Part shown: piece by piece, positions 1-55,246 of the stretch
How the letters are laid out: each line of letters opens with the position of its first letter
Numbering within the stretch: the stretch's first letter is position 1
Assembly (NCBI GenBank): GCA_003555025.1
Contig: PWHV01000021.1
Coordinates: forward strand, 1 to 55,246
DNA from: Methanomassiliicoccaceae archaeon
GTDB taxonomy: Archaea > Thermoplasmatota > Thermoplasmata > Methanomassiliicoccales > Methanomethylophilaceae
DNA: 55,246 nucleotides
Reading direction: 5' to 3'
Translations under genes and position numbers: made by a program
The notes under the pieces: generated by a model
Seen by the model: the letters and a program-made list of their open reading frames with translations, nothing else
The model's database searches: none
Told to the model about the DNA's origin: nothing

Positions 1-798
1 GTAGTTCTCGCGGGCGTAGTCGTCGGCGGTGTTCACGTCCACCGCCAGGTCGAGGTCGGTGAACTTGAGCAAATGGTCGTGGGTGCGCGAGCGAAGCTCA
101 TCAACCACCGACCGGTAATGGTCCGCATCATCGATGTGCTTGTCCACCATGGCGCAGGCCACGGTGAGGTTGAGGCGGTCGTCCACCCGCGAGGCCATGA
201 CCTTAACGTCGTGGCCCGTCTCGGGCATGGAGTCCTTCAAGGGGCCGTTGATGAACCTCTCCGCCTCCATGACCGCGGCCTCCGTCTGGCTGAAGGGGGC
301 GTAGCTGACGCCGAAGGAAGTGTCGTTCGCCAGCAGCTTCGAGGTCTCGAACACGCCCATCAGGTCGCTTGAGCCCTGGCCCATCTTGATGTCCATGATC
401 AGCTCGTTATCGACGTCCAGATTCTTGAATCGGGAGCGCAGGTAGTCCTTGGCGGCCTTGAGGGCCACGGTGTTGCAGGGGAGCTCGCGGTAGCCATCGC
501 TCTCCTTGACCTTGCTGGTGGACCTCCCCACCAGCAGTATATAGGCGGGGTTGATGATGTGCCCGCCGCCGAAGCGGGGCTGCGAGGCCCCCGCCACTAT
601 CTGGGCCTCGTCGGTGTTGTGATGGAGCACGTGACCAAACTCCTTCTTGTACATGCGGCACAGGGCCCTGCTGACCTCCTCCGCCAGCGCGTCGGCGACG
701 CTGTCCGGGTGGCCGATGCCTTTCCTCTCCACCAACTCAACCCTGCGCAGCGGCAGGGGCAACTCGTCTATCCCTTCGACATAGATTTTCTTACTCAT
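1..798 (-). CDS. mat: Archaeal S-adenosylmethionine synthetase (methionine adenosyltransferase), partial
   Basis: Makes S-adenosylmethionine from methionine and ATP in the cytosol. The reverse-strand frame stays open from the ATG at 798 to the window edge and gives 266 residues without a stop. Archaeal MATs are about 400 residues, so the C-terminal third lies outside the window. Family motifs are visible in order: ERKGIGHPDSVAD (about residues 24-36), HHNTDEAQIVAG (59-70), FGGGHIINP (76-84) and a later GQGSSDL. A GGGGAT stretch 6 bases before the ATG serves as ribosome binding site and supports this start. The gene diverges from an XRE-CBS regulator, and the 128-bp intergenic region has a palindrome that could control either gene. 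Family assignment is firm; only the missing C-terminus is unseen. Confidence 0.95.
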   Translation of the reverse strand, partial: MSKKIYVEGIDELPLPLRRVELVERKGIGHPDSVADALAEEVSRALCRMYKKEFGHVLHHNTDEAQIVAGASQPRFGGGHIINPAYILLVGRSTSKVKESDGYRELPCNTVALKAAKDYLRSRFKNLDVDNELIMDIKMGQGSSDLMGVFETSKLLANDTSFGVSYAPFSQTEAAVMEAERFINGPLKDSMPETGHDVKVMASRVDDRLNLTVACAMVDKHIDDADHYRSVVDELRSRTHDHLLKFTDLDLAVDVNTADDYARENY

Positions 799-915
799 TG
801 GCACATCCCCTTGCGCCGGCCTCAGGCCAGAGCTTCGATCCACTGCGGACGTCATTCCGTAAAATGTCTTCGTTAATAAAGGGATTTGATAACATTATTC
901 TTATAGGAATATTCG

Positions 916-927
916 TATGACGTCATA
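916..927. promoter_or_regulatory. 12-bp palindrome TATGACGTCATA, candidate operator
   Basis: A perfect palindrome overlaps the first base of the XRE-CBS start codon. Its core GACGTCAT (919-926) recurs at 848-855 in the same mat/XRE-CBS intergenic region. The position suggests autoregulation, or control of both divergent genes, by the adjacent helix-turn-helix protein. The repeat is seen in the sequence; the role is inferred. Confidence 0.4.
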
Positions 928-1490
928 TGCGTTTCCCTCCCGCGGAGGACATCCGCAAGCTGCGCAAGGTCCTAGACGTCACCCAGGCGGATCTCGCCAA
1001 ACGCTCGGGCATCAGCCAGAGCGCCATAGCGAAGATTGAGCGCGGCAGTATATCGCCCAGCTACGACACCGTCATCAAACTCTACGACACCCTGGACAAC
1101 CTCAGCAAAGGGGAGGAGGGGAACAGGACCGCCGCCGACGTCGCCAGCAAAGGGGTGGTGACGGTGCAGTGCACCGAGAAGGTGCGGGCGGCCTCCGACC
1201 TCATGAAGACCACCGGCTTCTCCCAGCTCCCGGTCCTCAAGGGCGATGTGCCGGTGGGGAGCATATCGGAGAGGACCATCCTCGAGCTCATCCGTCAGGG
1301 CAAGACCATGGACGAGCTCAGCGAGACCAGCGTCGCCCGGGTCATGGGGGAGATGTTCCCGCTGGTCAACGAGAGCGCCCCCATGGACACCGTCACCGCC
1401 CTGATGTCCGCCGCCAACGCCGTACTGGTGGCGCGGAAGGGGAAGCTGGTGGGAGTGATAACCTCCGCCGACCTCCTCAAGCTGATATGA
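927..1490 (+). CDS. XRE-family helix-turn-helix regulator with paired CBS domains
   Basis: A 187-residue predicted transcription regulator. Residues about 7-60 form an XRE/Cro-type helix-turn-helix (VTQADLAKRSGISQSAIAKIERG). Residues about 70-125 and 130-187 are two CBS motifs, which in other proteins bind adenosine nucleotides or SAM and act as ligand sensors. This HTH-CBS architecture is common in methanogens. The gene diverges from mat and ends one base before the RNase Z stop on the other strand. A palindrome overlaps the ATG, so the mRNA may have little or no leader. A link between a CBS sensor and SAM synthesis is tempting but is only inferred from position. Confidence 0.85.
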   Translation: MRFPPAEDIRKLRKVLDVTQADLAKRSGISQSAIAKIERGSISPSYDTVIKLYDTLDNLSKGEEGNRTAADVASKGVVTVQCTEKVRAASDLMKTTGFSQLPVLKGDVPVGSISERTILELIRQGKTMDELSETSVARVMGEMFPLVNESAPMDTVTALMSAANAVLVARKGKLVGVITSADLLKLI

Positions 1491-2411
1491 TCAATCGCGG
1501 TGATGGATGCTCATGCGGTCGAAATCACGGGCTACGGCGACCCTCGCCGCCCCGATGACCTCCGCCGCCTCACGCATATGGGCGGCCTCGTCCTCCACCC
1601 GCGCACTGATGTGGTTCAATACCAGGAAGTGCGCGCCGGCGTCCCTGGCTATGGCCGCCGCCTGCGCGGCGGTGCTGTGGCGGCTCTCCTCCGCGCGGTG
1701 CGCCATCGCCGCGGGGAAGGTGGCCTCGTGCACCATCAGGTCCACGTCGTCGGCGGCGGCGGCGAAACGCCCGCTGGGGGCCGTGTCCCCTGAATAGGCC
1801 ATCGAGCGCCCTGGGCGAGGGGGGCCCATCACATCATCCGGTCCCACCCTCCTGCCTCCCGCTTCGACCGCCTCGCCGCGCTGCAGCCTGGAGAACAGCG
1901 GGCCCTCGGGGACGCCCAGCGCCTTGGCCTTCTCAGGAAGGAAGCGGCCGGGCCGCAGCGGCTCCCGCACCACATAACCCAGCGAGGGAGCGCTGTGCTC
2001 CGTCGCCACCGCGGTGACCTGGGCGTGCTCGAAGAAGAAACTGTCGCCGTCCTCGAGGTCGCGGACCTCCAGGCCGTAGAAAAGCTCCTCGCCGTAGGTG
2101 CTCATCATCCCCCCGATGAGCTCGGAGGTCCCCGCGGGGCCCATGATGCTCAGCCCTCTGCCGCGGGAGAAGAGCCCCATGGTCTGCAGCATGCCCGGGA
2201 TGCCGGTGACGTGGTCGCCGTGATGGTGGGACAGCAGCAGCACGTCCACCGACATCAACGAGAGGGAGGAGATCATCAGTTGGCGCTGGCTCCCCTCGCC
2301 GCAGTCGAACAGGACGGTCCTGCCGTTGACCCTCAAGGCGCTGCAGGGCAGGGAGCGGTCGGGCGACGGTACCCCGCCGGCGGTGCCGAGGAAATGGGCC
2401 TCCATGTCCAT
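1491..2411 (-). CDS. rnz: Ribonuclease Z (tRNA 3'-processing endonuclease)
   Basis: A 306-residue metallo-beta-lactamase-fold enzyme that cuts pre-tRNA just after the discriminator base. The metal-binding motif HHHGDH is at residues 62-67. Further expected elements are FLGTAGGVPSP at the N-terminus, DCGEGSQRQL near residue 37, a later YSGDTAPS and a C-terminal LNHISAR. Length matches the short RNase Z form. It begins 3 bp after the stop of a small zinc-finger-like gene, so the two are probably co-transcribed. The next methionine, two codons in, is an equally acceptable start. In this genome RNase Z acts on tRNA precursors of which at least two encode CCA, as seen in this window. Confidence 0.93.
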   Translation of the reverse strand: MDMEAHFLGTAGGVPSPDRSLPCSALRVNGRTVLFDCGEGSQRQLMISSLSLMSVDVLLLSHHHGDHVTGIPGMLQTMGLFSRGRGLSIMGPAGTSELIGGMMSTYGEELFYGLEVRDLEDGDSFFFEHAQVTAVATEHSAPSLGYVVREPLRPGRFLPEKAKALGVPEGPLFSRLQRGEAVEAGGRRVGPDDVMGPPRPGRSMAYSGDTAPSGRFAAAADDVDLMVHEATFPAAMAHRAEESRHSTAAQAAAIARDAGAHFLVLNHISARVEDEAAHMREAAEVIGAARVAVARDFDRMSIHHRD

Positions 2412-2414
2412 GTC

Positions 2415-2630
2415 TCAGCGGCCGATGCTCTCCAACACACGGTCGGTCTTGGTCAGCTTCTTGTACTCCTTGTAATGCTCCTTGCAGAGGCCCGCCTTGC
2501 GGGCGGAGTCGTCGCCGATGTCGAGGCCGGAATCCTTGACCTTCTTCATAGACAGCGACCTCTCCGCGTCTCCGTCGCAACCTGCCACGGAGCATCTGCG
2601 GGCGCCTCCCGTTCTGTCAACCATGCCCAT
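2415..2630 (-). CDS. Small predicted zinc-binding protein of unknown function
   Basis: A 71-residue lysine-rich protein starting at the ATG at 2630 (a second ATG at 2624 gives 69 residues). It has a CSVAGC pair near the N-terminus and LCKEH about 30 residues later, a CX4C/CX2H set that could hold one zinc ion. The C-terminus is basic and helical (YKEYKKLTKTDRV). I recognise no named family. It lies 3 bp upstream of rnz on the same strand, so a role in RNA binding or tRNA processing is possible but unproven. A shadow frame extends further upstream but has no sensible start there. Confidence 0.6.
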   Translation of the reverse strand: MGMVDRTGGARRCSVAGCDGDAERSLSMKKVKDSGLDIGDDSARKAGLCKEHYKEYKKLTKTDRVLESIGR

Positions 2631-2705
2631 TCTATGACACAGGATGCTATTATTCTTTTCTGGGAATGCGAAACAATGAAGAACGATACCACCTTTAGTG
2701 GGGCA

Positions 2706-3371
2706 ATGACCAAAATCTCCCCCTCGATGCTCTCCGCCGACGCCGCCCGGCTGGGCGAGGGTTTGGCCCGCCTGGAGGCCTGCGGAGCCGATTGGGCGCA
2801 CATCGATGTGATGGACGGCGTGTTCGTGCCCAACATCACCATAGGACAGCATGTGGTCAGGGCGCTGCGCCCCCTCAGCGCGATGCCCTTCGACGTGCAC
2901 CTGATGATAGTGGACCCGCTGAAGCACGTGCCTGACTTCCTCGATGCCGGCTCGGACCTCATAACCGTCCACGTGGAGACCACCGAGAACGTGGAGGAAT
3001 CACTGGCCGCCATCCGCGGCGGCGGGGCGAAGGCGGGGGTCTCCCTCAACCCGGGCACCCCCTTGGATGCGGTGCTGCCCTACCTCGACATGGTGGACCT
3101 GATCCTGGTGATGACGGTGCAGCCGGGCTTCGGAGGCCAGGCCTTCCAGCCGCATTGCCTGGATAAGATAACCGAGGCGCGACGCATCATCGACGAGCGC
3201 TCGTTGGACGTGGAGATCTCCGTGGACGGGGGAATCAACCGCGACACGGCGAGACGCTGCGTCGAGGCGGGGGCCACGGTGCTGGCGGCGGGCAGCTCCC
3301 TGTTCGGGACGGATGACATGGCGGCGGAGATCGAGCTATGGAGGGCCTTCGGGAGGAGGGTTGAATCATGA
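2706..3371 (+). CDS. rpe: Ribulose-phosphate 3-epimerase
   Basis: A 221-residue TIM-barrel enzyme interconverting ribulose 5-phosphate and xylulose 5-phosphate. The N-terminus reads MTKISPSMLSAD, the usual RPE start. Metal and catalytic motifs follow: HIDVMDGVFVPN, HLMI, VQPGFGGQ and EISVDGGIN with the phosphate loop AGSSLFG near the C-terminus. The start at 2706 is preceded by AGTGGGGC and matches family length; an in-frame ATG at 2676 would add 10 residues. It overlaps the next gene by 4 bp (ATGA), indicating a translationally coupled operon running into FEN1. Promoter sequence must lie in the short divergent gap shared with the small zinc protein. Confidence 0.95.
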   Translation: MTKISPSMLSADAARLGEGLARLEACGADWAHIDVMDGVFVPNITIGQHVVRALRPLSAMPFDVHLMIVDPLKHVPDFLDAGSDLITVHVETTENVEESLAAIRGGGAKAGVSLNPGTPLDAVLPYLDMVDLILVMTVQPGFGGQAFQPHCLDKITEARRIIDERSLDVEISVDGGINRDTARRCVEAGATVLAAGSSLFGTDDMAAEIELWRAFGRRVES

Positions 3372-3550
3372 GAATAATGGACGATGTGTGGTCGAAGGCG
3401 GCGGTGCTGCTCCTGGTCCCGGGCGTCCTGCTGGTGGCGTCGCTGCTGCTCGATGCCAGCCTCTGCATAGCCCTGGCGCTGATGTCGTGGCTGGTGGCGG
3501 CGGTGCTCCTGTTCTACGTTCCGGAGACGCCTGAGCGCGAGGACCGTTGA
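3368..3550 (+). CDS. Small two-helix membrane protein, unknown function
   Basis: A 60-residue protein with two predicted membrane helices, roughly residues 10-27 (AAVLLLVPGVLLVASLLL) and 31-49 (LCIALALMSWLVAAVLLFY), and a charged C-terminal tail. Its ATG overlaps the rpe stop by 4 bp and its stop is 9 bp before fen, so it sits in the middle of an operon and is very likely translated. No family recognised. The tight spacing argues for a real gene, but no functional statement can be made beyond membrane location. Confidence 0.6.
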   Translation: MRIMDDVWSKAAVLLLVPGVLLVASLLLDASLCIALALMSWLVAAVLLFYVPETPEREDR

Positions 3551-3559
3551 GGTGTTCCC

Positions 3560-4591
3560 ATGGGCGTGAACCTCTCCGGGATACTGGAGCCCGAGGAGTT
3601 GGAGGTCAAGGACCTGGCGTCCCGCGCCCTGGCGGTGGACGCCCACAACACCATCTACCAGTTCCTCTCCATCATCAGACAGCCTGACGGCACCCCTCTG
3701 ATGGACCGGCAGGGGAACGTCACATCCCATCTCTCCGGCCTGCTGTACCGCAACGTCAATCTCCTCGAGCACGGCATCAGGCCGTGCTACGTCTTCGACG
3801 GCGAGGTCCACGACCTCAAACTGGACACGGTGCAGGAGAGGCGTGAGCGGCGGGAGGCGGCGATGAAGGAGTGGGAGGCCGCCCTGGAGGAGGGCGACAT
3901 GGAGCGTGCCTACAGCAAGGCGACGCAGTCGACGCGCATGACCAAGGAGGTGTTGGATTCGTCGCGGGAGCTGCTTTCCCTCATGGGCCTGCCGGTGGTG
4001 CAGGCGCCGATGGAGGGCGAGGCCCAGGCGGCGCACATGTGCGGCAAGGGCGACGTCTGGGCCGTGTCGTCCCAGGACTTCGACAGCCTCCTCTTCGGCG
4101 CCCCGCGGCTGGTGCGCAACATCAACATCACCGGGAGGAGGAAGGTCCCCGGGAAGAACATCTACCGCAGCGTCAAGGTGGAGAAGCTGGAGCTGGACAA
4201 GGTGCTGGAGTCGCTAGGGATGGACCGCAGGTCATTGGTGGGGATGTGCCTGCTCATCGGCACCGACTTCAACACCGGCGTCTCCGGCATCGGCCCCAAG
4301 CGGGGGCTGTCGCTGATAAGGAAGCACGGTGGCCTGACGGAGGCGCTCGAGCACCTGGGGATGGAGATGCCAGGCCACGAGAGGGTGATGGAGATATTCC
4401 TCGGCACCGGAGGCAGCGACGATTACGACATCGCCATGAGGGAGCCCGACCGCGACGGCATCATGGAGTTCCTCTGCGAGAGGCACGACTTCTCCCCCGA
4501 GAGGGTCTCGTCCACGGTGGACAAGCTCATGCGGGGGAGGGAAGAGGTGGAGAAGAACGAGCGCCAGAAATCACTGGACATGTTCTTTTGA
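3560..4591 (+). CDS. fen: Flap endonuclease 1 (FEN1) with PCNA-binding tail
   Basis: A 343-residue structure-specific 5' nuclease for Okazaki fragment maturation and repair. The N-terminal block begins MGVNLS as in archaeal FEN1. Acidic metal ligands lie in VDAHNTIYQF, YVFDGEV, PMEGEAQAA, SSQDFDSLLFG and LLIGTDFN. The helix-hairpin-helix GIGPKRGLSLI binds DNA downstream of the cut site. The last eight residues, QKSLDMFF (336-343), are a textbook PIP box (QxxLxxFF) for docking on PCNA. It is the third gene of the rpe operon. Length equals the family norm and the assignment is secure. Confidence 0.97.
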   Translation: MGVNLSGILEPEELEVKDLASRALAVDAHNTIYQFLSIIRQPDGTPLMDRQGNVTSHLSGLLYRNVNLLEHGIRPCYVFDGEVHDLKLDTVQERRERREAAMKEWEAALEEGDMERAYSKATQSTRMTKEVLDSSRELLSLMGLPVVQAPMEGEAQAAHMCGKGDVWAVSSQDFDSLLFGAPRLVRNINITGRRKVPGKNIYRSVKVEKLELDKVLESLGMDRRSLVGMCLLIGTDFNTGVSGIGPKRGLSLIRKHGGLTEALEHLGMEMPGHERVMEIFLGTGGSDDYDIAMREPDRDGIMEFLCERHDFSPERVSSTVDKLMRGREEVEKNERQKSLDMFF

Positions 4592-4602
4592 ACGGACAAT
4601 CC

Positions 4603-4611
4603 TTTATAAAT
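4603..4611 (+). promoter_or_regulatory. TATA box for ileS
   Basis: TTTATAAAT lies about 65 bp before the ileS ATG. Transcription would begin near 4630, leaving a leader of about 40 nt that contains a GGAAGGG ribosome-binding stretch. A clear archaeal-type promoter just after the fen stop. Confidence 0.65.
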
Positions 4612-4671
4612 GATGTTTCACATCGCCTTTCGGGCGGGCAAGACAGACCCGACCCAGGAAGGGACACGGCG

Positions 4672-7600
4672 ATGATAAAGCAGGTCCGACCGAGTTATGA
4701 CCCACCGGCGATGGAGTCCGAGACCCAACGGTACTGGGACACCAAGGACATCTACAACAAGACCAAGAAACTGAGGCTGGACGGGCCGGACTTCTATTTC
4801 CTCGATGGCCCGCCCTACACCACTGGGTCTATCCATCTCGGCACCGCGGTGAACAAGGCGCTCAAGGACATGCTCATCCGCTACTGGCGGATGAACGGCC
4901 TCAACGTCAGGGACCAGCCCGGTTACGACATGCACGGGCTGCCTATCGAGGTGCAGGTTGAGAAGGAGGTGGGCGTCAGATCGAAGCAGGAGATCGAGGA
5001 GTACGGCATCGACCGCTTCGTGGAGAACTGCCGGCGCTTCGCCCTCGACCTCCACGGCAGCATGAGCGACCAGTTCAAGCAGCTGGGGGTGTGGATGGAC
5101 TGGGACAACCCCTACCTCACAATCAGGCCAGAGTACATCGAGGCCGCCTGGTGGACCATCGAGCGCGCCGATCAGCAGGGCCTGCTCATGGACGACGACC
5201 GCGTCCTGTCCTGGTGCCCGCGCTGCGAGACCGCCCTCGCCGAGGCGGAGATCGAGTACTGGGACGAGGAGGACCCCTCGATATTCGTCAAATTCCCGCT
5301 GTCGGACGACCCCGCCACCTCCTTGGTCATCTGGACCACCACCCCTTGGACCCTGCCGGCCAACATGGCGGTGGCGGTGCACCCGGACATGACCTACGCC
5401 AGAGTGGAGATGGTCCGCAAGGGCGAGAGGGAGAGGTTAATCATCGCCGAGGCCTTGACGGAGTCGGTGGCGGAGCTCGCTGGCCACGATGACTTCAAGG
5501 TAATCGAGACCTTCGACGGGAGAAGCCTGGAAGGCCGTTACTACAACCCCCCCTTCCGCATCGGGGAAGGCCATCTGCCCCAAACGGAATGGACCCACCG
5601 GGTGGTCCTCGCCGATTACGTGGAGGAGTCCAACACCGGCATCGTCCACACCGCCCCCGGCCACGGCCCCGACGACTTCGAGACCGGGAAGCGATACGGC
5701 ATGGAGCCTTACTGCCCCGTGGACGAATCGGGCCGCTTCGACTCCTCGGTACCGCAGTACGAAGGGCAGAGGGCGAGGGCCAGCAACCCGTACATCATCG
5801 ATTATCTCGATGACAAGGGGCTGCTCCTGCACCACCATGGGACGGAGCACCGCTACGGGCACTGCTGGCGCTGCCGCTCCTCCGTCATATTCCGCAACAC
5901 CAACCAATGGTTCATCCGCATAGACGGCATCAAGGAGCGCATTGCCGAGGAGGTCACCCGGGTGAGGTGGAGCCCTGACTGGGCCGGCAGCTCTCGGCAG
6001 ATGAACTGGGTGGAGAACGCCCGCGACTGGTGCATATCCCGTCAGAGGTACTGGGGCATACCGCTGCCGGTATGGACCTGCTCCTGCGGGGAGAGGAAGG
6101 TGGTGGGCACCTTCGACCAGCTCAGCGACGGCAGGGGCTACGTGGAGGGTATGGACCCCCATCGCCCCTGGATAGACCACATCGTTTTCACCTGTCCCCG
6201 TTGCTCGCGGGACATGCACCGCGTGCATGATGTCCTCGATGTCTGGTTCGACTCGGGCGTCGCCGCCTGGGCCCAGTTGGGCTACCCGTCGGAGGAGAAG
6301 GCCTTCGAGAGATGGTTCCCCGGGCGCTTCATCACCGAGGCCCACGACCAGACGCGCGGATGGTTCTACTCCCAGCTCGCATCGGGGGTGATATCCTTCG
6401 ACCGCGCGCCCTACGATGAGGTTCTGATGCACGGGTGGATCCTCGACCCCAAGGGGCAGAAGATGAGCAAGAGCAAGGGCAACGTCATCGAGCCCATGGA
6501 GATAATCAAGGAGCACGGAGCGGACTCGCTGCGGCTGTACCTGTTCAAGGCCAACCCGCCATGGGAGGACCTGGCATTCCAGAAGGACGGCCCCAAGAAC
6601 GCCCGCAAGATCCTCAACACCCTCTGGAACGTGGTGAACTTCGCGTCCACGTACATGGCCCTGGACTCCTATCAGCCCCATTCCAAGACGATGGGCGAGA
6701 TGGAGTCCCATTTCCGCAACGAGGACCGATGGATGATCTCCCGCACCGAGAGGCTGCGCCGCAACGTGGACGAGTCCCTGCAGGCGCGCAACGTGCACAA
6801 GGCGGCACGGGCCATCGAGGACTACATCACAGAGGACCTCTCCCGTTGGTACGTGCGCCTCATCCGTGACAGGATGTGGAGCGAGGAGGGCGACAGCGAC
6901 AAGCTGGCCGCCTATTTCACCCTGCATTACGCGATCATGAGCGCGGTCCGTCTGCTGGCCCCGTTCTGCCCGTACATCACCGAGGAGATATACGGCCACA
7001 TGGACGGCAGGCTGGAGAGCGTGCACATGAGCGACTGGCCCAGCTATAACGAGACGCTGATAGACGACAGCCTGGAGCTGAGCATGGCCCTGGTGCAGGA
7101 GATCGTCGAGCACGCCGCCGCCGAGAGGCAGACCCGCGGGGTCAAGCTGCGCTGGCCGATGAAGAAGATGGTCATAAAGGGGAACGCGGACAACATCAAC
7201 AGCTCCATCGCCCTGTTCCAGGACGTGCTCAAGCAGCAGGCGAACGTGAAGGATATCGAGTTCGTCCCCACCGACAAGGAGTGGGAGAACCTCATCCTCA
7301 GGGTCATCCCCAATCCCCACGCCATCGGCAAGGTCTACCGCCAGTGGTCATCCAAGATCGCCAAGCTGTTGGAGAGCCGGCCCGCCGAGATGGTGAAGAA
7401 GGCGGTCGAGAGAGGAGAGTACGAGATCGGCATCGAGGGCCAGTACCTCAAGATAGAGCCCAACATGGTCTCCTTCCGCCACGACCTCCCGCCCAACACG
7501 TCGAGAGTGGAGTTCTCCTCGGGCATGATATACCTGGACTTCGAGATGACCCCCGAGATCGAGGCCGAGGGCTACACCCGGGAGCTCATAAGGCGCATCC

Positions 7601-8535
7601 AACAGATGCGCAAGGACAAGCGACTCGATGTGGAGGAGTACATCAAGACCGAGGTGGCCGCGGAGCAGCGGCTGCAGAGCTACTTCAACCAGTGGCGGGA
7701 GCACATCATGAAGGAGACCCGCTCCCGCTCCATATCGATCGTGGACGAGCCCAGCGTCAATAGCGCCAAGACCTGGGACATCATGGGCAAGGAGGTCGCC
7801 ATCAGCATCAGGGAGTTGCAGCTCTCGCAGGTGAGCCAGGCCTTCTCCTCCCTCGGCTTCCTCAGCAACGACGACATAATCACCCTCAATCAGGCGGGCA
7901 TCTACGACATGGAATCGCTGGACGCCCTGAGCTCCAAGGAGATAATGAGCGTTCCCGGACTGCGCATCGCCGAGGCGATGAAGATCGTGGAGCACCTGAA
8001 GAAGTCGGAGAGCGCCCCGGTGAGGCCGGTGGAAGCGCCGCCGAAGAAGGACCCCGCCGCCGAGAAGAAGGGTGAAATGGCGGCCGAGAAGCTGGAGCCG
8101 GGCATGGTCTACATGTCCCTCAGCGACCCGGGCAAGGGGCAGAGCCTCCTACGCCGCGCTATCGAGCAGGGGATGAAACCTTTGCTGATAAGCCGCACCC
8201 AACCGGACAAGCACCCGCTGGTGGCGGAGATGGACGAGAGCTCGATGATATGGCTCTCGAGCATGAGCAAAGAGAACTCGTTCAATCCCCGCGACCTTCA
8301 TCGCTTGGAGGAGATGATAACCGACAGGCTGCAGAGGGGCAGGGCGGCGGTGCTCATCGAGGGCATGGAGTACATCATAACCAACAACGAATTCCTTCCC
8401 GTGCTGCGGCTGCTGCAGAACCTGAGGGACTTCACGGCGGAGAGGAAAGGAGTGCTCATCGTGACGATAAAAGGCAAGAGCCTGGAGGAGCACGAGCTCA
8501 GCCTCATCGAGAAGGAGAGCGACCGCATCGTCTGA
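4672..8535 (+). CDS. ileS: Isoleucyl-tRNA synthetase with C-terminal HhH and DUF835 domains
   Basis: Charges tRNA-Ile. This is a 1287-residue class I synthetase; ordinary archaeal IleRS is about 1040-1060. HLGT (55-58) replaces HIGH, and KMSKS is at 597-601. Between them lie the CP1 editing insert (WTTTPWTLPAN, HTAPGHGPDD) and Cys-rich zinc sites (CPRC, CWRC, CSCG, CPRC); the tRNA-binding helical domain follows. Canonical sequence ends near residue 1050. After it come a helix-hairpin-helix-like segment (about 1061-1110, with IMSVPGLRIAEAMKIV), a charged Pro/Lys/Glu linker (1111-1140) and a DUF835-type domain (1141-1287, PGMVYMS through GVLIVTIKG). The start is fixed by the ATG after a GGAAGGG stretch; the longer open frame upstream only overlaps fen. 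No stop or frameshift separates the parts. The fusion is unusual and its role unknown. Confidence 0.96.
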   Translation: MIKQVRPSYDPPAMESETQRYWDTKDIYNKTKKLRLDGPDFYFLDGPPYTTGSIHLGTAVNKALKDMLIRYWRMNGLNVRDQPGYDMHGLPIEVQVEKEVGVRSKQEIEEYGIDRFVENCRRFALDLHGSMSDQFKQLGVWMDWDNPYLTIRPEYIEAAWWTIERADQQGLLMDDDRVLSWCPRCETALAEAEIEYWDEEDPSIFVKFPLSDDPATSLVIWTTTPWTLPANMAVAVHPDMTYARVEMVRKGERERLIIAEALTESVAELAGHDDFKVIETFDGRSLEGRYYNPPFRIGEGHLPQTEWTHRVVLADYVEESNTGIVHTAPGHGPDDFETGKRYGMEPYCPVDESGRFDSSVPQYEGQRARASNPYIIDYLDDKGLLLHHHGTEHRYGHCWRCRSSVIFRNTNQWFIRIDGIKERIAEEVTRVRWSPDWAGSSRQMNWVENARDWCISRQRYWGIPLPVWTCSCGERKVVGTFDQLSDGRGYVEGMDPHRPWIDHIVFTCPRCSRDMHRVHDVLDVWFDSGVAAWAQLGYPSEEKAFERWFPGRFITEAHDQTRGWFYSQLASGVISFDRAPYDEVLMHGWILDPKGQKMSKSKGNVIEPMEIIKEHGADSLRLYLFKANPPWEDLAFQKDGPKNARKILNTLWNVVNFASTYMALDSYQPHSKTMGEMESHFRNEDRWMISRTERLRRNVDESLQARNVHKAARAIEDYITEDLSRWYVRLIRDRMWSEEGDSDKLAAYFTLHYAIMSAVRLLAPFCPYITEEIYGHMDGRLESVHMSDWPSYNETLIDDSLELSMALVQEIVEHAAAERQTRGVKLRWPMKKMVIKGNADNINSSIALFQDVLKQQANVKDIEFVPTDKEWENLILRVIPNPHAIGKVYRQWSSKIAKLLESRPAEMVKKAVERGEYEIGIEGQYLKIEPNMVSFRHDLPPNTSRVEFSSGMIYLDFEMTPEIEAEGYTRELIRRIQQMRKDKRLDVEEYIKTEVAAEQRLQSYFNQWREHIMKETRSRSISIVDEPSVNSAKTWDIMGKEVAISIRELQLSQVSQAFSSLGFLSNDDIITLNQAGIYDMESLDALSSKEIMSVPGLRIAEAMKIVEHLKKSESAPVRPVEAPPKKDPAAEKKGEMAAEKLEPGMVYMSLSDPGKGQSLLRRAIEQGMKPLLISRTQPDKHPLVAEMDESSMIWLSSMSKENSFNPRDLHRLEEMITDRLQRGRAAVLIEGMEYIITNNEFLPVLRLLQNLRDFTAERKGVLIVTIKGKSLEEHELSLIEKESDRIV

Positions 8536-8536
8536 C

Positions 8537-9298
8537 TCAGAGGCCGAGGCGGCGCAGCACCTCGTCCAGCCGCGGGACGCTGTTCTCCGGCAGCTCGCGG
8601 GGACGTATCCAACGGTGCTCGCTGTGCTCCCAGTTGATGCGGGGCTCCCCCTCGGCGCTGAAAAGTAGAGGGTGCACTCTCCAGACGGTGTCGCCGCCGC
8701 GCACGAGGAACGGCTCGCCCTTCTTGAGCAGTTCGGCGTCCAGGCCGGTCTCCTCCTCCATCTCCCTCAGCGCCGCCTGCGTCGGCGACTCGCCCTCCTC
8801 GATGCGTCCGGAGACGCCGCCCCACATCCCCTGAAAATAGGAGACTTCGTGGCTGCGCCTCATTATCAGGACCTTATCACGATGCTGCACCATGCCGGTG
8901 ACCACCTCGCGCAGCTCTACGCCGAGTAGCTCCACGCTGCCATCGTTACCATCCACCAGCGCCCTGTCGCCGGAGCGCAGCACGCTCAGGTCGACGCGGT
9001 CCACCAACGGGATCCCCGATATCACCGCGCCGGTGGTTACGATGGTCTCGGCGGCGGAGTTGATGATGGCCGCGGGGCCCAGGTCCCGGCTGCTGAGATC
9101 GAAGATGGTGTAGGACCCCACAGTGGAGCCCTTGCCGCGGGGGAATACCAGAACACGGCCGGAGACGTTGCCCCCCGGCCCGGTGCGCAGCTCGCCGCTG
9201 GCAGGGTCCACGCCGCCGAGGAAGCTGAAGTCGTCCTCGATGAGAAGGACCTCGCCCTCCGCCCTGCCCGGCGAGATCGCCCGGCCCTCGATGATCAC
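8537..9298 (-). CDS. AcnX small (swivel) subunit fused to a Nudix hydrolase
   Basis: A two-domain protein of 253 residues. Residues about 1-125 match the aconitase-X swivel domain (DUF126): IEGRAISPGRAEGEVLL, a GKGSTVGSY motif that normally contributes the active-site serine, then VTTGAVISGIPLVD. Residues about 126-253 are a Nudix hydrolase with the box GRIEEGESPTQAALREMEEETG. In archaea, AcnX is phosphomevalonate dehydratase of the modified mevalonate pathway. The true start is the GTG at 9298, whose GTGA overlaps the large-subunit stop and which follows a strong GGAGGTGGT ribosome site. A longer frame to an ATG at 9334 has no such support. The Nudix partner is unusual; its substrate cannot be told from sequence. 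Confidence 0.9.
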   Translation of the reverse strand: MIIEGRAISPGRAEGEVLLIEDDFSFLGGVDPASGELRTGPGGNVSGRVLVFPRGKGSTVGSYTIFDLSSRDLGPAAIINSAAETIVTTGAVISGIPLVDRVDLSVLRSGDRALVDGNDGSVELLGVELREVVTGMVQHRDKVLIMRRSHEVSYFQGMWGGVSGRIEEGESPTQAALREMEEETGLDAELLKKGEPFLVRGGDTVWRVHPLLFSAEGEPRINWEHSEHRWIRPRELPENSVPRLDEVLRRLGL

Positions 9299-10464
9299 AG
9301 CACCACCTCCATGAGCCTCTCGAAGGAATCGCACCTGACCTTCTGGGAGCAGAGAGTGGGCAGGTAGTTGCAGGCCTTGGCGGAGTCGCTGGCGCTATTG
9401 GCGAACAGTCCCTCCACCGGCGTCACCACCATGCAGGTGTCGGCGAGCACGGGGCCGAACCTCTCCAGGACCTCCACCTCACGGGGCATCGACTCCCTGA
9501 CCTGGCGGGAGGTGCAGAACCAGACGGTCACATCGGACCTTTTCTCCTTGCCCTCGAGGAAGGCGGCCATCTCCTTGATCTCCCGTTCGGATAGATGAGG
9601 GCAGCCGAAGGCGATGAGGTCAGCGTCCTCCGTGGTCGTCAGCCTCTCCTGCGCCTGTAACAGCTCTCCCTCGGACATATGGACGGTCTCCAGGCCGGAG
9701 AGATCATGGTCAGCGGCCTCGGGGGTCACCCCCTCCACGTGGAACATCGCCACCGCCCCGGATGCGGCCATCGCCGCCGCCATGATCTTGGCCTCCTCCC
9801 ACCGCGGTCTGATGCCGCGGAAGTAGGGTATGCCGTTGCCGATGGCCGAACCGACCGCCTGGCCAAGGAGAGAGTGCTGGAACAGGCTGCCGTCCGTCTC
9901 CGCCTCGATGATGACCGTGGGAGCGCGGTTCTCCTCCCGGTGGAGGCCGTAGTCGGCGGTCCTGCCCGCGATGGCCGCCGCCAAGGCCCCGGGGCCGCCC
10001 TCGCGGTTGGTGCGGGCCCCTACCATGGAGTTCACCATGGAAAGCGCTGACGACTCCGCCCACGCCACGTGCTCCCCCAGACGCGGCAGGTTGCCGCCCA
10101 GGTAAGGGGTGCAGGAGCAGGTGGTGTCCACGCCCATGCGCTCGTAGAGCTCGATGATATGCAGCTGCTTGCGAGCGAAATCCTCGCTGATGCCCATCTC
10201 CCGCCAGCGCTGGCTGTCCATGCCGGAGGGGTTGAGGGTGCTGGGCACCCTGACCTTGGACTCCTCGGACACATGCTCCAGATAGGATATGCCGCCGTCG
10301 CCGATGGTCTTGTAGGAGACGCCGGAGATGTGGGCGGAGCGGATGGGCACCAGGCCCTCGGCGCCGTATATCTTCCCCAAGGCGACCACCAGCTCAATGG
10401 CCTTGCGGACGCCCTCCCCCTCCTCGCCGTCCAACATCCTCTGCTCCGCGGCCGTGAGTTCCAT
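9295..10464 (-). CDS. Aconitase X catalytic subunit (phosphomevalonate dehydratase large subunit)
   Basis: A 389-residue AcnX catalytic subunit that, with the small subunit downstream, is expected to dehydrate 5-phosphomevalonate to trans-anhydromevalonate phosphate in the archaeal mevalonate pathway for isoprenoid lipids. Family marks include the start LTAAEQRMLDGEEGEG, AHISGVSYKTIGDGG, the Cys motif TTCSCTPYLGGN, AESSALSMVNSM with GARTNREGGP, FGCPHLS and the C-terminal ADTCMVV. These cysteines are candidate Fe-S ligands. Its TGA overlaps the GTG start of the small subunit. Related cis-3-hydroxyproline dehydratases exist, but the archaeal context favours the mevalonate role. Confidence 0.9.
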   Translation of the reverse strand: MELTAAEQRMLDGEEGEGVRKAIELVVALGKIYGAEGLVPIRSAHISGVSYKTIGDGGISYLEHVSEESKVRVPSTLNPSGMDSQRWREMGISEDFARKQLHIIELYERMGVDTTCSCTPYLGGNLPRLGEHVAWAESSALSMVNSMVGARTNREGGPGALAAAIAGRTADYGLHREENRAPTVIIEAETDGSLFQHSLLGQAVGSAIGNGIPYFRGIRPRWEEAKIMAAAMAASGAVAMFHVEGVTPEAADHDLSGLETVHMSEGELLQAQERLTTTEDADLIAFGCPHLSEREIKEMAAFLEGKEKRSDVTVWFCTSRQVRESMPREVEVLERFGPVLADTCMVVTPVEGLFANSASDSAKACNYLPTLCSQKVRCDSFERLMEVVL

Positions 10465-10673
10465 GTTCAGGGGTTAGAGTTTGGCCGTTGAAAAACGTTC
10501 GCCATGAGCTTTCGCGCCACCCTTTGAGAGAGGGCGGGACGCCTCGGAGACGGGAGGCTCGTTGCCTCACGTACATGGATGTGGCGACTTTACGCTGGCG
10601 AAACGAGAGCCCGGTTTTTCGTACGAGGGCCGCCTCGCAAGTTCCATATAATGATTTAACGCATTTAAGTCCC

Positions 10674-11396
10674 ATGAGCAATGAGATCCGGGACGCGGGT
10701 ATGAAGGACCTGCAGAACGAGATTATCGAGCACGTTGAGCGCTCAGGCGTGGACATGGTCGGCTTCGGACCCTTCGATGTTCTCGACGACGTCAAAAAGA
10801 CCGGGGACGGGCGCTTCGACCTTCCCAACGCCATCTGCATGGCCGCCGAGCTTCCGTTGGAGGCCGTCAGGGAGGCTAAGGACGGCCCCAGCGAGGCGCT
10901 GCGCGAATCCTACAAGGTCGCGAACAAGAAGATGATGGGAGCGGCCGCAGGCATCGTCGAGAAGCTGGAGGCCGCGGGATACAGCGGCCGAATAGTCCAT
11001 CCCGCCGAGCGGGTCGACACCGAGAACCTCGTGGGCCCGGTCTCTCTGAAAGCGGTCGCCCGGTCCTGCGGGATGGGTTGGATAGGGAAGAACGGTCTGA
11101 TGCTGACCGACCGTTTCGGCCCACGGCAGCGTTTCCTAGCGATCCTCACCGACATGCCTCTGCTCGAGACGCCCGCCACCAGGGAGTGCGAGTGCGGTGA
11201 CTGCCGGGAGTGCATCGACAACTGCGCCATGAAGGTCCTCAACGACCAGACATTCAGGGACCGCCCGCCCAGCCGTGACAGCACCATCGATTGGCAGAGA
11301 TGCGGCCGTTTCGAGCTGAAGCTGATAGGCGACGGCAGCAGGCCGGAGAGGGCCTGCGGCAAGTGCATGGCCTATTGCCCCAGATCGTATCCGTAA
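10674..11396 (+). CDS. QueG-like 4Fe-4S double-cluster protein
   Basis: A 240-residue iron-sulfur protein related to the C-terminal half of epoxyqueuosine reductases. It has the region before the clusters (VGPVSLKAVARSCGMGWIGKNGLMLTDRFGP, in two stretches), then a first Cys set CECGDCRECIDNC and a second set ACGKCMAYCP. Two [4Fe-4S] clusters are likely. The ATG at 10674 is preceded by a TATA-like CATATAATG near 10645, so the message would be nearly leaderless. A second ATG at 10701 is possible. True queuosine function is unlikely in an archaeon, so the substrate is unknown; such proteins often act as low-potential reductases. A second member of this family lies at 24189-24980. Confidence 0.75.
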   Translation: MSNEIRDAGMKDLQNEIIEHVERSGVDMVGFGPFDVLDDVKKTGDGRFDLPNAICMAAELPLEAVREAKDGPSEALRESYKVANKKMMGAAAGIVEKLEAAGYSGRIVHPAERVDTENLVGPVSLKAVARSCGMGWIGKNGLMLTDRFGPRQRFLAILTDMPLLETPATRECECGDCRECIDNCAMKVLNDQTFRDRPPSRDSTIDWQRCGRFELKLIGDGSRPERACGKCMAYCPRSYP

Positions 11397-11830
11397 GAAA
11401 CGGTCAATGCTTGAGCCGTGTTCTGTGGAGGCGCCCAATCGGACCTACGTCCGTACCCTGTGACCCAAACATTCGTGGGCGATGGCGGGGGCTCTTCAGC
11501 ATCGCGGCCTGGAACGCGTCCCGAAGCGCCGTTCTCGCCGGAACGGCCGCGTTTGGTCGGCGCTGCCATCGGAATGCGACGAGACGTGACCGACCTTGCC
11601 ACGGTCGGAAGCTTGCGGCGAGCAAAGTGTTCCATGTAAAGGCGTTCAGAGGCGCGGCCGCCGTCCTAACGAGTGAATGGCTGCGGAGAAACCCAAGCAT
11701 CCTCTCCATTGCGGGGACAGTTTACGGTCCGATGGCCTCCTCGACCTTTTTCTAATATTATCAAGTTTCGTTTCTTCGTCATAATATATAAATAATGTAT
11801 ATGCCCACGAAAGTATATAGGTGATTGATA
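11397..11830. other. Gene-poor region with surface-protein promoter
   Basis: No coding sequence is convincing here on either strand. Seen: a short hairpin CCGACC-TTGCCAC-GGTCGG at 11590-11608, and a shift to AT-rich sequence after about 11745. The last part holds the promoter of the next gene: ATATATAAATAA near 11784-11796 and an AGGTGAT ribosome site at 11819-11825. The GC-rich first 330 bp does not resemble a gene remnant or RNA that I recognise. Confidence 0.5.
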
Positions 11831-13045
11831 GTGAATAAAGCGGTGAGTGTATCTTTGTCAATAGCCGTCGCGGCATTGATGCTGATGGCGACGGGAGCGG
11901 CACTAGTCAGCGCCCAGACGCCTGACGCTCCAGGGCCTCCCTTCGGGAATAATGTCCCGGAGATAGGGTTCTCCCCTGGCGAGCAGATGAACCAGAATCA
12001 GATTGAGGAAAGAGTCAATAACATGACCCAGATCGCCGAGGAGCGAAAGTTGTTCGGCATGTTTACGTATGACGATGGAGCGGCGGAAGGGCATTTCGTC
12101 GAATTCTCCCATAATGAGACCACAGGGCAGCTGAGCAACTACTCGGTGCGCACTGGTGAGGAGTACACCGATGTTTTCCGCACTGTGTACATGGAAGACT
12201 TCGCTCCTGATGACATGAGGGTCGCGGGATCGGTTTTCGCCCAATGGAACAACAGCGATCGGATGATGGTGCATAACAACCCGACCTCAGCGATCAAGGT
12301 CTCGTCTGAAAACACTGCCAACGTCTCATTCATGCTCGCAGACGGCATCGAGGCGGATGAGATGGAGAACGGTGACAGGCAGGCTGTCCATCTGACCGGC
12401 GGGAACGTCTCCTCGATGATAGTGGTCGGCAACGGCAGCATAACCTTGGACAATGTCACTGACGACGTCTATGTCAACGTGACCGCCGATGACGGGGAGC
12501 TGTTCTTCAGGACGATGCCCTACTTCGCCGATGCCGATACGGCGGAGATGATATCTGACGCCATATCGGAAGGCAAGATAAGCAATGAGATGGCGGTCCT
12601 CACCCGAGATGGCGATGCTGTATCGGTGGAGAACTCCTATGTGCGCGGATACGGGATGGAGATGTCCGAGGTCAGGGATGACGGCATGGAACTGGATCTT
12701 TCATCCGACAAGCCCGATGGCAAGGTGATGATCGTCACTTTCGACGATGAGACCTTGGACGCGTCCCAGGAACTCTCCGTGACCCTGAATGACCAAGTGG
12801 TCAACGAGGGGGAGCTGAGTGACGTTCTCGCCGCCACCGGCACAGAGTCGGGCGATGGCATGTACGCGTTGATCGAGGAGGACGGGACCTACCATCTGGC
12901 GGTCTACGTGCCCCACTTCTCCACTCAGACCTTAAGCGTGGAGAGCGTGGAGGCGGCAGTGGACGAGATATGCTCCTCCGTATGCGCCATGGCAGTCCTG
13001 GCGCTGCTGGCCTTGCCGCTGATACTCATGCGGCGCAGACGCTGA
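11831..13045 (+). CDS. Secreted, membrane-anchored surface protein
   Basis: A 404-residue predicted extracellular protein. The N-terminus (MNKAVSVSLSIAVAALMLM) is a signal peptide with cleavage likely after ALVSA. The body is acidic, rich in Asp, Glu, Asn and Thr, has many N-glycosylation sequons (NMT, NET, NYS, NNS, NVS, NGS, NVT) and looks beta-rich. Near the C-terminus a hydrophobic stretch (AMAVLALLALPLILM) followed by RRRR is a membrane anchor with a cytoplasmic stop-transfer. The GTG at 11831 is chosen because AGGTGAT precedes it by five bases; a TTG at 11825 is possible. Codon use looks less GC-biased than in the neighbours. It could be a minor S-layer or adhesin-type protein; no named family seen. 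Confidence 0.8.
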   Translation: MNKAVSVSLSIAVAALMLMATGAALVSAQTPDAPGPPFGNNVPEIGFSPGEQMNQNQIEERVNNMTQIAEERKLFGMFTYDDGAAEGHFVEFSHNETTGQLSNYSVRTGEEYTDVFRTVYMEDFAPDDMRVAGSVFAQWNNSDRMMVHNNPTSAIKVSSENTANVSFMLADGIEADEMENGDRQAVHLTGGNVSSMIVVGNGSITLDNVTDDVYVNVTADDGELFFRTMPYFADADTAEMISDAISEGKISNEMAVLTRDGDAVSVENSYVRGYGMEMSEVRDDGMELDLSSDKPDGKVMIVTFDDETLDASQELSVTLNDQVVNEGELSDVLAATGTESGDGMYALIEEDGTYHLAVYVPHFSTQTLSVESVEAAVDEICSSVCAMAVLALLALPLILMRRRR

Positions 13046-13693
13046 GCGAAAGGACCGGGCGGCGTTGCCGCTGCGGCACCGCGCCAGCCTGCTAGCGCGA
13101 GCGTCAAAAACCCTCTCACCTTTTACTTTAACAAAAAGCGCCTACTGGCCGCTCCATCACCGAGGGGGTTGGCCGAACGTCCTAACCCGACCTGGACACG
13201 ATTAAAACCACCCGGATTCTGTTTTCGGAATATTATTACACCTCCGTGAAACGCGGCGATCCGAACGATGGATATGCCGTTCGCGAGCAAATTGTTCGCT
13301 GGATATGTGCGATTCAGAGCCGATCCCTAACAAAAACGCCCTGATGCTGCGGTGTTCCACACCTCGAAGGCTGTGTTTCAAGAACCGTTCCCTATATTAT
13401 CGGGAGTTACTCCATGAAGTGTTTAATTTAATCCGGAGACAAGATGCAATGATTCGAGATATTGTCTCAATCGCGAAGGTTCTTGAAACGGTTCCAGCAA
13501 GGTTTTGAAATCAACAAAGACCGAAAAATTATGCCATCGATTCAATCACCAAGGAGATATTTTTTGTAAACTGTCGAGACCATGTCCCAAGGCCGCGCAG
13601 GTACATCCCAGCGTCAGCACAGCACTCCTTAAAAATGGTCATGGAGCCTGAAGGTACGATTGAGGGATGGTCGGAGCGTTACGAATCTCGACT
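13046..13693. other. 648-bp gene-poor AT-richer region with inverted repeat
   Basis: I see no reliable gene. The open frame at 13305-13508 (67 codons, start MCDSEPIPNKN) has no ribosome site or homology that I recognise and could be a remnant. Base composition is clearly lower in GC than the flanks. A T-rich stretch after the surface gene (CCTTTTACTTT near 13120) may terminate it. The main structural feature is the 12-bp inverted repeat listed separately. Confidence 0.45.
13375..13489. repeat. 12-bp perfect inverted repeat, GTTTCAAGAACC / GGTTCTTGAAAC
   Basis: The arms are at 13375-13386 and 13478-13489, separated by 91 bp of AT-richer sequence. Both arms are followed by a GTTCC. The arrangement could be ends of a miniature or decayed mobile element, a large RNA stem, or chance. 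No transposase or target duplication was found. Confidence 0.4.
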
Positions 13694-14131
13694 TCATGCC
13701 TTGATGACCACGGTCCCTGCCACCATGTCGCCCAACCTCTGCTTCTTGGACGAGGTCCAGATGAAGAGGGCGCCGACCAGGTAGAAGGCTATGGCATCGA
13801 TGAGTCTGAGCACATTGCGGACGGCAGAGGTCCCCAGACCGACCGGGGAACCGTCCTTGCTCACGACCCGTATACCCATGATTTTCTTTCCCAGGGTCTG
13901 TCCATTCCTGGCCTCCAGGACGATGAAGTATAGCAGAACCAATACCACCGTTGTGACGTTGGATATCATTGCAGGCGTACCGGTCATCTGGAAACCGCCG
14001 AAGCCCCCCTTCCCATAGGCGATCGCGATGAGCGACCCTATGAACCAGAATATGACGAGAATCACTATCAGATCGAAGAGCTGCGCCAGCAGTCGCTTTC
14101 CGACGCCCACATGCATATGTTCGTCAGCCAT
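13694..14131 (-). CDS. RDD-family integral membrane protein
   Basis: A 145-residue RDD protein with about three membrane segments: residues about 15-40 (LLAQLFDLIVILVIFWFIGSLIA, in the middle of the N-terminal half), 60-76 (TVVLVLLYFIVL) and 105-125 (LRLIDAIAFYLVGALFIW). The family marks are the charged residues near the first helix (KRLLAQLFDL), EARNGQTLGKKIMGIRVV, and the end KKQRLGDMVAGTVVI. RDD proteins are often linked to transport or ion exchange, but no function can be fixed here. It stands alone between a gene-poor region and tRNA-Arg. The start ATG at 14131 has GGAGGTTGA a few bases upstream, a strong ribosome site. Confidence 0.85.
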   Translation of the reverse strand: MADEHMHVGVGKRLLAQLFDLIVILVIFWFIGSLIAIAYGKGGFGGFQMTGTPAMISNVTTVVLVLLYFIVLEARNGQTLGKKIMGIRVVSKDGSPVGLGTSAVRNVLRLIDAIAFYLVGALFIWTSSKKQRLGDMVAGTVVIKA

Positions 14132-14322
14132 TTACCGTCAACCTCCTCTTCCGCTCGTGTATGGAATCGGTCGACGAAGGTGAAGTATTTTTCCCTGCCC
14201 GAGCGACCGTCTATACGGGATGGATCAAAAATTGGATCGTTCTGCAAAGAAACTCGTCGCGGGAACGTATGAACCTCAGGTGTTCGGCGCCATATGAGCG
14301 GGGCGCGGTTCGACGATGGTGT

Positions 14323-14401
<79 letters not shown>

Positions 14402-14503
14402 TGTGGTAGAACGCTCCGGACCGGTTTGGGGAAGGGGCCGAGGGACGGCCTTGGATCCTGGAAGGCTCCCGGGGAGAGAGGGGGGAGCTTGAATGAGCAG
14501 GGC

Positions 14504-14659
14504 TCACTCTTTCTTCTTGAACTCGGTGTAGCCGCAGCGCCCGCAGGAGGTCCTGTCGGCATGCTCGGCCATGAAGACGCCGGGGCCGCACTTGGGGCAG
14601 ACCGGCTTCTTCCTCACCAGCTTGTCGCCGTCTATCTCGTAGCTGTCCTTCTTCGTCAT
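14504..14659 (-). CDS. rps27ae: 30S ribosomal protein S27ae (eS31)
   Basis: A 51-residue zinc ribbon ribosomal protein. The sequence begins [10 protein letters not shown], has two Cys pairs, CPKC (21-24) and CGRC (39-42), with [12 protein letters not shown] between them, and ends [10 protein letters not shown]. All are standard for archaeal S27ae. It starts 2 bp downstream of the rps24e stop at 14662, as in most archaea. The gene is short and easily missed. It is the last protein gene of the rpo7 operon before tRNA-Arg. Confidence 0.95.
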
Positions 14660-14661
14660 GA

Positions 14662-14967
14662 TCACTCCTCCTCCGGCTGGGGCTGAGCGCCCACTCCGGA
14701 GCGAACCAGCAGGTGCTTGCGCTCCAGTCTCGTCGCCGACTCCACCGAGTCGTAGACCTTGGCGTAGGCGACGGACTTGTTCTTGCCGTACTGCGATTCT
14801 ATGCTCTCTATCACTATCTTGTCCTCGTCGGCCTTGACGGCCTTGGCGAGGGCGGTGATCACGCTCTTGCGCGCGGGAGTGGCCTCGCCGGAGTGGTCGA
14901 TTACGAAGTGTAACTCCGTCCTCTCCTGCAGCGGGTTCTCCCTTTTGTCGGTGACCTCTATCTTCAT
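14662..14967 (-). CDS. rps24e: 30S ribosomal protein S24e
   Basis: A 101-residue small-subunit protein. The N-terminal [18 protein letters not shown] and the later [31 protein letters not shown] and [12 protein letters not shown] are typical of archaeal S24e. The ATG at 14967 overlaps the dephospho-CoA kinase stop by 4 bp (ATGA). An upstream in-frame extension to 15144 is only the shadow of that kinase. The acidic tail EEE ends just before rps27ae. Confidence 0.95.
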
Positions 14968-15476
14968 TCCAACTCCTCCATTCTGTTCCAGAGTTCCTTC
15001 GTCCTTTCCAAGGCCTCGTCGTCGGTGACGACCAGGACCATGCCCTCCCCCGGCTGGCCGTAGACCACCCAGGTGCCCTTGGGGGCCAAGAGGATGCACG
15101 CCAGCACGGCGAGGTCCTCCTCCCCCTCCACCTTGATGTTCCATGGGCCCCCTTCGGTCAAGGCCTTCTCGATGGCGTCCATCAGCTCGGCGGTGACCGT
15201 CCCGGCGGGGTTCTCCACGCTGATTCGCTCCTCCTCCCGCTCGTCCACGAGCCGGGAGTACTCGCTCATCTCGCGCCGCTCGCTGCGGCCGTCGTACACC
15301 GACAGCCGGGGGACGACGCCCGCCCTCCTGGCGCTGAGGGACACCACGTCCCCCACCGTCAGCAGCATCGCGCCGTCTCTCTTCTCGCTAAGACGTTTCT
15401 CGTCTATCAGATCGCCGAAGGGGCTCGCCAGCTCCCCCCTCATATCCAGGGGGAGGCAGCGGCCTCGGGCGGGCAT
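14964..15476 (-). CDS. GTP-dependent dephospho-CoA kinase (DUF359 family)
   Basis: A 170-residue protein of the archaeal DUF359 family, shown in Thermococcus to be the GTP-dependent dephospho-CoA kinase for the last step of CoA synthesis. Visible family marks are [26 protein letters not shown] (split here by family domain boundary: residues about 42-68), [21 protein letters not shown] and the glycine-rich [13 protein letters not shown]. It sits between spt4 and rps24e with 4-bp overlap on the latter and abuts spt4, an arrangement conserved in many archaea. It is part of one transcription unit with Rpo7, tying CoA synthesis to gene-expression genes. Confidence 0.88.
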
Positions 15477-15659
15477 CTAGCGCACCCTCAGGGCGTACCT
15501 GCCGTTGGAGGTTATGCCCATCTTCTTGGCGATGTCGGACTTCTCATGGTCTATGACCACCACGTAGCCCTGCCATTCCCTCGATGTCTGCCCGCCGCAG
15601 CGGGAGCAGGACTCCTCAGTGGATATGAGGCTGCAGACCTTGCAGGCGCGGTCGATCAT
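15477..15659 (-). CDS. spt4: Transcription elongation factor Spt4 (RNA polymerase subunit E'')
   Basis: A 60-residue zinc protein that pairs with Spt5/NusG to keep RNA polymerase processive. Two Cys pairs, CKVC (7-10) and CSRC (18-21), form the zinc site, followed by WQGYVVVIDHEKSDIAKK and the end GRYALRVR. The length is normal. Its ATG overlaps the rpo7 stop by 4 bp, and it directly abuts the dephospho-CoA kinase. Assignment is firm from motif and operon position. Confidence 0.93.
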   Translation of the reverse strand: MIDRACKVCSLISTEESCSRCGGQTSREWQGYVVVIDHEKSDIAKKMGITSNGRYALRVR

Positions 15660-16216
15660 TCCGCCTCACCTTTGGCCTTGCGGTCCTCCTCCAGCCATTC
15701 CAGCTTTCCGAGGCCGGGCTGCCTCATGGTCAGCCCTATCTTGCTCTCACGGGGGTTGCGCTCGTTCAGGCTCAGCGAGACTATGCGGGCGCGGACGCGG
15801 TCCCCCACCCCCAGGGTGCGGCTGTGGTCCTTGCCCACCAGACGCTGGTTGTCCGAGTCTATGTGGATGCGGTCATCCATGATCTGGCTGATGTGCAGCA
15901 GTCCGTCCAAGGGGCCGAACCGGACGAACGCTCCGAACTTGAGCACCTCGCATACCGTGCCCTCGATGACCTCCTGCATCTGAGGCCGGAACACCAGCTG
16001 GTCGTAGTTGACCTCCTGGTACACGGCGCCGTCCCCGTGGACCACTCGGCCCAGTCCGACGGGGTTGACGTTGCTTATGAGGACGGTGAGCTCGTCGCCC
16101 TCGACGTATCCCTCGAAGGACTCGCAGGTGAGCTGGCCGGTCACCTTGTCGATGTCCTCATGGAGCTTGGCCGGCGGTATGCGCACGACCTTCTCGGTTC
16201 TATTCAACATGTACAT
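15656..16216 (-). CDS. rpoE1: DNA-directed RNA polymerase subunit Rpo7 (E')
   Basis: A 186-residue stalk subunit of archaeal RNA polymerase that works with Rpo4 in open-complex formation and RNA binding. The N-terminal domain has VRIPPAKLHEDI; the S1/OB domain begins about residue 80 (EGTVCEVLKFGAFVRFGPLDGLLHISQI). The C-terminus LTMRQPGLGKLEWLEED is typical. It is the first gene of the operon spt4-DPCK-rps24e-rps27ae. A TATA-like TTTTAAATAA (reverse strand, about 16257-16266) is 40-50 bp before the ATG. A second ATG two codons in is possible. Confidence 0.95.
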   Translation of the reverse strand: MYMLNRTEKVVRIPPAKLHEDIDKVTGQLTCESFEGYVEGDELTVLISNVNPVGLGRVVHGDGAVYQEVNYDQLVFRPQMQEVIEGTVCEVLKFGAFVRFGPLDGLLHISQIMDDRIHIDSDNQRLVGKDHSRTLGVGDRVRARIVSLSLNERNPRESKIGLTMRQPGLGKLEWLEEDRKAKGEAE

Positions 16217-16296
16217 GATACGGCCCTCTATGGATGCTCTCTGGATTATTGAGCTCTTATTTAAAAGTTGAGGGTGCCTTCAGAATGAGGCCAGAT

Positions 16297-16317
16297 AATA
16301 AAAGATATAAAAAGGGG
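16297..16317 (-). terminator. Oligo-T terminator after hppA
   Basis: On the reverse strand, shortly after the hppA stop, comes CCCCTTTTTATATCTTTTA. T-rich tracts of this type end archaeal transcription without needing a hairpin. It lies just before the rpo7 promoter. The role is inferred from sequence type and position. Confidence 0.5.
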
Positions 16318-16332
16318 TTTAGCGGGTGCGCA

Positions 16333-18507
<2,175 letters not shown>

Positions 18508-18544
18508 GCAGATATCCCCTAGAATTTCCCTCTGAATGCTGATA

Positions 18545-18556
18545 ATGATATAAATG
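18545..18556 (-). promoter_or_regulatory. TATA box for hppA
   Basis: On the reverse strand CCATTTATATCA lies about 40-50 bp before the hppA ATG. A start near 18525 leaves a leader of about 15-20 nt with an AGGGGATA ribosome site. Confidence 0.6.
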
Positions 18557-18587
18557 GTTTTTTCACTGGTACGATGGCCAGGCCTTT

Positions 18588-19037
18588 TCAGACGAAGGGG
18601 CCGCTGAACATCCCCAAGGAACGGCAGGCGTCCTCGGCGGCGACACCGCCCTCGGGAAGCTCCAGGACGGCGGAGCGGCGGAGCACTATCAGCCCGTCGG
18701 CATCCCTGACCCCTTGGCCCAAGGTCGCGGTGGGGAGCAGGATCCGCGTCCTGGGCAGCGCTGAGGCCAGTACCTCTGCGCCGACGTCGCAGCACAGAGC
18801 CACCACCATGTCCGCATCCTCCAGGCCTTCCTCGGAGGTCTTCGCCTGCACCCTGTCCGCAAGGCAGGAGGCGCTGACCGAAACCGACCGCGACAGCTCA
18901 ACGCCGTCCTGGCGGAGCCTCTGCTCCAGCCGGTCCACCGCCTCGTCGCCGGCGATTCCGCACAGTCGGGCGCAGGTGCGGCAGCACCACAGCACCGCCC
19001 TCCCCTGCAGCGACTGCAAGAGCTCGTCGTAGTCCAT
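18588..19037 (-). CDS. MetV-like / methylenetetrahydrofolate reductase C-terminal-type protein
   Basis: A 149-residue Cys-rich protein resembling the MTHFR C-terminal (MetV) family. That family in acetogens partners MetF and binds metal or iron-sulfur. Seen are LWCCRTCARLCGIAGDEAV (residues about 16-34), a second Cys in VSASCLADRV, then ADMVVALCCDVGAEVLA and a conserved-looking LLPTATLGQGV. The C-terminal Cys cluster of MetV is missing, and no MetF gene is in the window. The start at 19037 is chosen because upstream methionines extend into the divergent promoter. Family assignment is moderate; a free-standing redox or corrinoid role is possible. Confidence 0.55.
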   Translation of the reverse strand: MDYDELLQSLQGRAVLWCCRTCARLCGIAGDEAVDRLEQRLRQDGVELSRSVSVSASCLADRVQAKTSEEGLEDADMVVALCCDVGAEVLASALPRTRILLPTATLGQGVRDADGLIVLRRSAVLELPEGGVAAEDACRSLGMFSGPFV

Positions 19038-19120
19038 CGTTCTCGCAATGACCATCATCGTTCTCGACCGGATTAACAAACCGCAAGTCAATAAATATCT
19101 GTTACGCTTTCCAGAAGGAG

Positions 19121-19825
19121 ATGTTCTCCCTAGAGGACCTGTTGGCAACCCTGCTGGTCTATCTGCTTCTCGGCGCAGTCATGGCCATCTTCATCCTCCT
19201 CAGGGTGAAGAATGTGGACATCGACACCCGCAAGGTCCTCCACATACTCACGGGGAACTTCGTCTTCATCTGGTGGATGTACGAGAGCCAATTGCCGATG
19301 CTGTTGTTCTTCGCCTTCCCGTTCATGGCCCTGCTGCTCATCGCATCGCCCGTATCAAAAATGGACATCCTGCGCCGCAACATGATCGGCCAGGTTTCGG
19401 CGGAGGGGCATTCCCTGGGTCTGTTCTTCTACGCCTGCACCATCGCCGTGATGGTTCTCGTCTTCTTCGAGAGCTTCGTCGCCGCCTCCATAGGGATAAT
19501 AGCCATGACCTACGGCGACGGCTTCAGCAGTCTGGTGGGGAAGCGCCACGGCAAGCGGGTCATATACAAGGGTAAGACATTGGAGGGGACGGCGGCGGCC
19601 TTCGCCGCCACCTTCGTGATGACCATGGTCGTCCTTGTCTTCTACGACATGCTGATCGCCGGCGGGCACTACACCATATCCTCGATACCGGAGATCCCCC
19701 TCCCGCTGGTTGCGCTTGCGGCTGGGCTTTTCGTGGCGGCGGTGGAGCTGCTGAGCCCGGGAAAGTACGACAACCTGATAACACCGATAGCCACCGCCGC
19801 ACTCATGGTAATGCTGGGGTTCTGA
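19121..19825 (+). CDS. Polyprenol/dolichol-kinase-family membrane protein
   Basis: A 234-residue integral membrane protein with about seven helices. The motif block MTYGDGFSSLVGKRHGK then GKTLEGTAAAFAATF (residues about 128-165) is the CTP-binding signature of the dolichol/phytol/diacylglycerol kinase group (SEC59/VTE5-like). In archaea this could phosphorylate a polyprenol or another isoprenoid alcohol. A VDIDTRKVLHILTGN motif near the N-terminus is also typical. It diverges from the MetV-like gene, with a TATA-like AATAAATATC near 19090, and is followed after 1 bp by a P-loop kinase gene. Substrate is not determined. Confidence 0.8.
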   Translation: MFSLEDLLATLLVYLLLGAVMAIFILLRVKNVDIDTRKVLHILTGNFVFIWWMYESQLPMLLFFAFPFMALLLIASPVSKMDILRRNMIGQVSAEGHSLGLFFYACTIAVMVLVFFESFVAASIGIIAMTYGDGFSSLVGKRHGKRVIYKGKTLEGTAAAFAATFVMTMVVLVFYDMLIAGGHYTISSIPEIPLPLVALAAGLFVAAVELLSPGKYDNLITPIATAALMVMLGF

Positions 19826-19826
19826 A

Positions 19827-20387
19827 ATGGGCTGGTATATCATCGATGGCATGGACGGATGCGGCAAGAACACCGTGGCCGATGCGCTCTCGGCCGCTCT
19901 TGCCAAGAGGGGCAGGAGCAGCCATGTGCACACCCACCCCTCGGAGCTGATCACCGGCAGGATATCGCGGCGGCTGCTGCAGGGGGAGGGGAAGGGGATG
20001 CAGGCCTTCGCCACGGTCTTCTTCATACTCGACGTGCTGATAAGCCTGGCGCGGATGCGTCGCTGGAGGGCCTATGACGACATCGTGTTCGTACGTTACA
20101 TAATGGCCGTCGCCTATCTGCCCGACCCGTTGGTCGAGAAGGGGTACTACCTGGTGGCCAAGGTGCTTCCCATGCCTGAGCATCTGATACTGGTCGACAC
20201 CCCGCCGGAGATGGCCATGTGCCGGATCGTCGACAGGGGATACGACCTGGAGATGTTCGAGACCGTCGACAAGCTCTCACGCATAAGGCAGAGGATGCTG
20301 CGCCTCAGCTCCAAGGGCTGGAAGGTGCTCGACAACTCCGACTCCATGGACGGCATCGAGCGGCAGGTGGAGGAGTACCTCGGCTGA
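19827..20387 (+). CDS. Thymidylate-kinase-like P-loop protein
   Basis: A 186-residue nucleoside-monophosphate-kinase-like P-loop protein. The Walker A region is DGMDGCGKNTVAD, with Asn in the position after Lys where thymidylate kinase has Thr. A later DTPPEMAMCRI resembles the thymidylate kinase LID-side motif, and the segment DIVFVRYIMAVAYLPDP resembles the DRY/YSS region. The ATG is 1 bp after the polyprenol-kinase stop, so both are one operon. It could be a thymidylate kinase, or a kinase acting with its neighbour on a lipid phosphate. The Asn substitution makes normal activity uncertain. Confidence 0.7.
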   Translation: MGWYIIDGMDGCGKNTVADALSAALAKRGRSSHVHTHPSELITGRISRRLLQGEGKGMQAFATVFFILDVLISLARMRRWRAYDDIVFVRYIMAVAYLPDPLVEKGYYLVAKVLPMPEHLILVDTPPEMAMCRIVDRGYDLEMFETVDKLSRIRQRMLRLSSKGWKVLDNSDSMDGIERQVEEYLG

Positions 20388-20397
20388 GGAGCCAATC

Positions 20398-20406
20398 TGT
20401 TTATAA
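20398..20406 (+). promoter_or_regulatory. TATA box for dys
   Basis: TGTTTATAATTG precedes the dys ATG by about 30-40 bp; transcription would begin near 20430. A leader of only a few nt is expected. Seen in sequence; role inferred. Confidence 0.55.
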
Positions 20407-20436
20407 TTGTTGACCGACTAGACCATCAACGATACC

Positions 20437-21378
20437 ATGAGAGAGATGGTCCCGGTCCAGGACATAGTGCCCCGCGAGGGCATGAGCGTTAAGGAGATGA
20501 TCGATGCCATGGGCTCGTCGGGCGGGTTCACCGCCCGCAAGCTGCATCAGGCCTTGGAGGTCATGCGCAGGATGATGGGGTCTCGCGACTGCCTGCGTTT
20601 CCTTTCCTTCCCCGCCTGCATAATGGCCACCGGGACCCGGGGCGTGATCGTGGAGATGGTCCGGCGCGGCATGGTGGATGTTATCATCACCACCTGCGGC
20701 ACCCTCGACCATGACCTCGCCCGCGCTTGGAAGGATTACTACCACGGGGACTTCAACCTCGATGACGCCGAGCTGCGCCACGAGGGAGTGAACCGTCTGG
20801 GGAACGTGCTCGTTCCCGACGAATGCTACGGGGAGCTTCTAGAGGAGAAGCTGCTCCCCATGCTGGAGGAGATAACCTCCTCCAGACCCTCCATCAGCAC
20901 CCACGAGCTCATCGACGAGGTGGGCTCGCGCATAGAGGACGAGGACAGCCTGTTGCACTGGTGCCACCGGAAGGGGGTGAAGGTTTTCGTCCCCGGCATA
21001 ACCGACGGCTCGTTCGGCAGCCAGCTCTGGATGGTGTACCAGGAGAGGCGCGACCTGCGCATAGACCTTTTCGCCGACGAGCAGGCGCTGTCCGACCTGA
21101 CATTCGACGCCCCCGAGACGGGCGCGGTCGTCGTCGGAGGGGGGATATCGAAGCACCACACCATATGGTGGAACCAGTTCCGCGGGGGCCTGGACCACGC
21201 GGTTTACCTGACCACGGCGATGGAGTACGACGGCTCCCTCTCGGGGGCGCAGATACGCGAGGCGGTGTCCTGGGGGAAGGTCAAGGAGACCGCCCACCAG
21301 GTCACGGTGGAGGGCGACGCCACCATTTCGCTGCCGCTGCTGTTGGCGGCGCTGCTGGACGAGGGGCTGGAAGGATGA
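20437..21378 (+). CDS. dys: Deoxyhypusine synthase
   Basis: A 313-residue NAD-dependent enzyme that transfers the aminobutyl group of spermidine to a lysine of aIF5A, essential for translation. The catalytic Lys is K239 in GGGISKHHTIWWNQ. NAD-binding and other family stretches are VIITTCGTLDHDLAR, GSRIEDEDSLLHWC and YLTTAMEYDGSLSGAQ. The start codon is preceded by a TATA box and only a short leader. Its TGA overlaps the ATG of the next dehydrogenase (ATGA), so the two are co-translated. Assignment is firm. Confidence 0.96.
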   Translation: MREMVPVQDIVPREGMSVKEMIDAMGSSGGFTARKLHQALEVMRRMMGSRDCLRFLSFPACIMATGTRGVIVEMVRRGMVDVIITTCGTLDHDLARAWKDYYHGDFNLDDAELRHEGVNRLGNVLVPDECYGELLEEKLLPMLEEITSSRPSISTHELIDEVGSRIEDEDSLLHWCHRKGVKVFVPGITDGSFGSQLWMVYQERRDLRIDLFADEQALSDLTFDAPETGAVVVGGGISKHHTIWWNQFRGGLDHAVYLTTAMEYDGSLSGAQIREAVSWGKVKETAHQVTVEGDATISLPLLLAALLDEGLEG

Positions 21379-22376
21379 GGATAGCGGTGCTTCCCGGGGA
21401 CGGCATCGGCCCGGAGGTCATCAGGGCCGCCGAGGCGGCACTCCGCGAGCTGGTGCCTGAGATGGAGTTGGTCCATGGTGACGTGGGTCTCGAATGCCAC
21501 TCCCGGCGCGGCGAGTACCTCCCTGAAGAGACCATAGACCTCATCAAGGGGACCGACGCCGCCCTGTTCGGGGCCATAAGCACCCCGTTGCGCACCGAAG
21601 GCTACCGCTCCCCCATCTTGACGATGCGCAAAGAGCTCGACCTCTACGCCAACCTCCGCCCGGTGAAGAACCTCGCCCCCGGCGTGGGCCTGGTGGACCT
21701 GGACGTGATCATCGTCCGGGAGAACACCGAGGGGATGTACACCGGCGACGAGTCCGTCGACGCGGACGGTGTAACCCTCGGAAGACGGGTGTCCCGCCGC
21801 GCCTGCGAGCGCATCTGCCGCTTCGCCCGCGAGCACGGGGAGTCATCCGGAAGGAGCAGGCTGACCTGCGTCCACAAGGCCAACGTGCTGCGCCGCTCCG
21901 ACGGCCTGTTCCGCGATGTGTTCTACGATACGGCAACAGGCTCCCATATGAGCTGCGGCGACATGCTGGTGGACGCCGCGGCGGCGGAGATGGTGGTCCG
22001 CCCGGAGGCGTTGGACGTCATCGTCACCTTGAACCTCTACGGCGACATCCTCTCCGACGAGGCCGCAGCATTGGCCGGAGGGCTGGGCGTGGCCCCTTCC
22101 GCGAACATCGGCGACAGGCATGCCCTGTTCGAGCCGGTGCACGGCAGCGCCCCGGACATCGCCGGCAGGAATGTGGCCAACCCCAGCGCCGCCCTGCTCT
22201 CGGCGGCGATGATGCTCGAGCACCTCGATATGGAGGACGAGGCCGACGCCCTGCGTTCCGCTCTGCGCGGGACCGTTGCGGCCGGCGGCCGCACCCGCGA
22301 CCTCGGCGGAAACCTGGGTACCGAGGAGTTCGCCTCGCTGGTCGTTGAAGGGCTGCGGCGCCGTCGAGCGCTCTGA
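21375..22376 (+). CDS. Isocitrate/isopropylmalate/homoisocitrate-type dehydrogenase
   Basis: A 333-residue beta-decarboxylating dehydrogenase. It has the N-terminal LPGDGIGPEVI, the substrate region SPILTMRKELDLYANLRPVK with the usual Ser and Arg residues, VRENTEGMYTGDE, the catalytic Lys in VHKANVLRRSDG, and the metal/NAD part GDILSDEAAALAGGLGVAPSANIG and EPVHGSAPDIAG. Members differ only subtly in substrate. In methanogens AksF (homoisocitrate-type) makes 2-oxosuberate for coenzyme B, and LeuB works on leucine; this gene could be either, or isocitrate dehydrogenase. It overlaps dys by 4 bp. No leucine or coenzyme B genes flank it. Confidence 0.85.
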   Translation: MRIAVLPGDGIGPEVIRAAEAALRELVPEMELVHGDVGLECHSRRGEYLPEETIDLIKGTDAALFGAISTPLRTEGYRSPILTMRKELDLYANLRPVKNLAPGVGLVDLDVIIVRENTEGMYTGDESVDADGVTLGRRVSRRACERICRFAREHGESSGRSRLTCVHKANVLRRSDGLFRDVFYDTATGSHMSCGDMLVDAAAAEMVVRPEALDVIVTLNLYGDILSDEAAALAGGLGVAPSANIGDRHALFEPVHGSAPDIAGRNVANPSAALLSAAMMLEHLDMEDEADALRSALRGTVAAGGRTRDLGGNLGTEEFASLVVEGLRRRRAL

Positions 22377-22385
22377 ACCCGCTTC

Positions 22386-23249
22386 TCAACCATGATTCTT
22401 GGGCGGGGCGGCCTCCAGAGGGGCGCCGTCAAGCAACGGCGCCAATCTTTTCACGGCCTCGTCCATTGAATCGCCCTCGAACTTTAGGACGATCGCGCCC
22501 CGGGGGCACAGCTCGGCGCATCTTCCGCAAGCTCTGCACATCTCGTTGTTTATCTGTGCCCTGCCCTCTGACAGAGTTATCGCGTCAACGAAGCATGACC
22601 CTTCCGCGCATTTGCCGCAGCCTATGCAGCCTTCGCCCACCTCCACGCTGACACCGGGCATGGGCTTGATGCTGCGGCCCAGATCATCATCCAGGAACGG
22701 TATCATCTTCCACAGGCAGCAGCAGGGGCAGCAGTTGCATATGGTCAGGAGCTCCTCCTTAGGCCCAGTGTTCAGCCATAGGCTGTCCAGCTTGTTCCTG
22801 CCGATGAGATGCACCAGCCCCGCGTCCTGGCAGCGCTGCACGTGCTCCAGGGCCTCGGCGGTGGACACCCTCCGGCCCAGGGACTCGGGTATCCTCGACG
22901 CCCCCGGACCAAGGAACACGCATCCCAGCTCGCGGGGGTAGTCCTCGCATCCGTTGGAGTCCCGGCAGATGCAATGGCGCATCACCGTGGCGCCATCGTG
23001 GCCGCGTATCATCTCCTTCAGCACATCAGAGGGGAGGACGACGTCCCTGCCGGCGTCGACCTCGATGTCCAGGTCTATGACCCTCGCCGCGTTGTCGCGG
23101 GGCAGTATCATCATGTCGTCGCCGTCGAAGAACGCTTTCCCTATCGCCCTCTTGAGCACGGGGACCCTGGTCAGCCGCGAGAAGGCGAAGCGGCTGGCGA
23201 AGCTGCGCTTGATCAGCGCCACATAGAGCTCGCTCAAGGAGCGGGGCAT
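22386..23249 (-). CDS. 4Fe-4S ferredoxin-domain protein with Cys-rich N-terminal region
   Basis: A 287-residue iron-sulfur protein. Residues about 95-115 have HCICRDSNGCEDYPRELGC, and about 175-185 an unusual ICNCCPCCC cluster. Then two ferredoxin motifs follow: CIGCGKCAEGSC and CRACGRCAELCP, each fit for a [4Fe-4S] cluster. The N-terminal cysteines may bind additional Fe-S or another metal. The start is the ATG at 23249, preceded by GGAGG seven bases away and by the CDF stop; the longer frame starting at 23270 overlaps it. It is co-transcribed with the CDF transporter and QueG-like genes upstream. No exact function known; a low-potential electron carrier or reductase is likely. Confidence 0.75.
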   Translation of the reverse strand: MPRSLSELYVALIKRSFASRFAFSRLTRVPVLKRAIGKAFFDGDDMMILPRDNAARVIDLDIEVDAGRDVVLPSDVLKEMIRGHDGATVMRHCICRDSNGCEDYPRELGCVFLGPGASRIPESLGRRVSTAEALEHVQRCQDAGLVHLIGRNKLDSLWLNTGPKEELLTICNCCPCCCLWKMIPFLDDDLGRSIKPMPGVSVEVGEGCIGCGKCAEGSCFVDAITLSEGRAQINNEMCRACGRCAELCPRGAIVLKFEGDSMDEAVKRLAPLLDGAPLEAAPPKNHG

Positions 23250-23250
23250 C

Positions 23251-24192
23251 TCATGCCTCCTCGTCCTCAAGGTGGTTGTGCTCTTCGTCAGGGTCCTGTA
23301 TGACCAGGTCGGGGGGGCAGCTGGGCCGGTGCTCCGGCCTCAGGGTGACGTGGTTTATCCCGTGCTCCTGTATCAAATGCCTCTCCACCTCGGTCAGCAG
23401 GCGGTCGGCCTCGGACACCGGCAGGTCCTCGGTGAGGGAGACGTGGGCCTCCATATGGACCTCGCACTCGCTGAGCTGCCACACATGTATGTGATGCAGG
23501 CCGTCGATGCCGTCCATCGAGGCCACCTCGTCCTCCATGGAGAACAGGTCCAGGTCGGGAGGGGCGAACTGCATGAAGATGCGCACCGCATCGAGTATCA
23601 GCTTGCCCGAGAAATACATCAGCGCCAGGCTGATGGCGATGGTGATGACGCTGTCCACCCAATACGCCTGCCAGACGATCATCGCCGCTCCGCCCGCCAT
23701 CACCGTCAAGGAGGTGGCCATGTCGGTCAGCAGGTGCAGGTAGGCGGACTTCATGTTGAGGTTCTCGCGGGAATCCGCATGGAGCAGCCAGGCGCAGAAG
23801 CCGTTCACCCCCACCGCGGCGCCGCCGAGGATCAGCAGCAGGGCGCCATCGATGACCTGTGGGTCGGCAAGGCGCTGATAGGCCTCCACGATGAGGAAGA
23901 GGGAGACGGCGAAGAGCACCAGGCCGTTCACCAGCGCCGCCATGAGCTCGGCGCGCTTGTAACCGAAGGTCTTCTGAGGGGTGCATCTCTTACGGCGCAG
24001 CCTGGTGGCAACCCAGGACATGGAGAGGGCGAGGACGTCGGTGAGGTTGTGCAGGGCGTCCGATATGAGGGCCAGACTGCCGGTGAGGACGCCGCCCAGA
24101 AGCTGGGCCGCGGTGATGAGCATGTTGAGAAGCACACTCACTCCGAGCCGTCTGCCCCTGAGCTCCGGATGGCCGTGTCCTGCGCCCATCAT
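23251..24192 (-). CDS. Cation diffusion facilitator (Zn/Co-type) transporter
   Basis: A 313-residue CDF efflux transporter for divalent metal ions. Six membrane helices are evident. The metal-site motifs are SDALHNLTDVLALSM (helix 2) and YLHLLTDMATSLTV (helix 5). The C-terminal cytoplasmic domain has GLHHIHVWQLSE with the His pair, and a His/Glu/Asp-rich tail (DEEHNHLEDEEA) that may bind metal. The ATG at 24192 overlaps the preceding gene's TGA (ATGATG). It lies between an iron-sulfur ferredoxin and a QueG-like iron-sulfur gene, so a role in metal homeostasis for the cluster is possible. Confidence 0.92.
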   Translation of the reverse strand: MMGAGHGHPELRGRRLGVSVLLNMLITAAQLLGGVLTGSLALISDALHNLTDVLALSMSWVATRLRRKRCTPQKTFGYKRAELMAALVNGLVLFAVSLFLIVEAYQRLADPQVIDGALLLILGGAAVGVNGFCAWLLHADSRENLNMKSAYLHLLTDMATSLTVMAGGAAMIVWQAYWVDSVITIAISLALMYFSGKLILDAVRIFMQFAPPDLDLFSMEDEVASMDGIDGLHHIHVWQLSECEVHMEAHVSLTEDLPVSEADRLLTEVERHLIQEHGINHVTLRPEHRPSCPPDLVIQDPDEEHNHLEDEEA

Positions 24193-24980
24193 CTTACCCC
24201 GTGGCGCCTGATGTGCCCCCACTGCGACCTTGGGCCTTCCTGGTCATAGGTGGAGACGTCCTTGTTCCTCCAAAGGTCACGGTCCTCCCCCACCGGGCAG
24301 ACGCGGACGCACATCCCGCAGGGGGATATTCCTTTTCGGCTCAGGCCTTCGGTGTAAGCGATGCACGCCTGCGCATCGGTCCTTCCCTCCGGATAACCGC
24401 GCTCGTCGATGGCCGCGGCTGGGCACTTCCTTGCGCAGAGACCGCAATCGATGCACAGATCCTCTTCCAAAGGAGCGTCGGCGGGCAGCTCCGCGCCGGT
24501 GATCAGGGAGGTGAACCTCACCCTCGGACCGAAACGAGGGGTCAGCACGGAGTTGTTCACCCCGAACGCGCCCATGCCGGCGAGGACGGCGGCGTGGCGG
24601 TGGGAGAAGAAGGCGGCCGGTTCGCGCTTCAACGCCTCGATGCCCGCATAGCCGTCGCGCGGAATGTAGGCGGACGGGTGCCCCCTCTCCTCCAGAAAGA
24701 CGGAGAGGCGGTAGCAGGCGCTGTCGAGAAGCATGTTCACCGTCCGGTAGGTCTCCGCGTACCATATGGATGGAGCGCTGTCGATGGCGGGCATCGGCAA
24801 CGGGATCCCTATCACCACCACGCTGCGCGCCAGAGGCACTATGCTCCTCGGCCTCGCCTCCGGGGGCACGAATGGATGGAACGGAGGTTCGTCCCAGGCG
24901 CTCGCGTCGGCGATGCCCATCAGCGGAACGTCCATGTCGGCGCATTTGGACTCCAGGTCCCTGCGCAGCTCGGTGCTCAT
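24189..24980 (-). CDS. QueG-like 4Fe-4S double-cluster protein
   Basis: A 263-residue relative of epoxyqueuosine reductase. It has an N-terminal region with ARSVVVIGIPLPM, then GMGAFGVNNSVLTPRFGPRVRF, and two [4Fe-4S] Cys sets: CIDCGLCARKCPAAAI and CGMCVRVCPVG. This resembles the 10674-11396 protein but keeps more of the N-terminal half. Queuosine itself is not expected in archaea, so the function is likely a different iron-sulfur reductase. It precedes the CDF gene with a 4-bp overlap and follows a geranylgeranyl-reductase gene by 35 bp. Annotation as a reductase is a family inference. Confidence 0.75.
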   Translation of the reverse strand: MSTELRRDLESKCADMDVPLMGIADASAWDEPPFHPFVPPEARPRSIVPLARSVVVIGIPLPMPAIDSAPSIWYAETYRTVNMLLDSACYRLSVFLEERGHPSAYIPRDGYAGIEALKREPAAFFSHRHAAVLAGMGAFGVNNSVLTPRFGPRVRFTSLITGAELPADAPLEEDLCIDCGLCARKCPAAAIDERGYPEGRTDAQACIAYTEGLSRKGISPCGMCVRVCPVGEDRDLWRNKDVSTYDQEGPRSQWGHIRRHGVR

Positions 24981-25015
24981 GATACCAGCGTATCGGAGAA
25001 TCGGTATTTAGATTC

Positions 25016-26206
25016 TCACGCCCTCCTCATCCTGCTCACCTTCAGGCCCTGCGAGCCGGAAAGCAGGCGGCGCAGCCCTCCCAGGTCCATCTCCTCCGCC
25101 GCCCCCGCGAACGCCTCCAGCTCGCCAGGGGGGACGGCCTCGCTCATGAGCAGGCCCGCGGCCAGGTAGCGTTGGCGGGCGTCGAGGGAGGGGTCATGCC
25201 ATATGCCCAATATGGCGTCCTTGACCTCCCCTCCGTATCCCAGCTCCTCGCCCATCACCGCCCGCAGGCTGCGGTCGTAGGACTCCGGGCCGAGGGCGGC
25301 CGCCTCCCCCGCGACCAGGCCGCAGAGGTATGCGGGTATGATGCCCTCCCCCACGAATGCCAGGGTCTGGCCGGCGGCATCGCCGGCGAACAGGATGTTG
25401 CCCCGGGAGGGCCCTCCTTGGAATCCTGGTACGGGGGCGTCCCCTGTCTTCACCTCGACCACCGACCCACTGTCGAAATATGAGGACACGATGGGATTGT
25501 CCTCTATCCATCCCATGACCCTCTGGCGCATCCTCTCCGCCGGACCCACCTCGGCGAGTCCCACATTGGCCCTGTCCCTGCCCTTGGGGATTATCCAGCC
25601 GTATCCGAGACCGACCTCCTCCTCAAGGAATATCTGCATGCATCGGGGCAAGGCGCGTTTCGAGACCATCTCGAACTCGGCGCCGCGGGCCACCATGTCC
25701 TCCGCGTTCCAGCACACCCCCGCCATCTTGGCCACCGTCGAATGGACCCCGTCGGCGGCGACCACCACCTTCGGTTCCACCTCCTTCTCGACACCGCGCA
25801 TCCTGACGGTGGCGGATGTCACGCGGTCCCCGTCCATAGAGAGGGATGTCAGGGCGCTATCAGCATGCACCGAAGCCCCCGCCTCCGCTGCCTTGGCAGC
25901 CAGCAGCTTGTCCAGGATCTTCCGTTCCACCGTCACCGACGCCCATTGCTCCCCGTGGTTGCTGAGGGTCAGCTCGCGGCCGATGTGGAAACGGGTGTGG
26001 TCCTGGGTGGAGCTCACGGCCTGACGCGGCAGCTTCAGGCCCGAACGCAGAAGGAGGGAGCGCCCGATGACCTCCCCGCACTGCACCGGCGAGCCGATCT
26101 CGCGCTTCCTGTCAACCGCCAGCACCTTGGCGCCCGCAGCGGCGGCGGCAGCTGCCGCCCCGCTTCCCGCGGGCCCCATCCCAATAACCAGAACATCCAA
26201 CTCCAT
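25016..26206 (-). CDS. Geranylgeranyl reductase family protein (digeranylgeranylglycerophospholipid reductase-like)
   Basis: A 396-residue FAD protein that in archaea saturates the double bonds of geranylgeranyl lipid chains. The FAD motif is VIGMGPAGSGAAAA at the N-terminus, followed by DRKREIGSPVQCGEV, whose Cys is near the flavin in this family. Also seen are VAADGVHSTVAKMAG, YGWIIPKGRDRANVG and LFAGDAAGQTLAFVGEGI. The length fits. It lies in a leftward block, 1 bp after a second FAD protein of the same superfamily. The pair suggests different lipid or quinone substrates, but neither is certain from sequence. Confidence 0.88.
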   Translation of the reverse strand: MELDVLVIGMGPAGSGAAAAAAAAGAKVLAVDRKREIGSPVQCGEVIGRSLLLRSGLKLPRQAVSSTQDHTRFHIGRELTLSNHGEQWASVTVERKILDKLLAAKAAEAGASVHADSALTSLSMDGDRVTSATVRMRGVEKEVEPKVVVAADGVHSTVAKMAGVCWNAEDMVARGAEFEMVSKRALPRCMQIFLEEEVGLGYGWIIPKGRDRANVGLAEVGPAERMRQRVMGWIEDNPIVSSYFDSGSVVEVKTGDAPVPGFQGGPSRGNILFAGDAAGQTLAFVGEGIIPAYLCGLVAGEAAALGPESYDRSLRAVMGEELGYGGEVKDAILGIWHDPSLDARQRYLAAGLLMSEAVPPGELEAFAGAAEEMDLGGLRRLLSGSQGLKVSRMRRA

Positions 26207-26207
26207 A

Positions 26208-27257
26208 TTACCACCCGTACTTGAAGGACTTCAGGAAGGCGCGTGCCACCCGGGAGTCCTCTCCTCCTCTCAAAAGGGCCGCCAGCATCGGGAGGGTCCG
26301 GTATCCTTGAGCGAAAGGTCTCATGAACAGCTCCATCCTGCGGTCGTCCCATGCCTTGCAGGCCCCATATGCCTCTTGGAAAAGGGGGTCGGAGAAACCG
26401 CTACCCGACCACCAACGCTGATACGAACCCATGTCCTGGGAGGCAATGGCCTCCGCGGCCTTGGTCGCTGAGAGCATGGCCACCCTGATCCCTCCGAACG
26501 ACAGCGGGTTCACCATGGAACCGGCGTCCCCCAGGAGGCAGGCGCCAGTGGATGCCACCTTGCGGACGCCGCCGATGGGGATATGCCTCCCGCCCTTCTC
26601 CACCGCCCGCCGGGGCCGATCGTCGCATCCGCGGGGAAAACCTTGGTTGGACATGTCCCCGCAGGGGAATCTCCACCGGTATCCTCCCCGATACCTCTCC
26701 CCGTAGAAGAACTCGATCACGCCTTGCTCGGCCTCTTCATCGACGAGGTATTGCTCCACGGGGATGCTGGCCGCGGGGACCTCCTCGAAAAGCGACCGGC
26801 GCACCGTGGAGAAGGCCCCGTCAGCGCCCACCACGGTGCGGCAGCATATCTCTCCCCCATCGGTGCGGAGGATGATGTGTCCTCCTTCGCGGACCGCCTT
26901 GCGCAGCGATGCCTTCTCAAGCTCCGCCCTTCCCTCCAGTTCGCTGTGCAGCGAGCGCAGGAACGACGGCCGGTCGATGACCGCCCCTTCGGACTTCTCC
27001 TCTATGACTATGCCTCCGGGCCAATGCTCCCTCACCGCGTGTATCCTGTCCCTGACGTGCCTCAACGGCAGCGCCGACTCCTTGAACGACCGTAGGCTGA
27101 GGGCCTCGCCGCAACTGGCATGGTAACGGTCGTAGCGGCGTTCGGAGAGACGGTCGAGCACCAGGATGTCCGCTGACGGGTCGAGCTCGGCGAGGCGGCG
27201 GGCGCAGACGCTGCCCGACACGCCCGCGCCGATGACCGCCACGTCAACGCGCCTCAT
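26208..27257 (-). CDS. FAD-dependent oxidoreductase, geranylgeranyl-reductase superfamily
   Basis: A 349-residue flavoprotein, shorter and more divergent than the reductase after it. It has GAGVSGSVCARRLAE at the N-terminus, GADGAFSTVRRSLF in the middle, and LLGDAGSMVNPLSFGGIRVAM as the FAD-binding GD motif. The YHASCGEALS segment holds a Cys where the family has the CG motif. The start MRRVDVAVIG at 27257 overlaps the upstream membrane gene by 4 bp (ATGA). A longer open frame upstream is not supported. Substrate unknown; a lipid desaturase or reductase is the best guess. Confidence 0.75.
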   Translation of the reverse strand: MRRVDVAVIGAGVSGSVCARRLAELDPSADILVLDRLSERRYDRYHASCGEALSLRSFKESALPLRHVRDRIHAVREHWPGGIVIEEKSEGAVIDRPSFLRSLHSELEGRAELEKASLRKAVREGGHIILRTDGGEICCRTVVGADGAFSTVRRSLFEEVPAASIPVEQYLVDEEAEQGVIEFFYGERYRGGYRWRFPCGDMSNQGFPRGCDDRPRRAVEKGGRHIPIGGVRKVASTGACLLGDAGSMVNPLSFGGIRVAMLSATKAAEAIASQDMGSYQRWWSGSGFSDPLFQEAYGACKAWDDRRMELFMRPFAQGYRTLPMLAALLRGGEDSRVARAFLKSFKYGW

Positions 27258-27910
27258 GGACGGCCGCTCCTGCCGGCGGAGACGCAGTCCACCAGGCTGT
27301 ATCCGAAATCGAAGCTCAGCAACATGAAGAGATACGCGAAAGAGGGGAACACGCCTATTGCGCAGAGGCCGAGCACCGCCATCTTCAGGAAGGGACGCTG
27401 GTGCAGCGCCCAGTGCCACCAGGTCTCCAGGTCGTCAACCCCCTCTATATCGTTGGCCCGTTCATCGATGAAGGTCGCCGCCACGAGCAGGGCGGCGCCG
27501 CCGAGGCTGAACTGCAGACTCCCCTCCAGGATGCCGGCGGCCGCCATGACGATGGCTATCAGGAAGCCTACTATGAAGCCCCGGTTGTCATACTTTCCCG
27601 CCAGCAGCAGGCCGATGAGCATTCCGAGCCCGATGGTGGCCGTCGCCATGTCGTTTATCATCATATAACCCAGCCATATTCCGCTGGGGAACGACAAGGC
27701 CAAGGCCTTCCTCCGATCGAAACAGCCAACATCATAGGCCTGGTCCCCGTACTTGATCAGGGAGCCCAGGACGATGTACGAGACCGGAAGGGAGAGCAGG
27801 AAGAGGGACATCATCCCATCGATGTGCAGGAATAGGTAGGCTATGGAGACGCTGGCGATGGATAGAGCGATGAACAACGGGCCCATCTTGTCCGGAAACG
27901 GTCCTCTCAT
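27254..27910 (-). CDS. Multi-pass membrane protein, unknown function
   Basis: A 218-residue protein with about six or seven membrane helices and short loops. Examples are PLFIALSIASVSIAYLFLH near the start, MMSLFLLSLPVSYIVLG, MINDMATATIGLGMLIGLLL and GFLIAIVMAAAGILEGSL. The loop GDQAYDVGCFDRRKAL and the loop DDLETWWHWALHQRP are conserved-looking charged stretches. I do not recognise a family. It is the first gene of a leftward operon with two flavoproteins, its stop overlapping the second gene's ATG. Co-location suggests lipid synthesis or a membrane redox function. Confidence 0.6.
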   Translation of the reverse strand: MRGPFPDKMGPLFIALSIASVSIAYLFLHIDGMMSLFLLSLPVSYIVLGSLIKYGDQAYDVGCFDRRKALALSFPSGIWLGYMMINDMATATIGLGMLIGLLLAGKYDNRGFIVGFLIAIVMAAAGILEGSLQFSLGGAALLVAATFIDERANDIEGVDDLETWWHWALHQRPFLKMAVLGLCAIGVFPSFAYLFMLLSFDFGYSLVDCVSAGRSGRP

Positions 27911-28014
27911 CTCAACCTCCCGGCGGAAACGCCTCCATCATAAAGAAGCGACATTCTATATCAGCATGACCTTCGTGCATCAACGTTTTCTATCATGCGG
28001 TTCCTTTACATCCT

Positions 28015-29577
28015 GTGTACCGCGATTCCACTCTGCCATCGTTCAGCCCCATAAGCGGCGAGGAGATGGGCAATGTCCCGATTCATGACGCTGGCTCATT
28101 GGAGCACGTCATCAGGTCCTGCCGCAGGGCTCAGAACGAATGGGTCTCCACCAGCCGCAAGAGGAAGGTGACGATGCTCACCCGGTTGTTGCAGCTGATG
28201 ACCGATAGGTCCGAGGAGATATGCGCCACTGTCTCCAAGGAGACCGGCAAACCGCTGGCGGAGGCCATGAGCAACGATCTCATGGCCTCGCTGGGGGCGG
28301 TTGACTACTGCATGGGATGGTTGAAGCGCCACCCCGACTCGCTGCAGATACACCAAGGCGGCCTGGAGACCATGATGCGCTACCTGGGCAGGAAGTCCTA
28401 TGTCTCCTACCGTCCGCTCGGCGTGGTGGGCGTGATCGCGCCTTTCAACTTCCCGCTGGCGATACCTTTCAGCCAGACGGTCATGGCCGTGGCCTGCGGC
28501 AACGGCGTGGTGATCAAGCCCTCGGCGCACACCCCTTTGAGCGGCCAGCTCGTCGAGGAGCTTTTCCAGCAGGCTGGATTCCCCGAAGGGTTGGTCAAGG
28601 CGGTCTCCGGTCCCGGCACGGGAAGGGCGCTGGCCGCGTCGGACGTGGACAGAGTGGTCTTCACCGGCAGCAGCGAAGTGGGCCGCAAGGTCATGGAGTC
28701 GGCGGCGCAGCGGCTCACCCCCGTGACGTTGGAGCTGGGAGGCAAGGACCCCATGATCGTGCTGGAGGACGCTGACATCGAGAGGGCGGCCTCGGGCGCC
28801 CTGTGGGGCGCCTTCGTCAACTCGGGGCAGGTCTGCGTCGCGGTGAAGAGGATACTACTGCACAAAGATGTCTACTCCCATTTCCTCGACCTCCTCCTGC
28901 ATAAGATGGAGTCGCTCCGCCAAGGGGACGGTCTCGAGGACCCCTCGGTGTCGGTGGGGGCCATGATCGACGAGGATTCGGTGGGGGAGATGGAGGATCA
29001 GGTGCGCCGGGCGGTGGAACAGGGCGGCCGTGTGCTGGCGGGCGGTTCCCGGCCCGAGGGCATGGAGGGAAGCTTCTTCATGCCCACGGTGGTGGCCGAC
29101 CTCCCTCCCGGCTCCGACCTGTGGAAGGAGGAGACCTTCGGCCCCGTGGTGGTGGTGGCCCCCTTCGAGGGCGACGTCGATGCCGTGAAGCTCGCCAACG
29201 ACTCCCCATTCGCGCTCAGCGCATCGGTGTGGACCAAGGACCTGGAGAGGGGCAAGAGGGTCGCCTCGGCGCTGCGCGCCGGCACGGTCGTCGTGAACAA
29301 CGTCCTCTACACCTACGGCCTGCCGGCGACTCCGTGGGGAGGGAGGGATGAGAGCGGCTTCGGCCGCACCCATGGCCAATGGGGCATGATGGAGCTGATG
29401 GAGCCCCACCACGTCCATGTGGACAACGGCAAGTTCCCCCGCGACCTCTGGTGGTCGCCCTATGACGAAGAGACCCTGGAGCATAACCGCGCGATGATGG
29501 ACGCCCTCTACCGCGAGAAGGGCCTGGCTAAAGTGCTGTCGCTTCTGAGGCTTCGCAAGGGGCTGAAGAAGCGCTGA
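28015..29577 (+). CDS. NAD(P)-dependent aldehyde dehydrogenase
   Basis: A 520-residue ALDH superfamily enzyme that oxidises an aldehyde to the acid. The N-terminus (FSPISGEEMGNVP) aligns to the family start, which supports the GTG start at 28015; a later ATG at 28066 would remove that part. Catalytic features are the Cys C274 in NSGQVCVAVKR, Glu E240 in LELGGKDP, the NAD loop TGSSEVGRKVM and EETFGPVVVV. The C-terminus has an extension of about 60 residues after the usual GGRDESGFGRTHG. It diverges from the lipid/redox block. Substrate is not clear; long-chain aldehydes are a possibility by context. Confidence 0.9.
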   Translation: MYRDSTLPSFSPISGEEMGNVPIHDAGSLEHVIRSCRRAQNEWVSTSRKRKVTMLTRLLQLMTDRSEEICATVSKETGKPLAEAMSNDLMASLGAVDYCMGWLKRHPDSLQIHQGGLETMMRYLGRKSYVSYRPLGVVGVIAPFNFPLAIPFSQTVMAVACGNGVVIKPSAHTPLSGQLVEELFQQAGFPEGLVKAVSGPGTGRALAASDVDRVVFTGSSEVGRKVMESAAQRLTPVTLELGGKDPMIVLEDADIERAASGALWGAFVNSGQVCVAVKRILLHKDVYSHFLDLLLHKMESLRQGDGLEDPSVSVGAMIDEDSVGEMEDQVRRAVEQGGRVLAGGSRPEGMEGSFFMPTVVADLPPGSDLWKEETFGPVVVVAPFEGDVDAVKLANDSPFALSASVWTKDLERGKRVASALRAGTVVVNNVLYTYGLPATPWGGRDESGFGRTHGQWGMMELMEPHHVHVDNGKFPRDLWWSPYDEETLEHNRAMMDALYREKGLAKVLSLLRLRKGLKKR

Positions 29578-30813
29578 TCATCCGCTCACGTAGCGCAGGA
29601 CCGTCTCCAGAAGCTCGTCGGCCAGCTCGGCCGGGAGTCCCTCGTAATGGCCCATGCTTAGGTGCAGCTCCCCGTTGTGGCCGCAACATACCACCCCCAA
29701 TGTGGGCGGGCTTATGCCCGGATAGGCCATGTACGCCCTCCTTATGCCCAACGACCTGTCTATGGAGGTGTCCCAATCGAGGATGCCCACGTTGGTGATG
29801 AAGTACAGCGACCTGCCCCCCTCATCACCGCTGCACATGGTGTCGATGAGCTCGTCCATCTCATCCATGCCCTCCATGGATGCGAAGGATGCCAGGTCCT
29901 CCTTGCCCAGTCTGCCCTCCCGCCGCAGTGCCTCGATGCCTCGATTCACCTCCCTTATGGCGGCGGGCATTTCCATTCCCGTCACGTCGCCGAGATGCAG
30001 GGCGAAGTTGGCGGACATGTTCGCTATCTTCGGAGCGCGGGAGGACATGTACTGCCGGTTGTCCACCGTCGCCGACACCGAAGCCTCTCCGCCCTCGCCG
30101 GTGAGGTCGCGGAGGGTCAGCGCCATCGCCGCCATCAGCACGTCGTTGACGGTGGCTCCCTCCTCTCTCTTCCACTTTCCGCGGGCGGCGGAGAAACTGT
30201 CAGCGTCCAGGCTTCGCAGCGCCATCCTCCCTCTGGTCATTGAAAGGTCACGGTACAGGGAGGGCCAGGAGGAGAATGGCCCGGCCCCGCCGGCGGCCAG
30301 TCTCTCCATCTCTCCGTCGCTGAATGCCGACGAAAGGTCTCGGGAGGGCAGCGACGCGGCGGGACCGGGGAACGCCTCCGGGTCCAGGTAAAGGGTCATG
30401 AGCCTCTCGAACAGGTGCATCAGCGCCCGGCCGTCCCCCAAAGCATGGGCCATGGAGAGGGCCACGGTGTCGCAATGCCCTTGACGGGCGATGACCAGCC
30501 CCCAGAGCGGAGGCCGGTGCGGATCCACGGCCCCGAAGCAGAACTCCTCGCCGTCGCCGCTGTAGCCATATTGCTCCTCGAGGACGTCGTCCACGCCGAT
30601 GTCCGGGCGGTGGACCCATATGAGCCAGCCATCGTTATGCTCCATGCCGGCTCGCAGTATCGGCTCCTCCTCCATCAGCATGGCCAAGGCCCGCCGCATG
30701 GCTTCGATGTCGATCCCCGCATCGCAATGGGCGACCACGGTCATGCGGGTCTCGGACTGGCGGGCGAGGTGATGGCTGAAAACGTCGGTGGCGGAGGCGG
30801 GTACGGGTTCCAC
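29578..30813 (-). CDS. Condensation-domain / CoA-dependent acyltransferase superfamily protein
   Basis: A 411-residue protein with the HxxxDG active-site motif, here HALGDG (residues 123-128), as in NRPS condensation domains, PapA and chloramphenicol-type acyltransferases. Other family traits are TVNDVLMAAMALTLRDL and VDNRQYMSSR with the later ITNVGILD. The start is a GTG at 30813. No peptide synthetase, carrier protein or ester-synthase genes are present. It may acylate a small molecule or a lipid alcohol. It overlaps no gene but ends 0 bp from the convergent aldehyde dehydrogenase (29577/29578). Function remains open. Confidence 0.7.
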   Translation of the reverse strand: MEPVPASATDVFSHHLARQSETRMTVVAHCDAGIDIEAMRRALAMLMEEEPILRAGMEHNDGWLIWVHRPDIGVDDVLEEQYGYSGDGEEFCFGAVDPHRPPLWGLVIARQGHCDTVALSMAHALGDGRALMHLFERLMTLYLDPEAFPGPAASLPSRDLSSAFSDGEMERLAAGGAGPFSSWPSLYRDLSMTRGRMALRSLDADSFSAARGKWKREEGATVNDVLMAAMALTLRDLTGEGGEASVSATVDNRQYMSSRAPKIANMSANFALHLGDVTGMEMPAAIREVNRGIEALRREGRLGKEDLASFASMEGMDEMDELIDTMCSGDEGGRSLYFITNVGILDWDTSIDRSLGIRRAYMAYPGISPPTLGVVCCGHNGELHLSMGHYEGLPAELADELLETVLRYVSG

Positions 30814-30865
30814 GCCCGTCCATGCCCGCCGGCCGTAAAAGGCTTTTTCCGTCCTCCGCTCTGCT

Positions 30866-31294
30866 TCAGCCCTGGAAGCTGGAGATGACGTCGTAGCTCT
30901 CCACCGTCACGCGCATCACGGCAGTCCCGTGGTCGCGGACGAAGCCTTCCAGATAGGGATGCCTCTCGATGAGCCTCTCGATGATGCGGTCCTTCTCCCT
31001 GGGGCCGCATTCCTCGGCCCTTCCCGCGGCGGTAACAGAGCTGGCGCCGCTTACGTCCGCGGTGGGGTCGCTGCCGCGGTCATCGGTCATCAGCGCCACC
31101 CGGGGGTCTGAGAGGATGTTGCGGTACTTCCTCGAATCTCGGGAGGTGGGGAAGTACAGCGCATCGAGCGCTTCGTTGGCCAGAAAAGACACCAGGCTGG
31201 TGTGGGGATACTCGCCCTTGGTGACGAGGACGGCGAAAGGCTGCGTCGTCATAAGCTCCCTTATCTTCGAATCCCTGTCAACGGACCCAATCAT
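30866..31294 (-). CDS. FMN-binding split-barrel (pyridoxamine 5'-phosphate oxidase-like) protein
   Basis: A 142-residue split-barrel flavoprotein. The start MIGSVDRDSKIRELMTTQ is chosen because GGAGGGGACAG lies a few bases upstream; upstream methionines are unsupported. Family traits are PFAVLVTKGEYPHTSLVSF, DALYFPTSRDSRKYRNI and PRVALMTDDR. The C-terminal VESYDVISSFQG resembles that of PPOX-like proteins that bind FMN or F420. It likely binds a flavin and reduces or detoxifies a small substrate. It lies upstream of the acyltransferase on the same strand with a 52-bp gap. Confidence 0.8.
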   Translation of the reverse strand: MIGSVDRDSKIRELMTTQPFAVLVTKGEYPHTSLVSFLANEALDALYFPTSRDSRKYRNILSDPRVALMTDDRGSDPTADVSGASSVTAAGRAEECGPREKDRIIERLIERHPYLEGFVRDHGTAVMRVTVESYDVISSFQG

Positions 31295-31726
31295 TGACTG
31301 TCCCCTCCCGTTATGACCCTGCGACCGCTCATCGACATCATGTATGCGAGCATCTGATATCAATAGCTTTGGCCTCGTTTCGACAACTGGAACTGCAATA
31401 CCGGTCCGACATCCATCTCCGTCGAGAACGAGGCCGATGGAGCGGTGAACCCCGCCCTCCAGAGCAACGTCCCGTTGTAGCTAATCCCGGCCTGCGGGCG
31501 TACAGGCACGCCTGCTGGGATGTCAGGATTTTTTCGGGTACGCTTCGAGTTCAGTGCGATATCTTCTTCCTCAGCGCTCGATATGAGGCTTCTCCTCTCC
31601 CGCCATGATAACGGTTATGGAATGTTATCGACCGTGTTCAATACCTGATACTTCCGTTCTTTTGCGGGCTTGGGCGGAGGATGCTTTCCGCTCTTCAGGG
31701 AAGAGACGCTGCGCGAGCCGACATCA
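31295..31726. other. 432-bp intergenic stretch, nothing recognised
   Basis: No convincing gene or RNA was found on either strand. Frames here are short, without ribosome sites, and do not resemble known proteins. T-rich tracts (ATTTTTTCGGG near 31530) may serve as terminators. The sequence is less GC-rich than flanking genes and may be relic DNA. Confidence 0.4.
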
Positions 31727-31990
31727 TCACTGGGTGATAAAACTCTCCTTCACAACCTCGCCGTCGACCTTCGCCACCAGATTGATGTTGCCTGAGCCTC
31801 CGTCCCTTCTGTAATCGATCCTGACTTCCTTTCCCGCGATCTCCTTCTCGAACTTGCCCTTTTTCAGCAGGTATACGAGCTTCCCCACGCTCTCGCCGTT
31901 ATGAAGTATCTTCAGATGGGTCATCAGGGCGCCCCCCTTCAGTTCGAGCAGGTTATCATCATCCAGACTGATCTCAGCATGGTAGGCCAT
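31727..31990 (-). CDS. Small hypothetical protein
   Basis: An 87-residue charged protein, predicted beta-rich: MAYHAEISLDDDN, HLKILHNGESVGKLVYLL, EVRIDYRRDGGSGNINLVAKVDGEVV. There are no Cys or membrane segments. I do not recognise the family. The promoter is plain: on the reverse strand TTTTTATAC lies about 25-40 bp upstream and AGGTG sits six bases before the ATG. It is alone between a gene-poor region and tRNA-Leu. Clear expression signals support a real gene of unknown function. Confidence 0.65.
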   Translation of the reverse strand: MAYHAEISLDDDNLLELKGGALMTHLKILHNGESVGKLVYLLKKGKFEKEIAGKEVRIDYRRDGGSGNINLVAKVDGEVVKESFITQ

Positions 31991-32070
31991 GGTTACACCT
32001 ATGGGTTGATATTAAATTGAGTGTATAAAAAGAGAACATATCCGATCAGCGAACGGTGATTTTTAGGATG

Positions 32071-32158
32071 TGGTGCAGGGGATGGGATTCGAACCCACGG
32101 ACCTCTACAGGACAAGGCCCTCAACCTTGCGCCGTTGGCCAGGCTTGGCTACCCCTGC
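32071..32158 (-). tRNA. tRNA-Leu (anticodon GAG), CCA encoded
   Basis: An 88-nt class II tRNA on the reverse strand. The acceptor stem pairs GCAGGGG with CCCCTGC, discriminator A, and CCA is encoded at 32071-32073. The anticodon stem CAAGG/CCTTG carries the loop TTGAGGG with anticodon GAG (32120-32122), reading Leu codon CUC. A long variable arm (TCCTGTAGAGGT region) fits leucine. The T arm has GGTTCGAATCC. It diverges from the RNase P RNA gene. Confidence 0.94.
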
Positions 32159-32239
32159 TTTAGCGAGGAGAATAAGGCAGTCGTTATTAAGTTTTCCCAT
32201 CCGTTGGACATAAATAAGGCCTCATCGCTAGGCAAGGTC

Positions 32240-32540
32240 GTCAGGAGAGGGAGGGCGACCGACGGTAGGACCTAGGTCCGGCTGAGGAAGGTCCCTCCTC
32301 CACTGGGCAGGTGGGTCGGGAAAGCCGACCTGGCGAGAGCTTGGGCAAGGGCTCAGAAACGACACAGCCTCCGGCCAAGGATGATTCGCACGGCGATGAC
32401 GTTCCCGGAGGATTTGGTGAAACGGCGACTCCCCACCGGAGCAAGCCCGAACAGCCGGGATGAGCGCCCAGCGACCGGCGGGTAGGGTGCGCAGTTGAAT
32501 GTCGCCTGAAACAGAAGGGGGCCTACTACCCTCACCTGAC
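32240..32540 (+). ncRNA. rnpB: RNase P RNA (archaeal)
   Basis: The RNA subunit of RNase P, which cuts the 5' leader from pre-tRNA. The signature GAGGAAGGTCC is at 32284-32294, near the 5' end, and the P4 partner CAGAAGGGGGCCTACT is near 32511-32526. Internal marks include CAGAAAC near 32352 and GATGAGCGCCC near 32459. The ends pair as P1: GTCAGG (32240-32245) with CCTGAC (32535-32540). Length of about 301 nt is typical. A TATA-like ACATAAATAAGG at 32208-32219 is about 25 bp upstream. Exact ends are estimated from P1 pairing. Open frames across it are shadows. Confidence 0.93.
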
Positions 32541-32586
32541 ACCATAAACAATTGTTTTTTATATATCCATAGACGCTAATACCGAT

Positions 32587-33447
32587 ATGAAGGACGGCGT
32601 CGGCAAACTGTTGGAGCGGGTCCAAAAGAGCAACGGCTCGGCCTTCACCATCATCCAGTTCGTCCTCGATGACATCATCGAAATGGCCGGGTCCGGCCGC
32701 ATCGACCGGGAGCGCTGGGGCGACCTCGCCCTCGGCATCGGCTCCTCCATGGGCAGAATGGCTCCCCTGTACAACGTCGCCAACCTGATAATGGTGAGCC
32801 TGGAGGATGAAGACCACAACACCCGGCTCCTAGAGGAGTTCAAACGGGTGCGCGAACACCACACCGACTCGGTTGAGGTCATCGCCAAGAGGTTCGTGGA
32901 AGAATTCAGCCCCGGAACCGTCATGGTCAACTCCTACTCCGCCACCGTCAAGGCCTGCCTGACAGAGCTGTCGCGCAGCCAGGAGGTCAAGGTCAAGGTG
33001 ACCGAGTCCCTGCCCATGGGCGAGGGGGTGATGTTCGCCGACAGCATCGCCGCCGCCGGCATAGACTGCCAGATAATAAGCGACAGCATGGCCTTCGAGT
33101 GTATGAAGAGGGTGGACATGTTCCTCAGCGGCGCCGATGCCGTCCTCCCCCACAAGGTGTACAACAAGATCGGATCACGAGCGCTGGCCCTTGCCGCCCG
33201 CGAGGAGGGCAAGCCCACCGTCGTGGTCTGTGACACCTTGAAGATGACCCCCAAGGACATGGGGGACTCGGTCGCCAAGACGATCTCCATCGGCCCCCGT
33301 CTGAACCGCTGCAGCGCCCTTTTCGAGAGTTTCGAGATCTCCCTGGTGGACAAAGTTACAACGGAGTTGTGGAGCTGCACGCCAGATGACCTGAGGAAAC
33401 GGTTCAAAACCTGGAAATACTCTCCTGTTCTTGACGTGATGAGCTGA
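32587..33447 (+). CDS. eIF2B alpha/beta/delta-like (ISOCOT-fold) protein
   Basis: A 286-residue relative of initiation factor 2B subunits and of methylthioribose-1-phosphate and ribose-1,5-bisphosphate isomerases. The C-terminal part is typical: VNSYSATVKACL, VTESLPMGEG, SDSMAFECMKRVDMFLSGADAVLPHKVYNKIGS (in pieces) and VVCDTLKM. The N-terminal helical part carries the initial residues. Archaeal members are generally sugar-phosphate isomerase-like or uncharacterised. The next gene overlaps by 1 bp (TGATG), so the two work together. The role could be ribose metabolism or regulation; it is not settled by sequence. Confidence 0.8.
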   Translation: MKDGVGKLLERVQKSNGSAFTIIQFVLDDIIEMAGSGRIDRERWGDLALGIGSSMGRMAPLYNVANLIMVSLEDEDHNTRLLEEFKRVREHHTDSVEVIAKRFVEEFSPGTVMVNSYSATVKACLTELSRSQEVKVKVTESLPMGEGVMFADSIAAAGIDCQIISDSMAFECMKRVDMFLSGADAVLPHKVYNKIGSRALALAAREEGKPTVVVCDTLKMTPKDMGDSVAKTISIGPRLNRCSALFESFEISLVDKVTTELWSCTPDDLRKRFKTWKYSPVLDVMS

Positions 33448-34070
33448 TGAGGATCGTCGACAGCTACCGGAAGGGCGGGCGCCTTTGGATCCTGATGTTC
33501 GACCCCGAGCCGAGGGGTCGTGGGGGTTTCGAGGTCGGCATCGACGACCTGCTGCTCAGGTCAGCGGAGAGGAAGGTCGACATCGTTGCCATAAACGCCG
33601 GGCGTCCGGGCGACCAGTCCGCCGCGCTGCTGGAGCTGCTCCAGGGGCTGTCGAGGATGGGCAAGAGGGTGGAACTGTCCATATCCCCGCTGCTGCCCGA
33701 CCTTATAGCTGAGACGGTCGGCCTGGTGAGCACCTATGTCTTCAACTGCGACATAGAGGGGGAGGACGAAGAGGAGTTCAGCTGCAGCCCCGACTTCCAT
33801 TGCTCCCTCGGCTGTCTCATCGGACGAAATGTGGTGGTGCGCAAGAGCGTCGGCGGAGTAAGCCCCGGAATCGACGAGGTCTCCGCCTTAGGAGAGGCGG
33901 TGTCCAGCGTGGCGTCGATGGCCGTTCTGCAACAGGACCTGGACGGAACTGGCGACGGAAAGGGGCCCAGCGAGGAGAGGATGCTCATGCTGGGCAGGGA
34001 GCTGGCGAGGCATGTGGGCACCGTGGTCCTGCGCGGCGATGGTTTCCGCGTCGAGCTGAGCAGTCGGTAG
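33447..34070 (+). CDS. Hypothetical protein, possible TIM-barrel-like fold
   Basis: A 207-residue protein overlapping the end of the eIF2B-like gene by one base, hence translationally coupled. The N-terminal part (GGRLWILMFDPEPRGRGG and KVDIVAINAGRPGD) has alternating beta-alpha segments that recall a radical-SAM or TIM-barrel fold, but no CxxxCxxC motif is present. Cys residues occur mid-protein (FSCSPDFHCSLGC). A C-terminal part is charged and helical. I do not recognise a family. Context suggests a partner of the eIF2B-like protein; nothing more can be claimed. Confidence 0.6.
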   Translation: MRIVDSYRKGGRLWILMFDPEPRGRGGFEVGIDDLLLRSAERKVDIVAINAGRPGDQSAALLELLQGLSRMGKRVELSISPLLPDLIAETVGLVSTYVFNCDIEGEDEEEFSCSPDFHCSLGCLIGRNVVVRKSVGGVSPGIDEVSALGEAVSSVASMAVLQQDLDGTGDGKGPSEERMLMLGRELARHVGTVVLRGDGFRVELSSR

Positions 34071-34140
34071 CGTCAATATTGTACAATTATATACACTAAT
34101 GAACAATATCTTCAAATAGATGCTTACTTTTCTGAGGTCC

Positions 34141-35469
34141 ATGTCCAAAGAAAAGGACCTCAGAGTCACACTCGGATTGGACGACATTCCCAAGAGATGG
34201 TACAACCTCGCCGCCGACCTCCCCGAGCCGGTGCCCCCGCCGCTCAACCCGGCGACCAGGGAACCGGCCAAACCCGAGGACCTGGCAGCGATATTCCCGC
34301 CTTCGCTCATACAACAGGAGATGAGCCAAGACCGTTACATCGACATCCCGGAGGAGGTGATGGAGAACTATGTCCTCATAAACCGGCCGTCGCCGCTGCA
34401 ACGGGCCGTGAGGCTGGAGAGGCTCCTTAACACCCCCGCCAAGATATACTTCAAGCGCGAGGACCTCAGCCCGGTAGGCAGCCACAAGACCAACACCGCC
34501 CTGGCGCAGGCATATTACAACATGAAGGACGGCTACAGCAACCTCGCCACCGAGACCGGGGCGGGGCAATGGGGATCGGCCCTCTCCCTCGCCTGCAGCA
34601 TCTTCGATCTGGACTGCACGGTGTTCATGGTGCGCATCAGCTTCGACCAGAAGCCCTACCGGCGCACGGTCATGGAGACCTACGGCGGCAAGGTGAACCC
34701 CTCGCCCAGCCCCCTGACCGAGTACGGGAAGAAGATGCTCGCTGAGAACCCAGACACCCCGGGGTCCCTCGGCATAGCGATTTCAGAGGCCATCGAGATT
34801 GCCGCCCAGGACCCCAACACCAACTATTCCCTGGGCAGCGTGCTCAACCACGTCATGCTGCACCAGACGGTGATAGGCCAGGAGGTCATGCAGCAACTGG
34901 ACATGATCGACACGGTCCCCGATTACATGGTGGGCTGCGTCGGCGGCGGCTCCAATTTCGCCGGCTTCGCCTTCCCCATGATAGGGGAGCGCATCCGCGG
35001 TAAGAACGAGACCAAGTTCATCGCCACCGAGCCCAAGGCCACACCCTCGATGACCAAGGGCAGCTATGATTACGACTTCGGGGACTCGGCGGGTATGACC
35101 CCGCTGCTGAAGATGCACACCATGGGCCACAACTTCATGCCCAGCCCCATACACGCCGGCGGGCTGCGCTACCACGGAATGGCGCCGATGGTGAGCCTCG
35201 CCGCCGAGCTGGACTTCGTCCAGGCGGTGTCCTACGACCAGACGGAAACCTTCAAGGCGGGCATGATGTTCGCTCGGAGCGAGGGAATAATACCAGCGCC
35301 CGAGAGCAACCACGCCATACTGGGCGCCATCGACCTGGCCATGCAGGCCAAGGAGAGCAACGAGGAAAAGACCATCGTCTTCAACCTCTCCGGCCACGGC
35401 CTGCTGGACCTCGCTGGGTACGACCGCTACATCAACGGCGGAATGGAGCCCTCGGGAAAAACGCTGTGA
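34141..35469 (+). CDS. trpB2: Tryptophan synthase beta-like protein TrpB2
   Basis: A 442-residue PLP enzyme of the TrpB2 branch, about 40 residues longer than TrpB1. N-terminal [17 protein letters not shown] and the insert [17 protein letters not shown] are TrpB2 hallmarks. PLP Lys is K116 in GSHKTNTA; the phosphate-binding glycine loop is [12 protein letters not shown]. Start at 34141 is chosen by family N-terminal length; an ATG at 34120 is also possible and lies near the predicted transcription start (TATA-like TTATATAC at 34086-34093). No trpA or other trp genes are adjacent, consistent with TrpB2 making tryptophan from indole and serine or salvaging indole. Confidence 0.92.
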
Positions 35470-35519
35470 ACGAAACCCCTTCACCAAATCTTTTATCCTT
35501 TTCCTCCTATGGAGGCCTC

Positions 35520-36215
35520 ATGGCCCTGGACCTTTCCCGCTACAAGGCTCTGGTTTTCGACATGGACGGCACCTTGCTGGACACTCGCATAGACTACGGC
35601 CGCATGACAGAGCTGGTCTTCGCGGAGATGCGGGGGATAGGCGTACCAGAGAACGTGCTCGACGACAACGGATCCAGCAAATTCAACATCGAGAGCGGCG
35701 TCCGATACCTGGTCTCGCAGGGCCGCAAGGAGGAGCTCTACGCCATCGAGGGGCGCATAAACGGGCGCGCCAAGGAGCTGGAGATGGAGAACGCCGACGA
35801 GGCCAGACCCATACCAGGGGCGCTGGAGCTCATGGCGCTGTTGAAGGCCGCCGGCTTCGGCCTCGGAGTGCTGACACGGGGCAGCCGTGAGTACGCCGAG
35901 TACGTTTTGGGGCGGAGCGGCGCCATGCCCTACCTGGAAGTGCTGGTCTGCCGCGATGACCATGCCGAGAGCGAGGCGAAGCCCTCGCCGCGGGCGATGG
36001 AACATGCCGCCGCGGGCCTGGGGGTGGGCGCCGAGGACATCCTCTACGTGGGCGACCACTCCTACGACCACCTCTGCGCCCGGGACGCGGGGGCGGGCTT
36101 CGCGGCCGTGCTCACCGGAACCTACGACCGCGAGGACTGGGAGAGGACAGGGGAGGAGATCCCCGTGCTGGACTCGGTGGCGGACATCATCGGGATGCTG
36201 GACCACGCTGAATAG
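35520..36215 (+). CDS. HAD-superfamily phosphatase (phosphoglycolate-phosphatase-like)
   Basis: A 231-residue HAD hydrolase. Motif I is DMDGTLLDT, with the nucleophile Asp near residue 12; motif II is VLTRGSR, motif III the Lys in EAKPSPRAM, and motif IV GDHSYDH. The helical cap lies between motifs I and II, as in phosphoglycolate phosphatases. The ATG at 35520 has GGAGGCC just upstream and family length; an upstream frame overlapping TrpB2 has no ribosome site. Substrate is unknown; a TTTTATCC tract near 35490 could be its promoter. Confidence 0.85.
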   Translation: MALDLSRYKALVFDMDGTLLDTRIDYGRMTELVFAEMRGIGVPENVLDDNGSSKFNIESGVRYLVSQGRKEELYAIEGRINGRAKELEMENADEARPIPGALELMALLKAAGFGLGVLTRGSREYAEYVLGRSGAMPYLEVLVCRDDHAESEAKPSPRAMEHAAAGLGVGAEDILYVGDHSYDHLCARDAGAGFAAVLTGTYDREDWERTGEEIPVLDSVADIIGMLDHAE

Positions 36216-36251
36216 AAAAATGGGATGGAAGGGGGTTGAAGGGCCGGAGGG

Positions 36252-37847
36252 TCACTCCAGCTTGACATGGCGTGTCTTCTCCTTGTTGTGCTCGATCTCG
36301 TCGAACTCGAAGCGGGCGATGTTGCGGTCGAAGGTCTTGTCCTGAGGGGCGTACTTCTTCACCGTCTCCATCAGCTTGAAGGCCACGCCCATCATGTTCT
36401 TGCCCAGCTCGATGCCGAAGCGGGTCTTGCCGTGCACCAGGTGCCCAGGGTTCATGACGTCGCGGGGGTCCATGCAGGTCTTGATGTCCTTCATCAGCTC
36501 GTGGGCGCCGCGGCCCCTGACCTTGGAGAGGTTGGCGGCGAAGAACACGCCGAGGCCCAGGGCGCGACCGCCGTACTTGGCGGCCACATCGCCCATGTAG
36601 CTGTTGTAGGCGAATCCGGTCATGCCCACCACCGTCTCGTTGTCCATGAAGTAATAGGGCATGAACATGGCGGTGCTGCGGTCGGCTATCATGCCGATGA
36701 TGCCGCCGGCGTCCATCTTCAGGTCCTTGAATCCCTTGTAGCACTCCTCGGCGAAGTCGGACCAGTCGGCGACGGGCACCACCACCTCGGCGGGTATGGA
36801 GCCAACGCCCACCTTGCGGGCTCGGAACTCGTAACAGCGCTCGTCCCACTCGTGGGAGGCGATCTCGTAGCTCACCTTGCGGCCGCCGGCGGCCTCGACG
36901 AGGGAGTCGATTATGCCCTCCTCCATCTCCACGAACTCCTCCGAGCCCTGCAGGGTCACCAACATAAGGTTCTTCACTTCCGGCGCGTGGAGGCCGGCCT
37001 TGCGCTGGTTGTCGAAGTGCAGCTCGTCGGACCAGGCGATGTGCAGCGGCTCGACGCTGGGGTGCTTCATGATCTCGTTGATGGGGGCGCCTATCTGAGC
37101 GAGCTTGTCGAAATCGTACGCCAGAGGCTTGACCATGCCCATGGGGTGCAGCTTGAGTGTGACGGTGCCCACCACTCCGAGGGTGCCCTCGGCGCCGGTG
37201 AACATCTGGTTCAGGTTATATCCGGCCATGTTGTCTGCGAGAGCGTCGTAGCCGGTCTCGATGACGGTGCCGTCGGCGAGCACAACCTCCATGTTGCGGA
37301 TGTTGTCCCGTGCGGAGCCGTACTTGAAGCCGCCGATGCCGATCCCGCCAGTGGAGACCCAGCCGCCCACAGTGGCGCTGGGGAAGCTGCTGGGGTAGCA
37401 TCCCAGCAGCAGGCCTTTCTTGGCGCAGGCATCCAGCACGTTCTTCCAGGTGCAGCCAGAGCCCGCCTTGACGTACAGGTCCCTCTCGTTTATCTCGATT
37501 ATCTCGTTGAGGCCGGAGGACAGGTCTATCAGTATGCCCCCGAACACCGGCATGGAGCCGCCCAGGCCCCAGGTGGAGGCCCCGCGGGGGGTTATGGCCA
37601 CCCCGTACTTGTGGGCAATCATGACCACCTTGGACAGGTCCTTCACGCTCTGCGGTCTCACCACCACATCGGGTATGTTCTTGAAGGCGATGCTGGTCTC
37701 CTTCGGAAGAGGAGCGAGGTCGTGGCTGTAGAGAAGCCTCTCCATTTCACTGGTGTTCACGTTCTCCTTACCGATCGCTTCCTCGAGACGGGAAACCAAT
37801 TCGGGTGTAACGGCACGGGATAGGTTGTCTCCCCCTTTCACTTTCAT
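36252..37847 (-). CDS. FAD-binding GlcD-type dehydrogenase (glycolate/D-lactate oxidase family)
   Basis: A 531-residue flavoprotein of the FAD-binding PCMH class. The N-terminal domain has VVRPQSVKDLSKVV, TPRGASTWGLGGSMP and the FAD loop GCYPSSFPSATVGGWVST with GIGGFKYGSARDNIRNMEV, each typical of GlcD/D-lactate dehydrogenase. The C-terminal PCMH-type end has DPRDVMNPGHLVHGKT. The ribosome site AAGGAGGACA lies before the ATG at 37847, and TATA TTAATATAC at about 37904-37912 (reverse strand) gives a leader of about 35-40 nt. In some methanogens GlcD-like proteins pair with HdrD-like subunits; no HdrD gene is adjacent here. Substrate is undetermined. Confidence 0.9.
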   Translation of the reverse strand: MKVKGGDNLSRAVTPELVSRLEEAIGKENVNTSEMERLLYSHDLAPLPKETSIAFKNIPDVVVRPQSVKDLSKVVMIAHKYGVAITPRGASTWGLGGSMPVFGGILIDLSSGLNEIIEINERDLYVKAGSGCTWKNVLDACAKKGLLLGCYPSSFPSATVGGWVSTGGIGIGGFKYGSARDNIRNMEVVLADGTVIETGYDALADNMAGYNLNQMFTGAEGTLGVVGTVTLKLHPMGMVKPLAYDFDKLAQIGAPINEIMKHPSVEPLHIAWSDELHFDNQRKAGLHAPEVKNLMLVTLQGSEEFVEMEEGIIDSLVEAAGGRKVSYEIASHEWDERCYEFRARKVGVGSIPAEVVVPVADWSDFAEECYKGFKDLKMDAGGIIGMIADRSTAMFMPYYFMDNETVVGMTGFAYNSYMGDVAAKYGGRALGLGVFFAANLSKVRGRGAHELMKDIKTCMDPRDVMNPGHLVHGKTRFGIELGKNMMGVAFKLMETVKKYAPQDKTFDRNIARFEFDEIEHNKEKTRHVKLE

Positions 37848-37939
37848 TCGGAATGTCCTCCTTGTAAATGAGATTACGAAACTTCCAGTAAATCATTTCA
37901 CTGTATATTAAGCCTTTGGGAATCTGGCTATACTCTTTC

Positions 37940-38431
37940 TCATCCCTGTAGAGGGCCTTCATCCGGCCCTTCGACGGCGACGCGGACGGGCCCCGCATCG
38001 TCTCCTCCGGCGCCCGTCGGAGGGCGCATGACGCCGTCGCAGGGAAGATCGATCGCTCTTTTCAGCGCCGCGTCGTCGAGATGGAAGAGATGGGTGCGGC
38101 AACGGCAGTCGGAGCTTCCGAATCCAGGTGGCGTTGGTCGGCCGCCCGCTTCGATCAGCGCGGCGGCGAGGGCGCACTCGCCCGCGCTTTCGGAGAGGAA
38201 GGTCAGGGCGAGCATTTCCGCGCTCAGCATGGTGAGGCGGTCGATGTGCCACCGCATCCTCTTCCCAACGGAGAAATGCCTCCCAACGCGCCCTTCGAGG
38301 CCGTTGCGGGCGCTGCCCGCGTAAGCATACCAGCCCGCGGGGAACCGCAACCGACCGAGGGAGCCGACCTCCGCCTCCGCATCGTGGTCCAGGCGGAGCA
38401 GCAGGATATAGCTCCCCGGTGTGACGCTCAT
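37940..38431 (-). CDS. DUF123-domain (GIY-YIG-like) protein
   Basis: A 163-residue protein whose first 120 residues match DUF123, a domain related to the GIY-YIG nuclease fold: GSYILLLRLDHDAEAEVG, FPAGWYAYAGSARNGLEGRVGRH (in pieces), KRMRWHIDRLTM, then CALAAALIEAGGRP and GSSDCRCRTHLFHL. The C-terminal 35 residues are low-complexity. DUF123 proteins are uncharacterised; a few are joined to endonuclease III. Its start codon overlaps the mmp7 stop by 4 bp, making it the last gene of the MCR-activation operon. What a nuclease-like domain does there is unknown. Confidence 0.82.
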   Translation of the reverse strand: MSVTPGSYILLLRLDHDAEAEVGSLGRLRFPAGWYAYAGSARNGLEGRVGRHFSVGKRMRWHIDRLTMLSAEMLALTFLSESAGECALAAALIEAGGRPTPPGFGSSDCRCRTHLFHLDDAALKRAIDLPCDGVMRPPTGAGGDDAGPVRVAVEGPDEGPLQG

Positions 38432-39351
38432 AAGGAATCGCGGTACTCGACCTCGGAGCGGGTCATTATCCTGATGAGGGTGCTGCTGTCGCTGATGCGC
38501 GACGGCGTTATGCGGGCCACCTCACCCAAGGGACGTCCGAATACGACCAAGCCCTCCAGCTCCTCGCGGTTCTCGTTATAGGGGATCTTCACCCTGATGC
38601 CGTCAAGGTGGAGGACGATAGGCGCTGGCCGCAGGCTCTCCCGCACCGCCTCCATCTCCTCCAGGCGCTGCTTCACCTCCGCCGGGTGCACGAAGATGGG
38701 GTCCTCCCCCAGCTCCACGCGCCGGTCGCTGACGATCTCCGCGGTCATGTCGGCTATCTCCACCAGCTTGTCTATCTCCTCGGCGCGCCGCATCCTCTCC
38801 GATTTGCGGCCCACCCCGCATACTATGCCCTCGCAGTCCTCGTCCAAGCCTTCGGGCATCGGTCCGGATATCAGTATCACCGGTACGGTGATGTCGTCGA
38901 ATAGGTGCTTCTTCTCCTCCACGCATTTCTTGAAGTTGCCCAGCACGAATATGGCGGCATCGTACTCGTTGATGATCGTCTTCTCGTCGGCCGATATCTG
39001 GGACGTCTCCTTCCCGCGGCCGCGGGCGAGGCCCATGACAACGGTTATGGCGCCGTACTGGCGGAGTTGCTCGGCGATGTCGCAGATGGGATGAGGCATA
39101 TGGTGCCTGCCCAGAGAGGGGCCCACCACCGCTATCTCGGTGCCGGCGAGCGGCACCGATTTCATCTCGCCGCCCAGCTCACGGGCGAGCTCCTTCACCG
39201 CTGGGGCGTCCTCGGCGGGCACCGCCATGGTTATGAGCATGGTCTGGGCCATCTGGCTCTTCTGCACCACCGAGCCGCCGATGTCCTCAATCAGGTCCAG
39301 CATCTCGTCGGAGCGGTAGACGCCGCCGTCGAACATCATCACCTCATACAT
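38428..39351 (-). CDS. mmp7: Methanogenesis marker protein 7
   Basis: A 307-residue member of the marker-7 family, found only in methanogens. The start MYEVMMFDGGVYRSDEMLDLIEDIGG (split by family) is characteristic, as are the later VVGPSLGRHHMPHP, VMGLARGRGKETSQ and FVLGNFKKCVEEKK. To my knowledge, marker 7 is found with McrC, component A2 and markers 3 and 17 in the ATP-dependent MCR activation assembly. It overlaps mmp17 by 8 bp and DUF123 by 4 bp. Conserved Cys residues (KKCVEE and EGIVCGVG) could bind metal clusters. Confidence 0.93.
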   Translation of the reverse strand: MYEVMMFDGGVYRSDEMLDLIEDIGGSVVQKSQMAQTMLITMAVPAEDAPAVKELARELGGEMKSVPLAGTEIAVVGPSLGRHHMPHPICDIAEQLRQYGAITVVMGLARGRGKETSQISADEKTIINEYDAAIFVLGNFKKCVEEKKHLFDDITVPVILISGPMPEGLDEDCEGIVCGVGRKSERMRRAEEIDKLVEIADMTAEIVSDRRVELGEDPIFVHPAEVKQRLEEMEAVRESLRPAPIVLHLDGIRVKIPYNENREELEGLVVFGRPLGEVARITPSRISDSSTLIRIMTRSEVEYRDSL

Positions 39352-39910
39352 CGCCTTCGCCCTCCATCTCCTTATGCAGGATGCTGGCCTCCTCCTTCAG
39401 TTCGGGCCGCAGGATGTTCTCCGAGGCCAGTATGGTGACGGTGCGGGGGCCGCTGAGATGGTAACGGGATTTCATCCCCTCCGGGAGGGTGCGCCACAGG
39501 GCGTCGATCATCTCGTTGCGAACCTTTTGGCCGGAGACGACCTCCGTCTTCTTCAGATCCTCAACATTGGCACCTTTTATGGTCATCTCGAACCTTGTCC
39601 TCTGGTCGACGCTGTCCCTCCCGTAGGTTGACCAGAGTTTGCTCAGTATCGACGGGGCGTAGCGCTCATCGGAGATGCGCAACTGGACCTCGCCGCCCTC
39701 CTCCCTGATCTCCGCAACGTCCTTCATGGTAAGCCTCTCGGGGCGGCTGCGCATCCTCACGGAGTAGATGAAGGCGGGGTCCTCGGGGCGAAGGACCATG
39801 CGGGCCTCGTCGATGGCCCGCGACTTGCCCATGTCCGCCAATATGCGGCGGAACAGCTCCTCGTAGGCCTCGGTGCCGTATTCGTCAGTGCCCATCACCG
39901 TCAGCTTCAT
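39344..39910 (-). CDS. mmp17: Methanogenesis marker protein 17
   Basis: A 188-residue methanogen-specific protein. The N-terminus MKLTVMGTDEYGTEAYEEL and DVAEIREEGGEVQLRIS with the later LSKLWSTYGRDSVDQRTRFEM (in pieces) fit marker 17. It is a component of the MCR-activation assembly in other methanogens. It lies 2 bp after mmp15 and overlaps mmp7 by 8 bp. No cofactor motif is seen; it is likely structural. The name is from family resemblance and operon order. Confidence 0.9.
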   Translation of the reverse strand: MKLTVMGTDEYGTEAYEELFRRILADMGKSRAIDEARMVLRPEDPAFIYSVRMRSRPERLTMKDVAEIREEGGEVQLRISDERYAPSILSKLWSTYGRDSVDQRTRFEMTIKGANVEDLKKTEVVSGQKVRNEMIDALWRTLPEGMKSRYHLSGPRTVTILASENILRPELKEEASILHKEMEGEGDV

Positions 39911-39912
39911 GC

Positions 39913-41139
39913 TCAGCCCTCAAGGAATCCTGAGGAGAGCAACGCTCCCCCCACCGAGCCGATGTACTGCGATCTAGGGGGCACGATGGGCTCCTTCCCG
40001 AGGATATCGCCCACCGCGGTGACCATCCCGGATATCAGCGATGTCCCTCCCACTTGGATGACCGGGTCGCGGACGTCGATCTCCTGCAGCTGCTGCTCGT
40101 ATATCTGCTCGGCGACGCTGTGGCAGGCGGCGGCGGCGACGTCGGCGCGGGTGTGCCCCTCGGCGAGCGATGTCACCAAGTCCTGGATGCCGAACACCGA
40201 GCAATAGGAGTTCATGTTGATAGCGCGCCAATCCCCATCATCGGCCAAGGCGCCGAGCTCGGTCACCTCCACCTTGAGGCGGCGGGAGACGATCTCCAGA
40301 AAGCGGCCGGATGCGCCGGCGCATATCCCGCCCATGGTGAAGTTGTCGGGTATGCCGTCACGAACGGTTATGGCCTTATTGTCCATCCCTCCGATGTCGA
40401 GTATGGTGGCCTCTCCCTGCTGACGCCCGGCGAGCCACACGGCCCCCTTGGAGTTGGTGGTCAGCTCCTCCTGGACCAGCTTGGCGTCCATCTTCTTGCC
40501 GACGGTGTAGCGGCCGTAGCCGGTGGTGCCAATGGCCTCCAGGTCGGACATCTTGAGCCCGGCCTGCTCCAGCGCGTCGTTGAGGGTGGACTCCGCCGAC
40601 TCCAAGACCTCTCCGGACGGGGTCCAGGACATGCCCACGATCTTATTGTCCGCCATTACCAAAGACTTGGTGGTGGTGGAGCCGGAGTCGATGCCGGCGG
40701 TGATGCCGATCTGCCTCTCACGGGCGAGCAGCTCCTTGCGCGACACGATGGTCACCAAGGCCTCCATCCTCGTCAGCAGCTGGTTGGCCTTCATCCTCTC
40801 GGTGAAGGAGTAGGTGACCACCGGCAGGTCGGTGTGCTCCTGGATGTACCTCCGCAGCTCGTTCCTCACCAACGCGCCCTCGGCGCAACGGAAGCAGCTG
40901 GCGATGAACACCGCGTCGGCGTCGTAGCGCCCCTCGGCGAGGTGCACGGCGCGGGCAATCATCAGCTTGAGCTGCGCCGACACCGGTTTGAATCCGAACT
41001 CCCGGATGCAGCGGTCGATCTCCGAGGTCTCCACGTCAGGATGCACCATCTTCGCCCCCACCGAGCGGGAGGCTTTCTCTATCTCGTACTGAACGCCGCT
41101 GTATTCGGTGCCGCAGGACAGCTGGGCTATCTTGATCAT
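39913..41139 (-). CDS. mmp15: Methanogenesis marker protein 15 (ASKHA-type ATPase)
   Basis: A 408-residue protein whose C-terminal two thirds is an ASKHA ATPase of the BadF/BadG/HgdC activator type. The phosphate loop is [12 protein letters not shown], the adenosine motif [12 protein letters not shown]-like (QVGGTSL). The Cys residues of [11 protein letters not shown] and MNSYCSVFG correspond to the ligands of the single [4Fe-4S] cluster that bridges the dimer in HgdC. The N-terminal 140 residues have additional Cys ([10 protein letters not shown]). By analogy it would use ATP to drive a one-electron transfer at low potential, fitting the need to reduce Ni in coenzyme F430. It overlaps mmp5 by 4 bp. 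Confidence 0.92.
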
Positions 41140-41570
41140 TGCAGCCCCTCCAGGAACTCCTTCACCTTTATGACCATGTTGCGGGCCTCCCCCTCCTCAT
41201 GGGGATAGTTTATCTCCAGGGTGGGTATGCCGCGCTTGCGCACCAGGAACTCCACCAGGAGGTTGGTGCGGTGGCATCCCACGCAGCCGAAGCTGTAGGG
41301 GGCGTCTTCCATGATTATCGCCGCTTCGGCGTTGTCTATCAGCGGGCCCCACACCGCCAGGCGGCCGCGGATGCCGGAGGGAACCTCTATGCCCGCATAA
41401 TCAAGACCCTTTTTGACGTCATCGAGGGTCACGTTCATGGGGGGCATGTCTATCTCCAGGTTGTCCACCCTCTCCTGTATGGTCGCCATCACGCTCAGGG
41501 GCTCGTGCCCGAAGCGCTCAACCAGATCGAACAGTATCAAACTGTTCGGGGGATCGATGAATATCTTCAA
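41136..41570 (-). CDS. mmp5: Methanogenesis marker protein 5
   Basis: A 144-residue methanogen-specific protein. The start [22 protein letters not shown] and the Cys/His segment [12 protein letters not shown] followed by [15 protein letters not shown] fit marker 5. The CxxCH set may bind metal. It abuts mmp6 directly and overlaps mmp15 by 4 bp. The biochemical role is unknown; co-occurrence with MCR links it to activation or cofactor handling. Confidence 0.92.
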
Positions 41571-41987
41571 TCACTCCACCTCCTCGCAGATTCTCTGCAG
41601 CTCCTTGACCGGCATCGGCGCGCGGTCATCATCCTCTTCGGCCTCCTCGCCCCGCAGGGCGCATTGCAGGCCCTTCTCCACCAGGGCGAGGTCCTGCCAC
41701 TCTCTCTGCAGCTGGGAGAAGCCGGGGCGTGAGCCGTGCTGTGCCCGGCAGCGGTTCGGGTCCCCCAGCGGGAAGCCTCTGATCTTGGAATAGATGCCCA
41801 GCGGGTCCATCTTTTTCAGGTCGTCCATGACCTCCTTGACCGTCTCCGGAGGCCCTTCCAGCAACGCCCCGTAGCAGGTCTCCTTGACGGTCACCTCATG
41901 ACCCATCGCATAGACCGCCCGGGTTATCTGGTCGGGGGTTATCTCCGAAAGCGGGGATATGACTATCAGCCTAGTCTCCCTCTTCAT
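41571..41987 (-). CDS. mmp6: Methanogenesis marker protein 6
   Basis: A 138-residue methanogen-specific protein. Family stretches are RLIVISPLSEITPDQI, GHEVTVKETCYGALLEGP and SKIRGFPLGDPNRCRAQHGSRPG (in pieces). It is marker 6. It overlaps mmp3 by 17 bp and abuts mmp5. The C-terminus is acidic. Role unknown. Confidence 0.9.
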   Translation of the reverse strand: MKRETRLIVISPLSEITPDQITRAVYAMGHEVTVKETCYGALLEGPPETVKEVMDDLKKMDPLGIYSKIRGFPLGDPNRCRAQHGSRPGFSQLQREWQDLALVEKGLQCALRGEEAEEDDDRAPMPVKELQRICEEVE

Positions 41988-43503
41988 CGTTGCTCTCCTC
42001 CTTCACGTAAACGGTCTGGCCCTCTTTGAGGCCGTCCATTAGACGGTCGATGTCGTCGGCGAACCTGCCCACGATGTTGGTCCCGTAGGGCTCCTCGCCG
42101 GTGGGTCCGTATTCCTTGCTCCCCTCCAGCCTTATGCCGATGAGGCCGGCGTGCGGCCGCACCTGGTTGGTTATCCCGATATGCCCTCTCTCGGAGGCGC
42201 TGAATTCGTTCTCCGGGTACAGCGACTTGCCCCTATCGTTATCCCCCTCGAATGTCACCATCGGCAATCCCTTGAAAGTGAAATGGACCTGTAGCGACCC
42301 CACCGGCTTATGGTCGAGGCCGGTGACCCTCTCCAGGTAGCGGACGGTGGAGGCGGCGTTCTCCCTGTCCATGCGCAGGATGAATATATCCTTCGACCGG
42401 GCGCCGAAGGTGACCGCCTTGCCCCCTTTCAGGGCCTCTATGGTCATCTCCGGGGTTTGATCCACGATCACGGCGTCATCGGCGGTGTCGCCCTGACGCT
42501 CCTGCTCAATGCCACGGCCGGATAGGAACTCCTCTCCCTCCGACTGCGTCATCCCCACCGCGAGCGCCCGCTCCGGACGGGTGAGCACGGTGAGCCTTTG
42601 GCCGTTCTCCGCGAGCATGAGCAGCGTGCTCCCCTGCGCCACATTCCCCACCTTCGTGTGCTGGTCGGAGTTCTGCCTTCTCCTCTTGTAGAGGTATATC
42701 CTGCCCGCTCCGCGGCCCTCGGTCCTGACGGTGACGTCCATCTCCTGGCGGACGCCGGTGATGCCAGGGTCGATGTCCTTGCTTAGGTTATCCGAGCAGG
42801 AGATGAAGGACTCGGTGCGCTCGGTGACGTTGAGCACGCCGTTGCGCAACGTCACCAACAGGTGCTCGGCGCCCATCGCCGAGGAGGTCTCCAGGTCCAT
42901 CGTGACATGGCTCTCGACGGCCATGCCGTCATAGAGGACCGCGTCCATGTCCTCGGTGTTCTCGGCGTTCTCGCTGGAGGTCTCCTGGACCAACGGGCGG
43001 ATCTCCTTCACGCTCTCCCCCTCCTTTATCTTGTCGAGGAGGTGCCTGCCCCAGGTGACCTTGCCCACCCTTCCGCCGCCGGCGCCGTAGCGTCCGCGGT
43101 GATCGTGCTTGCTGAACATGAGATATGTGGTGTTGCTGTCGAAGCCGCCCAGGGAGAAGAAGACGTCATAGCGTCGGCGCATGTGCAGGCCCTTGTCCAC
43201 GGGGATCTCGGTGGGGAAAGAGCCCATCGCCATGACCTTGGAGGTGTTCCAGCGCACATTGTTGCCCACCAGCGAGTCGAATAGCCCGCGCCATAGATCG
43301 GCGTCGGGGGAGTCATCGACCTTGATGCACATCGTCCCCCTCTCGAAGACCAGCTCGTACTCGTTTGTCCTCTGCTCGGCGAGCTCGGTCGATATCAGCA
43401 CCGACACGGCGGTGCCTGGATGATGGGGCTCGCCCTTCAGCACCTCGCCGAGAGTGCTGCCTTCGGGGAACTCCCTCTCCGTGCCGTTGACCTTGATCTT
43501 CAT
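41971..43503 (-). CDS. mmp3: Methanogenesis marker protein 3
   Basis: A 510-residue methanogen-specific protein. The N-terminus MKIKVNGTEREFPEG is ubiquitin/ThiS-like beta-grasp in look, then repeated beta-rich domains follow (SLGGFDSNTTYLMFS, VTFGARSKDIFILRM, GHIGITNQVRPHAGLIG). It matches marker 3, a peptidyl-prolyl-isomerase-like family by name. To my knowledge, marker 3 occurs in the MCR activation assembly. It begins 19 bp after mcrC. No enzymatic motif is visible. Confidence 0.93.
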   Translation of the reverse strand: MKIKVNGTEREFPEGSTLGEVLKGEPHHPGTAVSVLISTELAEQRTNEYELVFERGTMCIKVDDSPDADLWRGLFDSLVGNNVRWNTSKVMAMGSFPTEIPVDKGLHMRRRYDVFFSLGGFDSNTTYLMFSKHDHRGRYGAGGGRVGKVTWGRHLLDKIKEGESVKEIRPLVQETSSENAENTEDMDAVLYDGMAVESHVTMDLETSSAMGAEHLLVTLRNGVLNVTERTESFISCSDNLSKDIDPGITGVRQEMDVTVRTEGRGAGRIYLYKRRRQNSDQHTKVGNVAQGSTLLMLAENGQRLTVLTRPERALAVGMTQSEGEEFLSGRGIEQERQGDTADDAVIVDQTPEMTIEALKGGKAVTFGARSKDIFILRMDRENAASTVRYLERVTGLDHKPVGSLQVHFTFKGLPMVTFEGDNDRGKSLYPENEFSASERGHIGITNQVRPHAGLIGIRLEGSKEYGPTGEEPYGTNIVGRFADDIDRLMDGLKEGQTVYVKEESNDEEGD

Positions 43504-43522
43504 ATCTCAGCGTCCTCCGTGA

Positions 43523-44134
43523 TCACTCCCGGGGGATCATCGACTGTATCTTGGACACTATCTCGTCCAGCTTCTCCTGGCTGCAGGTGACGCCTCGCAC
43601 CACGCCGGTGACAATCTCCACTATCTCCCCCTTGGTATCGATGTCCTCCTCCCGGGGCATGACCATCCGGGTCTTGACCCCGATGGCGGCGAAGTCCTCG
43701 TAGTCCACCGGGCACTGCGCCACCACCATCGCCGGGATGTCAGAGTTGCGCAGGATCAGCCTCGCCTTGTAGATTATGTGCTTCCTGACGTTGCCCAGGT
43801 GAATGAGTGCCACCTTGAATTGCTGGATGCGGGCGGCCTCGATGGGGTCGAGGCCGAAGTAGGAGCCGGTGCTGACATCGGGGGCGTCGGCGGGAACCCC
43901 CGAGCCGGCGTTTATCACTAGCACGCTGGTGTCTATCCCCTCCTCCCGGAGGGCATAGGTGATCTCGCAGACCGGCTTGGTTATGTGCCTGCGCCCCGGG
44001 CCCATTGCGATGGCGACGACATCGCGTCCGCTCTCCGATATCGTCGCTCGGGCGGCGAGGCCGCCTCCAGTGCCCAGGCCGCGTGACTCACGGCACTCGA
44101 CAAAGCTGAGATGCCTACCGATTCGCTGTTTCAA
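43523..44134 (-). CDS. mcrC: Methyl-coenzyme M reductase operon protein C (McrC)
   Basis: A 203-residue McrC. The N-terminal [19 protein letters not shown] with glycine-rich loop, then [24 protein letters not shown] (in pieces), [13 protein letters not shown] and the C-terminal [18 protein letters not shown] are diagnostic. McrC binds MCR and is needed for its ATP-dependent activation. In many methanogens mcrC lies between mcrD and mcrG; here it has moved into the activation operon next to component A2, with 4-bp overlap. Conserved Cys residues may hold Fe-S clusters. Confidence 0.95.
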
Positions 44135-45756
44135 GCTGAGCCACCGTCTTTGAACTCGTCCAACTTGCCATGCTCCGTCAGATATCCGACGATGTCATCG
44201 GGGGTCCCCTCGAATACCACCTCGCCGCCCTCCATGAGGGCGACCCTGTCACAGCAGTTCATGACGAAGTCCATATCGTGGCTGACGACTATAAACGTTT
44301 CACCCAGGTCCCGACGGGAGTCGACGACGGCCTGCGCGACCGCCATCTTGGTAATGGGGTCCATGGTACCGGTGGGCTCGTCGAGGATGATTATCCTTGG
44401 CTCTTTGATGAGGACCTGGGCGAAGGCTATCCTCTGCTTCTCGCCGGTACTGAGCTTCTCCGGGTAGGAATAGAGGATTCTCTCTATGTCCCTATCCGGG
44501 AATCCAGCGCTGCGCAGGACCTGAATGGCCTTGACCTTGGCGAGCTCCGCCGGCATCTTCATGCCGATGCAGGTGGTTAGGTTCCTCAGAATGGTGTCGA
44601 AGGGATAGAGGGTGTACTCCTGGTGAAGCATGCCTATGTAGGGCGTGGCGCGGCCCTTGCCCGCCTCCCCGGTCACGGACATGTCGATGAGCTCATCGCC
44701 GATGTTGATCTCCACCTTGCCATCGGTCGCCGGGGTTATGCCCGCTATCATGCGCGAGGTGGTGGTCTTGCCGGCGCCGCTCAGGCCCACCAGGGCGAAT
44801 ATCTCTTTCTCCATTATCTCCAGGTCGACGCCGTCTACCGCCTTCACCACGCCGCGGACCACGGAGAAGAAGTACTTCTTGGCGTTGGTGAGCTTGATGA
44901 TCGGTTGTCCCACCTCCACATCCTCGCTGCGCACGAAGTCGTACTCCTGCATGAACTCCTCGACTATGGTCGCCGGGTCGCCGATGTCCTTGACCTCGCC
45001 GGCGTCCAGCCATAACGCCTCCTCTGCCATCTTCTCTATGGCCTCCGGCCAGTGCGATGTCACCACCAGGCCGATGTTGTCCTCCTTCACCGTTCGCACC
45101 AGGGTGTCATGGACCATCTCCGCGGTCTGCGGGTCCAGGGTGCCGGTTGGCTCGTCCGCCAACAGTATGAGCGGATCCTTGGCCAACTGGCGGGCGAGGA
45201 CGATGCGCTGCTTCTCACCGCCGGAGAGGTCCCTGGCGATGTGGGTGGTACGGTGAGTCATGCCCACCATCTCCAAAAGCTCGATCGCCTTCTCCACCAT
45301 CTTGTTCTCGCCCATCCTGTCGCCCAAGGCCTCGAAGAGGTTCTCGATGACGGTCTTGTCCCCGAAGAGGGCGAAGGTCCTCTGCAGCATGATGGCGATC
45401 CTGTTGCGCACCGCCTGTCGCAGCGGGTCCCTCTCGTCCAAGGACCAGAAGTCGACCTCTTCCAGAACGGTCTCGTTGCCGCAGACGTGGCAAGGTTGGC
45501 CCTCATAAGGAAGGTCCACCCTCTGGCAGGATTCGCAGTAGTTGACACGGTAGATGATGCTACCCTCGTCGGGGAAGTAATCCTTGGAGCCGCGCAGCAT
45601 GTGAATGAAGACCGACTTGCCCGCCGCGCTTTTGCCTATGAGACCCAGGGGTTTCCCGGAAACTATGGTGGTGGACAGGTTGTCCAGGACCTTGTTCCCA
45701 TCGAAGGATTTGCTAACACCCTTAACGATAATTAAAGGTACTGGCTCAAGAGTCAT
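44131..45756 (-). CDS. atwA: MCR activation component A2 (tandem ABC ATPase)
   Basis: A 541-residue soluble protein of two ABC ATPase domains. First: Walker A GKSAAGKS (41-48), signature LSGGEKQR (177-184), Walker [12 protein letters not shown]. Second: GLSGAGKT (324-331), LSTGEKQR and [11 protein letters not shown]. In the first domain an insert has two Cys pairs, C74/C77 and C89/C92, probably zinc. Component A2 supplies ATP hydrolysis for reduction of the MCR Ni center. It leads the operon; its promoter (reverse strand CTTTTATAAT at about 45782-45790) faces the DUF4443/2111 gene. An AAAGGAACA ribosome site precedes the ATG. Confidence 0.95.
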
Positions 45757-45855
45757 GATGTTCCTTTAACGGTTAGTCCGATTATAAAAGTTGTCTAATC
45801 AAGTGTTTAGTGGTTGCACACAGGTTTTATAACGCTGGATGGTATATACATCCAT
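45757..45855. promoter_or_regulatory. Divergent promoter region of atwA and the DUF2111 regulator
   Basis: This 99-bp interval has a leftward TATA (CTTTTATAAT, reverse strand, about 45782-45790) for the MCR-activation operon and a rightward TATA (GTTTTATAACG, about 45823-45832) for the regulator. A 9-bp palindrome TAACGGTTA is at 45767-45775 in the atwA leader, and a GTTGCA at 45813-45818. A longer palindrome precedes the regulator ATG. Confidence 0.6.
45836..45854. promoter_or_regulatory. 19-bp palindrome TGGATG-N7-CATCCA, candidate operator
   Basis: Perfect 6-bp arms (45836-45841 and 45849-45854) flank GTATATA, directly before the ATG at 45856. As the mRNA is probably leaderless, the palindrome covers the transcription start, where a bound winged-helix protein would block initiation. 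Autoregulation by the adjacent gene is inferred. Confidence 0.5.
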
Positions 45856-46821
45856 ATGCCTCCCTCCTTGTACAGGGACGACAGGCCTGGCGGACCCATA
45901 CCGAAGTTCTCTGACTATCATATCTGGAAATGCCTCAAGATCATCTCCGCCTCCGGCCCGGTGGGGAGGAAGAGCCTGGCCGTCGACCTGGGCATCGGCG
46001 AGGGCAGCACCCGCACCATCCTCGACCGCCTCGTGGACGAGAAACTGGTGGACGTCGGCCGCAGCGGCGCCCACCTCACCCGCCGAGGAAAGGAGGTCAT
46101 GAGGAGCTCGATGATCGAAGTGCGTCCGGTGGAGGACCTGGGAGTCAGCATAGGCCGCTGCAACGTGGCGGTGAGGGCCCCCAACAGCGCCCACAGGTTG
46201 AACTACGGCTGCGAGCAGCGGGATACCGCCATCAAGGCCGGCGCCCAAGGGGCCACCTCGCTGTTCTGCCATGAGGAGCGGGTGTACTTCCCCGGCGACC
46301 GGCAGCCGGTCGCTCCCGATGTCGAGTCGGGGCTGAGGAGGCACTTCAAGATCAAGGACGGCGATGTTCTCATCGTCGGCACCGCCAGCGATTTCGAGCG
46401 CGCCGAGGAGGGCGCCGTCACCGCCGCACTGGAGATGATCGGGCAGATGCGGTGCCGCAAAACGCTCAGCGACATCCTCTCATCTTCGGGGGAGTCGGAC
46501 GAGCTAGTGAGCCTGGCGCTGGCGATCCACGAGCTCATCGGCAGGCTGCCACTCTGCGCCCGTAGCCGCGACCGCCTGGGAGTCAGGATAGAGGACGGCA
46601 AGGTGATAGACCATGCCTACACCGGCCCCATACTGGAGGAGGTGCTCCGCCAAGGGGCCACCATAAGGATGAAGTCCACCTCCGGCCCCTACAGCGGCAT
46701 ACCGATAATCGCCGTTCCGGTGGAGATTGACGAGAGGGTCATCGCTTCCATCGGAGTTGTGGACATCACCAAGGGGGCCGTGTTCGAGATGATAGAGCGT
46801 ATGAGGAAGGGGCTGAAATGA
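45856..46821 (+). CDS. Winged-helix protein with DUF4443-like N-terminus and DUF2111 C-terminus
   Basis: A 321-residue predicted methanogenesis-linked regulator. Residues about 15-85 (FSDYHIWKCLKIISASGPVGRKSLAVDLGIGEGSTRTILDRL, in pieces, then LTRRGKEVM) form a winged-helix as in DUF4443. Residues about 95-210 may bind a ligand. Residues about 225-318 are DUF2111, restricted to methanogens: LAIHELIGRLPLCARSRDRLG, YTGPILEEVLRQG and IIAVPVEIDERVIASIGVVDI. The ATG at 45856 is leaderless by TATA position; a TTG at 45814 is unlikely. It diverges from the MCR-activation operon and is followed by a DUF6951 gene with 4-bp overlap. DNA binding and sensing are inferred. Confidence 0.85.
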   Translation: MPPSLYRDDRPGGPIPKFSDYHIWKCLKIISASGPVGRKSLAVDLGIGEGSTRTILDRLVDEKLVDVGRSGAHLTRRGKEVMRSSMIEVRPVEDLGVSIGRCNVAVRAPNSAHRLNYGCEQRDTAIKAGAQGATSLFCHEERVYFPGDRQPVAPDVESGLRRHFKIKDGDVLIVGTASDFERAEEGAVTAALEMIGQMRCRKTLSDILSSSGESDELVSLALAIHELIGRLPLCARSRDRLGVRIEDGKVIDHAYTGPILEEVLRQGATIRMKSTSGPYSGIPIIAVPVEIDERVIASIGVVDITKGAVFEMIERMRKGLK

Positions 46822-47141
46822 CCGTGACGCTAGAGGTTGACTCCGGCGCATGCCAGATAAGGACAGTCATCCGAGCGAGGGAGGAGGGCGACCGCATTAA
46901 GCTCGACATCGAGAGCGACTGCCCCATGGTGAGGAGGCTGGCGTCCGAATTGAAGGACCTCGACCCCATGGATTGCATCATCACACCGCTCTCCAAGAAC
47001 CCGGTTATATGCGCCGCCGACGACTGTATCAAGCACGCCTCCTGCCCTGTGCCCACCGCCATAATAAAGGCCGCCGAGTCCTGCTGCGGCCTGGCGGTCA
47101 AGAAGGATGTGAAGATGAGTTACTCTTCGTCCTCGATGTAA
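46818..47141 (+). CDS. DUF6951-type Cys-rich methanogen protein
   Basis: A 107-residue protein: VDSGACQIRTVIRA, IESDCPMVRRLASEL, then CAADDCIKHASCPVPTAIIKAAE and SCCGLAVKKDV. The spaced Cys residues (about eight) suggest metal or cluster binding. I recall this conserved domain as DUF6951 in methanogens, though that number is from memory. Its ATG overlaps the end of the DUF2111 protein by 4 bp (ATGA), so both are co-translated. It converges with, and overlaps by 22 bp, the carboxymuconolactone-decarboxylase-like gene on the other strand. Role unknown; likely coupled to the regulator. Confidence 0.75.
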   Translation: MTVTLEVDSGACQIRTVIRAREEGDRIKLDIESDCPMVRRLASELKDLDPMDCIITPLSKNPVICAADDCIKHASCPVPTAIIKAAESCCGLAVKKDVKMSYSSSSM

Positions 47142-47419
47142 TGGTCTATGAGGTCGGACCATATCACCGCTGAAGGACCGACCAGGTACATGGCGACCTC
47201 GAAGGCCTCCATGAGCTGCTTCTTGGTGGCGCCGGCCTCGAGAGCGGCATCGCCGTGGAACTCCAGGCACTTATCGCACTTCAGCGTCGCTGATATCGCC
47301 GCCGCGATCAACTCCTTCTCCCTGACACTCAGCTCTCCCTCGTTGAAGACCTCTCTCTTGTAACGGTGGAGGGCCTTGATGACAGGAGGGTCCTTCTTCC
47401 CAAGCAGGAGCAGGCTCAT
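47120..47419 (-). CDS. Carboxymuconolactone decarboxylase / AhpD-like protein
   Basis: A 99-residue all-alpha CMD-domain protein. It contains EKELIAAAISATLKCDKCLEFHGDAALEAGATKKQLMEAFEVAM in the central part (shown in order: about residues 35-77), where KCDKCLEFH is the AhpD-type CxxC-x3-H redox motif. The start at 47419 (MSLLLLGKKDPP) is preferred because the TATA-like GGTATAAAAG (reverse strand, 47442-47451) lies 25 bp upstream, giving a leaderless message; ATG at 47461 (113 residues) lies upstream of it. It may act as a thiol peroxidase partner. It overlaps the DUF6951 gene tail to tail. Confidence 0.82.
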   Translation of the reverse strand: MSLLLLGKKDPPVIKALHRYKREVFNEGELSVREKELIAAAISATLKCDKCLEFHGDAALEAGATKKQLMEAFEVAMYLVGPSAVIWSDLIDHYIEDEE

Positions 47420-47441
47420 GGCCAGCTCATTGCCGTCATGT

Positions 47442-47451
47442 CTTTTATACC
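47442..47451. promoter_or_regulatory. Shared bidirectional TATA element
   Basis: CTTTTATACC reads as a TATA-like box on both strands. The ATG at 47471 (rightward) and the ATG at 47419 (leftward) each lie about 25 bp from its center, the usual archaeal TATA to start spacing, so both messages could be leaderless. Seen in sequence; promoter use inferred. Confidence 0.45.
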
Positions 47452-47470
47452 TTGTTTCCATTCCGAAAGC

Positions 47471-48022
47471 ATGGTGGAAAAGAACGCTGTGCTCGAGGCC
47501 CTGCGCTCCATGGACGGGGTGGAGAAGGCCTTCTTCCTCGACCAGGAGGTCATGGGAAGGCTGCGCGAGGAGGAGAAGGGCATCAAGGCCATCATGGACA
47601 TCTCCGTGCGCAACGACGGCTTCAACGCCGCCCTGGAGAGGGAGCATGCGGTCTGCATCATAAAGAACACCCGTTTCCGCCCGCCGCCCGAGCCCACTGT
47701 CATCCTGCAGGATGACGAAGGAACCGTGATGGGCATAGAAGTCTTCCCCCACACCAGGAGGGAGTACGACGAGCGCGACGACGTCTTCTGGTTGTCAGAG
47801 GACTTCGTCGTCTTCCCGGGGGTGAAGGCCGCTAAGCAGGAGTTCTTCGTCATGCCTGCGGTCTCCTTTCCGGAGCTGAACGAGAAAATGGGGTGCAAGG
47901 ACGTGGTCTCATGCAGCCCATCGCCGACCAGCGACGTGATGATCAAGGAGCACTATGGTCTGGAGGACGACCCCCGCCTGGCCAGCATCCTGGTCGCTTT
48001 CAACGACGCCGGTCAGTCGTAG
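47471..48022 (+). CDS. Hypothetical protein
   Basis: A 183-residue acidic soluble protein: MVEKNAVLEALRSMDGVEKAFFLDQEV, then RLREEEKGIKAIMDISV, VILQDDEGTVMGIEVFPHTRREYDERDD and FVVFPGVKAAKQEFFVMP (each in part). A short Cys pair KDVVSCSP lies near the end. No membrane segments. I do not recognise a family. The start at 47471 is placed by the TATA-like element 25 bp upstream; the open frame further upstream overlaps the CMD gene. It converges with the PRC-barrel gene and overlaps it by 10 bp. Confidence 0.6.
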   Translation: MVEKNAVLEALRSMDGVEKAFFLDQEVMGRLREEEKGIKAIMDISVRNDGFNAALEREHAVCIIKNTRFRPPPEPTVILQDDEGTVMGIEVFPHTRREYDERDDVFWLSEDFVVFPGVKAAKQEFFVMPAVSFPELNEKMGCKDVVSCSPSPTSDVMIKEHYGLEDDPRLASILVAFNDAGQS

Positions 48023-48579
48023 ACCGACACGTCCTTCTTAAGCTCCTCCAAGCTCTTGGAGAGGAAGGCCATATCACCCACCAGGTTGATGTTATCGGTC
48101 TTGACGGCAATGAGTGGGGCCTTGCCCAGCAGCCCCTTCTTTAGGCCCAGCGGCTCCGCCATGGCCTTCTCCACCCGTACCTTTAGGTTGGTTATACGCC
48201 ATTCGTCCTCCAGGTCGACGGACAATGATTCTACATCGCCAACGCTGAGGTTCTCCGAGGTCACCACGTTCTTGCCGATGAAGGTCGACAGCCTGGCTAT
48301 GTTGTCGCTGTCGGGGACGACCACGTCCTTGACGCAGTAGAGATCGCAACCCAGAAGGACGACGTCCGAGCTCTTGGAGACGCTGCCAACCGGGATTAGG
48401 ACGCTGCGGCCCCTGCCGATGGCTAGCTCCTTCTCCATACCTTTGTTCACAGAGACCCTCAACTGCGTCACGGTCCATTGCTGGTGGTCGTACTTCAGGT
48501 CGCTTATCGTTCCCAGAATGCGGGCGTCGGCGGTGATGGCCAACATCTCTGTGAGATCCTCGTAGTTCCTCCTATACAT
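48013..48579 (-). CDS. Tandem PRC-barrel domain protein
   Basis: A 188-residue protein of two PRC-barrel-like halves: residues about 12-85 (MLAITADARILGTISDLKYD to CDLYCVKDVVV) and about 95-180 (FIGKNVVTSENLSVGDVESLSVD to VKTDNINLVGDMAFLS). Single or double PRC barrels occur in archaeal cell-division (CdpB/CdpA-type) and in RNA-processing proteins. The start at 48579 has GGGGGA several bases before. Its own TATA (reverse strand, CTTTTTTATATCC near 48618-48631) indicates separate transcription from the mcr operon. Function is not fixed. Confidence 0.75.
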   Translation of the reverse strand: MYRRNYEDLTEMLAITADARILGTISDLKYDHQQWTVTQLRVSVNKGMEKELAIGRGRSVLIPVGSVSKSSDVVLLGCDLYCVKDVVVPDSDNIARLSTFIGKNVVTSENLSVGDVESLSVDLEDEWRITNLKVRVEKAMAEPLGLKKGLLGKAPLIAVKTDNINLVGDMAFLSKSLEELKKDVSVYD

Positions 48580-48617
48580 GATGCATTCCCCCTAACGGTA
48601 GATGTTATGCTGCACGA

Positions 48618-48631
48618 AGGATATAAAAAAG
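48618..48631 (-). promoter_or_regulatory. T-rich mcr terminator and TATA box of the PRC-barrel gene
   Basis: On the reverse strand, CATCTTTTTTATATCC follows the DUF2098 stop by about 20-35 bp. The T6 run can end the mcr transcript; the overlapping TTTTATATCC can serve as TATA for the downstream gene, about 40 bp before its ATG. Both roles are inferred. Confidence 0.45.
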
Positions 48632-48652
48632 ATGGGGTAAAGTGTTTTGTGC

Positions 48653-48931
48653 CTAGCCGCCGCCCGAAGGCATGTAGTCGCTGACGTCCACGTCCTTCAG
48701 GTGCTGCTGGAGTTCCTCGATGGTGCGCATGGAGGACCTGGTGTCCACCTCGCGCTCCTTGTAGGAGGATTTCCGGTACTGGCTCTCATCGGCCGGTTCC
48801 AGGCAACGGGTGTCGTAGTAGAGCTTGGTGTGGTCGAGCAGTGCCCAGACCTTCCCACGTTCCTCCCTGACGTCGTCTACCTTTCCCACGGTGCCGGTGG
48901 GCCTGTAGCGGTATATCTCTCCTACTTCCAT
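48653..48931 (-). CDS. DUF2098-family protein, last gene of the mcr operon
   Basis: A 92-residue protein. The first 50 residues, MEVGEIYRYRPTGTVGKVDD and KVWALLDHTKLYYDTRCLEP, match DUF2098, a small domain conserved in methanogens and resembling a barrel-fold. The rest is polar and helical (SSMRTIEELQQHLKD). It begins 8 bp after the mcrA stop, so it is co-transcribed with MCR. DUF2098 genes are commonly near methanogenesis genes; role unknown, perhaps in MCR assembly. The longer frame reaching into mcrA is shadow. Confidence 0.85.
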   Translation of the reverse strand: MEVGEIYRYRPTGTVGKVDDVREERGKVWALLDHTKLYYDTRCLEPADESQYRKSSYKEREVDTRSSMRTIEELQQHLKDVDVSDYMPSGGG

Positions 48932-48939
48932 CGGCGCTT

Positions 48940-50595
48940 TCACTCCATTATGACGGCTGTCCGCTCGCCGGCGGGCTTGAACTCCCTGAGTCCACCACGA
49001 CCGATCTCCTTGGTGATGTTCGCGAAATCGAACACCAGCGCGGGGTCGGCGAAGGCCACCTTGATCAAGGGGTTCGCGACGAAGGCGTCCCCGCGCGCAG
49101 CGTGGGCGGCCTTCGGTATGCCCGTGTAACCGGACAGGTGACCGACGTTCATGGCGTAGTTGGGGTAGTTCGGGCCCCTCAGCTCCATGGGCAGACCCTC
49201 GTCCGACCTGTAGGCCAGCGAGTTGCAGGAACCGCACTGGTCCTGCAGGTCGTATCCGTAGAAGCCGAGCCTGCCTGTCCTCTCCTTGTGCTGGAGCATG
49301 GACAGGTACCACAGGTTCACACCGCAGTCAGCGTTACCGGTCGCGAACGATCCGGCGATGCCGCTGGCGGCAGCGGCCACGGTCGCCCTCTGGGATCCAC
49401 CGAAGTGGGCCTCCATGGCGGCCGGGTATCTCTCGTACATCTCGAGGGCGTAGGTGTTGACCTCGTCACCGAGTTCCATCAACTTGTCGAAGTCGTTCGG
49501 GTCCATGTTGGTGAGCCCGCCGTACTTGTCGTTGATGATGTCGATGGCGGTGTAGGTATAGTCCTCGAGGATGTTGTCGGTGTAGGCAGCGGTGGAGTAC
49601 TGGGTGAAGCCCACTCCGCCGGACATGTATCCGCCCAGGTAGATCTGGTCGTAGATCACGGCGCCCAGGGCGACCGCCTCGAGGGCGGCGCGTCCGGGGT
49701 CGTCGGGCTTGACCCTGTCAGACTGGATGGTGTCAGCCATCACACCGAAGGGTATGCCTCCGGGCTCGTTCGGGCCCCTGGCACGCCTGGCGGGCATCAT
49801 CGTACCCATGTTGATGCTCATGTGCTTCGCGGCATAGGCGAAGTCGGCGATCGCCGCCTCACCGGCAGCCAGCTTGTAGGAGCTGATGAAGGCCATGGAG
49901 ATCTGCATGGCAGACCAGCGGGAAGTGGTCCCGCCGTCCATCACGCGGCCCACAATGGTGGGCACCCTGACGGCCTGCCAGAGGCTGTTCCCGATCGCCT
50001 TCTTCAGCTGCTCAGCGTGGTCCTCGTTGAAGAGCTTGTTGATATCGAGACAGTATGCGTCATCGATCTCATCCATGAGCTCGTCGTTGCCGCTGTACAC
50101 CTTGACGTACGAGTCGTAGGCCAGGGCGGGGTTGATCTCCGCCATGTGCTCCTGAACGACAGCGCCGCCGGGCATGGTGTGGTTGACCGTCTCGAGATAG
50201 TGGTTGATGGTCTCAGGAGTGACCTCCTTTCCCAGCCTCCTCTCGATGGTCTGATGGGGTGAGTCCAGTCCGACCAGCACAGTCCTCCTGATGTCGTCCC
50301 AGGCCTGCTGCATCGCCGGGTTGTTGATGCAGTGCAGGTCGTCAGGCTCGACATATGTGTCAGTGTGGGACAGCTGATAGGGCATCCAGTTCCTCTGTCC
50401 CAGAGGAACGCCGATGTCCTGGTTCATCATGGGTATGCCGCGCTCTTTGGCTATCTTGTTGGCGGCGTCCACGAACTCCCTCTTGCGGGCGGACTGCTTC
50501 CATCCACCGAACTGATAGAACTTGGTGTTCACATCGGTGGGTTCTTCCTCGAACTTCTTCTTACACGCCTCGATGAATAGTTTCTCTTTTGCCAT
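48940..50595 (-). CDS. mcrA: Methyl-coenzyme M reductase alpha subunit
   Basis: A 551-residue catalytic subunit that, with McrB and McrG, makes methane from methyl-coenzyme M and coenzyme B at Ni-F430. The F430 axial Gln is near Q148 (VVQEHM). Y333 (GGVGFTQY) and Y446 line the site. Positions modified in other methanogens are present: His258 (AAKHM), Arg271 (ARRARG), Gln402 (GSQRA), Gly447 of YGYDL (thioglycine), Asp452 and Cys454 (DLQDQC). One residue fewer than I recall lies between the His and Arg. Three bases separate it from mcrG, and GGGGGTG precedes the ATG. It is the defining gene for methanogenesis. Confidence 0.99.
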
Positions 50596-50598
50596 TGT

Positions 50599-51372
50599 TC
50601 ACACCCCCTTTACCTTGAAGGGCTGGAATCCAGCGAGGGTCCTGAGCTTGTGTATCCTCAGGCCGTACATGGTCACCTCGGCGTCGTCCCTCATCCCCAC
50701 GCCGTCGGCGCGGAAGATAGTGGTCCTCTCCTTCAGATCCTTCATATCGGCGGGCTTGCCGACGGATATCCTCCTGTCGAGGGGCAGGGCGACCTGGTCC
50801 TTCACGTAGACGACCTCGCCCTTGTCGGCGTCCCACTCGTACCTCTGCCAGGCGTCGAACATCATGCCATTCTCGTCGAGACGGCAGGCGTGACCGTGGA
50901 CGGTCGCGCCCCTGATGCCGGTCAGGGCAGGGTCGAATGTCTCGTTCTCTATGAGTTCCTTGGCGAGGACCTCGAGGTCCCTCTCCCTCATCTCGATGAT
51001 CTGCCTTCCGGACAGGGTACCGGTGTCGATACCACGGAAACGGGACAGATACATCCAGGCCCTCTGATAGGGCGATATGGGGGCGAAGTAGACGGAGTCA
51101 GTGAACTGAACGTACCTGACCCTGTCACCCTTCTTTGCTCCCTCGATGGGTTCCACCATCTGCCTTATGGGGCAGTCGGGCTCGTTACCCTCCTCAACGG
51201 GAGGGTGCATGGACTTGTAGTCCTCTCCGGGCTGGCGGTGACCGAGAATACGTACAACGTCTTCCATTGCCACTTCTCGGAGTTTCTTCAGGTTCTCCTT
51301 GGGATCCATGTACCTGCGCCTGTTGACGGCAGGGGTCGTGGTTCCAGGATAGAACTGTCTCTTGTAAGCCAT
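50599..51372 (-). CDS. mcrG: Methyl-coenzyme M reductase gamma subunit
   Basis: A 257-residue gamma subunit. The start [21 protein letters not shown] is typical, as are [41 protein letters not shown] and [14 protein letters not shown] (in pieces), and [11 protein letters not shown]. It completes the active-site channel with two other subunits. The ATG at 51372 has GAGGTG seven bases upstream; an ATG-less extension to 51381 (MLE) lies in the mcrD tail. It follows mcrD by 2 bp and precedes mcrA. No mcrC lies between mcrD and mcrG, unlike in many methanogens. Confidence 0.98.
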
Positions 51373-51374
51373 TT

Positions 51375-51815
51375 CTAACACCTCAATCCTTTCAAATAAT
51401 CAGTCAAGGTCGGACGATATTTCGTGTACCTTCCAATCTCCAGGTCGTATCCGAACGGTATAAGCTCATCGCAGACCTCGCGGATCTGCTCCACCGTCTC
51501 CTCCACGGCGTCGTGGCTCTCCAGCTCGAGGAAGAAAGAGCCCACCATCATGGTGAGCTCCACCTCGCTCTCGCCGAACTTGATCGCCTTGCGCTCGGGG
51601 TGGTTGACGGGTATCCCGGTGTTGGGGCCGGTCTTCACGGTGACGGGCAAGCCCTCGCCGTGGATGTTGATCTGCCTCACATTGGGGATTTCGTACAGAC
51701 CGTTCAGCACCTTCTCCGTCGTCTCAGCTTTGAGCAGACGGTTGGTGAATACCTTCACTTCGGGGAGCGGTTCCCCAGCGTAGCTTGTCCTGGAGGTGGA
51801 GGTCTTCAACATCAT
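51375..51815 (-). CDS. mcrD: Methyl-coenzyme M reductase operon protein D
   Basis: A 146-residue McrD. Marks: [52 protein letters not shown] (in pieces), [15 protein letters not shown] and [16 protein letters not shown]. McrD associates with MCR apoenzyme and may act as an assembly chaperone. The mcrB TGA overlaps the ATG at 51815 (TGATG); a GTG at 51818 is also possible. It precedes mcrG by two bases. Assignment is firm from motifs and order. Confidence 0.97.
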
Positions 51816-53149
51816 CACACCTTGTCCTTGATCTTTTTCGCCTCCTCGCCGACAACCTGCAGTGGCTGTGAGAACTCACGCAGCCCACCGAAGACGTCGC
51901 TGATCAATCCGGACGTGGCCTCAGCCGAGAAGGTCTGAGTTCCGCCGTCCAGGCAGTTCGCTGCGGTAACGGCCGGTATCAGCACGCCCTTGGAGTGCTT
52001 GGTGACCACGTGGTTGCCGTGGAACAGACCAGGCCCTCCGCCACCATAGATGGAGTGGCTGAAGAAGGACATACCGACACAGGTACCCATCGCCCTTCCG
52101 TAGTCAGGCGAGGGGAGTCCGGTCTCGTGCTCGAGGATGTCTCCGTAGTACAGCACAGTGGAGGGCACACCCTGGGCGGCCCTGGCGGCTCCTACGTTGA
52201 CCATCACGGCGGCGACCATTCCAGCGGAAGCATATGCGTTCCACATGTCGAGGTCGTCGGTGGTGTACACCTTGTATCCGGACTTCAGGGTCTCCTTGAC
52301 CTTGATGACCTTGTCCTCGATGGCCTTCTCCATCAGGGACTCCACAACGGTGCCCACGGTACCGGTCTTGCCGTTCTCTTTCACCATGTCGTAGACCATG
52401 TTGTTAGCGTTAAGCCCCTGGTACGCGAGAGCGAGCAGGTGGCCCCTCTCGAAGGGACCGATCGCATCGCCCATCTCGAAAGCGCCCAGCTGCTCGAACA
52501 GCGAGGACAGGGCCACGCCCTGCATGGCGTTGCGGCCCACCAGGGCCACGACGTGGTTGGACATGATGTTCCTAAGCGCGTAGCCAGCACCCTCGTTCTT
52601 CTGGGGGACCTCAAGAATGCTCTTGATGTTCGCGCCCATGAAGTCGAGGCTCTGCGGGTATCTGCCCCACACGGAGCCCTTCACCATGTTGGCCTTGTGC
52701 ATCGGGATGTCAAACTCGTCGATGATGGCCTGGGTGGTGGCAGCGGCGACGGCGGTGAAGCCGGTTGTGTATTCGACTCCCGCCTGCAGTCTCTCTTCAG
52801 GCACAACGACGACGATCTGTTTGCCGTCTCGCATTACCTCGACGACGGTGTCGTCACCGTTGGTTACCTGGACCATTTCCTTAATAGCTTTTGCGACTTT
52901 GTCCGCATTGGCCACGATCGGTGCATCGATCTCCTTGCCCTTGATTACGCAACCGTCCCCGCCCATCGTTCCAGTCTTGAGAGACTTCTCGATTCCGGCG
53001 AGGTTTATGGCCACGGTCCTCTTGGTCATGGAGGCGATCTTCTGAATCGCGCCATTTCGCAACGGACTGATGGCTTCCAATGGCAGTTTGCTCTCGATGA
53101 GCTTGCCACGGTCGTCATACAAGTCTATTACGTCCTTGTATTTTGCCAT
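51815..53149 (-). CDS. mcrB: Methyl-coenzyme M reductase beta subunit
   Basis: A 444-residue beta subunit. The N-terminus [19 protein letters not shown] and the F430/coenzyme-channel block [28 protein letters not shown] (in pieces; Tyr near residue 372) with [17 protein letters not shown] are diagnostic. It leads the operon mcrB-mcrD-mcrG-mcrA-DUF2098. A GGAGGT ribosome site lies six bases before the ATG. Transcription starts probably about 80 nt upstream, giving a structured leader. Length is normal. Confidence 0.99.
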
Positions 53150-53174
53150 TTATTACCTCCGTATCTTTTTCTGC

Positions 53175-53217
53175 GACGGGCGGAATATAACGTAAGCAAC
53201 GCTACGTCTCACCCGTC
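53175..53217 (-). promoter_or_regulatory. Structured mcr 5' leader hairpin
   Basis: Within the predicted mcr leader, GACGGG (53175-53180) pairs with CCCGTC (53212-53217), and inside it ACGTAAGC (53190-53197) pairs with GCTACGT (53201-53207) with a bulged base and loop AAC. The nested stem lies about 25 nt before the mcrB ribosome site. Its regulatory role, if any, is inferred. Confidence 0.45.
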
Positions 53218-53235
53218 GGTCCCCTTGCGTTTGCT

Positions 53236-53250
53236 GTTAATGGGATTAAC
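53236..53250. promoter_or_regulatory. 15-bp palindrome GTTAAT-GGG-ATTAAC between mcr TATA and start, candidate operator
   Basis: Perfect 6-bp arms with a 3-bp center. It directly follows the TATA box (53251-53260) and covers the segment between TATA and the expected transcription start near 53230, a classic archaeal repressor position. Palindrome is seen; operator function is inferred. Confidence 0.5.
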
Positions 53251-53260
53251 CCATATAAAC
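53251..53260 (-). promoter_or_regulatory. TATA box of the mcr operon
   Basis: On the reverse strand GTTTATATGG lies about 100 bp before the mcrB ATG. The expected start is about 53228-53232, leaving an 80-nt leader. The next AT-rich stretch at 53320-53360 could hold a second, upstream promoter. Confidence 0.65.
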
Positions 53261-53265
53261 TAATT

Positions 53266-53287
53266 GATGGACGCCTCATCCATCCAT
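53266..53287. promoter_or_regulatory. GATGG-N9-CCATC element upstream of mcr TATA
   Basis: GATGG (53266-53270) and CCATC (53280-53284), followed by CATG, lie immediately upstream of the mcr BRE/TATA. The TGGATG/CATCCA-type sequence (CATCCA occurs at 53277-53282 and 53281-53286) resembles the palindrome before the DUF4443/DUF2111 gene. An activator site is possible. Confidence 0.35.
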
Positions 53288-53335
53288 GATAACGATAGTT
53301 TAACAACAAGGTGTATCCAGACATTCTAAAATAAA

Positions 53336-53349
53336 TATATACGTATATA
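53336..53349. promoter_or_regulatory. 14-bp AT palindrome TATATACGTATATA
   Basis: A perfect palindrome within a 60-bp AT-rich tract between mcr and ycaO. It could be an upstream mcr promoter element, a protein site or a DNA-bending region. Seen in sequence; function unknown. Confidence 0.35.
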
Positions 53350-53384
53350 CAAATATATAAAAATCAACGATTGTTAGTATTTAA

Positions 53385-53405
53385 ATGGACGTACTGTGCG
53401 TCCAT
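53385..53405 (-). terminator. Hairpin after ycaO, possible terminator
   Basis: ATGGACG and CGTCCAT form a perfect 7-bp stem with loop TACTGTG. On the reverse strand it lies 11 bp beyond the ycaO stop and is followed by TTTAAATA. It could end ycaO transcription before mcr. ATGGACG recurs at 53267-53273. Confidence 0.4.
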
Positions 53406-53416
53406 CCCGCCCCTTT

Positions 53417-54637
53417 TCATCTGCCCAGAGGGGGCCAGAGCCCCTTCAGCCTCGGGCCCTCCCGCTCGGGGTCCATGGTGAAGACCTCGAGCCCCGGGAC
53501 GACCATACGCACCACTGGAACGCCGAGCTCCTCGCGCGTGAGGTCGGCCGCCACCGCCATGTCGAAGCCGCTGTCCACCAGCATCTGCAGCACCACAAAC
53601 AGGTCGTCGAGCACGTAATCGGTGTCCTGCCTCTCCATCTCCGACAGCCGGAGCTCGAGGCCGGAGGGGAAGAACCATTCGCGGTTCATCTCCTTCACCT
53701 TTGTCAGGCCAAGCTCTTGGATGCGGGAGCTCCGCCGCAAGTCGGCCTTTACTCCGTGGAGATGGGTGGTCCGGCTCTGCGCCGCCTCGGTTATGGCCCG
53801 GAGAGCGGCGGTCTCCGGGTTCAGATGGGTGCCGACGCCGATGACCAGCATCTCCGGGTCCTCGGTCTCGAGGTCCTCGGCGGCAGCACCGATGGTGGGC
53901 ACGCCGATGTCGCTGGTCAGGTCTTTGAGGTGCATCCTCACCCCGTTGTCCTCGCAGCGCGCCAGCAGCTCGGCGCAGAGCGAGTCCTGATCGTCCACCG
54001 TCACGTCGGCGTTCACGAAGCGGCGATGGTCACAGATGGACCAGGCATCCCTCTCGATGAGTTCCAGCACCGCGTGCAGGATCGCCTCCTCCATGGTGTT
54101 CCCCGATGCGATGCCGTTGGTGTGGTAGCGGAACAGCTGCAGGTCGCCCTGGCCATGATAAGGGTGGAAGACGGCGTTGGCGGGCAACCATGCCTCCTGG
54201 TTGCGGAAGAGGTCGAACCCCTCGGTCCAAGCGATGGGCTGGTCCATGACTTGGGCGTAGGACCTCGGCGGCAGTATCAAATCCCGCGGGTCAACGAAGA
54301 GGCCGCGCTCGGACATCTCGCCCACCGTGGCGCGGACGATTGCGTCCTCCGCCCTAGGCTCGGCGGAGTAGCGCTCCATGGCCTCCATCACCGCCGATGC
54401 CATTGCCTGCTCCCGGCTGGGGCCTTTGCCGTTGAAGTTGCTGCCCACGCCATCGGGCGCTCCGGTCCAGGAGACCGACCATACCGGTATGCCGATGCGG
54501 TCCACCGGGCTGATGTCTTGGAGATCCACCATGCCTGCCTTGTCCAGCAAGGGCAGCGCCCTATCCAGGGTCTCCGACGGCGGGATGGTGCGGTGGCCGC
54601 TGTCGCAGTGGTGCTTCGGCTGCCTGGTCAGTCTCAT
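53417..54637 (-). CDS. ycaO: YcaO-domain enzyme, probable McrA thioglycine synthase subunit
   Basis: A 406-residue YcaO protein. These enzymes use ATP to activate a backbone amide; in methanogens, with TfuA, they make thioglycine in McrA. ATP/Mg motifs are SREQAMASAVMEAMERYSAE and EAILHAVLELIERDAWS; also seen are NFNGKGPS, NTNGIASGNTMEEA-like residues (TNGIASGNT) and the C-terminal MDPEREGPRLKGLWPPLGR. The ATG at 54637 is followed by MRLTRQPKHH; the frame extending to 54727 is not supported. It lies upstream of the mcr operon on the same strand, 40 bp after an Lrp gene. No TfuA gene is in the window. Confidence 0.93.
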   Translation of the reverse strand: MRLTRQPKHHCDSGHRTIPPSETLDRALPLLDKAGMVDLQDISPVDRIGIPVWSVSWTGAPDGVGSNFNGKGPSREQAMASAVMEAMERYSAEPRAEDAIVRATVGEMSERGLFVDPRDLILPPRSYAQVMDQPIAWTEGFDLFRNQEAWLPANAVFHPYHGQGDLQLFRYHTNGIASGNTMEEAILHAVLELIERDAWSICDHRRFVNADVTVDDQDSLCAELLARCEDNGVRMHLKDLTSDIGVPTIGAAAEDLETEDPEMLVIGVGTHLNPETAALRAITEAAQSRTTHLHGVKADLRRSSRIQELGLTKVKEMNREWFFPSGLELRLSEMERQDTDYVLDDLFVVLQMLVDSGFDMAVAADLTREELGVPVVRMVVPGLEVFTMDPEREGPRLKGLWPPLGR

Positions 54638-54677
54638 GCATTGTGGAAAGGATAGGATGATAATAAGATGTTCGACA

Positions 54678-55142
54678 TCAGCGGTTGTCCCGTTGGTATA
54701 TCTTGATGTCGGAATTGGGGTCCACATCTATCCTCTCCACCAGGATGTCGACCTCCACGTTGTAGATGTTGGCGATGACCAGGAAACGCTCCTGTATAAG
54801 CTCGTACAAGGAGTCCACAGAGGATGTGAAAAGCTCCACCACGATGTTGTGGTCCCCGAAGGACTTGTAGATGTTGGCCACCTCCGGGAACCGCTTCAGC
54901 TCCTCGATGACGTTGTGCACCGAGGACCCGATCACCTCGATGGATAGCAGGGCGCGCATCAGGTTCAGCTTGGAGGGGTTGACCTCCACCGAGTACCCGG
55001 TTATCACCCCGTCCTTCTCCATCCGGGAGAGGCGCCGTGAGACGGTGGCCTTGGAGATCCCCAACTGCTCCGCTATTAAACCCATGCTCACCCGTGAGTC
55101 GCTCCGCAGGCATCTCAATATCTCGAAATCTTTTGAATCCAT
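54678..55142 (-). CDS. Lrp/AsnC-family transcriptional regulator
   Basis: A 154-residue Lrp-type protein. The N-terminal MDSKDFEILRCLRSDSRVS and the helix-turn-helix IAEQLGISKATVSRRLSRMEKDG (residues about 24-46) are typical; the C-terminal half (residues about 60-154) is the RAM ligand domain with GDHNIVVELF and FLVIANIYN. The ATG at 55142 is chosen by family length; an ATG at 55181 extends over the operator palindrome. It precedes ycaO by 40 bp on the same strand and may control ycaO and mcr. Palindromic and repeated GTTGCA sites lie upstream, suggesting autoregulation. Confidence 0.92.
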   Translation of the reverse strand: MDSKDFEILRCLRSDSRVSMGLIAEQLGISKATVSRRLSRMEKDGVITGYSVEVNPSKLNLMRALLSIEVIGSSVHNVIEELKRFPEVANIYKSFGDHNIVVELFTSSVDSLYELIQERFLVIANIYNVEVDILVERIDVDPNSDIKIYQRDNR

Positions 55143-55153
55143 ATCATTATTTT

Positions 55154-55168
55154 TGCAACACCGTTGCA
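55154..55168. promoter_or_regulatory. 15-bp palindrome TGCAAC-ACC-GTTGCA, candidate Lrp operator
   Basis: Perfect 6-bp arms sit 12 bp upstream of the lrp ATG. A further half-site GTTGCA at 55204-55209 lies about 40 bp away, an arrangement like multi-site Lrp binding. Role in autoregulation is inferred. Confidence 0.5.
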
Positions 55169-55246
55169 TATCCCCCTTCAATATTCATGGGATATGATAC
55201 TTTGTTGCACAAAATACTTGAGATTATTAAACTTTGTCGTAATAAA

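Follow-up and report, generated by a model that had tools for sequence, protein, structure and literature searches.

The window (the whole stretch of 55,246 nucleotides analyzed here) carries a gene of 321 codons on the forward strand (45856-46821), whose product combines a DNA-binding winged helix with DUF4443 and DUF2111. The gene shares a 99-bp intergenic region with a divergent operon encoding A2, McrC, Mmp3, Mmp6, Mmp5 and Mmp15 (39913-45756, reverse strand). The initial annotation of the locus took the protein for a dedicated, autoregulated controller of methanogenesis. Which promoters may this protein control, through which sites and in which direction?

Domain make-up and start of the regulator gene

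The proposed joining of a winged helix to DUF2111 is borne out, since all Pfam domains of the regulator pass their cut-offs. A CggR-type winged helix (CggR_N) covers residues 25-83 (E 3e-11, 43.2 bits against a cut-off of 30), DUF4443 (PF14544) residues 99-195 (E 5e-25, 87.7 bits against 27) and DUF2111 (PF09884) residues 224-305, over its full 83 positions (E 9e-31, 106.1 bits against a gathering cut-off of 27). The PH0730-like N-domain is matched as well. The full-length AF2 model (pLDDT 83.8) resembles both PH0730, which consists of a winged helix-turn-helix and DUF4443, and the operator-bound DNA-binding domain of CggR; the winged helix superposes on DNA-bound CggR (7oyk) with an rmsd of 0.8 over 64 residues. 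The recognition helix, GEGSTRTIL, is almost invariant among 36 aligned orthologs.

When compared to known families, the regulator resembles PH0730 (PDB 2P8T; E 1.4e-26 over residues 13-194) and short DUF4443 paralogs, which have the same winged helix and DUF4443 but lack DUF2111, have no known target and end after DUF4443, at about 200 rather than 321 residues. It shares the N-terminal winged helix with CggR, the bacterial glycolytic regulator, but differs in operator and organism group, and the C-terminal sugar-phosphate-binding domain of CggR/SorC is absent from its Pfam scan. Fold matches recall the IclR plan of a winged helix and a GAF-like sensor; however, the TM is low (about 0.2), neither the IclR HTH nor the IclR effector domain is matched in Pfam, and the regulator has an additional DUF4443 in mid-protein, so that the likeness is one of fold only. 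The Pfam scan also returned no match to the AsnC HTH and RAM domains of the Lrp/AsnC family, nor, at E<=0.01, to the DNA-binding (PF01978) and effector (PF11495) domains of TrmB.

Upstream of the gene, a TATA box, TTTTATAA, occupies positions 45825-45832 on the forward strand. It is followed after 3 bp by the candidate operator TGGATGGTATATACATCCA (45836-45854), a perfect TGGATG-N7-CATCCA palindrome with the spacer GTATATA that ends 1 bp before the ATG at 45856 and is the single exact match within the window. The leaderless start suggested earlier is plausible because this TATA box would place transcription initiation at or near the ATG. A TTG at 45814 is a possible alternative start, and the positions of the TATA box and of the palindrome favor the ATG. 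On the other side, the stop codon (46821) is overlapped by a DUF6951 gene (46818-47141, forward strand), which adjoins the regulator in many orthologous loci and is probably co-transcribed with it.

Recurrence and position of the palindrome

The palindrome TGGATG-N7-CATCCA has 64 matches in 41 genomes of the order and none for the reversed control pattern, which is itself a palindrome. It occurs only twice in the 1.41-Mb genome that contains the window. The relaxed pattern TGGAYG-N7-CRTCCA has six exact matches there, four of which lie in promoters: one at the regulator gene, two at mcrB and one at a corrinoid-protein operon. The other two (C24:3790 and C26:30283) fall within ORFs and have GC-rich spacers; like ORF-internal matches in relatives (for example G026:C9 and G027:C93), they were counted as probable chance. 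The core common to the operators is TGGAT-N9-ATCCA, whose count far exceeds that of its control, and across 96 genomes the control of TGGAY-N5-ATCCATCCA matches just twice. With 2 matches in 41 genomes, a symmetric GGATGGA-N5-TCCATCC pattern proved too strict and was discarded.

The mcrBDGA operon, a proposed target, occupies positions 48940-53149 on the reverse strand, with the start of mcrB at 53149; its McrB product matches solved structures of MCR beta subunits. The proximal candidate operator, TGGATGGATGAGGCGTCCA (53268-53286, reading on the reverse strand), precedes the TATA box of mcrB, TTTATAT (53253-53259, reverse strand), at a distance of 8 bp, which is an activator position. The distal one, TGGACGTACTGTGCGTCCA (53386-53404), lies 100 bp farther upstream and is found also in the congener G005 and, with 1 mismatch, in G001 and G004. 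One-mismatch matches to the original palindrome had drawn attention to this region, and both sites are exact under the relaxed pattern. Of the 34 mcrB promoters usable across the order, 16 carry an operator with at most 1 mismatch, and in 15 of these 16 the distance to the TATA box is conserved at 8-9 bp; most gut genera lack the mcrB site. The mcrB leader (53150-53231, reverse strand) ends with GGAGGT, and its start, GCAAGGGG, is shared by nearly all of the 34 genomes under comparison and by the mtaC leader of G020 (L129). Many mcrB leaders contain an apparent hairpin of variable sequence, and RNAalifold returned no consensus structure for the gut-family set.

The fourth promoter site lies just beyond the window, at position 6630 of contig C5. 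It precedes an operon that encodes, in this order, a corrinoid protein, a hydantoinase-like protein, a URO-D/MtaA-type methyltransferase, a RACo-type activator and a DUF169 protein. The corrinoid protein is B12-binding, and its best NCBIfam match, pyl_corrinoid, is under the cut-off. Since the right end of the window (55037-55246) is repeated at the left end of C5 in the same assembly, the corrinoid operon is probably located about 6.6 kb to the right of the window; the overlap suggests that the two contigs are adjacent in the genome. At this promoter an operator with no more than 1 mismatch is present in 27 of 29 usable cases, and in each of these 27 genomes the distance from the palindrome to the start of the TATA-like element that follows it is exactly 8 bp.

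The arrangement at the regulator's own gene is the opposite one, with the operator downstream of the TATA box, in a repressor position. Conservation of the palindrome upstream of orthologs, put forward earlier as a check, was found in 25 of 36 ortholog copies (0-1 mismatch), and in 22 of these 25 the operator is preceded, at 4-10 bp, by a TATA-like element. The own-gene site is missing in genera g2, g3, g6, g7 and g9, yet all of them keep the corrinoid-promoter site (0-1 mismatch). In genome G027 the regulator is present in two diverged copies (L085 and L029), and the palindrome is kept solely at the copy beside A2.

These positions also bear on the possibility that the palindrome belongs to the core promoter or to the mRNA and is not the operator of a transcription factor. 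Its closeness to TATA boxes and start codons is in keeping with such a role. However, it lies upstream of the TATA box, and hence is untranscribed, at mcrB and at the corrinoid operon while it lies downstream at the regulator gene, and it is absent from the same genes in genomes without the regulator, which makes this explanation extremely improbable.

The gap of 99 bp to the divergent MCR-activation operon is as annotated, with the A2 ATG at 45756. We considered this operon as a direct target and dropped it, because the distance between the palindrome and the A2 TATA box is not fixed and the gap ranges from about 99 to 290 bp; the operon is a putative target at most. The description of the protein as a dedicated, autoregulated controller of methanogenesis fits well as regards operators at its own gene, at mcrB and at the corrinoid operon, the latter two of which the initial annotation had missed, but not as regards direct control of the A2 operon.

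Further sites were found in relatives near mtaC/mtaB and other corrinoid proteins with URO-D methyltransferases, near genes for the B12-dependent ribonucleotide reductase nrdJ, cobD-like, cbiD, cbiF and CfbC/NifH-like proteins, and near a cobaltochelatase-like ATPase, including one in the window's own genome (G000:C16:7433). In G015 the palindrome upstream of mtaC also precedes a TATA-like sequence, and two mtaC genes of G020 have operators nearby. Some of the families encoded by these genes match below curated cut-offs, and several other matches fall within ORFs or close to unrelated genes. The theme of the extended sites may be corrinoid and tetrapyrrole chemistry together with MCR.

Candidate binders of the palindrome

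Orthologs of the regulator are distributed throughout the order (90 of 96 genomes). G032 and G035, two members of genus g20 that are both 99% complete, have no match to PF09884, and the corrinoid-mcr cluster of both is devoid of operators. The clusters keep the corrinoid protein, the methyltransferase, Mmp1 and mcrBDGA, and in G032 also DUF6951. Both genomes have one-mismatch candidates at mcrB, but these fall within the presumed leader, downstream of the TATA box, and were therefore not accepted. In three congeners (G381, G382 and G383) the DUF2111 gene is present and the corrinoid operator is kept. Gene and operators are therefore jointly absent within one genus while the target genes remain, and the joint absence may represent one evolutionary event. 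Two draft genomes, G034 and G040, have operators and no detected DUF2111, and they are incomplete (88% and 73%, respectively).

The same two genomes of g20 lack the cluster copy of an AsnC/Lrp-type regulator, which is why this protein is the main rival for the palindrome. In the window its gene (54678-55181, reverse strand) lies upstream of the Mmp1 (YcaO) gene and has TGCAACGGTGTTGCA at its start. According to this alternative, the palindrome would be the operator of the neighboring AsnC/Lrp protein, and the DUF2111 gene, mcr and the corrinoid operon would all be under the control of that protein. All 15 examined loci with a corrinoid operator indeed have the AsnC/Lrp gene, placed between Mmp1 and the methyltransferase operon, and archaeal Lrp activators bind just upstream of the BRE, at a tightly constrained position (PMC2995911). 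On the other hand, the regions upstream of the AsnC genes in the loci examined contain no TGGAT palindrome, and about half of these genes start with a different palindrome, TGCAA...TTGCA. In addition, four genomes (G009, G015, G016 and G020) have no AsnC gene at the position beside mcr, yet their DUF2111 gene retains the operator, which G015 and G020 have also at mtaC. We consider this alternative unlikely.

A short paralog, composed of the winged helix and DUF4443 without DUF2111, could also be the actual binder, with the DUF2111 protein only modulating it or competing with it. The short paralog is encoded in most genomes of the order and has the same DNA-binding fold. Against this, it is present in G032 and G035, where the operators are lost, and its recognition helix differs (GEGSMRRII versus GEGSTRTIL); moreover, in the genome of the window there is no palindrome within the 6 kb surrounding its gene. 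Such a role is thus very unlikely for the short paralog. Its gene (L050:968-1552 in G000:C27, 194 aa) lies 4 bp behind a gene for an S-adenosylmethionine-synthetase-like protein, of which it is a possible regulator.

DUF2111 as a putative sensor

DUF2111 was described in the initial annotation as restricted to methanogens, and this held among the genomes searched. Within Thermoplasmatota the domain is found in 30 of 150 genomes, all of this order; in the phylum of Methanosarcina 96 of 197 genomes have it, and among 14 control genomes it occurs only in M. jannaschii and M. acetivorans. The domain model built with 41 relatives (pLDDT 87) has as top PDB matches almost exclusively PAS/GAF/Cache sensors (probability about 1.0, TM 0.4-0.6), with weak Foldseek E-values of about 0.0017-0.02; a PDB search with the DUF2111 sequence alone gave chance matches only.

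The domain company points in the same direction. Methanosarcina has DUF2111-PAS-PAS-GAF proteins, as read from their sequences, and a stand-alone DUF2111 gene adjoining an mtd-like gene; in archaeon NM3 (L163:1000-3249), a stand-alone DUF2111 gene lies in an mmp6-DUF2111-mmp5-mmp15 arrangement. These contexts, together with the predicted fold, support the sensory role proposed earlier and the assignment of DUF2111 as a PAS/GAF/Cache-like sensor. Three of the Methanosarcina multidomain proteins (L170, L171 and L172; about 505-543 aa) have no obvious output domain. At 39 loci from other genomes the alignment to the regulator is limited to the DUF2111 part, with the exception of L169, which is a member of the order, and the fusion to a DNA-binding protein therefore appears order-specific in our sample.

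The proposed regulon and its direction

Taken together, the regulator is likely to be a ligand-responsive factor that activates the corrinoid operon and, in many lineages, mcrBDGA, and that represses itself. We infer that it binds the palindrome as a dimer, at TGGAT-N9-ATCCA and typically at TGGATG-N7-CATCCA. When bound just upstream of BRE/TATA it would activate the corrinoid-protein/CoM-methyltransferase operon, with mcrBDGA as a further target in many lineages; when bound between its own TATA box and start codon it would repress its own gene. DUF2111 would supply the signal, which is probably some small metabolite shared by methanogens; our guess is a CoM-thiol or a corrinoid-linked compound.

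We proposed an autorepressed activator because the operator positions match the site rule of TrmB-type regulators. TrmBL1/Tgr of the Thermococcales activate from sites upstream of BRE/TATA and repress from sites downstream of it (PMC4158304). Like the regulator, they combine an HTH factor with an effector domain and use a single palindromic operator, and the scheme fits the operator positions predicted here. They differ in motif (TATCAC-N5-GTGATA) and in their sugar-metabolism regulon, and the regulator, without a TrmB Pfam domain, would work alike without being a member of the family. Ptr2, a Lrp-family activator of Methanocaldococcus, also has its site just upstream of the BRE but has a Lrp fold, whereas the regulator is not Lrp-type. 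The signs could also be inverted, with the regulator repressing mcr and the corrinoid genes or acting as a roadblock at other steps. The direction in the preferred explanation is predicted from operator position. Archaeal factors do not usually repress from directly upstream of the BRE (PMC4158304, PMC2995911), and we regard the inverted scheme as hardly probable. An autorepressed activator of methyl-dependent methanogenesis therefore remains the most likely role of the regulator.

A broader scenario is more tentative, and we consider it possible rather than probable. DUF2111 could be an ancient sensor, specific to methanogens, of a metabolite central to methanogenesis, either the CoM/CoB thiols or a corrinoid-linked signal, that operates elsewhere as a stand-alone protein or within PAS-PAS-GAF sensors. 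Its fusion to a DNA-binding protein in Methanomassiliicoccales would have created a master switch tying MCR, corrinoid methyltransferases, the B12-dependent ribonucleotide reductase and B12/F430 synthesis to this signal.

In the literature searched, no paper was found that mentions DUF2111, DUF4443 or PF09884, and no description was found of a dedicated transcriptional regulator of mcr in methyl-reducing methanogens. The only candidate regulator of mcr transcription that we found is IMPDH VII (MTH126) of Methanothermobacter, which by its description is set apart from the regulator as related to inosine-monophosphate dehydrogenase and belongs to another order (PMC3087415). Comparative genomics of the order described clustered methanogenesis markers in 2014 (PMC4153887), and a term search of this paper turned up nothing on a regulator that acts on the cluster.

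If correct, our reading would provide the first predicted methanogenesis regulon with base-level operators in a widespread gut and wetland order, and would assign a function class, that of a sensor, to a methanogen-specific domain of unknown function. It would also provide a short list of promoters for direct tests of binding, direction and ligand. The regulator is a strong candidate for a switch that governs methane production in the order, and one that can be tested; any ligand able to switch mcr would be of importance to methane physiology and mitigation.
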